DNA of 64,000 nucleotides from Algoriphagus sp. (GTDB lineage Bacteria; Bacteroidota; Bacteroidia; Cytophagales; Cyclobacteriaceae), in the NCBI RefSeq assembly GCF_029254265.1, contig NZ_JAQWXX010000110.1, forward strand, positions 55,599 to 119,598, given 5' to 3'. The notes below the pieces were generated by a model. The model had not been told where the DNA came from. It saw only the letters and a list, made by a program, of their open reading frames with translations, and did no database searches. Shown here in pieces: positions 1 to 64,000 of the stretch. Position 1 is the first letter of the stretch. Each line of letters starts with the position of its first letter. The position numbers and the translations under genes are program-made.

Positions 1-2231
1 TCCAACGGAATCTAGGCTTTCGGCCAGGAAGTAATCTTCCTGTCTTTACTGAAGTGTCGCGCCAAGCAGGCGTGCACGCGACGGATTGGAGCTGGGGAGC
101 CCTGATCTTTGATGCTGACAATGATGGACTCAAAGATATTTTCGTTGCCAATGGAATTGTCAAAGATTTGACTGATTTCGACTTTGTGGATTTCTACCTC
201 AACAATCAAGAAAATATCAATGAGTTCCGAGCCGATTCTGTTTTGTTAACCAAGATGATTGACGAATTTCCTTCCGTACCTCAGCAAAATTACTGGTATA
301 AAAACAAGGGGAATTGGGAATTTGAAAATCTTGCCAATTCGGTTGGTTTGGATCAACTCACTTTTAGCTCGGGGGCAGTTTATGGGGATTTAGATAATGA
401 CGGTGATTTGGAATTGATCGTCAACAACCTCAACGAACGCGCCTTTATTTTTCAAAATCTTACTGTTGAAAATAAGAATGGCAATTTTCTAAAAGTAGAT
501 CTTGGAAATTCTTTTGGAGCAAAAGTGATTTGCTATGCGGAAGGAAAATCATTTTACCAAGAATTTCAACCAGTCAAAGGATACATGTCATCTGTAGATC
601 AGAAACTCCATTTCGGACTGGGGAATATCTTGACTCTCGATTCTGTAAAAATTATTTGGCCGGACAATCAGGTAACCTTATTGGAAGGGATTTCAACAAA
701 CCAAGAGCTTAAACCTGAAAAGAAAAATGGAAATTTTTTGAAGGAAAGAAGCTTACCTACAAAGTTGCCACTTCAGCAAGCAGATCTTAACTTACCTTTC
801 AGCCAAATTCAAAATGATTTTATTGATTTTGATCGTGACCGGCTTCGATTTTGGATGATCAGCGATGAAGGCCCTAAGGTTACAAAAGCAGATATCAACG
901 GTGATGGAATGGAGGATATTTTCATCCCAGGTTCAAAAGCAATCTCTTCCACACTATTAATTCAAGCTCCAGACGGCACTTTCAAGAAGTCTAACCAACC
1001 AGCTTTTGAAGCTGACAAGGACTCTGAAGATGTGACTGCCTATTTCAATGATTTAAATGGGGACCAATTTCCAGACCTGGTCTTGGCCAGCGGAAGTTTA
1101 GAATTTCCAATGAATGACTCTCGCTATTCGGATCGTGTTTATCTGAATGATGGAAAAGGGAATTTCACAAAAATTGAGACCAACTTTCCGGCTACTCCGA
1201 CTTCATTTGTCCTTGCCAATGACTGGGATCAGGACGGAGATCTGGATTTAGCTATTGGTGAACGGACGGTTCCATTCGCCTATGGGATACCGGTTGGGAT
1301 TACTTTCTGGGAAAATAATGGGAAAGCAATTTTCAGAAATATTTCGTCAGAAATAGCTCCAGATTTAAAGACTTTGGGCATGCTGACAGCTGGAGCATTC
1401 GAGGACTTGGATGGAGATGGAAATACAGAATTAATTGTAACTGGGGAATGGATGCAAATCCGAATATTCAGTTTGGTCGATAGCAAGTTCATCGAAAAAA
1501 CCGCTGATTTTGGTTTTGAAAATACTTTTGGGCTCTGGAATTCCCTTTTGATAGATGATTTAAATGGAGATGGAAAACCAGATATTTTCGCAGGAAACCG
1601 GGGATTGAATACCAGATTAAAATCTAATTCAACCCATGAACTGCGGATGCTTGTGAATGATTTTGATCAAAACGGGGCCATAGAACAGATTCTTGTAGAC
1701 TTCGATGGGAAAAGTTCAATTCCTTGGGTCATGAAGAATACAATCTTGAAGCAAATCCCTTCCTTACGAAAGCAATTAATTACCTATGATTCCTACAAGG
1801 ATCGGACTTTGGAGGAACTTTTTCCAGAATCTATTCTTTCAAAATCAATAACTTTGCGGGCGCAAACATTAAAAACGACCCTTTGGTTAAATGAGGGAAA
1901 CGGCAGGTTTAAAGAAAGTCAAATCCCCTCCGAAATTCAGCAAGCTCCTGTGTATGCATTGGAAAAAATCATTTCTGAAAGTGGAAAAATCCAGATTGCA
2001 ATAGGTGGAAACCAAAGCAGGATCAAACCTGAACTAGGCTCCCAAATGGGAAGCTACGGCTGGCTAATCGAATTGCAGGCCGATGGCTCTTGGAAGTGCT
2101 TTCTTCCTGAGGAAAGTGGACTTTTCGTCCCTGGTGAAATCCGTGATTTTACCCAAATAAAAATCAAAAACCGTAACTATTTACTAGTATTTAGAACAAA
2201 TGAAAACCCAATCGCTTTTGAGATCCGCTAA
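1..2231 (+). CDS. FG-GAP/VCBS repeat, CRTAC1 (ASPIC/UnbV)-type secreted protein, 5'-truncated by window edge
   Basis: Frame stays open to the window start (..QRNLGFRPGSNLPVFTEVSRQAGVHATDWSWGALIFD); repeated DxDxDG-type motifs (DADNDGLKD, DLDNDGDLE, DINGDGMED, DLDGDGNTE); FGLGN...VKIIWPDNQ ASPIC-like segment; paralogous to the next two large ORFs. Confidence 0.9.
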   Translation, partial: QRNLGFRPGSNLPVFTEVSRQAGVHATDWSWGALIFDADNDGLKDIFVANGIVKDLTDFDFVDFYLNNQENINEFRADSVLLTKMIDEFPSVPQQNYWYKNKGNWEFENLANSVGLDQLTFSSGAVYGDLDNDGDLELIVNNLNERAFIFQNLTVENKNGNFLKVDLGNSFGAKVICYAEGKSFYQEFQPVKGYMSSVDQKLHFGLGNILTLDSVKIIWPDNQVTLLEGISTNQELKPEKKNGNFLKERSLPTKLPLQQADLNLPFSQIQNDFIDFDRDRLRFWMISDEGPKVTKADINGDGMEDIFIPGSKAISSTLLIQAPDGTFKKSNQPAFEADKDSEDVTAYFNDLNGDQFPDLVLASGSLEFPMNDSRYSDRVYLNDGKGNFTKIETNFPATPTSFVLANDWDQDGDLDLAIGERTVPFAYGIPVGITFWENNGKAIFRNISSEIAPDLKTLGMLTAGAFEDLDGDGNTELIVTGEWMQIRIFSLVDSKFIEKTADFGFENTFGLWNSLLIDDLNGDGKPDIFAGNRGLNTRLKSNSTHELRMLVNDFDQNGAIEQILVDFDGKSSIPWVMKNTILKQIPSLRKQLITYDSYKDRTLEELFPESILSKSITLRAQTLKTTLWLNEGNGRFKESQIPSEIQQAPVYALEKIISESGKIQIAIGGNQSRIKPELGSQMGSYGWLIELQADGSWKCFLPEESGLFVPGEIRDFTQIKIKNRNYLLVFRTNENPIAFEIR

Positions 2232-2787
2232 ACTTGTCATCATGACGGCACTTGTCCTGCTGAGCTCTTGCAAATCTGAATATGAAAAAGTAGAAAGCCG
2301 AGAACTCGCTTCTGGAAAAATAGTAAATGAGATTTTTCTTGGCTTAGAACTGGGAATGGATAAGAAGAAATTTTACGAAACCTGCTGGGATTTGAACAAA
2401 CAGGGCGTGTTAACAAATGGACCTGGTGAACTCTCCATTGAATATGCCGCCGAACTTCCTTCTGGCAACCCCGCCAAAATGAGATTTTACCCCAAATTTG
2501 AGGATGATAAAATCTACATGATGCCAGTAGAATTTACTTATGAAGGTTGGGCTCCATGGAACGAAGACCTAGCTGTGGAAAAGCTTCGAGAAGATGTTGT
2601 GGCATTTTATGAACAATGGTTTGGCCCAGGCTTTTTCGAAGTGACTAATGAAGACAAGACTCAAATTGTATTTGTGAAAATAGATGGAAATAGACGAATC
2701 CGGATTTTCAAAAAACATGAGTCTATTGTCCGAGCTGAGATTATGGATTTAAAATTCAAAAAAGAACAAGCAAAAGAGCCGGCATGA
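2200..2787 (+). CDS. small hypothetical lipoprotein
   Basis: Signal peptide with lipobox (VLLSSCKSE); overlaps the preceding gene by 32 bp and the following gene by 4 bp. Confidence 0.8.
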   Translation: MKTQSLLRSAKLVIMTALVLLSSCKSEYEKVESRELASGKIVNEIFLGLELGMDKKKFYETCWDLNKQGVLTNGPGELSIEYAAELPSGNPAKMRFYPKFEDDKIYMMPVEFTYEGWAPWNEDLAVEKLREDVVAFYEQWFGPGFFEVTNEDKTQIVFVKIDGNRRIRIFKKHESIVRAEIMDLKFKKEQAKEPA

Positions 2788-5700
2788 AAAAAGAACTTTT
2801 AGCTTTTTCGGCTTTCCTGCTTGTATTGGCTTGTCAGGAAAAAAAGGAGCCTTCCATCCCACCTCTATTTGAACAAATCAAAGTAGAGCGGTCTGGAGTA
2901 GACTTTCGAAACGACCTTATTTTTGATGAATCATTCAATATCTTCACTTACCGTAATTATTACAATGGTGGCGGAGTAGCACTTGGTGACGTGAATAATG
3001 ATGGCTTGCTGGATATTTATTTCACTGCCAATCTTGGACCTAATCAGCTTTACCTCAATCAAGGTGATTTTAAATTTGAAAATGTAACTCAAAAAGCAGG
3101 GGTTGCGGGAAGCCGTGCATGGAGTACCGGAGTGGCCATGGCAGATGTCAACGGCGATTCACTTTTGGATATTTACGTCTGCAATTCTGGAGATATCTCA
3201 GGAGACAATAAGCAAAATGAGCTGTTCATCAATAATGGGGATGGGACTTTTACCGAACAAGCGGAGGCTTACGGTTTGGCTGATCAAGGATTTTCCACCC
3301 ATGCGGTTTTCTTTGACTATGATAAGGACGGCGACTTGGATGTCTATTTGCTAAACAACAGCTATCAGGCCATTGGTACCTTCAATAAAATGCAAAATGA
3401 GCGCCCCAAACGAGATGAAGTGGGCGGTGATAAACTTTTTAGAAATGATGGAAATCGATTTGTAGATGTCAGTGAAGAAGCTGGTATTTACGGCTCGATC
3501 ATCGGCTTTGGACTTGGAATCACCATCGGCGATGTGAATCAGGATACCTGGCCGGACATTTTCATTTCGAATGATTTCTTTGAGAAGGATTACCTCTACA
3601 TCAATAATCAGGACGGAACCTTTACCGAATCACTAGAATCTGCGATGCAATCTATTTCAGCAGCTTCAATGGGAGCAGATATCGCCGATATCAATGGAGA
3701 TGGATTGCTGGATATTTTCGTTACGGACATGCTTCCTGACTCCCCTACTCGATTGAAGCAAGTCACCACTTTTGAAAACTGGGATAAATTTCAATTCAAT
3801 AAAACCCACGGATATCATTACCAATTCTCCAGAAATATGCTTCATATCAACAATGGTGATGGCACATTCAGCGAAATGGGTAGACTTGCAAATGTAGAAG
3901 CAACAGACTGGAGCTGGGGAGCGCTACTTTTTGACATGGATAATGATGGCAAGCGGGATCTCTTCGTGGCAAATGGAATCTACCAAGACATCACGGATTT
4001 GGATTACCTGAATTTTATCGATGATGACGAGACCAAGGTGAAAATCATTTCCGAATCCGGAGTAAATTATAAGGCATTAATCGACCCTATTCCAATCAAT
4101 CCAATCCCAAATTTTGCCTATCGTAATCTCGGAGAATTGAAATTTGAGAATATGGCTGAGCAATGGGGCCTTGGCGAAGCGATTCATTCCAATGGAGCCG
4201 CTTATGGTGATTTGGACAATGATGGGACTTTGGATTTGGTGGTCAGTAATGTGAATCGCCCTGCTTCAATTTTCAAAAATATGGGGCGGACGCTTTCGCC
4301 TGAAAATCATTTCATCCAACTTCAACTTGAAGGTAAAGGAGCAAATACGGCCGGAATTGGAGCACAGATCCAAGTGATAGCCGGAGGAGAATTATTCTAT
4401 ACCGAACAAATTCCAAATCGGGGATTCCAATCATCTGTAGACCCCAAATTGACAATAGGTTTGGGAAACAAATCTCAGATCGAGAAAATCAAAGTGCTTT
4501 GGCCAGACGGGAAATTGACACTTTTGGAAAACATTCCAGCCGATCAACTTCTTACATTAAAATGGTCTGACGCAGCTGATATTCCTGCTGGAGAAACCTT
4601 CTTTGCGACTAAAAAGACACCAAGATTCAAGCAGTCCGAATCGGAAGAATTAGACTTTTTGCATCAAGAGAATCCAATGGTTGATTTTGATCGAGATCGT
4701 CTGACCTACCATATGTATTCTACAGAAGGTCCAGCTTTTGCAAAAGCTGATGTAAATGGAGATGGAATTGAAGATCTTTATTTTGGCGGAGCCAAAGGAT
4801 TTGAAGGAAAACTCTATCTCGGAAATTCAACTGGAAGCTATGTGCTCTCTGAGCAAGTTGCTTTTGTTTCAGATGCAAACTCCGAAGATACTGACGCCCT
4901 ATTTTTTGATGCAAACCTAGATGGTTATTCAGACCTCTATGTCTGCTCCGGCGGAAATGAATTCCCATTAGCGTCAACAGAACTATCCGATCGGCTTTAC
5001 TTGAATGACGGAAAAGGAAATTTCACCAAGAGCTTTGCTGGGTTTGAAACGAATACTGAAAGTAGTGCTGTGGTCTTACCAATTGACCTCAATGAGGACG
5101 GGGCAATAGATCTGATCGTAGGCACACGGCTTGTACCCTATGTGTATGGAGCGCCTGCTTCCAGCAACATTTGGATCAATGATGGAAAAGGGAATTTCTC
5201 CAACCAAACCGCTGCTCTTGCTCCTGCATTCAATGAATTGGGAATGATAACAGATGGGAAAGTCACGGATTGGGATGGAGATGGAAAAGCGGATTTGATA
5301 TTTGTGGGTGACTGGACCGCACCGATTTTCTTCAGGAATACCGGCGGAAAACTGGATAAAATCGAAATGCCTGAGCTGTCAAATCTCAAAGGTTGGTACC
5401 GGACTTTGGAAGTTGCCGATCTGGATAGAAATGGTCTTCCTGATTTGATTTTGGGAAATAACGGATTTAATTCCAGATTCAAAGCATCGGTAGATACACC
5501 TGTCAAAATGTACTTGAATGACTTCGATCAAAACGGATCCATCGAGCATCTTTTTGTCAGAGAAGTTGGAGGACAGCAGATTCCTTATGTTTTAAAACAT
5601 GAACTGGAAAAGCAGATTCCGATCATTAAGAAGCGGTATATCAAATATGAGACTTATAATAATCAGACGTTTTCGGAGATTTTTCCTCCCGAAGTGATCT

Positions 5701-6083
5701 CCAGATCCATCGTAAACGAATTGAATAACCTGGAATCCGGCGTGTTGATGAATCAAGGAAATGGCAAGTTTGAGTGGAAGCCCTTCCCAAGAATGGCTCA
5801 GAGATCTTACGTTTTTGCCATACACACTGAGGATCTAGATAAGGATGGAAAACTGGATTTGATCTTGGCAGGAAATCTGACTCAAGCCAAGCCTGAAGTC
5901 GGTAAATACGATGCTAGCTATGGTGAAGTACTTCTTGGAAATGGAGACGGGACATTCCGTTTCTGGCCAAATGCTGAGAATGGTTTGAAGCTTTTTGGAG
6001 ATATTAGGGCGATTTCAAAAATTGCTCCCAACAAACTCCTCTTTGTGAAGAATAGTGGAAACGCAGAAATTTGGAAGTTTTGA
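2784..6083 (+). CDS. FG-GAP/VCBS repeat CRTAC1-family lipoprotein
   Basis: Lipobox LVLACQEKK; many D-x-D/N-x-DG repeats; ASPIC-like region IKVLWPDGKLTLLENI; paralogous to neighbours. Confidence 0.93.
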   Translation: MKKELLAFSAFLLVLACQEKKEPSIPPLFEQIKVERSGVDFRNDLIFDESFNIFTYRNYYNGGGVALGDVNNDGLLDIYFTANLGPNQLYLNQGDFKFENVTQKAGVAGSRAWSTGVAMADVNGDSLLDIYVCNSGDISGDNKQNELFINNGDGTFTEQAEAYGLADQGFSTHAVFFDYDKDGDLDVYLLNNSYQAIGTFNKMQNERPKRDEVGGDKLFRNDGNRFVDVSEEAGIYGSIIGFGLGITIGDVNQDTWPDIFISNDFFEKDYLYINNQDGTFTESLESAMQSISAASMGADIADINGDGLLDIFVTDMLPDSPTRLKQVTTFENWDKFQFNKTHGYHYQFSRNMLHINNGDGTFSEMGRLANVEATDWSWGALLFDMDNDGKRDLFVANGIYQDITDLDYLNFIDDDETKVKIISESGVNYKALIDPIPINPIPNFAYRNLGELKFENMAEQWGLGEAIHSNGAAYGDLDNDGTLDLVVSNVNRPASIFKNMGRTLSPENHFIQLQLEGKGANTAGIGAQIQVIAGGELFYTEQIPNRGFQSSVDPKLTIGLGNKSQIEKIKVLWPDGKLTLLENIPADQLLTLKWSDAADIPAGETFFATKKTPRFKQSESEELDFLHQENPMVDFDRDRLTYHMYSTEGPAFAKADVNGDGIEDLYFGGAKGFEGKLYLGNSTGSYVLSEQVAFVSDANSEDTDALFFDANLDGYSDLYVCSGGNEFPLASTELSDRLYLNDGKGNFTKSFAGFETNTESSAVVLPIDLNEDGAIDLIVGTRLVPYVYGAPASSNIWINDGKGNFSNQTAALAPAFNELGMITDGKVTDWDGDGKADLIFVGDWTAPIFFRNTGGKLDKIEMPELSNLKGWYRTLEVADLDRNGLPDLILGNNGFNSRFKASVDTPVKMYLNDFDQNGSIEHLFVREVGGQQIPYVLKHELEKQIPIIKKRYIKYETYNNQTFSEIFPPEVISRSIVNELNNLESGVLMNQGNGKFEWKPFPRMAQRSYVFAIHTEDLDKDGKLDLILAGNLTQAKPEVGKYDASYGEVLLGNGDGTFRFWPNAENGLKLFGDIRAISKIAPNKLLFVKNSGNAEIWKF

Positions 6084-9000
6084 AGCAGAACCAATCTATT
6101 CCTCTAATTGTATTTGCGCTAGCTTCAATCGCTTTCTTTTCCTGCAAAGAGGAAAAAGAACCCAGCCTTTTTGAGCTAGTTCCATCTGAAAAATCGGGTG
6201 TTGATTTTGAAAACAAACTCACTTCAACAGACTCGCTAAACATCCTCGAATACCTCTATTTCTACAATGGCGGAGGAGTTGCTATTGGCGATATTAATAA
6301 TGACGGACTAGCTGATCTTTATTTTTCCGGGAATCAAGTATCCAATAAACTTTACCTCAACAAAGGCGCATTTCAATTTGAGGATATCACCGATAAAGCC
6401 GGAGTTTCAGGTGATGGAGGTTGGTCCACAGGGGTGACTATGGCTGACGTCAATGGTGATGGACTCTTGGATATTTATGTCTGCCAGGTTGGGGATTACA
6501 AACAGATAAGTGGAAAAAATAAGCTCTATATCAATCAGGGAGATGAGACATTTATTGACTTGGCTGAGGCTTACGGGGTAGATTTCAAAGGGTTCAGTAC
6601 ACAGGCAGCTTTTTTCGATTACGATCGAGATGGAGATCTGGACATGTATCTCTTGAATCATTCTGTCAAATCCCCAGAGGTTTTTGCCAAAGCGATCAAT
6701 CGAACCAAACTTGATTCAGAAGGCGATCGTCTGTTTAAAAATCTTGCAGTTGAGGGTGAGCGAGGATTTGTGGATGTGACGGAAGAAGCAGGAATCTATT
6801 CGAGTATTTTGGGATTTGGACTTGGAATTGCTGTTGATGACGTCAACAATGACGGTTGGCCAGATCTCTATATCTCCAATGATTTCACTGAAAATGACTA
6901 CCTCTATCTGAATCAACAGAATGGTACTTTCAAAGAATCTCTGGATTCTTTGATCTCAAATACCAGTCGGTATAGCATGGGAAATGATCTTGGCGATCTG
7001 AATGGCGACGGCTTACCTGAAATCTTCACTACGGATATGCTTCCTGAGGATCCTGAGATTTGGATGAAATCGGTAGGGGAAGACAAAGCCGAAGTATATC
7101 AGATCAAAAAACAATTTGGCTATTCCGATCAATACGTTCGAAACCATTTGCAATTGAATCAAGGTGAAAAAGGCTTTAGCGAAATCGCTTTGTACGCAGA
7201 CGTCTTTGCCTCCGATTGGAGCTGGTCTCCTTTGATTTTTGATATGGATAATGATGGCCTCAAGGATATCCATGTCACTAATGGAATTGTGAAGCGTCCA
7301 AACGACTTGGACTTTATCCAGTACAGTCAGGAAGTCGATCCTAATACTAAAATGGAAGAGTTACGAAAGAATCAGATCGAGCTCCTTCCAACGGTCAAGC
7401 TGCCCAATTATACTTTTCGTCAGGGTTCAGAATTACATTTTTCTAATGAAAGCAAAGCTTGGGGGCTCGACCAACCCAGCTATTCCAATGGCTCAGCCTA
7501 TGCAGATCTGGACAACGATGGGGATTTAGATCTGGTAATTAACAACTTGGACCAACCTGCTTTTATCTATCAAAATCATTCGGAGAAAAGCGGAAATTCT
7601 TCCATTTCCATTGATTTAAAAGGAAGTGGATTGAATCCATTTGGAATCGGAGCAAAAGTATCTGTCTTTGCCAACGACAAATCTTGGCATCAATTCAACT
7701 CCTCCACACGTGGCTTTCAATCTGGCTCGACTGCTTCCCTTGTCTTAGGCTTAGGTCAAATCAGCCAAGTAGACTCGGTAAGGGTAAGGTGGCCTGATGG
7801 AAATTTTGAATCATTTACCAGTTTGACTGTTGGAGCAAAGAACTCGCTGGTTCAGGGAACTGGAAAATCATTCTCTGAAAATCAAATTCTGGAGTCAGCT
7901 CAATCGGAATTCCCTATCATAGCTTGGAGACACGAGGAAAAAAATGAAATTGATGAGACGAAGCGGGAATATTTAATTCCTAAGAGTCTTGCTTCGCAGG
8001 GACCTGCGTTGGCGGTCGGCGATGTAAATGGTGATGGCCTTGAAGATGTTTATCTGGGTGGAGCAAAAGATCAAGCCGGAGCTATTTTCCTTCAAGATGC
8101 CGCAGGGAATTTTACGTCAAACCCAAGCCAGATATTCTCCCAACTCGCCAAAGCTGAAGATGTGGTGGCTGAATTTGCAGACTTCAACCGAGATGGGAAT
8201 TTAGACCTTTACATCGGCAGTGCCGGGAATGAGTACACAAGTGGGAATCTTTTTAATTTTGATCGGATCTATTTCGGGGATGGTAAAGGTGGATTCAACT
8301 TTATCCCAAATGCTTTGCCTCCAATTGGTGAAAACACTTCCAGCATTGCGATCCATGACTTTGATCAAGATGGTGATTTGGACATCTTCGTGGGAGCATC
8401 GATTGTCACCGGAGATTATGGAGCTAGTCCCAAAAGCTCATTGCTTGTAAATCAAGGGAACGGCTTTTTCAAAGATGAAACTCTAGCCAAATTTGGGCAA
8501 CAAATCGATTTCGGAATGGTCAATGCTGCTATTTGGGCAGATCTTGAAAATGATGGTCAAAAGGAATTAATCCTGAGTGGCGATTGGCAAGCTATTCGAG
8601 TTTTTGGATTGACTGCCGAAAATAGCTTTCAGGAAAAAGTAATTGTAGGACTGGAAAAATCCGCAGGTTGGATCGAAAGTCTCTTGGCAGCGGATGTAAA
8701 TGGTGACGGAAGAATCGATTTGCTGACCGGAAATTTAGGCCTTAACTCTAAGCTGAAAGCGAGTCCGGAAAAACCTGTCTGGTTTTACCACCATGATTTC
8801 GATGGCAATGGGCAAGCCGATCCGCTTATTTTCCATTATATGGGTGAAAAACTTGTTCCTCTCGGGACTCGAGATGACTTGATCAAACAAATCCCAAGTT
8901 TGAAGCGAAGACATACCTCCTATGTCGATTATGCGAAAAGCAGTCAACCCAGTGATTTTTTTCCAAAAGAAATTTTGGATATCGTTAATAAGAAACCAGC

Positions 9001-9355
9001 GTATGAATTTCGATCTGGTGCTTATATTCAGCAAACTGATGGTTCATTTCAATTCACCCCTTTCCCATATTTGGCTCAGCTAAGTCCTATCAAGGCACTA
9101 GTTTGGGATGAGAAAAGTCAAAAGCTTAATCTAGCTGGCAATTTCAGTGATTTCCGAGTGGACTTAGGAAAAAACACAGCGATGGCTTTCCAGTCCTTTA
9201 AATTCCAAAATGGGAAATGGATCGAAATGAAAGTTGATCATGACATTCCAAATCAGGCTGAAATCCGACAACTCAAACCCATCAAAATAATAGAAAAAGA
9301 ATACCAATTAGCTGCTAGCAATAATGGCGGATTGTATTGGGTTAAAGTTGATTAA
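6071..9355 (+). CDS. FG-GAP/VCBS repeat CRTAC1-family lipoprotein
   Basis: Lipobox IAFFSCKEE; DINNDGLAD, DVNGDGLLD, DFDQDGDLD repeats; VRVRWPDGNFESF ASPIC-like segment. Confidence 0.93.
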   Translation: MEVLKQNQSIPLIVFALASIAFFSCKEEKEPSLFELVPSEKSGVDFENKLTSTDSLNILEYLYFYNGGGVAIGDINNDGLADLYFSGNQVSNKLYLNKGAFQFEDITDKAGVSGDGGWSTGVTMADVNGDGLLDIYVCQVGDYKQISGKNKLYINQGDETFIDLAEAYGVDFKGFSTQAAFFDYDRDGDLDMYLLNHSVKSPEVFAKAINRTKLDSEGDRLFKNLAVEGERGFVDVTEEAGIYSSILGFGLGIAVDDVNNDGWPDLYISNDFTENDYLYLNQQNGTFKESLDSLISNTSRYSMGNDLGDLNGDGLPEIFTTDMLPEDPEIWMKSVGEDKAEVYQIKKQFGYSDQYVRNHLQLNQGEKGFSEIALYADVFASDWSWSPLIFDMDNDGLKDIHVTNGIVKRPNDLDFIQYSQEVDPNTKMEELRKNQIELLPTVKLPNYTFRQGSELHFSNESKAWGLDQPSYSNGSAYADLDNDGDLDLVINNLDQPAFIYQNHSEKSGNSSISIDLKGSGLNPFGIGAKVSVFANDKSWHQFNSSTRGFQSGSTASLVLGLGQISQVDSVRVRWPDGNFESFTSLTVGAKNSLVQGTGKSFSENQILESAQSEFPIIAWRHEEKNEIDETKREYLIPKSLASQGPALAVGDVNGDGLEDVYLGGAKDQAGAIFLQDAAGNFTSNPSQIFSQLAKAEDVVAEFADFNRDGNLDLYIGSAGNEYTSGNLFNFDRIYFGDGKGGFNFIPNALPPIGENTSSIAIHDFDQDGDLDIFVGASIVTGDYGASPKSSLLVNQGNGFFKDETLAKFGQQIDFGMVNAAIWADLENDGQKELILSGDWQAIRVFGLTAENSFQEKVIVGLEKSAGWIESLLAADVNGDGRIDLLTGNLGLNSKLKASPEKPVWFYHHDFDGNGQADPLIFHYMGEKLVPLGTRDDLIKQIPSLKRRHTSYVDYAKSSQPSDFFPKEILDIVNKKPAYEFRSGAYIQQTDGSFQFTPFPYLAQLSPIKALVWDEKSQKLNLAGNFSDFRVDLGKNTAMAFQSFKFQNGKWIEMKVDHDIPNQAEIRQLKPIKIIEKEYQLAASNNGGLYWVKVD

Positions 9356-9474
9356 TGTCATTTGCATGCAATTTTAAATCCCCTAGCTTTGAGATCCCTT
9401 TCCAATTGAATCAGTGGAATTTATGTCATTACTCCCTGATTTATTAAATTTGCCTTATCAAGTTCATCTCAACT

Positions 9475-10818
9475 ATGCGAATTCTAAAAATTCTCCTGCT
9501 TTCTGGAATCATCCTAATTGGCTTTTCCTGCCAAGAACCGGTAGACTATTCCAATGCAATCACAGATGGTCATTACCTGAATCAGGCTCAAGATCGAGTA
9601 ACCCAAGTTATTATTCATGATATTTTCTCACCGCCAGTTGCCGCAAGAATTTACTCCTATTCTTCGCTGGCTGCCTATGAAGTTGCAGCAGCTGTAGATC
9701 CAGCATATGCTTCCCTTTTTGGCCAGCTTAGAGGTTCTGAAAAAAAAGATTTCAATCCTTCTGAAAAAGTTTACCCACCTCTGGCATCATTAGCGGCCTA
9801 TTATTCTATGGGCACCGCTTTAATCTTCTCTGAAGAAATGATGAACGAGCATCGAGATGCAGCCTACGCTGAGTTGAAAGAAAAGGGAATTCCGGATGAT
9901 GTATTTGAAGCATCTATTGCCTTCGGACAAGAAGTAGCAGCAGCGGTAAAAGAATATTCATCAAGAGATAATTACCATCAAAGCCGCTCCTTTCCTAAGT
10001 ACACAGTCACGGGTGATCTTGGAACATGGGAACCTACTCCTCCAGCCTACATGGAAGGAATCGAGCCACATTGGAATAAGATCAGAACTTTCGTGTTGGA
10101 TTCTGCAGCCCAGTTTAAGCCTTTGGCTCCGCCTCCATTCTCTACAGAAAAAGGGACTCCCTTCTACAATCTTGCTGATGAAGTCTATCAGGCAGCTATT
10201 AATGCAAACGAAGAGCAGCAAGAAATTGCGCTGTTTTGGGATTGTAACCCTTACAAGGTCAATGTCAAAGGACACGTGATGTTTGCCGAGAAAAAAATCA
10301 CTCCGGGAGGTCACTGGATGAGCATCGCTGCCATTGCAGCAAAAGGAGCAGGAAAAGACTGGAAGGGAACAGCAGAAGCGTTTGCTTTGACTGGGATTTC
10401 TCTAAACGAAGCTTTTATCTCTTGCTGGGATGAAAAATACCGAAGCAAACTAATCCGACCGGAAACTTACATCAATCAATATATCGATGAAGAATGGGTG
10501 CCTCTTTTGCAGACTCCACCTTTCCCTGAACATACCAGTGGTCATTCTGTGGCTTCAGCTGCCTCAGCTTACACGCTGGGACAACTCTTTGGAGATCAAT
10601 TTCATTTGGTTGACAGTTCGGAAGTAGCTTACGGACTACCGATCCGGGAATTTGACTCCTTCAGCAGCGCAGCAAAAGAAGCCGCTATCAGTCGTTTTTA
10701 TGGGGGAATTCACTACATGCCTGCCATCGAAGATGGCGTCAAGCAAGGAACCCAAATTGGGGAATTTATCTGGTCAAGAATCAGTACTAAGCCGGAAAAA
10801 CTGGCATCGAAAAACTAA
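9475..10818 (+). CDS. vanadium-dependent haloperoxidase / PAP2-fold lipoprotein
   Basis: Lipobox LIGFSCQEP; C-terminal EHTSGHSVASAASA and RFYGGIHYMPAIEDG motifs typical of vanadium haloperoxidase-like PAP2 enzymes. Confidence 0.85.
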   Translation: MRILKILLLSGIILIGFSCQEPVDYSNAITDGHYLNQAQDRVTQVIIHDIFSPPVAARIYSYSSLAAYEVAAAVDPAYASLFGQLRGSEKKDFNPSEKVYPPLASLAAYYSMGTALIFSEEMMNEHRDAAYAELKEKGIPDDVFEASIAFGQEVAAAVKEYSSRDNYHQSRSFPKYTVTGDLGTWEPTPPAYMEGIEPHWNKIRTFVLDSAAQFKPLAPPPFSTEKGTPFYNLADEVYQAAINANEEQQEIALFWDCNPYKVNVKGHVMFAEKKITPGGHWMSIAAIAAKGAGKDWKGTAEAFALTGISLNEAFISCWDEKYRSKLIRPETYINQYIDEEWVPLLQTPPFPEHTSGHSVASAASAYTLGQLFGDQFHLVDSSEVAYGLPIREFDSFSSAAKEAAISRFYGGIHYMPAIEDGVKQGTQIGEFIWSRISTKPEKLASKN

Positions 10819-10824
10819 ATCGGA

Positions 10825-10850
10825 AGCAGTCAGAAATGGCTGCTTTTTTT
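10825..10850 (+). terminator. intrinsic terminator after haloperoxidase-like gene
   Basis: agcagtc agaaat ggctgct followed by T run. Confidence 0.6.
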
Positions 10851-11000
10851 ATTCCTGTTGGAAAAAGTTATTTTTTGATCAATAAATGACCCTTTTGCAA
10901 GGTTATTTTTTTAATTCCTCTGAAGATTGAGTACCTTCTTTCATCACCTTTTTGATTAGGGATTTACCCCTTTTCTTGTTTTTAATCTAGTAAACCTATT

Positions 11001-13175
11001 ATGTCAAAAACGATTATCGTTTCAAACCGACTTCCAATTAGCCTTCGGCATCGCAATGGAAGATTTGAATTCAAACCTAGTGCAGGAGGACTCGCCACAG
11101 GTCTCGGGTCAATTTATAAAGAGGGCGAAAATATCTGGATAGGTTGGCCAGGAAATACAGTGGAAGATCCGGAGCAACGTGCAGAAATCATACTGGAACT
11201 GCATGATCTGAAAATGGCTCCGGTATTTCTCACCAAAGAAGATGTTGAGGAGTTTTATGAAGGATTTTCGAATGAAACCCTCTGGCCAGCTTTCCATTAC
11301 TTCACGCAATACATGGTTTATAACCCTAAGCATTGGGAAGCTTATGTACGGGTAAATGAGAAATTTTGCGAAGCAATACTAAAAAAAGCCGGTCCGGAAG
11401 ATACCATTTGGGTCCATGATTACCAGTTGCTTTTGCTACCCCAAATGCTTCGTGAGAAACTGCCAAATGCAACCATTGCATTTTTTCAGCATATTCCATT
11501 TCCATCTTACGAGATCATCCGGATGATTCCCTGGAGAAAGCAGTTGCTAGAAGGCATGGTTGGTGCCGATTTGATTGGTTTTCATACTTATGATGACATG
11601 CGCCACTTCCTCAGCGCAGTAGGTCGTATTACCGGACTTTCTTCGGAAAGTGGTTATATACAAGCCGAAAATCGAATCATCAATGTGGATTCTTTTCCAA
11701 TGGGAATTGATTACTACAAATTTGCCAACCAGGCAAAAAGTAGAAAAACTCAAAGTATCGTCCGTGAATTTCGAAAGCAGGTAGAAGATCAAAAATTGAT
11801 CATCACCATTGATCGACTGGATTATTCCAAAGGAATTCCACAACGGGTTCAGGCATTTGCACAGCTTTTGGAACAGCATAAAGAACTTCATGGAAAAGTC
11901 TCTATGATCATGATCGTGGTGCCGAGTCGAGACAAAGTACAGTCATACAAAGAACTGAAAGAGGAAATCGATCTGCTCGCGGGAAGAATCAATTCCGAAT
12001 ATTCCACTTTGAATTGGAAGCCTGTGCATTACTTCTACAGAAGTTTTCCATTCGAGGAGCTAAGTGCTTTCTATAGCATGTCTGATATCGCGCTAGTTAC
12101 TCCTTTGCGAGATGGGATGAATCTGGTCTGCAAGGAATTTGTAGCAAGTAAGACCAGCCAAACCGGGGTGCTAATCCTATCTGAGATGGCAGGTGCATCT
12201 AAAGAACTTCAAGATGCCGTCCTTGTCAATCCAAATGATCGGCAGGGTGTCGTTGACGCTATTTATAATGCCCTTAGTATGAAGCCTGCGGAGCAAAAAG
12301 CCAGAATGGTCAGTATGCAGGAAAGCTTGAAAAAATACGATGTCTTTCAGTGGGTGAAGGTCTTTATGGATCGACTGGCGCATGTGAAAGCCAAACAAGC
12401 AGAACTTACTTCCAAGGATGTAGATGCGAAAGTCATGGGTGAAATTGAAGCGGCTTTTCAGAAGGCGAAAAGACCAATTTTGTTCTTGGATTACGATGGG
12501 ACGCTTACAGGTTTTGTCACCAATCCCAAAAATGCTTTGCCAGATGCGGAATTGAAATCTATCATCAAAAACCTGAGTGCCAAAGCTGAAGTAGTCATCA
12601 TTTCAGGAAGAGACAAGGATACTTTGGGCACTTGGTTTAAAGATCAAAATGTGGATCTCATCGCTGAACATGGAGTTTGGGTGAAGAAGAAAAATGAAAA
12701 AGGAGACTGGAAACTCTACGCCGAAATTGAAGACGGGTGGAAGGATGATATTCGGCAGATTATGGAATATTACGTCCTACGAACCCCCGGAGCATTTATA
12801 GAGGAGAAGCATCACTCGCTTGTCTGGCACTATCGAAAAGTAGAGAGCGGATTGGGTGATCTCCGAATGCGCGAGCTTTTTAGCCACTTGAAATACATGG
12901 CCCGAGGTCATAACCTTCAGGTATTGGAGGGAAATATGGTCCTGGAAATCAAACGGCCGGATATCAATAAAGGCCGAGCTGCCACAGCAATCATGAAAGA
13001 CCAGGAATTCGATTTCATTTTAGCTGTAGGAGATGATTGGACAGATGAGGATACGTTCAAGGCAATGCCGAAAAATGCCTATTCCATCAGAGTGGGTTAT
13101 GCTTATACCCAAGCAAATTACAATATCAAATCCGTGAAGCAGGTGCGGCAACTATTGGCAAAACTCGGGTCTTAA
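11001..13175 (+). CDS. otsAB: bifunctional trehalose-6-phosphate synthase / trehalose-6-phosphatase
   Basis: N-terminal GT20 (SNRLPISL, GLATGLGSIY, WVHDYQLLLLP, RLDYSKGIP, LRDGMNLV) fused to HAD phosphatase (LFLDYDGTL, IISGRDKDTL, VGDDWTDEDTF). Confidence 0.95.
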   Translation: MSKTIIVSNRLPISLRHRNGRFEFKPSAGGLATGLGSIYKEGENIWIGWPGNTVEDPEQRAEIILELHDLKMAPVFLTKEDVEEFYEGFSNETLWPAFHYFTQYMVYNPKHWEAYVRVNEKFCEAILKKAGPEDTIWVHDYQLLLLPQMLREKLPNATIAFFQHIPFPSYEIIRMIPWRKQLLEGMVGADLIGFHTYDDMRHFLSAVGRITGLSSESGYIQAENRIINVDSFPMGIDYYKFANQAKSRKTQSIVREFRKQVEDQKLIITIDRLDYSKGIPQRVQAFAQLLEQHKELHGKVSMIMIVVPSRDKVQSYKELKEEIDLLAGRINSEYSTLNWKPVHYFYRSFPFEELSAFYSMSDIALVTPLRDGMNLVCKEFVASKTSQTGVLILSEMAGASKELQDAVLVNPNDRQGVVDAIYNALSMKPAEQKARMVSMQESLKKYDVFQWVKVFMDRLAHVKAKQAELTSKDVDAKVMGEIEAAFQKAKRPILFLDYDGTLTGFVTNPKNALPDAELKSIIKNLSAKAEVVIISGRDKDTLGTWFKDQNVDLIAEHGVWVKKKNEKGDWKLYAEIEDGWKDDIRQIMEYYVLRTPGAFIEEKHHSLVWHYRKVESGLGDLRMRELFSHLKYMARGHNLQVLEGNMVLEIKRPDINKGRAATAIMKDQEFDFILAVGDDWTDEDTFKAMPKNAYSIRVGYAYTQANYNIKSVKQVRQLLAKLGS

Positions 13176-13195
13176 AATAAGAATTGAGAAAACAG

Positions 13196-13230
13196 ATACC
13201 GCTGGAAAGAAATTTCTAGCGGTATTTTTT
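13196..13230. terminator. bidirectional hairpin between convergent otsAB and amidase genes
   Basis: ataccgct ... agcggtat followed by TTTTTT; overlaps the 3' end of the minus-strand gene. Confidence 0.6.
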
Positions 13231-14076
13231 ATACAGATTGTATAAGATCAATTCATCCACTCCACGGAGTGGTTGTTCTATATCGCGCTGGATAAAATGA
13301 ATTTTGAAGGATTGGACGGCAGCTGCTGTATCACTCACATCATATCCGATGATCCGAAGTGCATCGATCGAGTTGAAATTTTCAGGAAGGTTTCCTGCTT
13401 CTAAATAGTTGGGAGTATCCAAGACTTCATCGTACCAAAATCCATAACCAGCCTCGGCCAATCTTTTCCAAGGGAAGTATGGGCTTGGATCTACTTTTCG
13501 CCCGGGAGCGATATCCGAGTGTCCGATAAAATTGGCAGTAGGAATTCCATACTTCGTCTTCAATCGCTTCAAAACAAGCAATAAACTCTCGATTTGCTTT
13601 TCGTTGAATGGTTCAAATCCATTGTTGTCGAGCTCAATCCCAATGGAAGCAGAGTTGAGATCGGTATCATTTCCCCATCGTCCACGGCCGGCATGCCAAG
13701 ATCGCAGGTAGTCGTTGAGCATTTGTACTACTTCCCCATCTCTTCCAATCACATAGTGGGAGCTTACTTGAGTTCGGGTAAGCGTAAAAGTCTTAATGGT
13801 CTGCGCCAAAGAATCCTGAGCCGTATGATGGATGATCACAAAATTGGGTCGGCGGACGCTGAAATTCGTCGTACCAACCCATTCATCTGTGATGCTGAGT
13901 GTGTCTGGCTTAGTTTGAGATTTTGTTTTGGGAATTTCCTGCAGCGTTCTGGTCACTTCTTTTACTGCTTTTTTATGGGCTTTATTATTCTTTCTGAAAA
14001 TGTCATTCGAACAGGAAACAAGCGCTATGGAAATACCAGCAAATACTAGTGCTGAGAAAATTTTATGAAACCTCAT
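13216..14076 (-). CDS. N-acetylmuramoyl-L-alanine amidase (amidase_2-like) lipoprotein
   Basis: Lipobox ALVSCSND; FVIIHHTAQDS, SSHYVIGRDGEVVQML, WHAGRGRWG, IGHSDIAPGRKVDP motifs. Confidence 0.9.
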   Translation of the reverse strand: MRFHKIFSALVFAGISIALVSCSNDIFRKNNKAHKKAVKEVTRTLQEIPKTKSQTKPDTLSITDEWVGTTNFSVRRPNFVIIHHTAQDSLAQTIKTFTLTRTQVSSHYVIGRDGEVVQMLNDYLRSWHAGRGRWGNDTDLNSASIGIELDNNGFEPFNEKQIESLLLVLKRLKTKYGIPTANFIGHSDIAPGRKVDPSPYFPWKRLAEAGYGFWYDEVLDTPNYLEAGNLPENFNSIDALRIIGYDVSDTAAAVQSFKIHFIQRDIEQPLRGVDELILYNLYKKYR

Positions 14077-14152
14077 GAACCAATTTTTTTTCGAAAATTG
14101 AAGCTACGAGTATTAAACTAAGTCTGAAAATTAGGTGTGAAAAAAGTACTTA

Positions 14153-14580
14153 ACCTTAGCGTACTTGGCGGTAAAAAACCTTATATCTAACTCCATTTAA
14201 TGGTAAGATGATCAAAGCAAATTTTCTGATTTAAAACCCTTTGTGGTTGAAAAGATTCGTTTCCATCCTCCCGCCCAAGCATCATTTTTTCCAAAATATA
14301 ATCCTGCGTGGGAGCCAGATACTTGAACAGAATCTTATTTCTACCCAAATGTCACCCCTCTGGGGTGTTTTGAAAAGCAGCGTCAAGTTTTAGTGAAAGG
14401 CCTGCTTTCTCTCCTTTGCGAACCTTAGTGTACTTCGTGGTAAAAAAACCTACTATCTACTTTCGTTAAGTTGCACATGACCTGCAGCAAATTTTCTGAT
14501 TTCTGATTTGAGCTTTCTGATTAAAAATAAAACCCTTTGTGACCTCCGTGTCATCCTCCGTGTCCTTGGTGGTTAAAATC
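14153..14580. repeat. degenerate direct repeats of the 'aaccttagtgtacttggtggtaaaa / cctttgtgacctccgtgt' type
   Basis: Two similar blocks (14153-14240 and 14421-14580) sharing aaccttag(c/t)gtactt(gg/cg)(c/t)ggtaaaaaa, gcaaattttctgattt and aaaccctttgtg in the same order. Confidence 0.7.
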
Positions 14581-14583
14581 CTT

Positions 14584-16365
14584 TTACAAGAAATTAGGCT
14601 TATCCAACTTTTTACCAATCCGGAAAGCTGCATTCATCAGCCCCACATGTGAATATGCCTGCGGAAAATTACCCCATTGACTTCCGGTATGCTGATCTAC
14701 ATCTTCAGAGAATAATTTCAGATCGTTGCAGTATTGAACCAACGTCTCGAAACCTTCCACAGCTTCCTGCAATCTCCCCACACAGGCCAATGCCTCAATG
14801 TACCAAAATGCACAAATCAAAAATGTGGTCTCAGGTACCCCGAAATCATCCATATGCTTGTACCGATAAAACAAGAAATTTTTTGCCAATAAGTCCTCTT
14901 CCAACGCTTTCAGATGTTCATTTGCGCGCTCCAAGTCATCCCCAAAATAGCCCATCGTAATCAATTGAAGGGTGCTGGCATCCATGTACTTCGAACCGAT
15001 AGCCTGTGAGTAAGCCTTTCGATCAGGCAGATAGCAGGATTCTATTTTTGCTATCGCAAGATCACGTAGTGCAATGGCTTTATTGTACATGGTATCGTTT
15101 TTCAATCGAATCCCCATCTTGGCAGCTGCACAGGCTCCGGCCCAGTGAAATAAGAAAGTATAACAATGCTCTTGAGCCAAGTTGCGAAACTCCCAAAGTC
15201 CAGCATCCTTCTCATTCATTGTCAATTCGATCTTGTTTAACAGATTCATGATCATCGGCTCAGAGTGCATTCGCTCCTCTTCAGTGAATCGCTGATCCGA
15301 ATACAAAGGCAGCAACGAAACTAATACCTGACCATAGAGATCATTCTGAATGTGTGTATATGCCTGATTCCCGAAACGCACTGGCTTATTTCCCAAATAC
15401 CCATCGAGATCCGAAATCTCCTCTGTCAACAGTGCTCCGCCAGTAATCGAATAGAGGGGCTGATAGCGTCCATCTTCGCCGGTGCGGAGATTATGGATAA
15501 ATTCAAAATACTTTTCCAACTCCTCAAAGTGCCCCAAGCTATTAAAGCAAGTAAGGGTATAATAGGTGTCCCGAATCCAGCAATAGCGATAATCCCAGTT
15601 TCTAGTCGAGTTGGGAGACTCTGGCAAACTGGTGGTCGATGCCGCAATAATTGCCCCTGTATCTTCGTATTGGTGTATTTTGAGAACTAATGCAGAGCGG
15701 AGAACCAATTTCTGGTGAAAGTTGGGAATGCTGGTGGACTTGACCCATTCCTGCCAATAGGCCGTAGTTGCATGTAGAAAGCGCTCACAAGTAGTTTCAA
15801 TAGGAGCTTCCAAAGGTCTGCCATAAGTCAATACCAAATAAATCGGCTTATGCAGCGCAAAAGATTTATCCTCCGTGATGTAGCTCATGGAAGCATTGGT
15901 AGTCAATCTCAGTTCCTGATCAATTCCCATGTATCGCACATGGTTACTTCCAATACTTGGTGTCAATTGGATTTTTCCATAATCAGTTACCGGCTCACAT
16001 TTTATTTTTATCCTTGGAGAACCGCTTAAAGCTTCTACTTTTCTGATTAGCATCAACGGCTTATAATAGCGATCATAGTTTTTAAAACGGGGAGCAAAGT
16101 CTGTGACCCGGTAGCTATTCTCACCAGAAGTAACTGTTGTTTGAAGAATATTGGTGTTTTCCAAATAGGCTTGGGAGGTTTCAAAATTCTCTGATTCTGG
16201 CAAGACCGTGAACTGCCCGCCTTTTCTGCGATCCAGGAGCCCTCCAAAAATAAAATCCGAGTCGAACCGAGGGAAGCAAAGCCAGCTGATATTGGTAGTT
16301 TTTTCTACATGGGCGATAAAGGCGCAATTGCCAATTAGCCCGCTTTCGTAGGTATGTTTAGTCAT
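14584..16365 (-). CDS. glycoside hydrolase family 15 protein (glucoamylase/trehalase-like)
   Basis: YESGLIGNCAFIAHVEKTTNISWLCFPRFDSDFIFGGLLD N-terminus; STRNWDYRYCWIRDTYYTL; EEDVDQHTGSQWGNFPQAYSHVGLMNAA. Confidence 0.92.
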   Translation of the reverse strand: MTKHTYESGLIGNCAFIAHVEKTTNISWLCFPRFDSDFIFGGLLDRRKGGQFTVLPESENFETSQAYLENTNILQTTVTSGENSYRVTDFAPRFKNYDRYYKPLMLIRKVEALSGSPRIKIKCEPVTDYGKIQLTPSIGSNHVRYMGIDQELRLTTNASMSYITEDKSFALHKPIYLVLTYGRPLEAPIETTCERFLHATTAYWQEWVKSTSIPNFHQKLVLRSALVLKIHQYEDTGAIIAASTTSLPESPNSTRNWDYRYCWIRDTYYTLTCFNSLGHFEELEKYFEFIHNLRTGEDGRYQPLYSITGGALLTEEISDLDGYLGNKPVRFGNQAYTHIQNDLYGQVLVSLLPLYSDQRFTEEERMHSEPMIMNLLNKIELTMNEKDAGLWEFRNLAQEHCYTFLFHWAGACAAAKMGIRLKNDTMYNKAIALRDLAIAKIESCYLPDRKAYSQAIGSKYMDASTLQLITMGYFGDDLERANEHLKALEEDLLAKNFLFYRYKHMDDFGVPETTFLICAFWYIEALACVGRLQEAVEGFETLVQYCNDLKLFSEDVDQHTGSQWGNFPQAYSHVGLMNAAFRIGKKLDKPNFL

Positions 16366-16591
16366 AAGTTCAGGTTTGAATTGATAAAAAATAGGTTTTG
16401 GGCAAGAGGCAAGAAAGTAAATGCCTTAGTGGAATCCAAAAATGTTGGAAGAAAGGTGGTTATAATTCTGTTGTTAACTTGTATTCCAGCCAACAATTAG
16501 CCTTCACATTCATAGCAATTCTACAATCTTCAGAGTGATGATTATTGGGGTGCCTCAATCCTTATAGTTTGGAAAAAGTTATTTAAAAGCT

Positions 16592-16726
16592 TTAAAGGTC
16601 CTCATCTAAATCAAACTTTAAAAGGAAAAACTCTTCTGGATCTACATTTTCAAAAGTTTCAAACTTCTCTTTCAAACACGGGCTTTTATAAAAAGTCGAA
16701 TCCTTCTCAATTTTCAAAGCACTATA
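16592..16726 (-). pseudogene. C-terminal remnant of a fourth propeller lipoprotein gene
   Basis: Minus-strand reading gives ..FYYSALKIEKDSTFYKSPCLKEKFETFENVDPEEFFLLKFDLDEDL*, matching the C-termini of the neighbouring propellers (..GPEEFLLLFFEIEESE; ..DPEGNPILFLLEFDF). Confidence 0.65.
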
Positions 16727-17108
16727 ATAAAATTAAGAATTGATAAAAAAGAACCTGGCCGGAATCCAGCACCAACCTAGTGCATGTACAATCTTAATTT
16801 TTTTTTATTCACAAGTCTTAGTTTGAAAAATAATACTAAAATTTAAAAAAACCTTTTTTTTAGTTTAAAATCTCAAACTTTTCTAGTTGAAAATTTCTAA
16901 AGACGAGTGAAACAGTCCCTTATCCTGAATCTAGTCCTCCACTTTTTCTGCAAGAAGATACGAGACCGATAGATCATTCTTGATCGAATAACAAATAAAT
17001 GTCGCTGAGATATCCAGAAGCGGAGCTTCGCTCCAGTTCAGCGAATTATGATCAAAATTAGGTGAATCTCCGGGTCCTGCATAGCCTAAAATCTCATAAT
17101 GCTCCAGA
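16723..17108. repeat. direct repeat copy A of nadD 3' end plus downstream noncoding region
   Basis: Nearly identical by eye over its noncoding part to 22201-22590 (ataataaaattaagaa(t/c)tgataaaaaa..ggccggaatccagcaccaac..agtgcatg.acaatcttaattttttttt). Confidence 0.85.
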
Positions 17109-17110
17109 GG
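16904..17110 (-). pseudogene. nadD: decayed nadD 3'-end fragment 1
   Basis: [57 protein letters not shown] aligns with intact NadD C-terminus [57 protein letters not shown]. Confidence 0.88.
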
Positions 17111-17128
17111 TTTATTCACCTTAAGTAT

Positions 17129-18328
17129 TTAAAAATCAAATTCCAGCAAAAAAAGGATAGGATTTCCTTCAGGATCTAAACTCTCTTCAAGCTCTTTCAA
17201 TTTCTGAAAAGTTTGACTTCTACCTTGGAAATTATTGAGTCCAGCTAAAACATTCTCTGGATTAGCCTTAATGACAAAGTTATTACCTATCACCCCTACG
17301 GGTATCATATTTGGGTCAAAGGTCACCTCGTCAATCAGGCTAGACTGTCTGAAAGTTTTGGATTGACCAGTAGAGTTTGAGTAGATAAAATTCCATCTCT
17401 CACCATTCAGTGAAAAGACTATAAAAATATAACTATCAGTTTCATAATACGCATAAATATTACAGTATTTTGACCAAGATGCCTGCACTGCCTCTTCTAC
17501 ATTTTCACTTTTGAGCAATTCGGGATAGTTGGATTTATTCTGTTGGAAATCAATATAGATGTAAGGATTAGGTCTATCGAAATCATTTACTTGGAACAAG
17601 GTGTCATTCAAATACCTCCGGTATATAGTCTTGCCATCGGGGTTTTCAAACAATGGATTGACCATCAATACATTGAAGGCTCGAGTATGATAGGGGAAAA
17701 ATGAATTTTGTACATCCAGTAGCTCATCTGTCAGAATCAAGTTATCCGTACCCATGCCAGCACCAATGAATGCATAACCATTTGGAATTTTTTCAAAACC
17801 ATTTGCCATAAACGACGGGATTTTTCTTTGCCCCAGGTAATTTCCGTCTAAATCATAAGCTAAAATTCTACCTACGTCTAAAACTTCAATCTCATTATCA
17901 ATGATTTTAAAATCCATAGGCTGCAAATATCCACCTGGCCCCTCCCCTCTAAATCCTATTGATCTCTTAAATGCGCCATCCTGCCCAAATACCATTAAAA
18001 ATTGACCCCGAATATAGTCAAGAACATAAAACTCTCCATTTTTTAAAGCCAATCGATTAATATTTTTGAAATAAAGAGGTTTCCCATCAAGGTCATGGTC
18101 TTGAAATGAAACTATGCTAACATTCTCCTTAATCAGATTAGAAAATGAAACAGTTTCTAACTCCTCCTCTAGATTTATTTTGATTGATGGGATGTCTCGA
18201 GATTGGATTATACCTTCACAACCTGCTAGGGGTAAGCCTAGAAAGAAAACCCATATTGTAGATCGGACTATTTTCCGAAACACAGGATAAAACATTTTTT
18301 GAATTAAAATTGGTATTTCAATATTCAC
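17129..18328 (-). CDS. six-bladed beta-propeller (DUF5128/TolB-like) lipoprotein, module 1
   Basis: Lipobox-like LPLAGCEG; FYVLDYIRGQFLMVFGQDGAFKRSIGFRGEGPGGYLQPMDF propeller blade typical of this family. Confidence 0.8.
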   Translation of the reverse strand: MNIEIPILIQKMFYPVFRKIVRSTIWVFFLGLPLAGCEGIIQSRDIPSIKINLEEELETVSFSNLIKENVSIVSFQDHDLDGKPLYFKNINRLALKNGEFYVLDYIRGQFLMVFGQDGAFKRSIGFRGEGPGGYLQPMDFKIIDNEIEVLDVGRILAYDLDGNYLGQRKIPSFMANGFEKIPNGYAFIGAGMGTDNLILTDELLDVQNSFFPYHTRAFNVLMVNPLFENPDGKTIYRRYLNDTLFQVNDFDRPNPYIYIDFQQNKSNYPELLKSENVEEAVQASWSKYCNIYAYYETDSYIFIVFSLNGERWNFIYSNSTGQSKTFRQSSLIDEVTFDPNMIPVGVIGNNFVIKANPENVLAGLNNFQGRSQTFQKLKELEESLDPEGNPILFLLEFDF

Positions 18329-18393
18329 TTGATAGAAAAGAAATTTATGTAGTCGAACGTTTTCTGAGTTGTACGATCAGAAAAATTAAAATA

Positions 18394-18422
18394 TTGCCAA
18401 GGAACCATTGATTCCAAGGCAA
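18394..18422 (-). terminator. hairpin between peptide 1 and propeller 1 (attenuator/terminator candidate)
   Basis: ttgccaaggaa..ttccaaggcaa inverted repeat with two central mismatches; on the minus strand followed by a U-rich stretch. Confidence 0.5.
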
Positions 18423-18437
18423 TAAACTAAATTTTGA

Positions 18438-18677
18438 TCAATCACAATCCCTTGTTGTGATACCCCATGTAGGACAAGGATTTCCATCCCCTGTCATGTA
18501 ACAAATTTCGTAAGTACCTCCTGATCCATCTGTGCACCACAAGCTTTGCCATCTGTAATCCACCTCTCCTCCATCTCCTGGACCACCTAGTCCTTGGGAA
18601 ATAGCAGGACTTCCAGAAAAAAGAAGGAAGGTGAACATGAACATCGCTCCTAACAGAATTGATTTTAACTTTTTCAT
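18438..18677 (-). CDS. small exported peptide, 4 Cys in mature part, module 1
   Basis: MKKLKSILLGAMFMFTFLLFSGSPAISQGLGGPGDGG.. signal peptide; syntenic with peptides of modules 2 and 3. Confidence 0.75.
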   Translation of the reverse strand: MKKLKSILLGAMFMFTFLLFSGSPAISQGLGGPGDGGEVDYRWQSLWCTDGSGGTYEICYMTGDGNPCPTWGITTRDCD

Positions 18678-18845
18678 GAAACATTAAAATTTAAGTAAAT
18701 AAAAAATCTGGCCAGATAAGGAATTAACTAAATCCTCACTTCAAATCAAAAAAAAACGAAAGATCAAAGAGATCAAGAAAAATTTCCTATAAAATTAGGT
18801 GACAGGAACGATTAACTTATTTCATACTGTTCTAAAGCATCAGTT

Positions 18846-19040
18846 ATACAGCTTCTTCGCTCGGATATATTCCTACACTTTTTCTGGAAGAAGATATGAG
18901 ACCGATAGATCATTCTTAATCGAATCACGAATAAATGTGGAAGAGATATCTAACAAAGCAGCTTATCTGGACTTAATCAATTCAGGCTCAAAGGACGGTT
19001 TTTTTTCCTGGTCTGGGATAGATAAAATTTCAAAAACTGC
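18846..19040 (-). pseudogene. nadD: decayed nadD 3'-end fragment 2
   Basis: Minus-strand reading VSYLLPEKV*EYIRAKKL matches NadD [18 protein letters not shown]; also aligns at cctggtctgggatagataaaat vs ccggtctgggatagaccaaaat. Confidence 0.82.
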
Positions 19041-19156
19041 CCTACAAATTTAAAAAATTAGACTTCTTATTTTGGAATTAAATTTCCGAGAATTAAAAGG
19101 AAAGAAGTGTTAATTCCTATTTGTATAAAATATGCAGAGGCCTAAAGGAATACAAT

Positions 19157-20233
19157 TTAATAGTGAAAAATGGCTAAACCTGGCTCCTCCTCATAAGTCA
19201 AAGCATAAATTTTGCGTTCGTTTTCATTTACAGATAAAGCCTTTATTGAACGATCTAACTTATAATTTATAAGGGGCACACCTTTGAAGTCAAAGACAAA
19301 AATGTTTTCGGACATAATTCCTTTTTCTCGCCGCTCTTGATATGAATTACCCAAGAAACATAGAAATATCTTTTCCTTAGTTATAGAGGTGTGGTTATAC
19401 CCGTTTTTCATATTTTCATCTACAATTACCCCGAGGGACGCGCCAGAACCTGATAAAGTATATTCTAGTTCTTGCATTATCGGACCTATAACTTTTGTTA
19501 TTTTTCCTGAGTTCAAGTCAATGATTTCAAATGCATCAGTTTTGATATTGGAGTGAATTAATGTTTTTCTATCCGGCGACAAAGCAGTGTAACCTTGATT
19601 AAGTCTGCTAAGAATAAAAGTCTTATTGTCTGGAAGAGGATCACCATTAGAGGATGACGGCCAAAGACCCACAGACTTTTTTTTCTGCATTAATGTATCA
19701 AATACAGCAAACCTAGAAGCGCCTATATTTTGATATCCAATCCAAGCATTTTCATTTATCCAGTTGGCACTAAGAGATTGATAGCCCGCTTCTGTAATTT
19801 TTATTTTTCTTAGTGGGTTTTGGTCACCACTGGATATCGAAAATTCGGAGAATTCTTTATTCGTAAAAGAAAAAGTCCAAACTGTTTGATCATCAAACCC
19901 TTTATCTAATTGCCAGACATCTGACACTTCATCAGGACCATCACCGATTTTAGCCATCTTCTTGACTATTTTCATGGTAGACTTTTCTATGACAAACAGT
20001 CCCCAATCTGAAGTCAATGAAGAAACAATCAAATATCCTCCCTGATCAATAATTTGATGCGGTTTCAAAATTTCGTCAAAAATTATAAAATCTGAGCTTA
20101 AAAGTTCTTGCTTCTTGAAATCTTTCCAATCAAACCCTATCTCATTGTATAAAGCATTTTGGGAATCGGTAGTATTACATGAATATGTAGAAAGGACAAA
20201 CAAGGAGAATACACCCAAAAGAGGATATCTCAC
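19157..20233 (-). CDS. BF3164/TolB-like six-bladed beta-propeller lipoprotein, module 2 (start adjusted to GTG at 20233; ORF track start is 20293)
   Basis: GTG start gives a compact lipoprotein signal (VRYPLLGVFSLFVLSTYSCNTT); KIGDGPDEVSDVW blade signature. Confidence 0.7.
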   Translation of the reverse strand: MRYPLLGVFSLFVLSTYSCNTTDSQNALYNEIGFDWKDFKKQELLSSDFIIFDEILKPHQIIDQGGYLIVSSLTSDWGLFVIEKSTMKIVKKMAKIGDGPDEVSDVWQLDKGFDDQTVWTFSFTNKEFSEFSISSGDQNPLRKIKITEAGYQSLSANWINENAWIGYQNIGASRFAVFDTLMQKKKSVGLWPSSSNGDPLPDNKTFILSRLNQGYTALSPDRKTLIHSNIKTDAFEIIDLNSGKITKVIGPIMQELEYTLSGSGASLGVIVDENMKNGYNHTSITKEKIFLCFLGNSYQERREKGIMSENIFVFDFKGVPLINYKLDRSIKALSVNENERKIYALTYEEEPGLAIFHY

Positions 20234-20247
20234 CAAAATAGTGAAAA

Positions 20248-20271
20248 CAACTCCTTTTTTCAAAGGAGTTG
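20248..20271 (-). terminator. perfect 10-bp-stem hairpin between peptide 2 and propeller 2 (attenuator candidate)
   Basis: caactccttt tttc aaaggagttg; minus strand reads CAACTCCTTT-GAAA-AAAGGAGTTG-TTTTC. Confidence 0.6.
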
Positions 20272-20280
20272 TGATACGAT

Positions 20281-20493
20281 TTAAGGTAAGCATTTAGTTC
20301 TTTTTACAGTACCAAAATGCCCATTTCCTAGCATGTCTGTGCAAGTCTCAATGGTATCTTCTTGACAGCAGATCCACTTTTCATCTTCATTACCTCCACC
20401 TGGACCACCTATACCCTGGGCATTTGCCATTGGACTACTAAAAGATAAACCCATCGCAGCCACGAAGAGCATTCCTGAAATTAACTTTTTCAT
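20281..20493 (-). CDS. small exported peptide, 4 Cys in mature part, module 2
   Basis: MKKLISGMLFVAAMGLSFSSPMANAQGIGGPGGGNEDEKWICCQEDTIETCTDMLGNGHFGTVKRTKCLP; signal peptide near-identical to module 3. Confidence 0.82.
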   Translation of the reverse strand: MKKLISGMLFVAAMGLSFSSPMANAQGIGGPGGGNEDEKWICCQEDTIETCTDMLGNGHFGTVKRTKCLP

Positions 20494-20671
20494 AATTTTT
20501 TGAATTTTAAATGAAAATAAAATTCGGCCGAATCAAAGTCTTAACTAAGACTTCATTGGTAAGCTAAAAAAAAAAAAATTTAAGAAAAAATTATTTAGGT
20601 AATTATTTACTATAAAATTAGGTTTTATCAATAATAAAATTTATTTATAACACTTAAGTATTAGGAAATAT

Positions 20672-20722
20672 ATAGCTTCTACCCTCGAAGATACTCCTCC
20701 ACTTTCTCGGGAAGGAGGTTTA
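20672..20722 (-). pseudogene. nadD: decayed nadD 3'-end fragment 3
   Basis: Minus-strand reading NLLPEKVEEYLRG*KL matches NadD YLLPESVVDYIRDKKL. Confidence 0.7.
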
Positions 20723-20774
20723 AAGCAAGATTATTAGTACTTACTAAGCCGAAAAGGTCTCATCGAAAAAAAAA

Positions 20775-21914
20775 CTACTCGCTCTCCTCAATCTCAAAGA
20801 AAAGCAGTAAAAACTCCTCAGGTCCTAAATCATTCATTTCACCGTAAGCTTCCTCTAAATCCTTATTCTTCGAAAAATCCCAGTTCCCATCGTCACCAGC
20901 CTTCAGCACCGCAATAAACTCTCCATTTTGTCCCAAACCCAGAATGCCTTCAAAACCAAGATTACCTACTTCCTTCCGGATAAATTCCTCAGTATCATAA
21001 AGCTTGTTAGTTGATTTTAAGAGGAGCCTACCTTTGATTCTCGGATACTTAAAAGTTGTGAACGAAAGGAAATTATCATTTTGAAAAAGATCTACAATGC
21101 CTATAAACATTTCGCTTTCAACAAAATATTCTAATGGACTAGGATGGTTAGCATAATCGATTTTGGAAATCGGAGACTCGAAATCAAAAATATAGTCAGC
21201 TGAAATCTCATGACTCTTAGCATCATATCGGAAAATAGTATCCCTATTTCCGACAGTAAAATTATAATTATCCCCATCAATTTTAGAAATAACATTTCTT
21301 CCATCCAATGGAGTCATATCCAAATAATCCACATAGGGTATGGCCGACTTAATTAACTCTTGATTTTCATATACTTTAAACCCATCCTCTAAATTCATTG
21401 AACCATTTTTTACCAGAATTTCCGAATTACCCAAACGGATTAAGTCCGAATAATAAATATCTTCACTATACCTTTCCTCTTTAATAAAATTACCATTAAT
21501 GTCAAAAAAATACTTCTTTCTATAGTCCATAGGAATCAGAATAAGTGACCCTTCCTTTTCATCATAATATATATTTTCCAAATTCTTGTATTCACCAGGA
21601 CCGTCCCCTATTCTATAAATATGGTTAAAGTATCTACCCCTCTCATCAAAAATAAGCACTGAATTTCCGATGGTCTTGTCAACTATGATAATCCGATTTC
21701 CAATTACAAGTATCTTATGCACACTCCCAATTGGTGCAAATGAATTGTCAGAAAAACGGACTATCCGAGCAGATTTTAGTTTGAGATCTTTGATAGTGGC
21801 TGTTGATTTAATTCTAATCAATGAGGTTTCAACCTCCTCAGCTGTGTTTTGTCCGCATGAAATGAGAGCACAAAAAAAAACAATTTTAACAATGCAAAAT
21901 AATTGTTTGATCAT
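20775..21914 (-). CDS. six-bladed beta-propeller lipoprotein, module 3
   Basis: Lipobox CALISCGQN; IVDKTIGNSVLIFDERGRYFNHIYRIGDGPGEYKNLENIYYD blade. Confidence 0.82.
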   Translation of the reverse strand: MIKQLFCIVKIVFFCALISCGQNTAEEVETSLIRIKSTATIKDLKLKSARIVRFSDNSFAPIGSVHKILVIGNRIIIVDKTIGNSVLIFDERGRYFNHIYRIGDGPGEYKNLENIYYDEKEGSLILIPMDYRKKYFFDINGNFIKEERYSEDIYYSDLIRLGNSEILVKNGSMNLEDGFKVYENQELIKSAIPYVDYLDMTPLDGRNVISKIDGDNYNFTVGNRDTIFRYDAKSHEISADYIFDFESPISKIDYANHPSPLEYFVESEMFIGIVDLFQNDNFLSFTTFKYPRIKGRLLLKSTNKLYDTEEFIRKEVGNLGFEGILGLGQNGEFIAVLKAGDDGNWDFSKNKDLEEAYGEMNDLGPEEFLLLFFEIEESE

Positions 21915-21936
21915 ATCCTTAGAATAAATGAGAAAA

Positions 21937-21955
21937 GCGGGTCATTTCGACCCGC
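21937..21955 (-). terminator. hairpin between peptide 3 and propeller 3 (attenuator/terminator candidate)
   Basis: gcgggtc atttc gacccgc; minus strand GCGGGTC-GAAAT-GACCCGC-TTTTCTC. Confidence 0.65.
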
Positions 21956-21965
21956 ATTGAACTAA

Positions 21966-22199
21966 TTAATTTGTGAATGTACAAGAAGTGGTGGCTACGG
22001 CATTACATTTATTCCCATCTAGAAAACCCCAAAGGTTTGTTTTTCGACCACAAACAGTAACTGTTATGGTTTCACCATCGATGTCTATCGATTCTTCACA
22101 GTCTTGTTCCCCACCCAAGCTTTGAGCATTTGCCATGGAGCCACTAAATGATAAACCCATCGCAGCCACGAAGAGCATTCCTGAAATTAATTTTTTCAT
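21966..22199 (-). CDS. small exported peptide, 4 Cys in mature part, module 3
   Basis: MKKLISGMLFVAAMGLSFSGSMANAQSLGGEQDCEES..CGRK..NKCNAVATTSCTFTN; internal ATG at 22199 preferred over ORF-track start 22271. Confidence 0.82.
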   Translation of the reverse strand: MKKLISGMLFVAAMGLSFSGSMANAQSLGGEQDCEESIDIDGETITVTVCGRKTNLWGFLDGNKCNAVATTSCTFTN

Positions 22200-22200
22200 A

Positions 22201-22590
22201 AATAATAAAATTAAGAACTGATAAAAAAAGAACCCCGGCCGGAATCCAGCACCAACACAGTGCATGGACAATCTTAATTTTTTTTTATTCGCAAGTCTTA
22301 GTTTGAAAAATAATACTAAATTTTAAAAAAAGCTTGTTTTTAGTTTAAAATCACAGGTTTTTATAGTTGGGAATTTCTAAAGACTAGTGAAACAGCTTCT
22401 TATCTCTAATGTAATCTACTACTGATTCGGGAAGCAGGTAGCGAACTGACTTCCCTTCCTGGATTGACTTGCGGATAAAAGTGGCCGAGATATCCAACAG
22501 TGGCGCTTCGATCACTTTGATACTTGGATGATCAAAAGTTTTAAGTTCACCCGGTCTGGGATAGACCAAAATCTGATAGTATTCCAGAAT
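22201..22590. repeat. direct repeat copy B (intact nadD 3' end plus downstream noncoding region)
   Basis: Same sequence as copy A at 16723-17108; flanks the whole module array. Confidence 0.85.
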
Positions 22591-22950
22591 CTGCTCGTAG
22601 TTTTTCCACTTCTTCAGCTGGTCCAGATTGTCCGAACCTAAAAATAAACTGAACTGATGCTGTGGATATTGCTCGCTCAGGTATGTAAGGGTATCGATCG
22701 TATAGCTGGGTCGGGGCATCCGAAACTCTACATCTGAAGCCCTGAAATGAAAATTGCCCTCAATGGCCAATTCCACCATCCGCAGTCGATCATGCTCATG
22801 CGCGAGCGATTGTCGCTTTTTAAGTGGATTTTGCGGACTGACCACAAACCATACCTCATCCAAATCGCTTCGATCATAAAGCGTATCCGCAATAATCAAA
22901 TGCCCGACATGGATGGGATTAAAGGAGCCGAAATACAATCCGATTTTCAC
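22384..22950 (-). CDS. nadD: nicotinate-nucleotide adenylyltransferase
   Basis: GLYFGSFNPIHVGHLIIAD; FLGSDNLDQLKKW; EAPLLDISATFIRKSI. Confidence 0.95.
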   Translation of the reverse strand: MKIGLYFGSFNPIHVGHLIIADTLYDRSDLDEVWFVVSPQNPLKKRQSLAHEHDRLRMVELAIEGNFHFRASDVEFRMPRPSYTIDTLTYLSEQYPQHQFSLFLGSDNLDQLKKWKNYEQILEYYQILVYPRPGELKTFDHPSIKVIEAPLLDISATFIRKSIQEGKSVRYLLPESVVDYIRDKKLFH

Positions 22951-22953
22951 GGG

Positions 22954-23526
22954 CTACTTGGCTAAAAATTCGCTGACTAAATATTCTGCCTCTGCCGATG
23001 ACTTAGCAAAGTCATCATTCACCACTGTCACATCAAATTGAGGTTCAAATTTGGATTCAAATTCTGCTTTGAATAATCGTCTTGAAAGGGATTCTTCACT
23101 TTCGGTGCCTCGCTCACTCAATCGCTCCTTGAGCACTCCCAGGCTTGGGACTTTTACAAAAATGGCCAAGGCCTGATCCCCAAAATAATTCTTAAGTGCC
23201 AGACCTCCTTTGACATCTACATCAAAAATCACCGCTTTACCACTATCCCAGATTCGTTGGATTTCTTCTTTGAGGGTACCGTAGAAGTTACCGGCATAGA
23301 CTTCCTCCCATTCGATGAAAGCATCTTCGTCTATCTTTTTCTTGAATTCTTCCTGACTTAAAAAATAATAGTCCTTGCCATGCACTTCATGCCTTCCACG
23401 TCGGTCACGAGTACAGGCAGAAATAGAAAATCCCAAATTTGGGATTTTTTCAATGAGGTATTTGACGAGAGAAGTTTTTCCCGATCCCGAAGGAGCCGAG
23501 AAGATGATTGCCTTGCCTGAGGTCAT
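22954..23526 (-). CDS. gmk: guanylate kinase
   Basis: KAIIFSAPSGSGKTSLVKYL P-loop; FSISACTRDRRGRHEVHGKDYYFLSQEEF. Confidence 0.96.
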   Translation of the reverse strand: MTSGKAIIFSAPSGSGKTSLVKYLIEKIPNLGFSISACTRDRRGRHEVHGKDYYFLSQEEFKKKIDEDAFIEWEEVYAGNFYGTLKEEIQRIWDSGKAVIFDVDVKGGLALKNYFGDQALAIFVKVPSLGVLKERLSERGTESEESLSRRLFKAEFESKFEPQFDVTVVNDDFAKSSAEAEYLVSEFLAK

Positions 23527-23528
23527 GT

Positions 23529-23798
23529 TTATTTAATTTCCTGAATCTGTCTTCGGATACTATCTGCCAATTCATTAGGCACAGCTTGCTTGGTACACTT
23601 ATTTTTCAAGACATCACGAATCGCTTGCTCCAAGTGAAAATGCTCGAAACAAGGTTGACATTTCGCCAACTTTTCTTTCAACATATCCTTGGAATTGTCC
23701 ACCTCTCCATCGAGAATGCTTTCCAACAATTCAAAGCACTTGCTCGTGTCTCCGCATTTCAGCTTTCGTGCCTCGGATGATTCTTCATTCATATCCAT
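23529..23798 (-). CDS. probable anti-sigma factor, zinc-finger type
   Basis: Short protein, Cys-rich CQPCFEHFHLEQ motif, immediately downstream of the ECF sigma gene. Confidence 0.75.
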   Translation of the reverse strand: MDMNEESSEARKLKCGDTSKCFELLESILDGEVDNSKDMLKEKLAKCQPCFEHFHLEQAIRDVLKNKCTKQAVPNELADSIRRQIQEIK

Positions 23799-23813
23799 CA
23801 GTAATTGTATTTA

Positions 23814-24407
23814 TTATTCCTCCTCATCTGTGTTATAGCCCATGTTTTTAGCATAGCCTTGTAGTTTTTCTTTGAGTAGATTTCTTGCGCGGTGCAGTCT
23901 GGATCGAACCGTTCCAATCGGAATATCCAAAATCTTCGACATCTCCTCATAGGTGAAACCTTCCAAATCACAAAGGATAATCACCGTTCTAAAGTCTACA
24001 GCCAAACTATTAAGCGCATTTGAGATCTCATCTCCAAGCATATCCTTGACCGAATCGGCCCGCATATCGCTCGTACTTTGGTAATCAACGTCATCCGAGT
24101 TGTAATAAGTTTCAACCTCCTGGTAATCCACCTTCGCTGGCTGCTTACTCTTTCGTCGATATTCGTTGATAAAACTGTTTTTCAAAATCCGGAACAGCCA
24201 TGCTTTTGCATTCGTTCCCTTCTCAAATGAGTTGATGAAACGGTATGCTTTCAGGTAGGTGTCCTGCACCAAATCTTTGGCATCATCCTCATCAAAGGTG
24301 AGCCTATAGGCAAAATTGTACATGGAGTCTATGTGTGGCATAAACTCGCCATCGAAGATGCCGTTCTTTTCTTCTTGAGAATATTTTCTGCGCTGTACTT
24401 CCGACAT
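23814..24407 (-). CDS. ECF RNA polymerase sigma factor
   Basis: YNFAYRLTFDEDDAKDLVQDTYLKAYRFI; LCDLEGFTYEEMSKILDIPIGTVRSRLHRARNLLKEKL. Confidence 0.93.
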   Translation of the reverse strand: MSEVQRRKYSQEEKNGIFDGEFMPHIDSMYNFAYRLTFDEDDAKDLVQDTYLKAYRFINSFEKGTNAKAWLFRILKNSFINEYRRKSKQPAKVDYQEVETYYNSDDVDYQSTSDMRADSVKDMLGDEISNALNSLAVDFRTVIILCDLEGFTYEEMSKILDIPIGTVRSRLHRARNLLKEKLQGYAKNMGYNTDEEE

Positions 24408-24525
24408 ATGTTCAAAAGTAACGATTGGGTCAATTTATAACTAGGAATCGGAAAGAATTCAGGCGATTTCCTTTATTTTGTTGCTTGATTCGATCCGAAA
24501 AGATCTCAATCTCCATCCCGTTTCT

Positions 24526-25365
24526 ATGTTTTTCTTTAGATTACTTTCCAGGCTTCCGCTACCTGTACTTTATCTTTTCTCCGATTTGCTTTACTTGGTT
24601 GCCCGATATGTGATCAGTTATCGCAAAAAAGTGATTGATGAAAATCTGAAATTTGCCTTTCCTGAGAAATCGCCTGCAGAGCGAAAAAACCTTCGAAATA
24701 AATTCTACCGGAATTTCACCGATGCCTTTTTCGCAGAAACGATTAAGCTATTAACCATTTCTGAAAAAGAATTTAATCGGCGATTTTCAATCAAAAACGC
24801 CGAGCTACTCGATCAAGCTGTCCAACGAGGCCGAAGCGCACTCATGGTTACGGGTCATATCTTTAACTGGGAGTTTGGTGTCGTTGGAACTAACCTCCAC
24901 ACCAAGTCAGAAGTAGAGACGGTCTATCTAAAAGTAAATAATCCTTTTTTTGATCAACTGATGAACCAGATTCGGATGCGTTTTGGAGGCTATGTCACGG
25001 AGAAAAAAGCATTTCGGAAAAGTATGCTTACCTTAAAAAAGTCTCCGAGAATTATCATGCTAGGCTCAGATCAACGCCCTCCACAATCAGAAAAGCGCTA
25101 CCAAAGAGATTTCCTCAATCGCCCTGCAGTATTCTTTGAAGGAGCAGAATTTCTTTCTAAAAAAATGGATGCCGAGGTAATTTATGGCGAAATGAAAAAA
25201 ATCAAACGTGGTCATTATGAGTTTGAATTTTCACCTTTGGCAGCTCCTCCATATGATCAGCATACTCCGCATAGCATCACGGATGAATTTTGCAGAAGAC
25301 TGGAAGAAAATATCCGAAAACAACCTGACTTATACCTTTGGAGTCATAAGCGCTGGAAGATTTAA
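24526..25365 (+). CDS. lipid A biosynthesis (KDO)2 acyltransferase-like protein
   Basis: LFSDLLYLVARYVISYRKKVIDENLKFAFPEKS; TGHIFNWEFG; GSDQRPP; internal ATG chosen over ORF-track TTG start. Confidence 0.88.
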   Translation: MFFFRLLSRLPLPVLYLFSDLLYLVARYVISYRKKVIDENLKFAFPEKSPAERKNLRNKFYRNFTDAFFAETIKLLTISEKEFNRRFSIKNAELLDQAVQRGRSALMVTGHIFNWEFGVVGTNLHTKSEVETVYLKVNNPFFDQLMNQIRMRFGGYVTEKKAFRKSMLTLKKSPRIIMLGSDQRPPQSEKRYQRDFLNRPAVFFEGAEFLSKKMDAEVIYGEMKKIKRGHYEFEFSPLAAPPYDQHTPHSITDEFCRRLEENIRKQPDLYLWSHKRWKI

Positions 25366-25597
25366 TTAATTTAAAAATTGGAAGATTATAAAATTGAAAA
25401 ATTTATTTGACCTAGAATTAAAATAAAATTGCCCACTAAATACGGATTAACAGGAGAAAGAAGAAGCTAGAGTCCAGAGAACTAATTGATCTCTTTAATT
25501 CTTTTTTGAACCTTATAGCCTTCATTATGGCTAATTAAATACAACAATCTTAAGAAGTAGAAATAGTAAACTCTTCTTGTGCAGCGATAAATTGAAC

Positions 25598-27856
25598 ATG
25601 GAATATTTAGACAACCTCAACCCCGAACAACGTGCCGCTGTAGAGCATACTGATGGACCAGTGATGATCATTGCCGGTGCCGGCTCAGGAAAAACCCGTG
25701 TTTTGACCTATAGGATAGCTCATTTGATCTATGAAAAAGGGGTTGATGCCTTCAATATTCTATCCCTGACTTTTACCAATAAGGCGGCTGCGGAGATGCG
25801 CCATCGAATCGAATCTCTAGCTGGACTTGAGGCTCGAAATACCTGGATGGGAACATTTCACTCCGTCTTTGCAAAGATTTTGCGGGTCGAAGCGGGCAAA
25901 ATTGGCTACCCTTCCAACTTCACCATTTATGATTCAGATGATTCCAAATCTCTCATTCGCACGATCGTCAAGGAGATGCGATTGGATGATAAAGTCTATA
26001 AAGCCAATGCTGTGCTGTCCAGAATTTCGGGAGCCAAAAACCGGTTGATTTCCTGGCAGGCCTATCAAAATGATCCCTTTGTCAAAGCAGATGATGAAGC
26101 GGCAATGAAGCCGAAAATGGGTGAAATCTATCAAAAATACCAAGATCGACTGTTTAAGGCTGGAGCTATGGATTTCGATGATTTGTTATTTAATACCAAT
26201 GTGCTTTTCCGAGATCATCTGGACATACTCAACAAATATCAGCAGCGATTTCGCTACGTGATGGTGGATGAGTTTCAGGACACCAACCTTTCCCAATACC
26301 TGATCACTAAAAAGCTTGCTGCAGTACACCAGAATATTTGTGTCGTCGGAGACGATGCACAAAGTATTTATGCCTTCCGTGGAGCGGATATTCAGAATAT
26401 TTTAAATTTTGAAAAGGATTATCCGGATCTTTTTGTAGTCAAACTAGAGCAGAACTACCGGTCCACCAAAACGATTGTGGAAGCCGCCAATTCGATCATC
26501 GACAAGAACAAGGCACAGCTTAAGAAAGTGGTCTGGACGTCTAATCCTGATGGGGAACTGATTGAATTGATTAAAGCCACCTCTGACAATGAGGAAGGGA
26601 AAATAGTGGCAACAACCATCTTCGAAGAGAAAAACAACAAGAAACTCCTCAATAGCGATTTTGCCATCCTCTATCGCACCAACTCTCAATCCAGAGCTAT
26701 AGAAGAGGCGCTTCGAAAGATGAATCTGACCTACAAAATCGTGGGGGGACTTTCATTCTACCAGCGTAAGGAGATCAAAGACTTGATGGCCTATATGCGA
26801 TTTGCTGTGAATCCGATGGATGAGGAAGCTTTTAAGCGAATTATCAATTATCCAAAACGGGGAATTGGAAATACCTCCGTGGACAAATTGCTGGTAGCGG
26901 CTTATGATCATGATACCCCACTTTGGGATGTGGTCCAAAATGGTCCAAGCTTCCTTGGAGGGAGAGCAGGTGGTTTGGTGATGGATTTTGCAACCATGAT
27001 CAAGGCATTCCAGATCGAAATCGAGCGAAAGGATGCTTTTGAAGTAGCAAGTAGCATTGCAAAGCAAAGTGGTTTGCTGCGGGAACTCTACGAAGACAAA
27101 ACTATTGAAGGACTCAATCGCTACGAAAACGTACAGGAACTCCTAAATGCGATCAAAGAATATGTAGACAATCCTGAAAATGAAGATAAAAGTCTGGGAT
27201 CTTTTCTACAGGAGATAGCCTTGCTCACAGATAATGATCGGGACAAAGATCAGACCGATGCGATCACCCTGATGACGATTCATTCCTCAAAGGGGTTGGA
27301 ATTCAAGCAGGTTTTCGTAGTGGGATTGGAAGAAGATTTATTCCCCTCCCAGATGATGATGCAGAGTAGAGAGGATTTGGAAGAAGAGCGGAGACTTTTC
27401 TATGTGGCTTCTACACGGGCAATGGATAAGCTTTATTTTACCTATGCCTTGACTCGGTATCGATTTGGAAGATTATTGAATTGTGAGCCAAGTAGATTCC
27501 TGGAAGAAGTGGACCCTAATTGCCTTAAGATCAACAAGCGGATGACCTCAAAAGAAATGCCAGGAGCATTTCGAAGCGAAGGATTACCCGGAGGCTCTGG
27601 TTTTATAGGAATCAAGAAGAAACCTGAGGCCAGACCGGTGAGCGCTATGAAACTCCACACGCCCAGCCCTGATTTTAAACCTTCCAACACGAACAATTTA
27701 CAAGCAGAACAGCTGGTGGAGCACCCTAAATTCGGTTTCGGAAAAGTTCAAAAAATTGAAACAGAAGGACTTAACAAAAAAGCCACAATCCAATTTGAGC
27801 ATTTTGGAGAGAAAACATTATTACTTAGCTTTGCGAAGCTCAGAATTATAGACTAA
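25598..27856 (+). CDS. UvrD/PcrA-type ATP-dependent DNA helicase
   Basis: LNPEQRAAVEHTDGPVMIIAGAGSGKTRVLTYRIA; VDEFQDTN; DDAQSIYAFRGA; TIHSSKGLEF. Confidence 0.95.
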   Translation: MEYLDNLNPEQRAAVEHTDGPVMIIAGAGSGKTRVLTYRIAHLIYEKGVDAFNILSLTFTNKAAAEMRHRIESLAGLEARNTWMGTFHSVFAKILRVEAGKIGYPSNFTIYDSDDSKSLIRTIVKEMRLDDKVYKANAVLSRISGAKNRLISWQAYQNDPFVKADDEAAMKPKMGEIYQKYQDRLFKAGAMDFDDLLFNTNVLFRDHLDILNKYQQRFRYVMVDEFQDTNLSQYLITKKLAAVHQNICVVGDDAQSIYAFRGADIQNILNFEKDYPDLFVVKLEQNYRSTKTIVEAANSIIDKNKAQLKKVVWTSNPDGELIELIKATSDNEEGKIVATTIFEEKNNKKLLNSDFAILYRTNSQSRAIEEALRKMNLTYKIVGGLSFYQRKEIKDLMAYMRFAVNPMDEEAFKRIINYPKRGIGNTSVDKLLVAAYDHDTPLWDVVQNGPSFLGGRAGGLVMDFATMIKAFQIEIERKDAFEVASSIAKQSGLLRELYEDKTIEGLNRYENVQELLNAIKEYVDNPENEDKSLGSFLQEIALLTDNDRDKDQTDAITLMTIHSSKGLEFKQVFVVGLEEDLFPSQMMMQSREDLEEERRLFYVASTRAMDKLYFTYALTRYRFGRLLNCEPSRFLEEVDPNCLKINKRMTSKEMPGAFRSEGLPGGSGFIGIKKKPEARPVSAMKLHTPSPDFKPSNTNNLQAEQLVEHPKFGFGKVQKIETEGLNKKATIQFEHFGEKTLLLSFAKLRIID

Positions 27857-27958
27857 TCATCTGCCTCCTCGCCCTTTGGTAATTTTTTCATTACCTTTTA
27901 ATGCGCAAAAATCAGGAGTCACCATGGAGCAAATTGAACCTGCAAACAAATATTTATT

Positions 27959-28591
27959 TTGAAAGAATACGGCAAAAACATTCAACGTCTGGTTGACCAT
28001 ATCACCGGAATTGAAGATCGTGATAAGCGTACCCAAAGTGCATACACGGTAATCGAGATTATCAAACAACTCAATCCTACCTGGAAGCAGGAGAATGACC
28101 AAAAACTTTGGGACGATTTGTATATCATGTCAGACTTCAAGCTTGATGTGGATGCTCCTTACCCTATGCCGGAAAAAGAACTTCTAGGCAAAAAGCCACT
28201 TCCGATTGGTTACCCAAAAGGTGAGGTTAAATTCAAGCATTACGGTAGAAATATCGAGAAACTGATCGAAAAAGCGATTGAGATTGAAGATGACGAAGAA
28301 CAAGAGTCAGCAATCATCTACATCGGTCAGCTGATGCGTAGCTTCCACTCAACCTGGAATCGGGACAATTTCGATGATGGAATCATCCTTGATGACATCA
28401 AAACCCTCTCAAAAGGAAAACTTCACATTGATCTGGAAAAAGTAAAAGAGAATAGTCTTTTCGAGTCGAATACCAGAAGAGATTTTAAACTTCCAATCGC
28501 TGTAGATCCTCCGGGCAAAAACAAGAGAAATACCGGACATAATAAGAACCGCAGGAATAATGGAGGTCATAACAAGAAAAGAAGAAACTAA
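27959..28591 (+). CDS. DUF4290 domain-containing protein
   Basis: Alpha-helical N-terminus typical of a Bacteroidota-conserved family, located directly upstream of murA; C-terminal basic RNA-binding-like tail (GKNKRNTGHNKNRRNNGGHNKKRRN). Confidence 0.75.
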   Translation: MKEYGKNIQRLVDHITGIEDRDKRTQSAYTVIEIIKQLNPTWKQENDQKLWDDLYIMSDFKLDVDAPYPMPEKELLGKKPLPIGYPKGEVKFKHYGRNIEKLIEKAIEIEDDEEQESAIIYIGQLMRSFHSTWNRDNFDDGIILDDIKTLSKGKLHIDLEKVKENSLFESNTRRDFKLPIAVDPPGKNKRNTGHNKNRRNNGGHNKKRRN

Positions 28592-29895
28592 TGGGATCAT
28601 TTCGGGTTGTCGGAGGAAATAAACTCAAAGGAGAGATTATTCCCCAGGGAGCAAAAAACGAAGCCCTGCAAATTCTTTGTGCAGTCCTACTCACAGCAGA
28701 GAAGGTTACTATAAATAAAATCCCAAATATTCGGGATGTAAATAAGCTGATTGAATTGCTAGGTGATATGGGCGTCAAAGTAGAAAGACTGGGGCCCGAG
28801 TCTTATTCGTTCCAAGCCGATCAGGTCAATATAGATTATCTCGAGACAGAAGATTTCCTAAAGAAAGCTTCATCTCTTCGAGGATCCGTGATGATTCTCG
28901 GACCACTTTTATCTCGATTTGGAACTGGAAAACTTTCTAAGCCAGGAGGAGATAAGATCGGCAGAAGAAGAATGGATACCCACTTTTTCGGCTTTCAAAA
29001 ACTAGGCGCCAAATTTCATTATGATGCTGCCAATGAGATTTTCCACATTGATGGAAAAAATCTAAAAGGCGCATACATGCTCCTCGATGAGGCATCAGTT
29101 ACTGGTACTGCGAATATCGTAATGGCTGCCGTAATGGCTGAGGGCAGAACCACAATTTACAATGCTGCCTGTGAGCCATACTTACAGCAGCTTTGTGATA
29201 TGCTCAACAGAATGGGCGCAAAAATCACAGGTGTAGGTTCCAATCTACTCCATATCGATGGAGTAGAAAAGTTGGGAGGAACAGACCACACCATGCTCCC
29301 AGATATGATTGAGATCGGTTCTTTTATAGGATTGGCCGCAATGACTCAGTCAGAAATAACAATAAAAGATTGCCAGATTCACCGATTGGGAATCATTCCG
29401 GAGACTTTTCGTAGGATGGGCATCAAATTAGAATTTAGAGGAGATGACATCCACATACCTGCTCAAAAGCATTACGAAATTGAGACTTTCATTGATGGTT
29501 CTATCCTGACAGTAGCAGATGCGATTTGGCCAGGATTCACCCCGGATTTGTTGAGTATAGTTTTGGTAACAGCAACTCAGGCGAAAGGAACTGTGTTGGT
29601 ACACCAGAAAATGTTTGAATCAAGACTATTCTTTGTGGATAAATTGATCGATATGGGTGCTCAAATCATTCTCTGCGATCCGCATCGAGCCACTGTGATC
29701 GGTTTGGACCGAAAATACCCACTTCGCGGCATCCGAATGACTTCTCCGGATATACGTGCTGGAGTTTCTCTTTTGATTGCTGCGCTTTCAGCTAATGGCA
29801 CTTCAATTATTGACAACATCGAGCAAATCGACCGAGGCTATCAATATATTGATGAGCGATTGAATAAGTTGGGAGCATCCATCGAACGAATTTAA
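28591..29895 (+). CDS. murA: UDP-N-acetylglucosamine 1-carboxyvinyltransferase
   Basis: GGNKLKGEIIPQGAKNEALQILCAVLLT; SSLRGSVMILGPLLSRFG; PDIRAGVSLLIAALSANG. Confidence 0.95.
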   Translation: MGSFRVVGGNKLKGEIIPQGAKNEALQILCAVLLTAEKVTINKIPNIRDVNKLIELLGDMGVKVERLGPESYSFQADQVNIDYLETEDFLKKASSLRGSVMILGPLLSRFGTGKLSKPGGDKIGRRRMDTHFFGFQKLGAKFHYDAANEIFHIDGKNLKGAYMLLDEASVTGTANIVMAAVMAEGRTTIYNAACEPYLQQLCDMLNRMGAKITGVGSNLLHIDGVEKLGGTDHTMLPDMIEIGSFIGLAAMTQSEITIKDCQIHRLGIIPETFRRMGIKLEFRGDDIHIPAQKHYEIETFIDGSILTVADAIWPGFTPDLLSIVLVTATQAKGTVLVHQKMFESRLFFVDKLIDMGAQIILCDPHRATVIGLDRKYPLRGIRMTSPDIRAGVSLLIAALSANGTSIIDNIEQIDRGYQYIDERLNKLGASIERI

Positions 29896-29900
29896 TTACG

Positions 29901-29930
29901 AAAAGCGGGTTGAAATACCCGCTTTTTCAC
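29901..29930 (+). terminator. intrinsic terminator after murA
   Basis: aaaagcgggt tgaaat acccgctttttc. Confidence 0.75.
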
Positions 29931-29964
29931 CCTCTTTTTTATTTCCTACTTAATAAATTCCATT

Positions 29965-30942
29965 TTGGTAGAAAAATTAATTGTTAAAAGGACTCTTCCT
30001 GTAAACATAAAACCCGAAGATAATCCCCTCTTTGAACACGCACTTACTGCTACTTTTTTCGTTCTTCCAATTACAATTTTAGAAAAGGCTGTAATTTTTC
30101 AAGACACGGCTTTTTCTCTAAAAGATTTTAAATACCGTACAGAATATACCCACGTTAATGGTCTAGGTCTCCTACCAAAATTAAAACGCACCATCACCTG
30201 CGCGTTGAAACGTTGGCGAAAAATCCCAGACGGAATCTGGATCAAAGACGAATGGAGTGCAAATTATTTCCATTGGATGACCGATTGTCTTCCTAGAATC
30301 TGGAAAGCAAAGGAATTCGGTGCTTCCAATCGGATAATTCTTCAGGACTCTTTCAAACATCTTCCCTACGTCCGGGAATCACTGGATCTGCTTGGAATAA
30401 TTCCTTTTTATTTTTCTTCCAGTGAAAATCTATGGGTTGATAAACTTGTCCTAACACCCAGGACAGCCAATTTCCCAAATTTCAATGAGCCTTTGACTAG
30501 ACTAACCCGCAAAAAGCTCGGTGTAAATCCCACTAGAAGTCCTTTTCAAAAAGTTTATATCAGCAGAAAACTTGCTGAAAAACGAAAAGCTCATAATGAA
30601 TTGGATGTGGAGCTTCTTATGCTCAAGCATGGATTTGAAATAGTATATGCAGAAAAGCTTTCGCTTAAGAAACAAATCGAGCTGATGGCCGAGACGCGAA
30701 TCCTTGTCTCTCTTCATGGAGCAGCTCTTACAAATATGATTTTCATGCAGGAAGGTCAGCATGTGGTCGAGTTACGAAATCAAGGGGATAGCAAAAACCA
30801 ATGCTTCTTTAATTTGGCTTCGGCAATGGGCCTACACTACTATTACACTTTAAATCATGGTGACTCTCCAGATACTATCATGAGTGACTTTACAATAGAT
30901 GTAGCAGCATTAGAGAGTCTAGTGCTTTCTCTGGAGAAATAA
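29965..30942 (+). CDS. glycosyltransferase family 61 protein
   Basis: ANYFHWMTDCLPRIWKAKE; VYISRK; LVSLHGAALTNMIFMQEGQHVVELRN. Confidence 0.85.
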   Translation: MVEKLIVKRTLPVNIKPEDNPLFEHALTATFFVLPITILEKAVIFQDTAFSLKDFKYRTEYTHVNGLGLLPKLKRTITCALKRWRKIPDGIWIKDEWSANYFHWMTDCLPRIWKAKEFGASNRIILQDSFKHLPYVRESLDLLGIIPFYFSSSENLWVDKLVLTPRTANFPNFNEPLTRLTRKKLGVNPTRSPFQKVYISRKLAEKRKAHNELDVELLMLKHGFEIVYAEKLSLKKQIELMAETRILVSLHGAALTNMIFMQEGQHVVELRNQGDSKNQCFFNLASAMGLHYYYTLNHGDSPDTIMSDFTIDVAALESLVLSLEK

Positions 30943-31022
30943 TTACCCCTCCCCTCACTTTAGATTATTGGCTTGCGATTTTTTTTGGTAAATTCTGGCT
31001 TTAACAAGCAAGCATCAAACCC

Positions 31023-32741
31023 ATGACCAAAAAGAAACTTCGCAGCCAAGAGTGGTACGGACGCACCGGAAAAGACGGATTCATCTATCGCTCCTGGATG
31101 AAAAACCAAGGATTTCCCCATCACCTCTTCGAGGGAGACAAGCCAGTAATTGGCATATGTAATACTTGGTCCGAGCTCACTCCATGCAATGCACATTTTA
31201 GAGATTTGGCAGAAGCACTGAAGCGTGGGATTTGGGAAGCCGGAGGTTTTCCCCTCGAGTTTCCTGTCATGTCACTTGGGGAGTGTTCCATCAAGCCAAC
31301 AGCTATGCTATTTCGCAATCTAGCTTCAATGGATGTGGAAGAAAGCATACGAGCCAATCCAATGGACGGAGTGATATTGATGTGTGGTTGTGATAAGACC
31401 ACTCCATCACTTGTGATGGGTGCAGCTTCTGTGGATATTCCCGCTTTGGTAGTATCTGGTGGTCCGATGCTCGTTGGTAGGTTCAAGGGCAAGAAAATCG
31501 GAACTTCAGATGTCTGGAGATTTGCTGAAGAATTCAAAATGGGAAAGCTCTCCCAAGAAGATTTTATTGCTGCAGAAGCAGCCATGTCGCGTTCTGTGGG
31601 CCATTGTGCACCTATGGGGACTGCTTCTACAATGGCAGCGATGGTTGAAGCTTTAGGCTTGGCCCTACCTGACAACGCTACCATTCCAGCAGCAGATTCT
31701 CGAAGAAAAGTATTGGCACATATGGCAGGAATGCGGATAGTAGAAATGGTAAATGAGGACCTTAAAATGTCCAAAATATTGACAAGAAAAGCCTTTGAAA
31801 ATGCGATCATGGTGAACGCAGCTTTGGGAGGCTCAACCAATTTTATCCTTCACTTGACTGCTATTGCCAAGCGAATTGGAGTAGAACTTGATTTGACAGA
31901 TTTTGATCATTTTTCCTCGAAAATCCCATTGATCGCTAATGTGCAGCCCTCCGGGGAACATTGGGTAGAGGATCTTTTCTATGCCGGTGGCTTACCTGCC
32001 GTGATGAAAGAAATCGAGAAGCAGCTCAATACCGACGCAATCACCGCCAATGGAAAAACCATCGGGGAAAATATTGCTAAAGCCGAATGCTATGACCGAA
32101 ACCTGATCGGGACATTTGAAAATCCGATCAAACCAGAATCCGGAATTGCGGTACTCAAAGGCAATTTATGTCCAAATGGAGCAGTATTGAAGCCTTCAGC
32201 AGCAAGTCCTCACTTGCTCACACATACGGGAAGAGCAGTGGTTTTTGAAAACATTGATGAGTACAAGGCTCTGATTGATTCACCAGAACTTGATATTGAT
32301 GAAAACTGCGTGATGGTCATGAAAAATGTAGGCCCAAAAGGCTATCCTGGAATGCCAGAAGTAGGAAACATGGGATTGCCAAAGAAATTATTAGAGAAAG
32401 GAATCAAAGATATTATCCGAATTTCTGATGGACGAATGAGTGGGACAGGCTATGGAACAGTTGTACTTCACGTTTCACCGGAATCTGCCATCGGTGGTCC
32501 ATTGGCTTTTGTACAAAATGGAGACAAGATCGAGCTGGATGTGCCAAATAGAACCCTAAATCTTCTGATCTCCGACGAAGAAATGACTAAGAGAAAGGCA
32601 GAATTCAAACCAACCCAACTTCCATATGAGCGAGGGTATGTGAATTTATTTTTAGACAAAGTAAATCAAGCGCATGAGGGAGTCGATTTTGATTTCCTAC
32701 AGGGAAGTTCAGGATCAGAAGTGAAGCGAGATTCGCACTAA
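31023..32741 (+). CDS. IlvD/Edd family dehydratase (sugar-acid dehydratase-like)
   Basis: GICNTWSELTPCNAHFRDLAEALKRGIWEAGGFPLEFPVMSLGE; MCGCDKTTPSLVMGAASVDIPALVVSGGPML; GHCAPMGTASTMAAMVEALGL; DGRMSGTGYGTVVLHVSPE. Confidence 0.94.
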   Translation: MTKKKLRSQEWYGRTGKDGFIYRSWMKNQGFPHHLFEGDKPVIGICNTWSELTPCNAHFRDLAEALKRGIWEAGGFPLEFPVMSLGECSIKPTAMLFRNLASMDVEESIRANPMDGVILMCGCDKTTPSLVMGAASVDIPALVVSGGPMLVGRFKGKKIGTSDVWRFAEEFKMGKLSQEDFIAAEAAMSRSVGHCAPMGTASTMAAMVEALGLALPDNATIPAADSRRKVLAHMAGMRIVEMVNEDLKMSKILTRKAFENAIMVNAALGGSTNFILHLTAIAKRIGVELDLTDFDHFSSKIPLIANVQPSGEHWVEDLFYAGGLPAVMKEIEKQLNTDAITANGKTIGENIAKAECYDRNLIGTFENPIKPESGIAVLKGNLCPNGAVLKPSAASPHLLTHTGRAVVFENIDEYKALIDSPELDIDENCVMVMKNVGPKGYPGMPEVGNMGLPKKLLEKGIKDIIRISDGRMSGTGYGTVVLHVSPESAIGGPLAFVQNGDKIELDVPNRTLNLLISDEEMTKRKAEFKPTQLPYERGYVNLFLDKVNQAHEGVDFDFLQGSSGSEVKRDSH

Positions 32742-32746
32742 GAAAA

Positions 32747-33508
32747 ATGAAACAGAAAAAAACAGCAATCATCACCGGTGCAGGACAGGGAATAGGATTG
32801 GCTATTGCCGAAAAACTAGCTGCCCAAAGTATCAATCTAGTATTGAATGACCTTGAAGCAGGTTTGATTCAAGATGCTTGTGAAAAAATCTCGCATCAAT
32901 ATGGGATGTCTGCCATCGCTGTCCCGGGAGACGCAAGTGACCAAAACACCATTAATTCACTTATTAAAACCGCGATTTCCAACTTTGGCTCTGTAGATAT
33001 TTTGATTGCAAATGCAGGGATAACCCTTTACGGCAGTTTTCTGGAGTATTCTAGAGAAGATTTCATGAAAGTCACCAGCGTCAACCAAGTCGGGAGTTTT
33101 TTTCTCACCCAAGCCGCAGCAAATGTAATGAAAGACCAAAAAAGAGGTGGAGCGATTTTGCTTACTTCTTCGGTCACTGCACATCAAAGTCATGAAAATC
33201 TTGCTGCGTATGCCATGAGCAAAGCTGCTCTAGAAATGCTGGCAAAAAACTTAGTCTTGGAATTAGCCCCGCTGGGAATTCGAATTAATACAATTGCACC
33301 GGGGGCAACTTTGACAAGCAGAACGACTTCTGATAAGGATTATGAAAAAACATGGGCTAAGCTCACCCCATTGGGCAGGGCCGCCTATGTTGAGGATATC
33401 GCCGATGCTGCAGCTTTTTTGGTATCAGAATCTGCAAAGCACATTACTGGCCAGACCCTTGTCATTGACGGAGGATGGACCGTGGTCAGCCCTTCCCCAT
33501 ATGGCTGA
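32747..33508 (+). CDS. SDR family oxidoreductase
   Basis: TGAGQGIGLAIAEKL; NAG; YAMSKAAL; HITGQTLVIDGGW. Confidence 0.93.
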   Translation: MKQKKTAIITGAGQGIGLAIAEKLAAQSINLVLNDLEAGLIQDACEKISHQYGMSAIAVPGDASDQNTINSLIKTAISNFGSVDILIANAGITLYGSFLEYSREDFMKVTSVNQVGSFFLTQAAANVMKDQKRGGAILLTSSVTAHQSHENLAAYAMSKAALEMLAKNLVLELAPLGIRINTIAPGATLTSRTTSDKDYEKTWAKLTPLGRAAYVEDIADAAAFLVSESAKHITGQTLVIDGGWTVVSPSPYG

Positions 33509-34175
33509 AAATAATCCAAATTCAATTTCACCGTCGAAGAGCATTCCTATTGCTCCAGCCCCTTGGCAACTTGAGGGGGAAGGGATTATTCTGGTTTATA
33601 AGTTTTCGAAAAAATGGGTGGAGGACTTCGGTCAACTTCCTCCTAAACTTCAGGGAAAATTCAAAGGAGGGTTGGGCTATTTGATGCTGGTGAATTACAA
33701 AAATTCGCCTGTAGGACCTTACAATGAACTATTATTAATCCCAGGTAAATTTTCTCCAACTGGTAAACAAAGCATTACCAAGATCTATGTAGATTCTGAA
33801 GCAAGCACTCAAAATGGCAGAGCTAATTGGGGAATCCCTAAAAATACGTTACCCTTTTCTTGGAAAGAAGAAAATGGGAAATCTGAAATAAAAGTCTTTT
33901 CAAATGACCAAGTCATATTTTCTATTGAGGTGAAATCATTTGGAACTCCTTTCCCAGCAAGCACTAGCTTTCTCCCGATCGATTTACATCAATCTTGGGA
34001 AGGTCAGGATTTTTATACCAAACCCTCAGGAAGTGGTTGGGGAAAACTGGCGAAAGTAAAAATCAAGGAATTAAGGCCTGATTTTTTCCCTGATATCCGT
34101 TTACAGAAACCGCTTCTTGCTGTGAAAATCAATCCTTTCCGGATCAATTTCCCCATCTCGGATCATGAATTATAA
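33501..34175 (+). CDS. acetoacetate decarboxylase-like family protein
   Basis: PWQLEGEGIILVYKF; YNELLLIPGKF; SEASTQNGRANWGIPKN; start at ATG 33501, overlapping the SDR gene by 8 bp. Confidence 0.7.
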   Translation: MAENNPNSISPSKSIPIAPAPWQLEGEGIILVYKFSKKWVEDFGQLPPKLQGKFKGGLGYLMLVNYKNSPVGPYNELLLIPGKFSPTGKQSITKIYVDSEASTQNGRANWGIPKNTLPFSWKEENGKSEIKVFSNDQVIFSIEVKSFGTPFPASTSFLPIDLHQSWEGQDFYTKPSGSGWGKLAKVKIKELRPDFFPDIRLQKPLLAVKINPFRINFPISDHEL

Positions 34176-34959
34176 AGTCTACACCGAAACCAATTGCATC
34201 ATAACCGGTGCTGCTTCCGGAATAGGACTAGAATTGGTCAAACAAATTTCCCCATCAAATCCAAATCTTCTATTGGTGGATATAGCTGGCGAAAAACTGC
34301 GAGAACTTAAACAGGAATTCCCCAATGTAACAGGAATACTCGCTTGCGATTTAAGTCAGAAAAGCGGCAATGAGCAAATTTTGGAATGGGTAAAATCCAA
34401 TTGGACTCATGTGGATTTTTGCTTTGCAAATGCGGGAAAAGCAGAATATGGCCCTTCGGAAAATCAAAATTGGAAAGACATGGACCGCTTATTCCAACTC
34501 AACGTCCACAGTCCAATCCAAATCGGGTTTATGATTCGGGAATTATTTCCCGAAAAATCTTTCCGTTTGATCATCACCGCTTCTGCCATGGCTTATTGGC
34601 ATATTCCGGGTTATAGCTTTTATGCAGCTACAAAGTCTGCTTTACTCCAATGGGCTAGAACCATCTGGTCCGAAAAAACTGGAGATTGGGTAACATTGGC
34701 ATTCCCGATTGCTACAGCTACTAACTTCTTTGATACGGCAGGCAACAATATTCCCAAAGCTTACCCTAGACAAACTTCAGCCTGGGTGGCAAAAACGATA
34801 CTTTCAGGTACGGCAAAAAGGAAAAAGAAAATATTCCCCTCCCATTTGTTCTTAAGCATGCTGATCTTGACACGTTTTTTCAGATTCCTAAAAAAAATCT
34901 ACGGCATATTCGAATACCAGAAGTATAAAAAATGGCTCGAAAAACAAACTAATCCCTGA
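34165..34959 (+). CDS. SDR family oxidoreductase
   Basis: IITGAASGIGLELVKQI; FANAGKAEYG; YSFYAATKSALLQWA. Confidence 0.9.
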   Translation: MNYKVYTETNCIITGAASGIGLELVKQISPSNPNLLLVDIAGEKLRELKQEFPNVTGILACDLSQKSGNEQILEWVKSNWTHVDFCFANAGKAEYGPSENQNWKDMDRLFQLNVHSPIQIGFMIRELFPEKSFRLIITASAMAYWHIPGYSFYAATKSALLQWARTIWSEKTGDWVTLAFPIATATNFFDTAGNNIPKAYPRQTSAWVAKTILSGTAKRKKKIFPSHLFLSMLILTRFFRFLKKIYGIFEYQKYKKWLEKQTNP

Positions 34960-34988
34960 TCCTGTTAACTTTGACAAAACTTTATTCT

Positions 34989-35630
34989 ATGAAAAATCTA
35001 ATTCTTGCCTTTTTATTTATCGGAATCCTAGTGGCTTGCCAGCCAAAAGAAACTACTCCTGACACTCTTCCAATGAAAGTAGCCTTAGCCTATGGATTTG
35101 ATCAAATGGATCAGGTAAATACCATTGGTTTCACTTGGAACGTACAAAGGGATTCTGTCAATGTACTTTCACGAACTTACCTTTGGAATATGAAGGACCA
35201 TACGGTAGACTATTCTGATCCGGATACAACCTATTCGTATAGCCGTATGACAGATTCACTTCCTCCTGCTGATCGCGCATTTATCAATGATAAATATTGG
35301 GCAATGATGCCATTCCAGCTGGGCTGGGACTCCGGGTATACTTTTGAGACTGAGGAAGGGGCTAGCTCTCCCCTGAAAGGAACCACTTCTACCAAGTTGA
35401 CCATTATTTATAACTCCGCTGACGGTTACACTCCAGGGGATGCTTATGATCTCTATCTGGATGAAAACAACAAGATTTTGGAATGGACTTTCCGCCGAGG
35501 AAATGGAGAGCAAGGCGCCACTTGGACATGGGAAAACGAAACTAAAGCTGGACCACTAACCTTCGCCCAGGACCATATGAATGCAGAAGGCAAGCGCTTT
35601 ATCTGGATCTCTGGCCTTTCGGTCAATTAA
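34989..35630 (+). CDS. hypothetical lipoprotein
   Basis: MKNLILAFLFIGILVACQPKE lipobox. Confidence 0.75.
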   Translation: MKNLILAFLFIGILVACQPKETTPDTLPMKVALAYGFDQMDQVNTIGFTWNVQRDSVNVLSRTYLWNMKDHTVDYSDPDTTYSYSRMTDSLPPADRAFINDKYWAMMPFQLGWDSGYTFETEEGASSPLKGTTSTKLTIIYNSADGYTPGDAYDLYLDENNKILEWTFRRGNGEQGATWTWENETKAGPLTFAQDHMNAEGKRFIWISGLSVN

Positions 35631-35653
35631 TACGAATCAAACGAAATGGAAAG

Positions 35654-35679
35654 CCGGGGCGAAAGCTTCGGTTTTTTTT
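35654..35679 (+). terminator. intrinsic terminator
   Basis: ccggggc gaaa gcttcgg tttttttt (G-U pairs, GAAA tetraloop). Confidence 0.65.
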
Positions 35680-35876
35680 ATTTTGAAAATTCCATAATCC
35701 CTAGGTTTAAGCCCGCGGCTTTAGGAAAAGACTGCCCCAGAGTGTCCTTACTCACCGCCTTCAAAAAGTAGCCTTAGCCAACTAGATAGGAGGTATAATG
35801 ATACAAAAATATGTTTTCAGCTAACGTTCTGGTATATTCCCAGCAAGATTCAAAAAGGAAGAAATAGTAAGATCAT

Positions 35877-36371
35877 ATGGAATACAGGGTGATTCGCGGT
35901 GAAATAATGCCGGGTCATGGCGTAGCATCTGGAAAAGGAGATGATAAAAGATACCCCGAGGGCACCTTAAAACAACAGTTCAAGCATTTTCTTGAACGAG
36001 GACTTGATTTGAGTAACTATTACATGGGAACGATCAATCTGGATATCTCACCTTTCTCTTACCAAATCAAAAAGCCAAAACATTTTTTCAAGGACATTGC
36101 TTGGTCAGATTTTATTACTCCGGAGAATTTTTATTTCTTCGATGCTTCAATCCACTATAAAGGTCAAACCTATAAGGGATTGGTCTATATGCCTGATCCA
36201 GAAACTAAAGAGGATCATATTCAAAAGCCGACCATACTCGAATTGATCTTTCCAAAAATAGAAGGGCTAGAATATGGTGCAATAGTAGAAATTGAACTTA
36301 GAAAAGACCAACTTGAACTAATCGAAAATAAAACTGATCAACCTCAACATGTCGATACCGAAGGAATTTGA
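35877..36371 (+). CDS. hypothetical protein; possible remote CTP-dependent riboflavin kinase-like fold
   Basis: GHGVASGKGDDKRYPEGTLKQQFKHFLERGLDLSNYYMGTINLDIS ... ILELIFPKIEGLEYGAIVEIEL; overlaps the downstream permease gene. Confidence 0.6.
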   Translation: MEYRVIRGEIMPGHGVASGKGDDKRYPEGTLKQQFKHFLERGLDLSNYYMGTINLDISPFSYQIKKPKHFFKDIAWSDFITPENFYFFDASIHYKGQTYKGLVYMPDPETKEDHIQKPTILELIFPKIEGLEYGAIVEIELRKDQLELIENKTDQPQHVDTEGI

Positions 36372-38067
36372 GAAATACCAAGAAATGGAAGCAGAACAGC
36401 TTCCCGTTCCAAAACATAAACTTCATAACTGGACGCATTTTGCAGGCTTGTATGCTGCAGAGCATGTGGCGGCCACAGAGTTTGTCATTGGGGCCACCTT
36501 CGTTTCACTTGGAGCCAAGACTACTGATATTCTTCTAGGACTCCTGATCGGAAATATTCTGGCAGTTCTCAGTTGGACCTTGATTACCTCTCCTATTGCC
36601 GTAGAGACCCGCTTAAGTTTGTATACTTACCTGAATAAGATTGCCGGGGATTCGATGAGCAAGCTGTACAACTGGGCAAATGTTCTCATTTTCACGGTTA
36701 TTTCCGCAGCGATGATTACGGTCTCAGCGACCGCCGTTCGCTTTGCCTTCAACATTCCCGCTCAGCTCAATTGGTATCCCTCTAATGCTTGGTTTGTGCT
36801 AATCGTCCTGCTTGTTGGCTCTTTTGTGGTGTTCATTACCATCTATGGATTCGATGCAGTTTCCGATTTCTCCGGAATTTGTGCCCCATGGTTATTTGTC
36901 ATGTTTTCTTGTGGTGCGATGGTGCTCCTACCTGCTTTATCACTGTCTGTATTAGGAAGCACCCTTCCGGCTAGCTGGCAGGAGTTCATATACATTGGGG
37001 ACCAATCCATTTGGACTGGAGTAAACAGCGAGGGGGAACCTGGCATTGGACTACTGGAGGTTATTGGTTTTGCCTGGGCAGCCAATACGATTACACATTT
37101 TGGTTTGATAGACATGGCTCTTTTACGATACGCCAAAAAGAAAATTTATGGTCTAGCGACAAGTACAGGGATGATGTTTGGTCACTATGTGGCATGGATT
37201 GCTGCCGGAATTATGGGTGCCGGTGCCGCTGTGATTCTCGGTAAATCCATTTCAGAAATTGATCCGGGAGATGTTGCCTTCTATGCTCTGGGCATGAGTG
37301 GTTTTGTGATTGTGATCGTGGCCGGATGGACCACAGCCATCACCAATCTATATCGAGCTGGATTGGCTGCGCAGGCTATTTTCACCCATACTTCTAGGGA
37401 AAGGACAACCTTGATCGTAGGACTAGTGACTATGGTAGTGGCTTGTTTCCCTTTTGTTTTCTCTCAAATATTGCCATTGCTGACCTACGCAGGATTGATT
37501 GTGGTTCCCGTCGGAGCGATTGTTTTTGCCGAGCACCAAATTTTTCCTGGAATCGGGTATACACGCTACTGGTCCTCTTATCGCCAAGTAGTATTTAGCA
37601 CACCCGCTATTGCCACGTGGATCCTAGGTTTAATTCTGGGTTTTGGGTTAAATATGTTGGACGTTATGTCTTTCTATTACCTGTTTATTCCCACCTGGAT
37701 TTTCTCCATACTGCTCTATACTTTTTTGGCTGGACGCTCAGGAGCAAGAGAGAAATATCCTGAGCAAGAGAAAAAAGAAACAGAAGAAAAAGAGCAAATT
37801 GTTCGATATCAGGACTGGCAAAAAAATCAGGAACCAATCAAAGTCGTTGACCATTCACTTTTTACCAAAATATTGCATATCATATCCCTAATTGCCCTCG
37901 CAATCACGATGGTTTTAGGACTGATCGTATTATTTGGGAGTTCAGATGAAGCAACCTACCTCTCCAATAGAGAAAACTTCTACTTTATTGGGTTCATCTG
38001 TACCTTGGCATATTTCATCACCGCCTATTGGGCGATGCATCGTGGAAAAAAAATAGCAACCCAGTAA
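36349..38067 (+). CDS. NCS1-type purine/cytosine permease-like transporter
   Basis: Multi-TM; GLYAAEHVAATEFVIGATFVSLGAKTTDILLGLLIGNILAVLSW; C-terminal extra TM pair. Confidence 0.82.
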   Translation: MSIPKEFEKYQEMEAEQLPVPKHKLHNWTHFAGLYAAEHVAATEFVIGATFVSLGAKTTDILLGLLIGNILAVLSWTLITSPIAVETRLSLYTYLNKIAGDSMSKLYNWANVLIFTVISAAMITVSATAVRFAFNIPAQLNWYPSNAWFVLIVLLVGSFVVFITIYGFDAVSDFSGICAPWLFVMFSCGAMVLLPALSLSVLGSTLPASWQEFIYIGDQSIWTGVNSEGEPGIGLLEVIGFAWAANTITHFGLIDMALLRYAKKKIYGLATSTGMMFGHYVAWIAAGIMGAGAAVILGKSISEIDPGDVAFYALGMSGFVIVIVAGWTTAITNLYRAGLAAQAIFTHTSRERTTLIVGLVTMVVACFPFVFSQILPLLTYAGLIVVPVGAIVFAEHQIFPGIGYTRYWSSYRQVVFSTPAIATWILGLILGFGLNMLDVMSFYYLFIPTWIFSILLYTFLAGRSGAREKYPEQEKKETEEKEQIVRYQDWQKNQEPIKVVDHSLFTKILHIISLIALAITMVLGLIVLFGSSDEATYLSNRENFYFIGFICTLAYFITAYWAMHRGKKIATQ

Positions 38068-38070
38068 AAT

Positions 38071-39534
38071 ATGAAGCTAAATCAAAAGAATCTGGCAGCA
38101 CTAGCTGAACGCCTTAAAGTCCCCAATTACAATCGGGAAAATCTTAAATCAGGTATAGTACATATAGGTGTAGGTGGCTTTCACCGAGCGCATCAAGCCG
38201 TAGTCGTTCAAAAGCTACTAGAGCAAGGAGGAAACGAGGACTGGGGAATATGTGGGATTGGTTTACGAGAAGGAGATCGGCATATCGCTGAAGTTTTCAA
38301 GAACCAAGACTGTCTCTACACACTAATTACTAGGCATCCGGATGGGAAGGTAGAAACTGAAGTGATGGGCCAAATGTGGGACTTCCTATTGGCACCTGAT
38401 AATCCCCAAGCTGTAATAGACCGGATGGCACATGAGGACACTAAGATTCTTTCTTTAACTATTACCGAGGGGGGATATAACCTTCGCACGGATGGGGAAT
38501 TTGATTTGGATGATCCAACTATTCAGCACGAACTCAGAAACCCAAATGATCCCAAAACGATTTATGGATATCTGTCAGCAGCCCTAAGGAAACGTAAGAA
38601 CCTTGGACTGGCACCATTGACCGTGATGTCCTGCGACAATATTCAGCACAATGGAGATGTAACAAGAAAAATGCTCCTATCTTTTTTATCTGCCCAGGAT
38701 CCCGATTTAGCCTTATGGGTGGATAAAGAGGTGGCATTTCCCAATAGCATGGTGGATCGGATCACTCCCGTCACCACTGCAGCAGAAATTGACTACCTAA
38801 AGCAAAGTTTTGATCTGGAAGATGAATGGCCGGTGACTTGTGAACCATTTCTGCAATGGGTCATTGAAGACAATTTTTCCAATGAAAGACCTGAGTTTAA
38901 CCAAGTTCAAGGGGTACAATTTGTTCCAAACGTCACGCCTTACGAAAAGATGAAAATCCGCCTGCTCAATGCAGGGCACTCTGTCTTGGGCATATTCGGT
39001 GCCTTGATGGGGATTCAGACTATCGACGCTTGCGCTGAAAATAACCTGTTAAAAGGTGTTTTAAGAAAGTTTTGGGATACCGAAGCTACACCAGTTTTGG
39101 ATGCTGTAGAAGGTATTGATTTGGAGGTATACAAAGATTCTTTGCTCGAGCGCTTTGCCAACCCCAATATCAAGGATAAAGTCAGCAGGATCTGTGCCGA
39201 GAGCTCCGCCAAACTACCCAAATTCATAATTCCGACGATAGAGGAGAATCTCAAAAATGAAGGTAACATTGAAATTTCCACCTTATTGATTGCCGCTTGG
39301 TGTTACTACTCAGACAAGCAAATCGATCAAAATGGGCAAGCCTTGGAAATTACAGATGCCATGAAAGATCAGCTTCATCAGGCAGCCAAAAATACGACTG
39401 AAGATCCATTAAGCTTCTTGCAGGTACAGGAAGTCTTTGGTAACCTTAATCAAAACTCAAGCTTCACCGAGCTTTATGTAGAGACAGTCACTCGATTCTA
39501 TGAAAACCCAGATGTTACGGTTCATTTGAAATGA
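38071..39534 (+). CDS. mannitol dehydrogenase family (polyol/uronate) oxidoreductase
   Basis: IVHIGVGGFHRAHQAVVVQKLLEQGGNEDWGICGIGL; FPNSMVDRITPVTT; KIRLLNAGHSVLGIFGALMG. Confidence 0.93.
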   Translation: MKLNQKNLAALAERLKVPNYNRENLKSGIVHIGVGGFHRAHQAVVVQKLLEQGGNEDWGICGIGLREGDRHIAEVFKNQDCLYTLITRHPDGKVETEVMGQMWDFLLAPDNPQAVIDRMAHEDTKILSLTITEGGYNLRTDGEFDLDDPTIQHELRNPNDPKTIYGYLSAALRKRKNLGLAPLTVMSCDNIQHNGDVTRKMLLSFLSAQDPDLALWVDKEVAFPNSMVDRITPVTTAAEIDYLKQSFDLEDEWPVTCEPFLQWVIEDNFSNERPEFNQVQGVQFVPNVTPYEKMKIRLLNAGHSVLGIFGALMGIQTIDACAENNLLKGVLRKFWDTEATPVLDAVEGIDLEVYKDSLLERFANPNIKDKVSRICAESSAKLPKFIIPTIEENLKNEGNIEISTLLIAAWCYYSDKQIDQNGQALEITDAMKDQLHQAAKNTTEDPLSFLQVQEVFGNLNQNSSFTELYVETVTRFYENPDVTVHLK

Positions 39535-39752
39535 CGAGACCTATTGCAATTGCTTACTTCTTTTCTCAGCTAATCATTCCCTGCTTTCTATTTGGACAAG
39601 GTGTAGAAAAACATAAAGTCAAAACAAATGATGAGTCTTTCATCTACTATCTGTTACAGCCAAAACCAAGGCTTACCAGTAGCCGAAGTAGCGTTGCTAA
39701 GTTTATGTCGGAAAAACGTCTCCTCGGGCTAAAACCAACTATTTCAGAATAA
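39531..39752 (+). CDS. short secreted ORF, possibly a truncated hydrolase N-terminus
   Basis: ATGA overlap with previous stop; signal peptide MTRPIAIAYFFSQLIIPCFLFGQG followed by VEKHKVKTNDESFIYYLLQPK, reminiscent of the start of secreted alpha/beta-hydrolases. Confidence 0.4.
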   Translation: MTRPIAIAYFFSQLIIPCFLFGQGVEKHKVKTNDESFIYYLLQPKPRLTSSRSSVAKFMSEKRLLGLKPTISE

Positions 39753-39846
39753 ACTCTCGGCGCAAATAAGAGAGTCTAATGTTTTTTGAGAATTACTAAA
39801 TTAGACGAACGAACATGGGTCAATTCTAAGTCTAAATATTCAAAAA

Positions 39847-40584
39847 ATGTCAGAGCAAACGGGCGAAACAAGATGCAAAAGCTGTCAAAGCGAGATTACA
39901 GGTGATTTTTGTTCCGCATGTGGTCATCCCAAAACTCTAAAACGAATTGATGGAAACTACATCGCTTCTGAAATCGCGAGCGTAGTTAATTTCGAAAAGG
40001 GAATCCTATTTACGATCAAAGAATTGCTGATCCGTCCGGGCAAAAACATTGAAACTTTTATTCGAGAGGATCGAAGTCGATTGGTGAAGCCGCTAATATT
40101 CTTAATCATATGCTCCTTGGCCTACACCATCGCTCAACAGTATCTGCGGTTCGAGGATGGCTATGTAGCTGCTGGAGAGATGGAAGATTCCGCTGTGCTT
40201 GACCTATTTGCATGGGTACAACAAAATTATGGGTATGCCAATATCCTCATGGCTGTTTTTGTGGCACTTTGGATCAAGCTTTTCTTTCGCAAATACCAGT
40301 ATAACTTTTTTGAGATCCTGATTCTGCTCTGTTTTGTGATGGGGATAGGAATGCTGATTTTCACCTTATTCGGCGTGGTGGAAGGACTTACTAAGCAAAG
40401 TATGCTGGGCCTCGGTGGCATATTTGGTTTTGGATATATCTGCTTTGCAATCGGAAATTTTTTCGATAAAAAACGAATTATGAGTTATGTCAAAGGACTC
40501 TTTGCCTATTTGCTCGGATCGATCACCTTCTTTCTCCTGCTAATAATCCTAGGCTTAGTGATCGATCAAATGAGCAAAGCCTGA
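39847..40584 (+). CDS. DUF3667-like membrane protein
   Basis: N-terminal zinc ribbon CKSCQSEITGDFCSACGHPKTLKRI followed by multiple TM helices. Confidence 0.8.
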   Translation: MSEQTGETRCKSCQSEITGDFCSACGHPKTLKRIDGNYIASEIASVVNFEKGILFTIKELLIRPGKNIETFIREDRSRLVKPLIFLIICSLAYTIAQQYLRFEDGYVAAGEMEDSAVLDLFAWVQQNYGYANILMAVFVALWIKLFFRKYQYNFFEILILLCFVMGIGMLIFTLFGVVEGLTKQSMLGLGGIFGFGYICFAIGNFFDKKRIMSYVKGLFAYLLGSITFFLLLIILGLVIDQMSKA

Positions 40585-40656
40585 TAGAGGTCCTATCCTA
40601 CTAATTCCACGGGATAAAGCTTTCGCTTTTCCCTAACTTGATAACAAATACTATTA

Positions 40657-41547
40657 ATGAACATGAAGCAAAACCGCCGTGAATTCCTCCTCAATTCTAC
40701 TAGCATCCTAGGAGTAGGACTAGCATTAAACCCTTTTGATCTTTTTGCAAATGAGGAATCTCGAAAAATCACGGTCGGTGAAATAATGGATCGATTTATC
40801 TCCGATGTGCCTGACGGTCCATTTCCTCAAACGGTAGATACCCTGAAATCCGGTTCACGAGATCAAGTGGTGACAGGAATTGTTACCACGATGTTTGCTA
40901 CGATCACTGTAATCCAAAAAGCAATTGAAGTGAATGCAAATTTCATTATTGCTCATGAGCCTACTTTTTACAATCATCTGGATGAAACAGAATGGCTTGA
41001 AAATGATCCTGTTTACAACTACAAGGCAGACTTACTGGAAAAACACGGAATAGCCATTTGGCGAAATCATGACTATGTACATTCCCTAGCTGTGGATCGT
41101 GTTCAAGCCGGAGTGGTTAATGAATTGGGCTGGAATGATTATTACCAAGAAAACGCTGTTTTGAATTTGCCTAAATCTTCTTTGAAAAATCTGATCAATC
41201 ATATCAAGGACAAACTGCAAGTACCTGCGATGCGCTATGTAGGCGATCTGGATCAGACGGTATCCAAAGTCCTGCTATTACCCGGGGCGATTGGCGGTCG
41301 GCGACAAATCGATATGGCCATGCAGCAAAAACCTGACGTGATTATTGTAGGCGAATCTCCGGAATGGGAAACTCCGGAATATGTGCGTAATGCAAATGAG
41401 ATGGGCGAAAAACTTTCTTTAATTGTGATTGGTCATTCGGCTAGCGAAGAAGGAGGCTCAGAATTTATGGCAGAATGGATTAGAAAAAATATCCCGGAAG
41501 TGAATGTTGTCCATTTTCCAAGCGGTAATTCATTACATATTTTTTAG
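40657..41547 (+). CDS. exported Nif3-like dinuclear metal centre protein
   Basis: NRREFLLNSTSILGVGLALN Tat-like leader; NANFIIAHEPTFYNHLDETEW; HDYVHS; VLLLPGAIGG. Confidence 0.8.
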   Translation: MNMKQNRREFLLNSTSILGVGLALNPFDLFANEESRKITVGEIMDRFISDVPDGPFPQTVDTLKSGSRDQVVTGIVTTMFATITVIQKAIEVNANFIIAHEPTFYNHLDETEWLENDPVYNYKADLLEKHGIAIWRNHDYVHSLAVDRVQAGVVNELGWNDYYQENAVLNLPKSSLKNLINHIKDKLQVPAMRYVGDLDQTVSKVLLLPGAIGGRRQIDMAMQQKPDVIIVGESPEWETPEYVRNANEMGEKLSLIVIGHSASEEGGSEFMAEWIRKNIPEVNVVHFPSGNSLHIF

Positions 41548-41577
41548 TGTACCTTCACAGGATTACACAAGCCATTT

Positions 41578-42009
41578 ATGCACAAAATAAAACAACTACT
41601 TTTCTCATTTTTAACCTTTGTTGCCTCCTTTTACTTTTTATTCTGGATCTTGAGTGGAATGCTTTCTATTCCCTTTAGCAGTGATTCGCCAAATTGGATT
41701 TTTGTGTTTTCAGGAATAGTAAGTTTTTTATTTGCGGGCTATTTGGCTTTCACAGTTTGGAAAAAAACTGGAGCGAATAAAAACACCAAAGCTACTCTAA
41801 GCAATTATATTGTTACTGGAGCACTTGGATTAGGGGTTTTTGGTTTCTTAATTGGTTTTATTGGGCCAATGATTTTTACACCAGATTCTGCTCAAGGGCC
41901 ACTGCTTGGGATTCTTTTTACAGGCCCTGGAGGAATTGCACTAGGCGCAATAGGAGGCGCTATTGTTTGGGAAATAAAACGAAGAAAAGAGATAAAGATG
42001 AATCAATGA
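41578..42009 (+). CDS. hypothetical membrane protein
   Basis: Four predicted hydrophobic segments. Confidence 0.6.
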   Translation: MHKIKQLLFSFLTFVASFYFLFWILSGMLSIPFSSDSPNWIFVFSGIVSFLFAGYLAFTVWKKTGANKNTKATLSNYIVTGALGLGVFGFLIGFIGPMIFTPDSAQGPLLGILFTGPGGIALGAIGGAIVWEIKRRKEIKMNQ

Positions 42010-42042
42010 TTCTTTGATTGTTGATACCCTACATAGTAGAAA

Positions 42043-42957
42043 TTATTTCCTCTCTTTTATTACAGTCTCCACCTTTACTGCACTATCATTGACTAAAGGT
42101 TTTCCTTCAGTCTCTTGAGTATAGGTTTGGGTAATTTTTGAACCTAGAAGAAAAATAAGGCTCGCATAATATGTCCAAACTAAAATCACAACCAATGATC
42201 CACTGGCTCCATACAGGTCCATCATAGCTGCAGAACCAAGGTACAGTCCAATTAGGAATTTGCCAACAACAAACAAAAAAGTTGTAATCAAACCCCCAAT
42301 CCAAACATTTCTCCAGCGTATAGAGACATCAGGAATCACCTTAAACATGAGGGAAAAAATCAACCACATGAGCCCAAATGATATTAGTTCAGAGCCAATA
42401 TGAACTAAAGTCGAGGAAATATCCCCAAGAAAAACCTGAAGATTTCTTTTGAAAATCATCAAAATTGATTCTACTATCAAGGATACCGTTAAAAGAAACC
42501 CAATGCTAATCACCATAGCCAAAGAAAGAAGCCTTTTTATCAAGTATTTGATCCAGCTTTTCCCTGGCCTTGCTTTCAAGTTCCAGATTTTATTGATGGC
42601 TGTTTGAAGGGAAAAAAACACAGTGGTAGAACTGATGATCAAAGTTCCAATTCCCACTACTTTGGCTAAAAATGCAGAGTCCTCTTTTAACGCTGCTTTT
42701 GCAAGAATCCTTTCAATTTGCTTTGCTGTGTCAACTCCTATCAAACTGGAAATCTGATCGATTAACTCCTCCTCTATTCGATTTTCTTGATAAAATGTCG
42801 CTGCTACCGATACTACAATTAGTAGCACTGCAGGCAGGGATAACATAGTATAAAATGAAATAGAGGCTGCATAGGTGAATACATCCTCTCGAAAGAAACT
42901 GAGGACTGACTTTTTGATTATTCGCCAAAATCCTTTCGAGGCATGAGCAAAGTACAT
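42043..42957 (-). CDS. YihY/BrkB family membrane protein
   Basis: FTYAASISFYTMLSLPAVLLIVVSVAATFY; IWNLKARPGKSWIKYLIKRLLSLAMV; GASGSLVVILVWTYYASLIFLLGSKITQ. Confidence 0.9.
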   Translation of the reverse strand: MYFAHASKGFWRIIKKSVLSFFREDVFTYAASISFYTMLSLPAVLLIVVSVAATFYQENRIEEELIDQISSLIGVDTAKQIERILAKAALKEDSAFLAKVVGIGTLIISSTTVFFSLQTAINKIWNLKARPGKSWIKYLIKRLLSLAMVISIGFLLTVSLIVESILMIFKRNLQVFLGDISSTLVHIGSELISFGLMWLIFSLMFKVIPDVSIRWRNVWIGGLITTFLFVVGKFLIGLYLGSAAMMDLYGASGSLVVILVWTYYASLIFLLGSKITQTYTQETEGKPLVNDSAVKVETVIKERK

Positions 42958-43077
42958 AGGTCTGTCAAAAAGGTGATAAAAAAACTAATTAAGATTGGCC
43001 CCCAAAAAATAAGACATTTATTGAGGGTACATCATATAAATTGAACAGCCTTTTTAGATGTGGAATTCTAATTTCAG

Positions 43078-43671
43078 TTACAAACTCCAAGCTTTACCTA
43101 CATCTGAGACTGGTATACATCCTAAATATTCCCCCGGAATGGGATCGTAATTCAAAACATTTTTCCCGATTTCTTCCGAACTGAAATATGCCCAAAGTGC
43201 TTGCGATTTCAGTTGTCGATAAAACCCAACAGGCTTTTGCTCACCAACTGCTGTTCCCCAAACACCACGATTGAAGGTGGCAGTATTGGCCTCGTGATCT
43301 TTAAGGCAAGCTGTTTTATCTTCTTTGCTCAACTCGGCAAAGACTTTCCCATACTTGGCTTTGCAGTCTGCATTGAATTGATCAATGTCTGCTTTCACTT
43401 TTGCTTGTCCTTCGGGAGAATAGGTTTTCGCATAGACCAGATCCAAAAAGATATCCGTCTTTACATCTAAAGCTCCAGGCGTTTCTGTCTTTGGTAAAAT
43501 CGTATCCACAAAAGAACTGATAAATGTTGCCTGATTTTCATCCAAAAAGATCGGAGTCCAATTCAGTCTAGGAGTCTGATTACAAGCTTGGAGTAAAGAA
43601 AGCAAGCTTGGTGCTGCTACAGCAGATCCAGCCAAAAGTCCTGTTTTTCGTAGTGCGTCTCTTCTATTCAT
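43078..43671 (-). CDS. gluconate 2-dehydrogenase subunit 3 family protein
   Basis: NRRDALRKTGLLAGSAVAAPSLLSLLQAC leader; FISSFVDTILPKTETPGALDVKTDIFLD. Confidence 0.88.
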   Translation of the reverse strand: MNRRDALRKTGLLAGSAVAAPSLLSLLQACNQTPRLNWTPIFLDENQATFISSFVDTILPKTETPGALDVKTDIFLDLVYAKTYSPEGQAKVKADIDQFNADCKAKYGKVFAELSKEDKTACLKDHEANTATFNRGVWGTAVGEQKPVGFYRQLKSQALWAYFSSEEIGKNVLNYDPIPGEYLGCIPVSDVGKAWSL

Positions 43672-43674
43672 CGC

Positions 43675-45387
43675 TTAGAGATTTGATTTTTTAAGTTCAG
43701 CTACCGCATGATCTGCTGCTCTCGCTGTCAATGCCATGTAAGTAAGGGAAGGATTCACGCAAGAGGAAGATGCCATGGCGGCACCATCAGTCACAAATAC
43801 ATTTTTACAAGCATGAACCTGGTTCGTTCCATTTAGCACGGAAGTCTTTGGATCCTTACCCATTCGGGCTGTGCCCATTTCATGGATGCCATAACCCATT
43901 TCATGCTTTTTATCAAAATCCATGATCTCTTTCAAGCCAGCTCGCTCTAGCATTTCTTTTGCATCAATTCGCATTTGCGCATTGATCGCTAATTCATTTG
44001 GGCCCCATTCCGCGTCGATTGATAAGGTAGGTTGACCCCATTTGTCTACCACATCTTTATTGAGGTAAACTTTATTTTCATGGTTTGGCAGACATTCCGC
44101 AAAACCTGTAATGAAAAATTCCCAAGGTCCAGGATTCATAATTTTGTCTTTAAACTCCCCTCCAAATTCTTGCATATTGGCACCCTGACCCCAGCCGGCT
44201 CGCTGACCTCCACCTTGGTAACCAAAGCCTCTGACAAACTTATCTGATTGCGGTCCATCCTTAAGATTGACGTATCGTGGGATATAAATCCCGTTAGGTC
44301 TTCGGCCCTTGTAATACTGATCATCAAATCCGTCCACCAAACCACTTGCCCCTACTCGATAAGTATGATCCATCAAATTATGGCCTAGTTCACCACTGTC
44401 ATTACCTAGCCCATTTGGGAATCTACTGGATGTAGAATTCATCAAAATTTGCGTGGTGCTCAAGGTAGAAGCATTGCAGAAAATGATTTTCGCCTTATAT
44501 ATGATTTCTTCATTTGTTTCCGAATCGATGATTCTCACCCCAGTTGCTTTACCAAGGGCTTCATCATAAACGATAGATTGGACAATAGAGAAAGGTCTGA
44601 TGGTGAGATTTCCAGTCGCATTTGCGGCTGGCAAAGTCACCGCATTACTACTAAAGTAAGCACCATATGGACAACCTCGATCACAGCGATTTCGGAATTG
44701 ACATTTGCCTCGACCATTGAGCGGTTCGGTCAAATGTGCTACTCGACCAATGATCATATTCCGACCATTGTACTCTTTTTCGATTCGTTCTTTGACATGC
44801 TTTTCCACACAATTCAACTCCATTGGCGGAAGGAAATGACTATCCGGAAGCTGTGGAAGTCCTAAAGCCTCTCCAGAGATTCCCGCAAATTTCTCCACGT
44901 AAGTGTACCAAGATTCGATGTCTTTATAGCGAATCGGCCAATCCACGCCGTGACCATCTTTAGCATTTGCCTCAAAGTCCAAATCCGACCAGCGGTAAGT
45001 TTGCTTTCCCCAAAGTAAAGACCTGCCTCCCATCTGATGGGCTCTCACCCATAGAAAAGGTTTGACTTCGGTATAGGGATTTTCGATGTCATTGGCGTGA
45101 AAATGCTCGTTAGCAGCGCCTATAAAACCAGTACGCACTCCAATCGGATGCTTTGCTTTTTGTTCTGGAGTCAATCCTCCTCGGTATTCCATATCCCAGG
45201 GATCTAGGTTCATGGTTGGGTAGTCTTTGACATGCTCCACGATTCTACCACGCTCCAAAACGAGTGTTTTCAATCCTTTTTCGCAGAGTTCTTTCGCCGC
45301 CCAGCCTCCACTGATTCCAGATCCGATGACGATGGCATCGTAGGTGAGAGCTTTGTCTGCGTCGATATTAAAATTGGCCATATACAA
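43675..45387 (-). CDS. GMC family oxidoreductase
   Basis: AIVIGSGISGGWAAKELCEKGLKTLVLERG; CDRGCPYGAYFSSN; GTARMGKDPKTSVLNGTNQVHACKNVFVTDGAAMASSSCVNPSLTYMALTARAADH. Confidence 0.95.
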   Translation of the reverse strand: MYMANFNIDADKALTYDAIVIGSGISGGWAAKELCEKGLKTLVLERGRIVEHVKDYPTMNLDPWDMEYRGGLTPEQKAKHPIGVRTGFIGAANEHFHANDIENPYTEVKPFLWVRAHQMGGRSLLWGKQTYRWSDLDFEANAKDGHGVDWPIRYKDIESWYTYVEKFAGISGEALGLPQLPDSHFLPPMELNCVEKHVKERIEKEYNGRNMIIGRVAHLTEPLNGRGKCQFRNRCDRGCPYGAYFSSNAVTLPAANATGNLTIRPFSIVQSIVYDEALGKATGVRIIDSETNEEIIYKAKIIFCNASTLSTTQILMNSTSSRFPNGLGNDSGELGHNLMDHTYRVGASGLVDGFDDQYYKGRRPNGIYIPRYVNLKDGPQSDKFVRGFGYQGGGQRAGWGQGANMQEFGGEFKDKIMNPGPWEFFITGFAECLPNHENKVYLNKDVVDKWGQPTLSIDAEWGPNELAINAQMRIDAKEMLERAGLKEIMDFDKKHEMGYGIHEMGTARMGKDPKTSVLNGTNQVHACKNVFVTDGAAMASSSCVNPSLTYMALTARAADHAVAELKKSNL

Positions 45388-45468
45388 TAGGTTGATTGGA
45401 TAGCTAATATTAAGGATTTTTTGGTTGAATTACAGATCGCCCCTTCAGGGCTCGGTTCAAATCGTCGC

Positions 45469-45633
45469 TGTATCAACCCCAAATTTAATTTAGGGTTGAT
45501 ACAAGCTACGCCTTCAGCGCTTTTTATATATGTGCCAAAGGCACATTCTGTACCAGCCTAGCATGCAATGCTGGGAAATCATGCCCCCAATGCATTGACC
45601 AAAATTCATTATTTTCAAGAGTGCCAAAGGCAC
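45469..45633. repeat. intergenic palindromic repeats (REP-like)
   Basis: tgtatcaaccc/gggttgataca perfect 11-bp inverted repeat (45469-45503); gtgccaaaggcac at 45532-45544 and 45621-45633. Confidence 0.75.
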
Positions 45634-45753
45634 GATCTGTAAAATCAAAAACCAAAGTCCTTTCCAGATTATTTTGATCGAAGAAAATGCCATAAATAGT
45701 TCGATGTCCCTTATTTCCTTGCCGCCTCCCGGTTTTTCCCCTATTTTTCGAGT

Positions 45754-47049
45754 ATGAAAAACCTATTCCTTTCCCTGGCCTTTTTTATTACGGTTTCAAT
45801 TGGCTTTGCCCAGCAGCTTTCTCCGGAAGAACAAAAACTCATCGCTGAAGTCGAAAAAAACTACGCTTCCACGCTCGCACTTCTTGAAGAAGTTGTCAAT
45901 ATCAACTCAGGCTCGCTCAATAAAGAAGGCGTCAAAGCTGTTGGGGATGTTTTTGCCCGTGAATTTCAAAAGATCGGATTCGAAACAGAATGGGTTGAGC
46001 TTCCTTCTGAAGTGAATCGCGCAGGTCATTTTGTAGCCACTCGAAAAGGCACCAAAGGCACCAAAGGCAAGAAAATCTTTATCATTGGACACTTAGATAC
46101 AGTTTTTGAAAAAGATATGCCCTTTACCCCATATACTGTTCTAAATGATTCTACCGCCACCGGCCAGGGACTCAACGACATGAAAGGTGGCGATGTGATG
46201 GCTTTCGCAAGCTTGAAAGCATTGCATGATTTGGGGTATTTGGAAGATCGGACGATCACGGTTTATTACAATGGCGACGAGGAAAGCTCCGGAAATGAGG
46301 AAATTTCCAGAAGAGATTTTATTGCGCGAGCAAAGAATCATGACTTGGCTTTGGCTTACGAAACTGCACAAGGTTTTAGCACGGTAACGGTAGCACGAAG
46401 AGGATCCAGTGGATGGAGGCTGAAAACCTCAGGAAGGCAAAGTCACTCTTCTGGAGTTTTTAGAGAATCAGTGGGTTATGGAGCAATTTATGAAGCGGCA
46501 AGAATCTTGACAGAATTCAGAGAGGAATTAGCCGGAGAGCAATATTTAACCTTCAACCCAGGCCAGATTATCGGTGGATCAGATATCAGCTATGACGAAA
46601 TAACCGGAGCTGGTGAAGCACTTGGGAAGACAAATATTGTAGCAAGAGAGGCTTTGGTAACCGGAGATCTAAGATTTCTCGGTGAGGAGCAAAAAGAACG
46701 TACCCGGGCAAAAATGCAGGAAATAGTGGACCGTAATCTCAATCAAACAGATGCAGAAATTACTTTCAAAGACGGGATTCCATCAATGCCACCGACCGAG
46801 GGAAACCTTCGACTGGCTAAAGTTCTAAATGAGCTCAGTATCGATATGGGCTATGGAGAAGTGAAGCCTGGTGACCCAGGAAGCAGAGGTGCTGGTGATG
46901 TGTCTTATGTTGCGGACTATTTGGACGCAATTGACGGATTAGGAGCCTCCGGTTCCGGAGCACATGCACCAGGGGAAACCATCAAGCTCAATGAATATCC
47001 AAATCTTATTAAGAGAAGTACACTTCTTATTTATCGTCTGACTAGATAA
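45754..47049 (+). CDS. M20 family metallopeptidase (glutamate carboxypeptidase-like), secreted
   Basis: FIIGHLDTVF; GLNDMKGGDVMAFASLKAL; YNGDEESSGNE; signal peptide. Confidence 0.92.
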   Translation: MKNLFLSLAFFITVSIGFAQQLSPEEQKLIAEVEKNYASTLALLEEVVNINSGSLNKEGVKAVGDVFAREFQKIGFETEWVELPSEVNRAGHFVATRKGTKGTKGKKIFIIGHLDTVFEKDMPFTPYTVLNDSTATGQGLNDMKGGDVMAFASLKALHDLGYLEDRTITVYYNGDEESSGNEEISRRDFIARAKNHDLALAYETAQGFSTVTVARRGSSGWRLKTSGRQSHSSGVFRESVGYGAIYEAARILTEFREELAGEQYLTFNPGQIIGGSDISYDEITGAGEALGKTNIVAREALVTGDLRFLGEEQKERTRAKMQEIVDRNLNQTDAEITFKDGIPSMPPTEGNLRLAKVLNELSIDMGYGEVKPGDPGSRGAGDVSYVADYLDAIDGLGASGSGAHAPGETIKLNEYPNLIKRSTLLIYRLTR

Positions 47050-47055
47050 ATTAGT

Positions 47056-48921
47056 ATGAAGGCATATATCTCCTTATTCTTTGCGGGAATATTCGCTTTA
47101 AGCGCCTGCAAAAATCAACCTGAACCTATTGCTGAAGAAGCCATGAAGCCACAAAAAATTGTTGTGTACCAAGTTTTCCCGCGCCTTTTTGGCAATACTA
47201 ATACTGCCAATAAACCTTGGGGAACAATTGAAGAAAACGGAGTTGGGAAATTCAATGACTTCACTGATTTGGCATTGGAAGAAATCAAAAAACTAGGAGT
47301 ATCCCATATCTGGTATACTGGGGTGCCGCATCATGCGCTGATCGGTGATTATTCATCGATTGGAGTTTCCAATGATGATCCGGATGTAGTCAAAGGAAGA
47401 GCTGGTTCGCCCTATGCGGTCAAGGATTATTATCAGGTAAACCCGGATTTGGCAGTGGATCCTGCTAAGCGAATGGAAGAATTTGAGGCTTTAATCGCCC
47501 GAACGCATGCCCATGAGATGAAGGTGATTATTGACATTGTCCCTAATCATATTGCGCGCTGCTATGAGGGGAAAAATAATCCCGCAGGAGTTACAGATTT
47601 CGGAGCAAATGATGATACCGCTGTAGAATATGCAAGGGACAATAACTTTTATTACATCCCGGGAGAATCCTTTCAGGTACCCGAGCCACTAAATGACTAT
47701 CAACCTTTAGGAGGAGAGCCGCACCCACTTTCAGACGGGAAATTTGAAGAAATACCAGCCAAATGGACTGGAAATGGATCCCGAAAAGCCCAGCCGCATT
47801 TTTACGATTGGTACGAGACCGTGAAAGTAAATTATGGAATCAAACCCGACGGCAGCAAAGATTATTCAGAAATACCGGCAGGAGCGGATTCTTTGGACTG
47901 GAGTGCGCATTATGATTTTTGGCAGGGAAAAGACGTCCCGGATAGCTGGATTAAATTCAGAGACATCACACAGTTTTGGCTAGGTAAAGGGGTGGATGGC
48001 TTTCGATTCGACATGGCGGAGATGGTTCCGGTGGAATTTTGGTCTTATCTGAACTCACATATCAAACACACCAAGCCTGATGCGTTCATTTTGGCCGAAG
48101 TGTATAACCCAAGTCTTTACAGAGATTACATCCGAAAGGGAAAGATGGATTACCTCTATGACAAAGTGGAGCTCTACGATACACTGAAGCACATCATGCA
48201 AGGTCATGGTTCTACCGACAATCTGGCTCCTATTTTGGAAGGATTGAAAGACATCGAGCATCACATGCTTCACTTCCTGGAAAATCACGACGAGCAGCGA
48301 ATCGCCAGTCCACAATTTGCCAATGACCCCTGGAAAGCCATGCCCGCCATGGTCGTTTCTGCGACGATTTCTACTTCCCCGACCATGATCTATTCTGGCC
48401 AGGAAGTTGGAGAAGTTGCGGCCGAAGATGCCGGTTTCGGTGATCCTTCCAGAACTTCCATTTTCGATTACATCGGTGTGCCTGCACATCAGCGCTGGAT
48501 GAATGAAGGGAAGTTTGATGGAGGACTGCTTTCGGACGATGAGAAAGCACTGCGAAACTACTATTCCGAAGTGCTAAACTTCACCCGAAACAGTCCGGCC
48601 TTGATGGGAGAATACGCGGAGGTTCACTCCTTCAACAGATCTCAAAACCCAGCGTACACAGACAAAGCCTTTGCTTTTGCGAGATGGGATGAAAATCAAA
48701 AGCTAATTGTAGTGACCAACTTCGACGAATTCAAATCAGTGAAAACAACGCTTAAACTTTCCCCGGAGCTGCTGAAAGCTTGGAAGCTGGAAAAAGGTGA
48801 GCGAGAAATTCAGGAAGTCATGTTTGGGAAGAAAAAGACCAACCTGCGTGTGACAGATCAAGGGGCTGAGATCGATTTGGAATTAGGACCTTGGGAGTCA
48901 GCGGTGTTTGGTGTCAGGTAA
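47056..48921 (+). CDS. GH13 alpha-amylase family lipoprotein
   Basis: Lipobox ALSACKNQ; KVIIDIVPNHIARC; GVDGFRFDMAEMVP; FILAEVYNP; LHFLENHDEQRIAS. Confidence 0.93.
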   Translation: MKAYISLFFAGIFALSACKNQPEPIAEEAMKPQKIVVYQVFPRLFGNTNTANKPWGTIEENGVGKFNDFTDLALEEIKKLGVSHIWYTGVPHHALIGDYSSIGVSNDDPDVVKGRAGSPYAVKDYYQVNPDLAVDPAKRMEEFEALIARTHAHEMKVIIDIVPNHIARCYEGKNNPAGVTDFGANDDTAVEYARDNNFYYIPGESFQVPEPLNDYQPLGGEPHPLSDGKFEEIPAKWTGNGSRKAQPHFYDWYETVKVNYGIKPDGSKDYSEIPAGADSLDWSAHYDFWQGKDVPDSWIKFRDITQFWLGKGVDGFRFDMAEMVPVEFWSYLNSHIKHTKPDAFILAEVYNPSLYRDYIRKGKMDYLYDKVELYDTLKHIMQGHGSTDNLAPILEGLKDIEHHMLHFLENHDEQRIASPQFANDPWKAMPAMVVSATISTSPTMIYSGQEVGEVAAEDAGFGDPSRTSIFDYIGVPAHQRWMNEGKFDGGLLSDDEKALRNYYSEVLNFTRNSPALMGEYAEVHSFNRSQNPAYTDKAFAFARWDENQKLIVVTNFDEFKSVKTTLKLSPELLKAWKLEKGEREIQEVMFGKKKTNLRVTDQGAEIDLELGPWESAVFGVR

Positions 48922-49023
48922 TAACTTAATATAGATTTAACTAAATTATTTTTGAAACCATTTTGAAATTTCATTTTTCGTTATTATAATTGATTAGTTT
49001 TAATCTCAATTCCAATCAACAAT

Positions 49024-50000
49024 ATGAAACCAAAAATTAAAAAAGAAAGGCACCGGATAAAATTGTCCTGCCTTCTTAGTGAACTAGGGGGGGGGGCTTA
49101 GGTAATTTTACCTTTTTTAATGCCCTCGTAATTTTCACATTGGTCCTGTCTGGATGTAGTCAGGAAGTAATCACAAGCGATCAAGTCGCAGAAGGGAATC
49201 CACTTTTAGGAAATAAAGGCTTACTCCAAGTCTCTTGGGAATCAGTGATTTCCACTGACTATCAGGGCGATTTAGGAGCACTGAATGAAAACTCCCTATC
49301 GGCACTTAATCCCTTTGAAGAAAAGCAGCTGGTAGAATTTATCCTTCATGAGACTGGAGAAGCTCAACTTAACATTGAGCATTTGTCCAAAAATGAAGGC
49401 ATCAAAATTCCTCATGAGGATCTGTCTGATGATCGGGCTCCTGTCAAAAAGACCGTAATCTATGGAGGAGAGATTTCTTGGTATGACGGATCTGGTGCCC
49501 TATTGGGATCACAACCCATGCAGCGTTTGGATTACTCGGCTTGGATTACAGAAATCAAGAAAATCAAGGAGACGAATTCCAAAGAAGAGATCAACCGGGC
49601 TCTCAGAAATTTTCAATCTCAGTTTTTCAAGGCTAATCTGGAAAACTTCATTGAGCAAATAAAGAAAAGTAACCCAATTGTAAGAGAAATAGAAGAATTT
49701 CAGATTTTGGAGGAAAATGAAACCTATGTCACAATACGAGTGGATTTGGCACAGTTTGAACCCGGACAGACGGGAATCAATGTGATGTTGATTGACAAGA
49801 ATAAAAATCGAATGGTCGCCAATAGAATTTATACTGAAGGAAATGAAATTCTCCAAACTACCTACTATGGCTATGCCAAAGGAGAGACTGGGGCACTAGA
49901 TGCCATCCGGGTAGAAGAACCCCTTTTTCTCGAGGAGAAAATTGAACTGACAAAGGTGACTTTGACCAAAATCTCTGACTTGAACATCTCCTTAAATTGA
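49024..50000 (+). pseudogene. lipoprotein gene interrupted by a 10-G homopolymer (phase-variable candidate; OFF as written)
   Basis: ATG 49024 gives MKPKIKKERHRIKLSCLLSELGGGA* with stop right after the G tract; with 8 or 11 G the frame joins ..LGNFTFFNALVIFTLVLSGCSQEV (lipobox LSGC) and the 49140-50000 ORF. Confidence 0.75.
49087..49096 (+). repeat. poly-G tract (G10)
   Basis: cta GGGGGGGGGG ctta read directly. Confidence 0.95.
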
Positions 50001-50007
50001 TTTCCTC

Positions 50008-51330
50008 ATGAAAAAATATTCTATATTTTCTTTTTGCTTTGCCTACTTCATTTCAATGGGAGTATTGGCACAAAATAAAAACACTTATTGGGTTCATGGA
50101 CTCAATGATACAACGACAGCTTGGCAGCATTATGCTACTATATTTGAAGCTGAGCGTAGAATGAACAGCTCTCGACCTTTCTATCCTTCCAGTTCTGGAA
50201 TAGCTACTTCTACAAGCACTTTGTCTGGTTCCATTCCTGTAAATTCACAAAATATAGGAATTGGCCACAGTATGGGAGGGGTTGTATTGAGGAATCTAGA
50301 CCGTATCAGTCCTTCTTCATCCAGAAAAATTAATGCATTGATTACTGTTGGCACTCCGAACTCAGGTGCGGGCATCGCTAATTCCTTTGAGGATAACAGT
50401 CTATACTTAGCGAGTCAAAAGGCCTGTAATGATCTGGGCGCAGGTCCACTTACCGAGCTTTTTGGGATTCCTTGGAACGTTGCGACCCTAAGTTTCGCCT
50501 CAGCACTTGGAGCTAATTTGACTACCAATAAAATCTGCGAGCTATTTATCACAAATGACTTATTGAGTCAATACGCTGGCTCTGCACAGGCAAGAGCGGA
50601 TTTGAAAATGGGAAGTCCTTTTCTATCTCAAATTGATAACTACAGTTCCTCCATACCTAGACTTAGTATGATTGCTCAGGAAAATAGCCCGGTACATTGG
50701 AGATTACTAAGTAGTACGATAACCCGAAATAGCACTAATCCAAGTGATCAACTACTACCAGACGCGATAACTGGCGTGGAAGTAATTTACAATGGCTTTT
50801 TTGTAGCCAGAACTGCTGGCACAATAGTAAATGCCATTTTAGGGTTTATAAATCCGGTATTGTTTGTACAGGCAGCAATTAACGCAAACAAGGCAGTGCA
50901 GTGGAAAAAGGGAGTCGACTGGCTCAATGACAGTGAGACTATCTGGAATAGACTTACCAAGTCCAGTAGATTGGAACTTGAAACCTATTGGGTATGGACT
51001 TGGATCCCCTGTGAGACTATCCCGGGTAAGCAACTGCTTATCGATGATGTGGGTAGAGACCGGGATGAGTCCTGTGGAGAGTGGGGATTTGTAGAGCGTA
51101 CGCGGCAGGTGATGGTACACTATCCCTCCGATGGATTTATCCCCAGCTATAGTCAGGATATAGCCTCCCTACCCGCCTCCAACCGCTACTTTATCCAGGG
51201 TGCCAATCATATCGAAGTGCTCAATATGTCGAACAGCAAGCTAAATAGGCAGCCAAATGATGGGACAAAAGCCGAATTCAACAATGTTTTTGACTTTCGA
51301 AATGACATCTTCAGAACGGCTCGAAAGTGA
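50008..51330 (+). CDS. secreted alpha/beta-hydrolase (lipase/PGAP1-like)
   Basis: Signal peptide ..SMGVLAQ; YWVHGLNDTTTAW; nucleophile elbow IGHSMGGVVLRNL; GTPNSGAGIANS. Confidence 0.85.
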   Translation: MKKYSIFSFCFAYFISMGVLAQNKNTYWVHGLNDTTTAWQHYATIFEAERRMNSSRPFYPSSSGIATSTSTLSGSIPVNSQNIGIGHSMGGVVLRNLDRISPSSSRKINALITVGTPNSGAGIANSFEDNSLYLASQKACNDLGAGPLTELFGIPWNVATLSFASALGANLTTNKICELFITNDLLSQYAGSAQARADLKMGSPFLSQIDNYSSSIPRLSMIAQENSPVHWRLLSSTITRNSTNPSDQLLPDAITGVEVIYNGFFVARTAGTIVNAILGFINPVLFVQAAINANKAVQWKKGVDWLNDSETIWNRLTKSSRLELETYWVWTWIPCETIPGKQLLIDDVGRDRDESCGEWGFVERTRQVMVHYPSDGFIPSYSQDIASLPASNRYFIQGANHIEVLNMSNSKLNRQPNDGTKAEFNNVFDFRNDIFRTARK

Positions 51331-52610
51331 TGAAACATTTTAGCCTAGGAATTATTTGCTTGGCTTCTACTTTAGTCAGCTCCTGTTTCTTATGGGATAA
51401 TGACGAGCCCAAGCTTAAAACCAATGAGGAAGGGGAAGTAATTTCCCTTCCTTACCTCTGGAAAAGAAGTGTACAGTTGGGTGAACCAATTACAAATGGA
51501 TTTACTCATTCTCAGATTAAGTTTAACGGGAATATCGTTTTACCAATGACCAAAGGTCCAACGGGTAGGCTTTTAGTCATGATAGACCCAAATGATGGGG
51601 AAATTTTATGGGAATGGGATGATCGATTTGTGCAAGCTACTGAAGAGATCCTAATTGGCCAATACCCTCAATTTGATAATCTTATTTTTTTCCCGGCAGG
51701 AAGTCGATTGTATTGTGTCAATCTGCAGAATGGGGAAACCCAATGGAAAAAGCAATTAGATCGCTCATTTCTACCAAATGTATATGGCAAAGATGAAAAC
51801 TTCTATTTCTTCGGGAGATCTGATGCATTTCCTGATTCGGTAGATCAGTCTATCATTTTCAAAGGAAATATAGTCACCGGAGAGCTAGAAGAACACCTAA
51901 TCCCAGACTTTACGATGGACTATTTCTTTCCTGGCAATCGGATCGGGGATGTGACAGCAGCACTTCCGGCAGTGGTGGATGGAAAAGAGCATCTGGCGGT
52001 CGTCTGGCAGGAGCCTTTCTTTGAGTTTTTTTGGCAGTCCTACTTGGGACTCTACGATCAGACGACTCGTCAATGGATCTATAAAAAGACCATCATCAAT
52101 CCGGAGAAAAGCTTCAATGGGGTACTGCTTAATCCACCTGTGATTTACAAGGATAGGTTATACATGGCAGTGGGATTTGAGCTGGCCTGCCATGACCTCC
52201 GGACGGGTCAGCAGTACTGGCGAAAGAAGTTTGATGGAGAGATCTTTTTCTCCAATTTCTTGATCGAGGAGGATATGGTAATTATTAACAATGAGGATCA
52301 ATACGTCTATGCGCTGGACCCAATGACCGGCAATCAGCTCTGGAAGACCAGAGGCTCAGGCACGAGCAGTAAAATGAGCTACCTAAATGGAGTCGTTTAT
52401 TTCAACGGAGGAGCAAGCGGTAAGCTCCATGCGATAGATATCCGGGAGGGAAAGACCGTATGGAAGATCGATCCCAAACTTATAGGAGAATTTCCTGATG
52501 AAATATTTTGGAAAACGGCAATCCATATACTCCCAGGAGAAAACGGAAAGAAGGGCAAAGTCATTTCCCTGACAGGTAATAATGCCTATTGCTTTGAAGC
52601 ATATAGATAA
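51327..52610 (+). CDS. PQQ-like beta-propeller repeat lipoprotein
   Basis: Lipobox LVSSCFLW; DPNDGEILWEWDD, NLQNGETQWKKQLD, DLRTGQQYWRKKFDG, DPMTGNQLWKTRG, DIREGKTVWKID repeats. Confidence 0.88.
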   Translation: MMKHFSLGIICLASTLVSSCFLWDNDEPKLKTNEEGEVISLPYLWKRSVQLGEPITNGFTHSQIKFNGNIVLPMTKGPTGRLLVMIDPNDGEILWEWDDRFVQATEEILIGQYPQFDNLIFFPAGSRLYCVNLQNGETQWKKQLDRSFLPNVYGKDENFYFFGRSDAFPDSVDQSIIFKGNIVTGELEEHLIPDFTMDYFFPGNRIGDVTAALPAVVDGKEHLAVVWQEPFFEFFWQSYLGLYDQTTRQWIYKKTIINPEKSFNGVLLNPPVIYKDRLYMAVGFELACHDLRTGQQYWRKKFDGEIFFSNFLIEEDMVIINNEDQYVYALDPMTGNQLWKTRGSGTSSKMSYLNGVVYFNGGASGKLHAIDIREGKTVWKIDPKLIGEFPDEIFWKTAIHILPGENGKKGKVISLTGNNAYCFEAYR

Positions 52611-52639
52611 CTAAACACTCAATTTAATACCAAGGAATC

Positions 52640-53269
52640 ATGAAAAAAATATTACTTATCGGATTACTATGTTTCATTTCGGTTATCGCCGCAGCTCAAA
52701 CGGGAAAAGGTAAATTTCTCGTTGGAATGGGGACTTCACTAGGATTAGGGCAAAATGATGGGCTTATGGGGATTGCTTTTACCAATTCAAAAACTGAAAT
52801 CGCAGGTAGCGGCAGTGTAGAAGAAAGACAAACTAGTCTATTTCTTTCCGTTAGGGGAGGATATTTTATAGCAAATGGTTTGGTGACAGGATTGGAATTA
52901 GCCACTTCAACTAGTACTGGGACTACCAAGTCAGCCGGGCTTGAACTAGACTCTCAATCCTCCTTCTTTGGAGCAGGTCCTTGGGTTAGATACTATTTCT
53001 CCTCCCAAAAAATCATTCCTTTTGCAGAAGTCAACTCTCTATTTGGCTCTAGGGGACAAACTACAGAAGGATCTGGAATAGACAGCGATCTCAACTATAC
53101 TGTATCCAATCTAGGAGGAGGCTTAGGAATTGTTTTTCTGCTGGGAGAAAAGAGTTCGCTTGATCTTTCCCTAACCTACAATGGCACAAATCTCAAAGAG
53201 AAGGATTTAAAACTGACTACTAATCAAAACAGCTTAGGTATGAAGTTTGGCTTTTCTATGTTTTTTTGA
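52640..53269 (+). CDS. outer membrane beta-barrel protein
   Basis: Signal peptide; alternating amphipathic strands; C-terminal NSLGMKFGFSMFF. Confidence 0.78.
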   Translation: MKKILLIGLLCFISVIAAAQTGKGKFLVGMGTSLGLGQNDGLMGIAFTNSKTEIAGSGSVEERQTSLFLSVRGGYFIANGLVTGLELATSTSTGTTKSAGLELDSQSSFFGAGPWVRYYFSSQKIIPFAEVNSLFGSRGQTTEGSGIDSDLNYTVSNLGGGLGIVFLLGEKSSLDLSLTYNGTNLKEKDLKLTTNQNSLGMKFGFSMFF

Positions 53270-53539
53270 GCATGAGTTTGTCTAAATCCTTCACTACTAG
53301 AGGTTTGCAACCTTGAATAGCTATCGCGAGGATTTTAAATCATATGCTCAGAAAGAAAATTCAGGAATTTCGAGTAGTACGAGTTCGATTTACTCATTTA
53401 AAAACCCCTGTCAACTCCCCAAAATCCAATACAGCTTCATGTTCAGGTAATAATCCCCCCAGCTGATTCTCCGCTTTTCGCAGACACCGAGTTGGTTTGA
53501 GTTGCAATTCTGGCATTAAATTCAAGGCTGAAAAATCAA

Positions 53540-53575
53540 CAGCAACATTAAATTTTTGATTTTTTAATGTTACTG
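53540..53575. terminator. hairpin in intergenic region
   Basis: cagcaacattaaa ... tttaatgttactg inverted repeat (one mismatch). Confidence 0.35.
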
Positions 53576-53770
53576 TTCAAAACAGACCTCAACGCCAAGG
53601 TCAGAAAAGCCCACTCACCTTAAAAAATTGGAATTTTAGGGTGAGTCCTATATCTCGCCCTGGAATCAGTGGTATGCAAATCAATTGTTTCTAAATTCTC
53701 AGTATCAACTGACAGGGAAAGCTTAAACGCCAATTCATTTTTTCCGACTTTTACGGACTAATCCACCTCA

Positions 53771-54571
53771 ATGCCCCGAAAGAAAAAGAAACCCTCACTT
53801 TGGTTAGGAATTAGTTTGCTGTTCATCCTTTTAATCGGAGGGACAAGTTACTTGGTGTATTCCACTTGGAACAAGCTCCATAAACTTCCCTACTACGCCA
53901 ATCAACCACTTTCGGAGTTTGAAGATTTAAAGTTTGAATATGTTTTCCGGACACATATTGATGGGGTATTAGGGATCGATATTTCTCATTACCAAGGCCA
54001 GATAAATTGGAAACAGTTTGACAGAATACTTAAAGACCGTCCGATCGAATATTTTATTGTCCGAGCCACGATGGGCGATGATCTGGACAAGCTATTCGCC
54101 TCAAACTGGGAAGCATTGGATACGATGAGCATTGCAAGGGGTGCTTACCATTATTACCGCCCGAATCAGAGTAGCACTGAGCAAGCGGAGAATTTCATAA
54201 AGCAAGTCAAACTCAAAAAAGGGGATTTTCGTCCGATTCTGGATATTGAGAAGCAATCTTCCATCCAATCTAAAGAACGCCTTAGAGAAGGAATCCGAAA
54301 TTGGCTGACTATCGTGGAAAATCACTACGGTGTGAAACCGATCATCTATACCGGCGATGCATTTTTTGAGCATGTATTAGAAGGTCACGGATTTGAGGAT
54401 TACCCGCTTTGGGTAGCCAATTACAATCCTATCATGGAACCGAAAAGTGATTACTGGGTGATTTGGCAGTTTTCTGAAAAGGGAAGAATCAAAGGAATTC
54501 CTGAAAAAGTCGACCTGAATCTAATGCGAGGTGGTGAGAAGACCTTGAGGAGTTTGTTAATTGGGGAGTAG
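53771..54571 (+). CDS. GH25 lysozyme-like protein
   Basis: GVLGIDISHYQGQINWKQF; YFIVRATMGDD; GAYHYYRPNQ; FRPILDIE; KPIIYTGDAFFE; LWVANYNP; WVIWQFSEKGRIKGI. Confidence 0.92.
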   Translation: MPRKKKKPSLWLGISLLFILLIGGTSYLVYSTWNKLHKLPYYANQPLSEFEDLKFEYVFRTHIDGVLGIDISHYQGQINWKQFDRILKDRPIEYFIVRATMGDDLDKLFASNWEALDTMSIARGAYHYYRPNQSSTEQAENFIKQVKLKKGDFRPILDIEKQSSIQSKERLREGIRNWLTIVENHYGVKPIIYTGDAFFEHVLEGHGFEDYPLWVANYNPIMEPKSDYWVIWQFSEKGRIKGIPEKVDLNLMRGGEKTLRSLLIGE

Positions 54572-54586
54572 ATCAATGAGATTTTT

Positions 54587-54723
54587 TCTCCCGCGGAGGC
54601 GCAAAGGTTTTTTTGCCGCAAAGCATGCGAAGGGTCGTAAAAAATCTTGTGATCCCGCAAGATCATTTTCATGCATAATTGGACTGACTTAGAAAAACTG
54701 CGCCTTTGCGCCTTAGCGGGAGA
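54587..54723. repeat. inverted REP-like pair (ctttgcgcc..gcgggaga family)
   Basis: tctcccgcggaggcgcaaagg (54587-54607) vs cctttgcgccttagcgggaga (54703-54723): 21-bp inverted repeat with 2 mismatches. Confidence 0.8.
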
Positions 54724-54890
54724 TAGTTATTTTGTATGAGGAAGATCTCTCGCAAAGCACGAAGAGGATTCTAATTTCGCGCTGCGTCACCTCGTCCCTT
54801 TGAAATTAAAGAATGAAATTTTCATAAGCTCTAATTCTGAAATTGGATTCCCCACCCAAAGCCATTAAATTCCAATTGGACCCGCGCATT

Positions 54891-56390
54891 ATGAAAAATC
54901 CATTTCTTCTCTTTGCCTTTCTATTTTTTGCTTCTTTTTCGGGGATTTCCCAAACCAAACAACCCAATATCCTCTTCCTTATCGCTGATGACTGGTCGTT
55001 TCCTCATGCTGGAGTGTATGGAGATCAGGTAGTTCGAACTCCGACTTTTGACCGATTGGCAGCCGAGGGAGCACTTTTCACGAATGCCTACACAGCTTCT
55101 CCTTCCTGCTCACCTTCCAGGGCTTCGATTTTACTTGGCAGATATCCGCATCAAAATGAGGCCGGAGGGAATCTCTGGTCGGAATTCCCAAATGCTAATC
55201 CAACCTATGTTCAAATCTTAGAAGCCGATGGCTATTTCACAGGCTCCACTCGCAAAGGTTGGGGACCTGGGGAGTATCAGGTCACTGGCTTTTCTCATAA
55301 TCCTGCAGGTAAGTCGTTTGAAGATTTTGAAGCTTTTTTGACTGAGAGACCTAAAGATCAACCTTTCACATTTTGGTTTGGGAGTACTGATCCACATCGG
55401 GAATATGTGCCAAATACCGGGATCCAGTCAGGAATGAAGCTACAGGATGTCAGGGTACCCGGTTTTTTCCCGGATAATGATTGCGTACGGAATGATATCC
55501 TAGATTACTATTTTGAGATCGAGCGCTTTGATCGGGAGTCTGGTCAACTCATAGCCATGTTACAAGAAATGGGCGAATTGGATAATACCATCATCGTCAT
55601 GACAAGTGATAATGGGATGCCTTTTCCTCGGGCTAAAGCAAACCTCTACGACTATGGTACTCGAATGCCACTAGCGATTCGCTGGCCGGAAAAAGTGAAA
55701 GCTGGAACGGTGGTAAATGAGTTTGTGAATTTTGTGGACTTTGCGCCAAGCTTTGTTGAAGCAGCAGGACTGGATCAAAAATCCATGTCGGGACAATCCC
55801 TCTGGGCACTTTTGGCAGGGGAAAAACAAGACCGAGCACAGGTTTATCTGGAGCGGGAGCGTCATGCCAACGTGCGGAAAGGTGACCTCAGCTATCCCAT
55901 GAGAGCGATCCGAAATCAAGACTACCTCTACATCTGGAATCCAATACCAGAGCGAAATCCAGCTGGAAACCCTACTGTACATCAATCAGTAGGACAATAT
56001 GGGGATGTGGACCATTCGATCACCAAGTTTCTAATCATGGAAATGGAAGGAAAAACAAAACCTGGACAACCTGATTTATTCCAACTCAGCTTTGGCCAAC
56101 GGCTCGAAGAAGAGCTTTATGATGTGAAAAATGATCCGTACCAACTAAAGAATCTTGCTTCCAAACCGGCATTTTCGACCATCAAAATTCAAATGAAAAC
56201 TGACTTGGTCAAATGGATGGCTGAAACCGGAGATCTTAGAGCTATGGATCCAAAATCGACCTATTGGGATGAAGTTCGATACACGCCAAATTACCAGATG
56301 AAGGATATCGATGTTCTGCAACAAATCGAGCAGTATAGAATTATCCCTCCATTTGGAAAATACGCGAAGGAGGGAATTCCGTGTAATTGA
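54891..56390 (+). CDS. sulfatase
   Basis: NILFLIADDWSFPHAGVYGD; TASPSCSPSRASILLGRYPH (C-x-P-S-R formylglycine motif). Confidence 0.93.
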   Translation: MKNPFLLFAFLFFASFSGISQTKQPNILFLIADDWSFPHAGVYGDQVVRTPTFDRLAAEGALFTNAYTASPSCSPSRASILLGRYPHQNEAGGNLWSEFPNANPTYVQILEADGYFTGSTRKGWGPGEYQVTGFSHNPAGKSFEDFEAFLTERPKDQPFTFWFGSTDPHREYVPNTGIQSGMKLQDVRVPGFFPDNDCVRNDILDYYFEIERFDRESGQLIAMLQEMGELDNTIIVMTSDNGMPFPRAKANLYDYGTRMPLAIRWPEKVKAGTVVNEFVNFVDFAPSFVEAAGLDQKSMSGQSLWALLAGEKQDRAQVYLERERHANVRKGDLSYPMRAIRNQDYLYIWNPIPERNPAGNPTVHQSVGQYGDVDHSITKFLIMEMEGKTKPGQPDLFQLSFGQRLEEELYDVKNDPYQLKNLASKPAFSTIKIQMKTDLVKWMAETGDLRAMDPKSTYWDEVRYTPNYQMKDIDVLQQIEQYRIIPPFGKYAKEGIPCN

Positions 56391-56404
56391 CTGGCTTTCT
56401 CCTT

Positions 56405-58045
56405 TTACTTTAAAACCATAGCTCCTCCATTTGGCTCATAACCTATTCGATGCACGTTCACATAAAGCGAGTCTCCTCTGACTGCTTCGAAAGGTCCTAC
56501 ATACACTGACCATGTATCATTGGTAGATTTACGATACCCGATAGAGGCTCCCGGCATGTCGACATTAATGCTCACTTTCCCAACATTAAAAGCAATCTCG
56601 GGCGCTGCTGTAATCGGTGGCGTATCTTTTCCTCCCCACCAGTTTCTAACCATTTCCTGCTCATTCATAGCTCCCAGATCTGGATAGTCCAAAAGCCACT
56701 GCTCATGGGCAGCTCGAAGTTCGGTGAGTTTCTCGGCATATTCTGGATCGGCGACCAGGTTATTGAATTCGTAAGGATCGACAGAGGTATCGTAGAGTTC
56801 TTCGGTTGGTTTATTTGGAGCAAACCATCTTGATTGATTGGCATCGAGTTTACCAGCTTTATTCAACTCCAGCAGATAGATCATCAAAGGATTGTTGAGA
56901 CGATACTGGATATTCTGATAGTTGGGTTTCTCAGGCATGTAGTTTCGGATGTATTTGAATCGGCCATCTGAGACCGCTCTTACCCGATCGTATTCTGAGT
57001 CCATGCGATCACGGGCCGCATAGATGTATTTTCTTGGATCAGCTTTTTGCACTCCGAGGAAAGCTTGGCCCTGCATACTCTTAGGCACCTCCACTCCCGC
57101 CAGCGAAAGAACTGTCGGTGCAAAATCCACAAAGCTGACCAATTCATCTAATTGCCCTCCCTTTTCGAAAAACGGGGCTTTGATGATCAATGGAACTTTC
57201 AATCCCCGGTCATAAAGTTCCCGCTTGGCATAAGGCATTCCATCGCCATGATCTCCATAGAAAAAGATGATCGTATTCTCATACAATCCATCATCTTTCA
57301 ATTGCTGTATGATCTCTCCGGCCTGCATATCCATTCGCATCGCATTGGTGATAAATCTCGCCATCACCGCCCGGCTGATCGAATCATCCGGATAATAAGG
57401 AGGAATGAAAACATCTGCCGGATCCACTAATAGGGGTTCATCTGCACGTGCCCAAACCTGAGATTCATGAGAAATATTCAAATTGAAAATTGAGAAAAAG
57501 GGCTGGTTTGAATCTTTCCGATTTCGCCAATGTGCTTTGTTGCTGCTCTCATCCCACATGGTCACTGGACCTTTAAACTGATAATCCTCCTTGGAATTAT
57601 TACTGGTATAGTAACCAGCCATCCGAAGCAGTTCGGGGTAAGTTTTCATATCAGCTGGGATCACTGCGGAATAGGACTTGTGCCCCGGAGGATAGGCGTC
57701 GAGTGCATTCTGTGACATGCCCAGCGTACGCATATTATGACCCCCAACCGCAGTCTGATAAGCTCCTGTAATCAATGCTGCGCGACTCGGTGCGCAGACT
57801 CCTGCCGTAGAATAGGCATGCGAATAAATCACCCCATCAGCAGCCAAGGAATCTAGGAAGGGAGTTTTCCCTCCTGTACCTCCATAGATCCCCAAATGCT
57901 GCGGAGAAAGATCTTCGGCTACGATCCAAACTATATTGGGTTGTTCTGGATAGGTGATTGTAGCACTTACATCCTCTTGAGGTACTTTGCAGGCAAAACT
58001 TACCAAAAGGATAAAAAAGGAGATTTTAATCAGGCTTGGGTTCAT
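56405..58045 (-). CDS. sulfatase lipoprotein
   Basis: NIVWIVAEDLSPQHLGIYGGTGGKTPFLDSLAADG; STAGVCAPSRAALITG (C-x-P-S-R); YGDHGDGMPYAKRELYDRGLKVPLI. Confidence 0.94.
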   Translation of the reverse strand: MNPSLIKISFFILLVSFACKVPQEDVSATITYPEQPNIVWIVAEDLSPQHLGIYGGTGGKTPFLDSLAADGVIYSHAYSTAGVCAPSRAALITGAYQTAVGGHNMRTLGMSQNALDAYPPGHKSYSAVIPADMKTYPELLRMAGYYTSNNSKEDYQFKGPVTMWDESSNKAHWRNRKDSNQPFFSIFNLNISHESQVWARADEPLLVDPADVFIPPYYPDDSISRAVMARFITNAMRMDMQAGEIIQQLKDDGLYENTIIFFYGDHGDGMPYAKRELYDRGLKVPLIIKAPFFEKGGQLDELVSFVDFAPTVLSLAGVEVPKSMQGQAFLGVQKADPRKYIYAARDRMDSEYDRVRAVSDGRFKYIRNYMPEKPNYQNIQYRLNNPLMIYLLELNKAGKLDANQSRWFAPNKPTEELYDTSVDPYEFNNLVADPEYAEKLTELRAAHEQWLLDYPDLGAMNEQEMVRNWWGGKDTPPITAAPEIAFNVGKVSINVDMPGASIGYRKSTNDTWSVYVGPFEAVRGDSLYVNVHRIGYEPNGGAMVLK

Positions 58046-58335
58046 GGTATCGAATTTTCAAAGCAAATAATTTAGCATCTTTTGCCCTATTTCCAACACA
58101 AAACTTTGAATTATAGCGAATTCTAAATCTCATTTCATTAACCTCCAACAAGCACTTAATTCAAATTATTTTTTAAGTCAGCCACTTTTTGAAGTTTAAA
58201 AATGGAAAGTATTCCATTGAGAATTTTCTGTGAAGCTAAAAATATACTTGCGATCAAATGGATAATCTCAGTTGATTTATTTGGCTTTCAAGTCCTTGCG
58301 CACTAAATTATAGTGTTTATTTCCAATATCGCTAC

Positions 58336-59850
58336 ATGGCCACTTTTGACCCAATTAACCGCAGAGAATTTATGGCTTCAGCAGCTGCCTTTGCTGCATC
58401 TTTTACCATAGTTCCATCCAATGTAATCGCAGGTTTAGGTAAAATCCCTCCTTCGGATCAAATCACCGTTGCCAATATCGGCTGCGGCACTCAGGGTCTT
58501 CGGGAAATGGGAGAATTGCTTCAAAACCCAAAAGTACGTGTAGTGGCAGTATGCGACTCAAATAAATTTTCTACCGACTACTTCGACTGGTCGCCTTATG
58601 GTATCCGAAATGACATTCGAAAAACCCTGGGAGATGATACTTGGTGGGAGGGAAAACTAGGTATTCCGGGCGGAAGGGATATCGGACAAGAATATGTGGA
58701 GAAATACTACGGCAAAAACAAACCTTCCGGAAGGTATAAAGGCTGTGAAAGCTATGAAGACTATCGGGAACTTTTTGCAAAAGAAAATGGAATCGATGCG
58801 GTAAAAATCATGACTCCTGATCATACGCATGCATCTATTGCTATTGCAGCGATGAACAAGGGAATCCATGTGGTGACGCATAAACCAATCTCCAATCGCT
58901 TGCTTGAAGGAAGAAAAGTAATTGAAAAAGCCAAAACCTCAGGAGCTATCACACACCTGCTTGCTTGGTCAGATCGACCCGAATACCGACAGATCAAAGC
59001 TTGGATGGACGCAGGATTGATTGGGGAACTGAAAGAAATTCACAACTGGTCTTACCGACCGGTTTGGCAGCAGTGGACCAAAAGACCCTCTCCGGCAATG
59101 CCCATTCCAGAAGGATTTAATTGGAATCTTTGGCTCGGTCCTATCCCGGATATGCCCTATCATAAAAACTACACACACAATGTATTCCGTGGCTGGTACG
59201 ATTTCGGCGGCGGTTCGGTGGCAGATATGGGACACTACAGTCTTTTTCCACTTTTCGAAACCTTGGGAATCAACAAATCGCCTTTAGCAGCAAAAGCTTT
59301 TGGCACGACCACCCGAGAGGAAGTCAACCAAGTTTACCAATGGGTGGACAATAATGTGGCCTTCCCCGCAAGTTGCACCATCAAATGGAATTTCCCAGCG
59401 CAGTCTACCCTTCCGGCCTTTGACCTATTCTGGTATGATGGCGGAATGAAGCCTTTTGCTCCAGAGGAATTGGAACGGGATGGAAAGGACACCCCAGATG
59501 AAGGCTTGATGCTTGTCGGTACCAAAGGAAAAATTCTGGGTGGATTCCGGGGTGAAAATCCAGTTCTTTTACCTGAAAGTACGATGATGACCGGACGGGA
59601 TTCTGAACGTATCAATTCCAGAGAAGTCGAACGGAATACTTCAAGCTGGGTGGATGCAATTCTGGAAGGAAAGCAAACACCGGGAAGTTTTATCCGGGCT
59701 CAGACCATCACTGATACAATCAATCTGGGAGCTGTGGCTTTGCGGGCTAAATCAAAAATCAATTTTGATGTAAACTCACTCCAAATTACCAACAACGAAA
59801 AAGCCAACGAATATCTGACTCGGGAATACCGCTCGGGATGGGAGATTTGA
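58336..59850 (+). CDS. Gfo/Idh/MocA family oxidoreductase, Tat-type leader
   Basis: NRREFMASAAAFAASF; ITVANIGCGTQGLREMGELLQNPKVRVVAVCDSN; DAVKIMTPDHTHASIAIAAMNKGIHVVTHKPIS. Confidence 0.93.
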   Translation: MATFDPINRREFMASAAAFAASFTIVPSNVIAGLGKIPPSDQITVANIGCGTQGLREMGELLQNPKVRVVAVCDSNKFSTDYFDWSPYGIRNDIRKTLGDDTWWEGKLGIPGGRDIGQEYVEKYYGKNKPSGRYKGCESYEDYRELFAKENGIDAVKIMTPDHTHASIAIAAMNKGIHVVTHKPISNRLLEGRKVIEKAKTSGAITHLLAWSDRPEYRQIKAWMDAGLIGELKEIHNWSYRPVWQQWTKRPSPAMPIPEGFNWNLWLGPIPDMPYHKNYTHNVFRGWYDFGGGSVADMGHYSLFPLFETLGINKSPLAAKAFGTTTREEVNQVYQWVDNNVAFPASCTIKWNFPAQSTLPAFDLFWYDGGMKPFAPEELERDGKDTPDEGLMLVGTKGKILGGFRGENPVLLPESTMMTGRDSERINSREVERNTSSWVDAILEGKQTPGSFIRAQTITDTINLGAVALRAKSKINFDVNSLQITNNEKANEYLTREYRSGWEI

Positions 59851-59987
59851 GAAAAAAGAAACAGAAGACCAATGTGTGTACAGATATCTGAAAACAGATA
59901 CCCAACAACAGAAACTAGAAAAAGGAGATAATAGCACAGAAATAATGACTTATACTTAAATTTTTAAACCATTCAAAACTAAGTAAT

Positions 59988-60941
59988 ATGAAAAACAGAA
60001 GAGAATTTTTAAAATCAACCGGACTTGCTGCAGCAGCTATTGGCCTTGGTTTACCGAATTTTGCAATGGCAAAACGTCCTGCTGACGAATTATTCAAAAT
60101 TTCTCTGGCAGAATGGTCACTCAATCGAGTGCTTTTTGCGGGAAGAATGGACCATCTGGACTTTGCGAAGCTTGCAAAAAAAGCAAATATCGATGCAGTG
60201 GAATATGTCAATCAATTTTTCAAGGATAAGGCCAAAGACATGGCCTATCTGAAAGAAATGAAAACCCGAGCAGACGGGGAAGGTGTCACCTCTGTCCTGA
60301 TTATGTGTGATGGGGAAGGAATGCTCGGTGCTGCGACTTCTGAGGGAAGAAAGCAAACCGTAGAAAATCACAAAAAATGGGTGGAAGCTGCCAAATTCTT
60401 AGGCTGTCATTCTATCCGTGTGAATTCCTACACCGCAGTGCCTTACTCTACGGATAAAGAAGCAGAGCAAGAAGCTATCAATGTGTGCAGCTCTGGTCTC
60501 CGACAACTCTGTGAATTCGCCGATGATTTTGATATCAATGTCCTCATCGAAAACCATGGCGGATTCTCCAGTAATGGCAAGTGGCTGGCTGAGATGATCC
60601 GACAGACCGCACATCCGCGGGCGGGTACTTTGCCTGATTTTGGAAACTTCCGCATGAACACTGAAGGGGATAAGATTTTTAGCTACGATTCCTATCGAGG
60701 GGTAGACGAGCTGATGCCTTATGCCAAAGGTGTAAGCCTCAAGCCAACCGTTTGGGATGATCGAGGCAATGAGACGCAGTTGGATTATACCCGAATGATG
60801 AAGATTGTCCTCTCGCACAGCTTCAACGGCTACGTAGGCATCGAACATGGCACTGATGGTCGTGAGTGGGAAAGCATCGAAGAGATCCGTGTCAATCTAG
60901 ATCAGGTGAGAAGAACGCTGACGAATGAGAAGAAAGGATAA
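59988..60941 (+). CDS. sugar phosphate isomerase/epimerase (TIM barrel), Tat-type leader
   Basis: KNRREFLKSTGLAAAAIGLGLPNFAMA; FAKLAKKANIDAVEYVNQFF; INVLIENHGGFSSN. Confidence 0.9.
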   Translation: MKNRREFLKSTGLAAAAIGLGLPNFAMAKRPADELFKISLAEWSLNRVLFAGRMDHLDFAKLAKKANIDAVEYVNQFFKDKAKDMAYLKEMKTRADGEGVTSVLIMCDGEGMLGAATSEGRKQTVENHKKWVEAAKFLGCHSIRVNSYTAVPYSTDKEAEQEAINVCSSGLRQLCEFADDFDINVLIENHGGFSSNGKWLAEMIRQTAHPRAGTLPDFGNFRMNTEGDKIFSYDSYRGVDELMPYAKGVSLKPTVWDDRGNETQLDYTRMMKIVLSHSFNGYVGIEHGTDGREWESIEEIRVNLDQVRRTLTNEKKG

Positions 60942-60947
60942 AATGAG

Positions 60948-60976
60948 AAAGGCTGCCGATTGGCAGCCTTTTTTGT
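60948..60976 (+). terminator. intrinsic terminator
   Basis: aaaggctgcc gatt ggcagcctttttt. Confidence 0.8.
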
Positions 60977-60991
60977 GATTAGAATAGTCGG

Positions 60992-61708
60992 TTAGAATGA
61001 GTAGCGATAGCCAAGTTGGGCTGAGAAGTAATTGCCATTGAATATATGTTGATTCTGAAAGGTTTGATCCTCGAATACTATTCTATCCAAATTCACGACG
61101 AGGGCAGGCTGACTTAAGTTTATGCCCCACTCGCAAGAAAATGTAATTCTGGAGGACTCTGTGAGATCGTAGAATATTCCACCTTCAGGTTTAAAGTGAA
61201 AGGTAAATTCCTGGATTTCTTCATTGCCATATAATAAGACAGGTATTCTTTGACCTCCTCCAGGAAGTCTAACTGTCTGCCATATTCCAGTATAGATCTC
61301 TTCATTTTGATTAGTCTGAGTTAGATGGAATCCTACGGCAAGACTTAGACCAAGTTTGGGTCGTACGTAAAAGTCTTTCTGAATTTTAGGGCCGATTGAC
61401 CAAAAATTAGCACGGGTACCGACTTTATTTTCTTCGTCCAATGGCAAAAAAGTATACCCTAAAAGAAACCTGTAGATATCGGTTTCCAAACCAATACTAA
61501 AGTTATTTTTTAGTTTTCTTAAAACACCAAAACTCACAAATCTGTGACTATTTGTGCTTAGTGTCAAATCCGAATAATTGCCAGTAGTACTAATGTTTGT
61601 ATTTCCCGTGCCTACCTTTGCTTCGATTACCCAATTTTTCTGTCCAAATGAAAGTTCAGTTGAAGCTAGCCAAATAATTCCAAGTAGAAATAATTTCAAG
61701 GTTTTCAT
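60992..61708 (-). CDS. outer membrane beta-barrel protein
   Basis: Signal peptide; C-terminal YFSAQLGYRYSF; alternating strands. Confidence 0.75.
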   Translation of the reverse strand: MKTLKLFLLGIIWLASTELSFGQKNWVIEAKVGTGNTNISTTGNYSDLTLSTNSHRFVSFGVLRKLKNNFSIGLETDIYRFLLGYTFLPLDEENKVGTRANFWSIGPKIQKDFYVRPKLGLSLAVGFHLTQTNQNEEIYTGIWQTVRLPGGGQRIPVLLYGNEEIQEFTFHFKPEGGIFYDLTESSRITFSCEWGINLSQPALVVNLDRIVFEDQTFQNQHIFNGNYFSAQLGYRYSF

Positions 61709-61709
61709 A

Positions 61710-61847
61710 TCAGTATTCTTTATCGATTTGTTTTAAATTAAACTGCCAAAATTGACTACTCAGAGTATAATCATTAGTCGAATAACTACCCCCCCAGATT
61801 GTGATCGCAGCTAAGGCTGCTTTTGATAAAAACGATTTCTTTTTCAT
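61710..61847 (-). CDS. 45-aa small ORF upstream of the beta-barrel gene (not in ORF track)
   Basis: Direct reading: MKKKSFLSKAALAAITIWGGSYSTNDYTLSSQFWQFNLKQIDKEY*; its stop lies 1 nt before the downstream ATG; signal-peptide-like N-terminus. Confidence 0.6.
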   Translation of the reverse strand: MKKKSFLSKAALAAITIWGGSYSTNDYTLSSQFWQFNLKQIDKEY

Positions 61848-61891
61848 AGTTTGGTTTGGTTTATTGTTATGAAAATTAGAAAGAAAGAAAC

Positions 61892-61927
61892 CCTCAAAAA
61901 ATACCCAGTATTGGGTATTTTTTGAGG
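61892..61927. promoter_or_regulatory. long perfect palindrome upstream of the smORF/beta-barrel unit
   Basis: cctcaaaaaataccc agtatt gggtattttttgagg (15-bp perfect arms). Confidence 0.6.
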
Positions 61928-62044
61928 ATTTTAAGCCTATTTTTTGATTTTTTAGTGTTTTTCGAATCTACTAGCGACGAAATGGGTCGGAAGAAATCTG
62001 GAAGATGGTTCCTAGTCCCGACAGCCACGGGAAGTAATCTTCTG

Positions 62045-62181
62045 ACTCAAATTCTAACCTTTAATGATCAGTTTTTTCGGATTAAAAATCCTGCGATCTA
62101 GGTTCAGGATTGACGCTCTTCGAGTCCCGATAACTATCGCGGATGTAATCTCGAAGCTTGATCCGAAGATTTGTAATCTTC
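62045..62181. repeat. left repeat block R2-R1 flanking RAYT gene
   Basis: R2 62045-62111 and R1 62112-62181; R1 identical to 62846-62915. Confidence 0.9.
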
Positions 62182-62198
62182 AAAAGGAACATCACCTT

Positions 62199-62765
62199 TT
62201 ACCCAAATTCTGCCAATTGAATGGGCCCTTTTCTTATTCCATAGAAATCTCCGGCACTGCTATTCAAATATTCCTCTTCCTTTTCGACTATCCCTGCTCT
62301 TACCGGGTTTTGGTGAATATAATTCACTTTAGATCTAAAAAATTTTAGTGAAAAAATCTCTTCTCCATGATATCCATCCTCCCAAAACCAAATTTGATTT
62401 TGATGACTCAAAGCCAAGATTAGCCATGACTTTCTACTTTCTTTAGGATTATCCTGAATGGCTTTAAAAATCTGTTTTGAAGTAAATTTTTTAAAATCTC
62501 GAATGAGATCAGACAAATTTTCATTTTTTGCACTTGCAATTAAGTGGATGTGGTTACTCATAATTACCCATGAATAAATCTCCAATCCCTTATTCTTTTG
62601 GCAATAAATTAGACTCTCAAGTAATAGGTCTGAATAATCCTTTCTAGTGAAAACATCTGTCCATTGATGAACTGTAAAGATCAGAAAATGAACCGCTCCT
62701 TGATCCCGAATTTTAAATTCAAATCCCATATCACATTCCTTATGACTAAAAATTAATTTATTCAA
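62199..62765 (-). mobile_element. REP-associated tyrosine transposase (RAYT, Y1/IS200-like)
   Basis: VHFLIFTVHQWTDVFTRKDY; IYSWVIMSNHIHLIASA (HxH of Y1 transposases); KVNYIHQNPVRAGIVEKEEEYLNSSAGDFYG. Confidence 0.92.
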
Positions 62766-62845
62766 ATTAGAAATCCTACAATCAAAGTTCAGGATTATAA
62801 ATCCTGAACAGCGGAATTGCCATCAGTATCGGGAATAGCTAAAAT

Positions 62846-62984
62846 GACGCTCTTCGAGTCCCGATAACTATCGCGGATGTAATCTCGAAGCTTGATCCGA
62901 AGATTTGTAATCTTCCTACTCAAATTCCAACCTTTAATGATCAGTTTTTTCGGATTGGAAATCCTACGATCAAGGTTCCGGATT
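62846..62984. repeat. right repeat block R1-R2 flanking RAYT gene
   Basis: R1 62846-62915 (70 bp identical to left copy), R2 62918-62984 similar to 62045-62111. Confidence 0.9.
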
Positions 62985-63108
62985 AAAAATTCTGAGCAGC
63001 AGGGGACAGCAGGTTGCCTGAACGGAAGAAAAATTATTTTATTTAAAACCCAAGTAAAAAGTTGATAGTTTGTGATATCTCAATATATTTAGTAGTAATA
63101 TCCCATCT

Positions 63109-63903
63109 ATGAAGTACCTAATTTTTATTTGTTTCATCCTTGGAAACTGGAATTTAGCTTTTTCGCAGGCAGTCTGTTCTTCTGAAACAAGTAATTCTTT
63201 TTGGAAAATAAGTGAATCCCTGTACGGGTCTAAAAGACTTTCTGATTGCCATGTAGGAGCTTATTACAATTGTCATGGTTTTGTGATGAGTTATTTCGAA
63301 AATGGTTGCACTTCTCCTGGGTGGAATAAATCTTTCCTTACAGCTCCATACTCTTGTCCTAATGCCCAAGGAGTGCGTTCAGCTTCAGAATTCAAAAATA
63401 GTGGGAGATATTTACAGGTTTGTAATGAATCAGAAGCAAATATCGCTTTCTATAACCTTATTGGATCTGATCATTCAGCGGTAAGAGAAAATGTTGGTGG
63501 ATCCTTTGTTAAATACATTTCAAAGTATGGAACAGAAGGTCCTTTGGTGGCCCATGATCTTAATCAATCATTTTATCATCTTTACCAAGGGGGACAGGTT
63601 ATAGGATCGCCCGAATTTTGGACTTATGTAGGTTCGATCATCGGAAGTTCTACCACCATAATCGGAACTTCGCCAGTTTCATTCAATGTCCTATCCAAGC
63701 CCGGAGTAAACTACAGTTGGTCTATTGTAGAAGGCCTTTCAAAAGTTTTTATTTCTTCTAATTCCAATCAATCAACGGTCACCTTGACACCCACTCATAG
63801 CGGCAATGCTAAGCTGAGACTAACTATAAACTCCGGCTGTGGGCAATCAAAAATCCAAGAAATAAGCCTTACTATTCAAACAAAGGTTCTACCACGAATT
63901 TAA
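63109..63903 (+). CDS. secreted protein with putative Cys/His (papain/CHAP-like) domain plus Ig-like domain
   Basis: Signal peptide ..LAFSQAVC; NCHGFVMSYFENGC; DHSAVRENVGGSFVKYISKYGTEGPLVAHDL; C-terminal SPVSFNVLSKPGVNYSWSIVEG.. Ig/PKD-like. Confidence 0.65.
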   Translation: MKYLIFICFILGNWNLAFSQAVCSSETSNSFWKISESLYGSKRLSDCHVGAYYNCHGFVMSYFENGCTSPGWNKSFLTAPYSCPNAQGVRSASEFKNSGRYLQVCNESEANIAFYNLIGSDHSAVRENVGGSFVKYISKYGTEGPLVAHDLNQSFYHLYQGGQVIGSPEFWTYVGSIIGSSTTIIGTSPVSFNVLSKPGVNYSWSIVEGLSKVFISSNSNQSTVTLTPTHSGNAKLRLTINSGCGQSKIQEISLTIQTKVLPRI

Positions 63904-64000
63904 TGGAATAGTTATCTTTAAGCAAAAAGATGTTTACGGAGAATTTTTTCACAACCCTGCTCAATTTAGAGGATGGATGGGAAGTCCAATCTATCCAAAC

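Follow-up and report, generated by a model that had tools for sequence, protein, structure and literature searches.

A G10 tract in the signal-peptide region of an Algoriphagus lipoprotein gene: a candidate slipped-strand switch in the OFF state

The presence of a run of ten G residues where the reading frame of a lipoprotein gene is split raises the question of whether this gene is a contingency locus, switched by slippage of the repeat, or whether its broken frame has another origin. The window that we analysed is a stretch of 64,000 nucleotides (G000:C73:55599-119598) from a 4.75-Mb Algoriphagus genome in 134 contigs, which we compared with a set of 76 Algoriphagus genomes (G-numbers designate genomes, L-numbers loci). 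Repeat statistics across the genome come from pattern searches, and features of lipoboxes and signal peptides were called by eye and with regular expressions. The relevant features of the window are the following.

48962..48992, + strand: possible Bacteroidota-type promoter, weak; TTTG (48962-48965), 19 nt, TATAATTG (48985-48992), found by eye, with one mismatch
49024..49101, + strand: 5' segment of the split gene, from the ATG to the stop TAG 49099-49101 with the tract inside it, by frame reading
49087..49096, + strand: G10 tract, the proposed slipped-strand switch, from an exact read of the window letters; the orthologue's version is G9-C-G, 11 nt
49097..50000, + strand: lipoprotein body with hydrophobic core, lipobox LSGC (Cys 49155-49157) and mature protein, by frame and homology
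50008..51330, + strand: secreted alpha/beta hydrolase, lipase-like, GHSMGG (PF07819, slightly below the cut-off), 7 nt past the lipoprotein stop
51327..52610, + strand: PQQ/BamB-type propeller lipoprotein, third gene of a conserved trio, overlapping the hydrolase gene

The two frames meet at the tract as the preliminary description had claimed. The frame of ATG 49024 has a strongly basic n-region beginning MKPKIKKERHRIK and runs for 25 codons (MKPKIKKERHRIKLSCLLSELGGGA*), with G10 between codons 21 and 25, before it ends at the TAG right after the tract. TGA 49080-49082 bounds the lipoprotein frame on its upstream side; the frame then reads TRGGGLGNFTFFNALVIFTLVLSGC... and continues uninterrupted over 286 codons. 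Our frame reading agrees that it holds no ATG or GTG between that TGA and the lipobox: the first ATG, GTG or TTG, and the sole listed start, is TTG 49140, which would indeed lose the signal peptide, leaving MVLSGC, too short for export. The positive n-region that this frame lacks comes from the ATG 49024 segment. Frame arithmetic likewise bears out that the two frames become one at G8 or G11, giving a basic n-region, a hydrophobic core and a lipobox with its Cys, as in the orthologue. G10 is a non-triplet tandem repeat in the 5' coding region, as in contingency loci built on simple sequence repeats (SSRs), and gain or loss of bases in it shifts the body in or out of frame with the start, as shown by frame arithmetic and by the in-frame, 11-nt orthologue. 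A regex scan upstream for the Bacteroidota promoter consensus (TTTG / TAnnTTTG) gave no clean match.

The gene belongs to a module that extends beyond the genus. The order lipoprotein-hydrolase-propeller recurs in a different family (f11) of the same taxonomic order, at L180-L183 and L185, where the first genes have a plain ATG signal peptide, with about 26-33 residues to the Cys, and are tract-free; the L181 copy carries frame breaks of its own. An hhalign comparison of the window protein with a profile built from four of these first-gene proteins gives E 7e-10 over 230 columns; the lipoprotein has zero matches in Pfam, NCBIfam and PDB. The homology and the shared gene order together indicate that the window gene encodes a genuine lipoprotein belonging to an old envelope module, and that the G tract in its signal peptide is a lineage-specific addition. 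Orthologues with no G tract and a different start, named in the preliminary description as evidence against a switch, were found only as these remote homologues of another family, for which the lack of a lineage-specific tract is normal. Two repeats near the operon in that family (C10 in L181, G8 in L183) were considered as signal-peptide tracts and rejected, both being located upstream of the gene. Matches within the genus at E > 0.01 (L167-L176) were judged to be chance; none of the eight that were read showed an obvious lipoprotein.

Comparison of the tract in relatives rests on a single close orthologue. Among the 76 Algoriphagus genomes, the gene was found in one other, G033 (MAG CPBay_Spr15G08_9), which is 98-99% identical here and where the tract is G9-C-G, one base longer than G10, and the ATG segment, conserved in L009/L116, is fused in frame to the lipoprotein (ON-like). 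The tract is thus seen in two genomes only, as G10 and as G9CG, and the interrupted form may be a stable ON form instead of a phase variant; clear variation of tract length appears in other lipoprotein families of the genus, described below. Window and orthologue (L009) are 96-99% identical over approximately 48.5-50.75 kb and mostly 82-90% farther upstream, a jump that suggests a recent exchange of the segment. The codon changes between them comprise 8 synonymous and 5 nonsynonymous ones (P = 0.006 against an assumed 25% synonymous). The MAG copy has an additional one-base insertion, breaking the frame, near window position 49642, which may be an error or decay (MAG coverage 4.8). A divergent second copy of the propeller lipoprotein is also present in G033.

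Long G/C runs are rare in the genome of the window: 9 have a length of at least 8, 4 of at least 9, and the window G10 is the only one of at least 10 in 4.75 Mb. The run by itself is not improbable, since dinucleotide shuffling of the 64-kb window yields G8 freely (3 matches versus 1.8 expected). Its position is more telling. Three of the four runs of at least 9 lie at the 5' ends of lipoprotein genes, all out of frame, and an unrelated gene has the remaining one at its 3' end. Random positions pass this out-of-frame lipoprotein 5'-end test in 1.2% of cases, which gives P about 6e-6, or 4e-4 if tandem paralogues are counted once; the test was drafted after the loci had been seen, so that these values are a guide. 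None of the other five G8 runs of the genome is at a lipoprotein start. The other two of the three are C9 tracts in tandem lipoprotein genes of contig C66 (L011:2660-2760 and 5090-5190), with the layout ATGAAAAACA[A]TTT[TC]G-C9-AATTAC..., both out of frame with their own ATG. At C8 or C11 these genes would encode MKN.FAPPNYKKLA.FGLALIFGFSMLISSC.

The same design recurs in other lipoproteins of the genus. We examined 60 loci around G/C runs of at least 10 in relatives, 51 of these runs being from the same genus; 4 of the 51 are at lipoprotein 5' ends (P = 0.003) and most are elsewhere. The C66 lipoprotein family, which has a weak SprT-like C-terminus, is present in 34 of the 76 genomes, and in many of its members a C6-C16 tract follows the ATG by a few codons. 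Near-identical flanks occur with different phases (L140 C10 ON versus L155 C9 OFF; C7 ON versus C8 OFF at L147), and tandem copies at L148 have C9/C10/C9. Remote members have other repeats at the same 5' site: AACCA (L143, L146, L162, L163, L166, L266-L269), AC (L160) or an 11-bp repeat (L158, L159), so that unit lengths in the family are 1, 2, 5 or 11, all indivisible by 3. Pattern searches revealed two more groups of lipoproteins, in which the poly-G coincides with the lipobox. In one (MKIERKKIKPTFLVIITILLVGGGCQEV...), the G033 copy (L247) is in frame and that of G017 (L217) is one base longer; in the other (MKNKANILKVALFISMTWGG.LSC...), G8 is in frame (L248, L249) and a G9 relative in G054 is out of frame (L234). 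Raw pattern counts exceed those of reversed-pattern controls approximately twofold (89 versus 46 and 78 versus 37, summed), with overlapping matches within long runs tallied repeatedly.

The phases of the C66 family are not random. Counted without regard to shared ancestry, 19 of the 26 members with poly-C are in one and the same phase, +1 from the ATG, a bias that simple slippage does not predict, and 0 of 9 AACCA members, with 2-11 units, are in frame with the ATG, both wrong phases being represented. The +1-phase members include tracts that are interrupted or only C6, too short or interrupted to slip, followed by full-length bodies. Selection for a default OFF state would explain the AACCA members, and +1 recoding on CCC-C would explain the phase shared by the poly-C members. 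A TTG just 5' of the tract was rejected as a universal start of the poly-C family, being absent, by eye, in 9 of the 19 members of +1 phase. This puzzle has no direct bearing on the window gene, where the shift needed is the opposite one and the orthologue is in frame.

Three further observations concern long tracts in these genomes. In two genomes, related lipoprotein genes have a tract (L068 C10, L098 C12) between an upstream sequence bearing a near-palindrome (ataccctatacagggtat) and the ATG; a transcriptional repeat switch is possible there. Three secreted paralogues of G061, a genome of the same taxonomic order (L106, L107, L110), have G10 or G11 in their signal peptides, all out of frame with the ATG. 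In G026 and G002, some contig ends coincide with long poly-G tracts or fall a few bases from them (L077, L079, L082), as would be expected if tract length were mixed or reads failed there.

The tract, the split frames, the in-frame orthologue, the recurrence across the genus and the operon together point to a translational slipped-strand contingency locus in a lipoprotein signal peptide, and the window gene is probably such a locus with an OFF allele. This is the reading first put forward in the preliminary description; the in-frame orthologue and the frame-changing tracts in unrelated lipoproteins of the genus support it rather than prove it. Replication slippage to 3n+2 residues (G8, G11) would place the basic n-region in one frame with the lipobox and the hydrophobic core before it, and the protein would be exported. 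At G10, translation would end after 25 codons. The OFF state would then leave approximately 900 nt of untranslated mRNA before the hydrolase gene, and a polar effect on the operon, with lower expression of hydrolase and propeller, is plausible. We infer that OFF would mean no protein, that slippage could reach a useful rate in this strain, and that the switch may serve as bet-hedging for the envelope module. Because mutS1 is intact in this genome, a mononucleotide tract may be less prone to slippage here than in Campylobacter or Helicobacter, which lack MutS.

A single slip or mutation, for example from the in-frame 11-nt G9CG, could also have left a fixed null allele, a lineage-specific pseudogene that no longer switches reversibly to any consequence. 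The restriction of the gene to two genomes, the presence of MutS and the second one-base frame break in the MAG copy, as in a decaying gene, are consistent with this. We nevertheless consider it unlikely, given that the window frame is otherwise unbroken for 286 codons, that the changes relative to G033 are mostly synonymous, and that unrelated lipoprotein genes with intact bodies have an equal design. An error of sequencing or assembly, hiding a true gene in frame at G8 or G11, would fit a draft in 134 contigs, homopolymers being error-prone on some platforms; this is very unlikely, as the tract is deep within a 119.6-kb contig and this genome has two more tracts out of frame.

Polymerases and ribosomes are prone to slip on homopolymers, so that transcriptional slippage or ribosomal frameshifting might yield the protein with the DNA unchanged. 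Such slippage at A/T runs is discussed in PMC3711429. The excess of +1 phases in the C66 family, with full-length bodies behind interrupted or C6 tracts, fits recoding of this kind. The window gene, however, would need a shift in the other direction, and in its orthologue the product is encoded without any shift; the AACCA members occur in both wrong phases and some members are in frame as they stand (L247, L248, L140, L152), which makes recoding quite unlikely here. Finally, the tract could be 5' untranslated, with translation starting at TTG 49140, the sole listed in-frame start, or at another internal codon. The remainder before the Cys would be too short for export and the distant homologues begin at an ATG 26-33 residues upstream of it, and we regard such a start as extremely improbable.

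If the contingency-locus reading is right, a design known from other bacteria is new for Algoriphagus as far as the open-access literature shows: we found there no report of phase variation in the genus, by SSRs or otherwise, only incidental co-mention, and no paper treating homopolymeric tracts and phase variation in Bacteroidota jointly. A broader and rather doubtful conjecture is that Algoriphagus has an undescribed phasome, in which unrelated lipoprotein families carry G/C, AC, AACCA and 11-bp repeats in their signal peptides and are mostly OFF, and in which the +1 phase of the C66 family, the most widespread of them, may reflect programmed +1 frameshifting on CCC-C, so that phase variation and recoding would be combined. 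SSR contingency loci have been studied chiefly in host-adapted pathogens, and the phase variation that we found reported for Bacteroidota is chiefly DNA inversion. If repeats in signal peptides are a recurrent switch design in an environmental genus, slipped-strand switching would extend to this phylum. Such a genus would offer a simple set of loci for asking why surface hedging exists in free-living bacteria, with phages or grazers as conceivable reasons. It would also warn that annotation pipelines mis-start such genes, as at TTG 49140 here, or pseudogenise them.

Among known systems, the closest in design are the poly-G/C SSR contingency loci of Campylobacter, Helicobacter and Neisseria (PhasomeIt, PMC6321876; H. 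canadensis, PMC2823697). They share with the window gene a G/C homopolymer of non-triplet unit that lies in the 5' part of the coding sequence of a gene for a surface protein and breaks its frame at certain lengths, and the occurrence of several loci per genome. Unlike them, the present locus is from a free-living member of the Bacteroidota with an intact mutS1 and few tracts (4 runs of at least 9), and its switching is a proposal. Mycoplasmas also switch lipoproteins on and off: p78 of M. fermentans, named in PMC3711429, by a homopolymer within the gene, and the Vpma lipoproteins of M. agalactiae by site-specific recombination (PMC2268961). Their proteins and phylum are unrelated to ours, and the p78 tract is poly-A whereas the tract here is poly-G. 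Within the Bacteroidota, Bacteroides fragilis varies its cell surface through invertible capsule loci (PMC3090145; reviewed in PMC11868660), and the 2025 review mentions phase variation in Bacteroides that works by invertases and invertible loci. The window gene would share with these loci phase variation of the cell surface in this phylum, and differ in mechanism: recombinases invert promoter DNA in B. fragilis, whereas slippage of a repeat within the coding region is proposed here.
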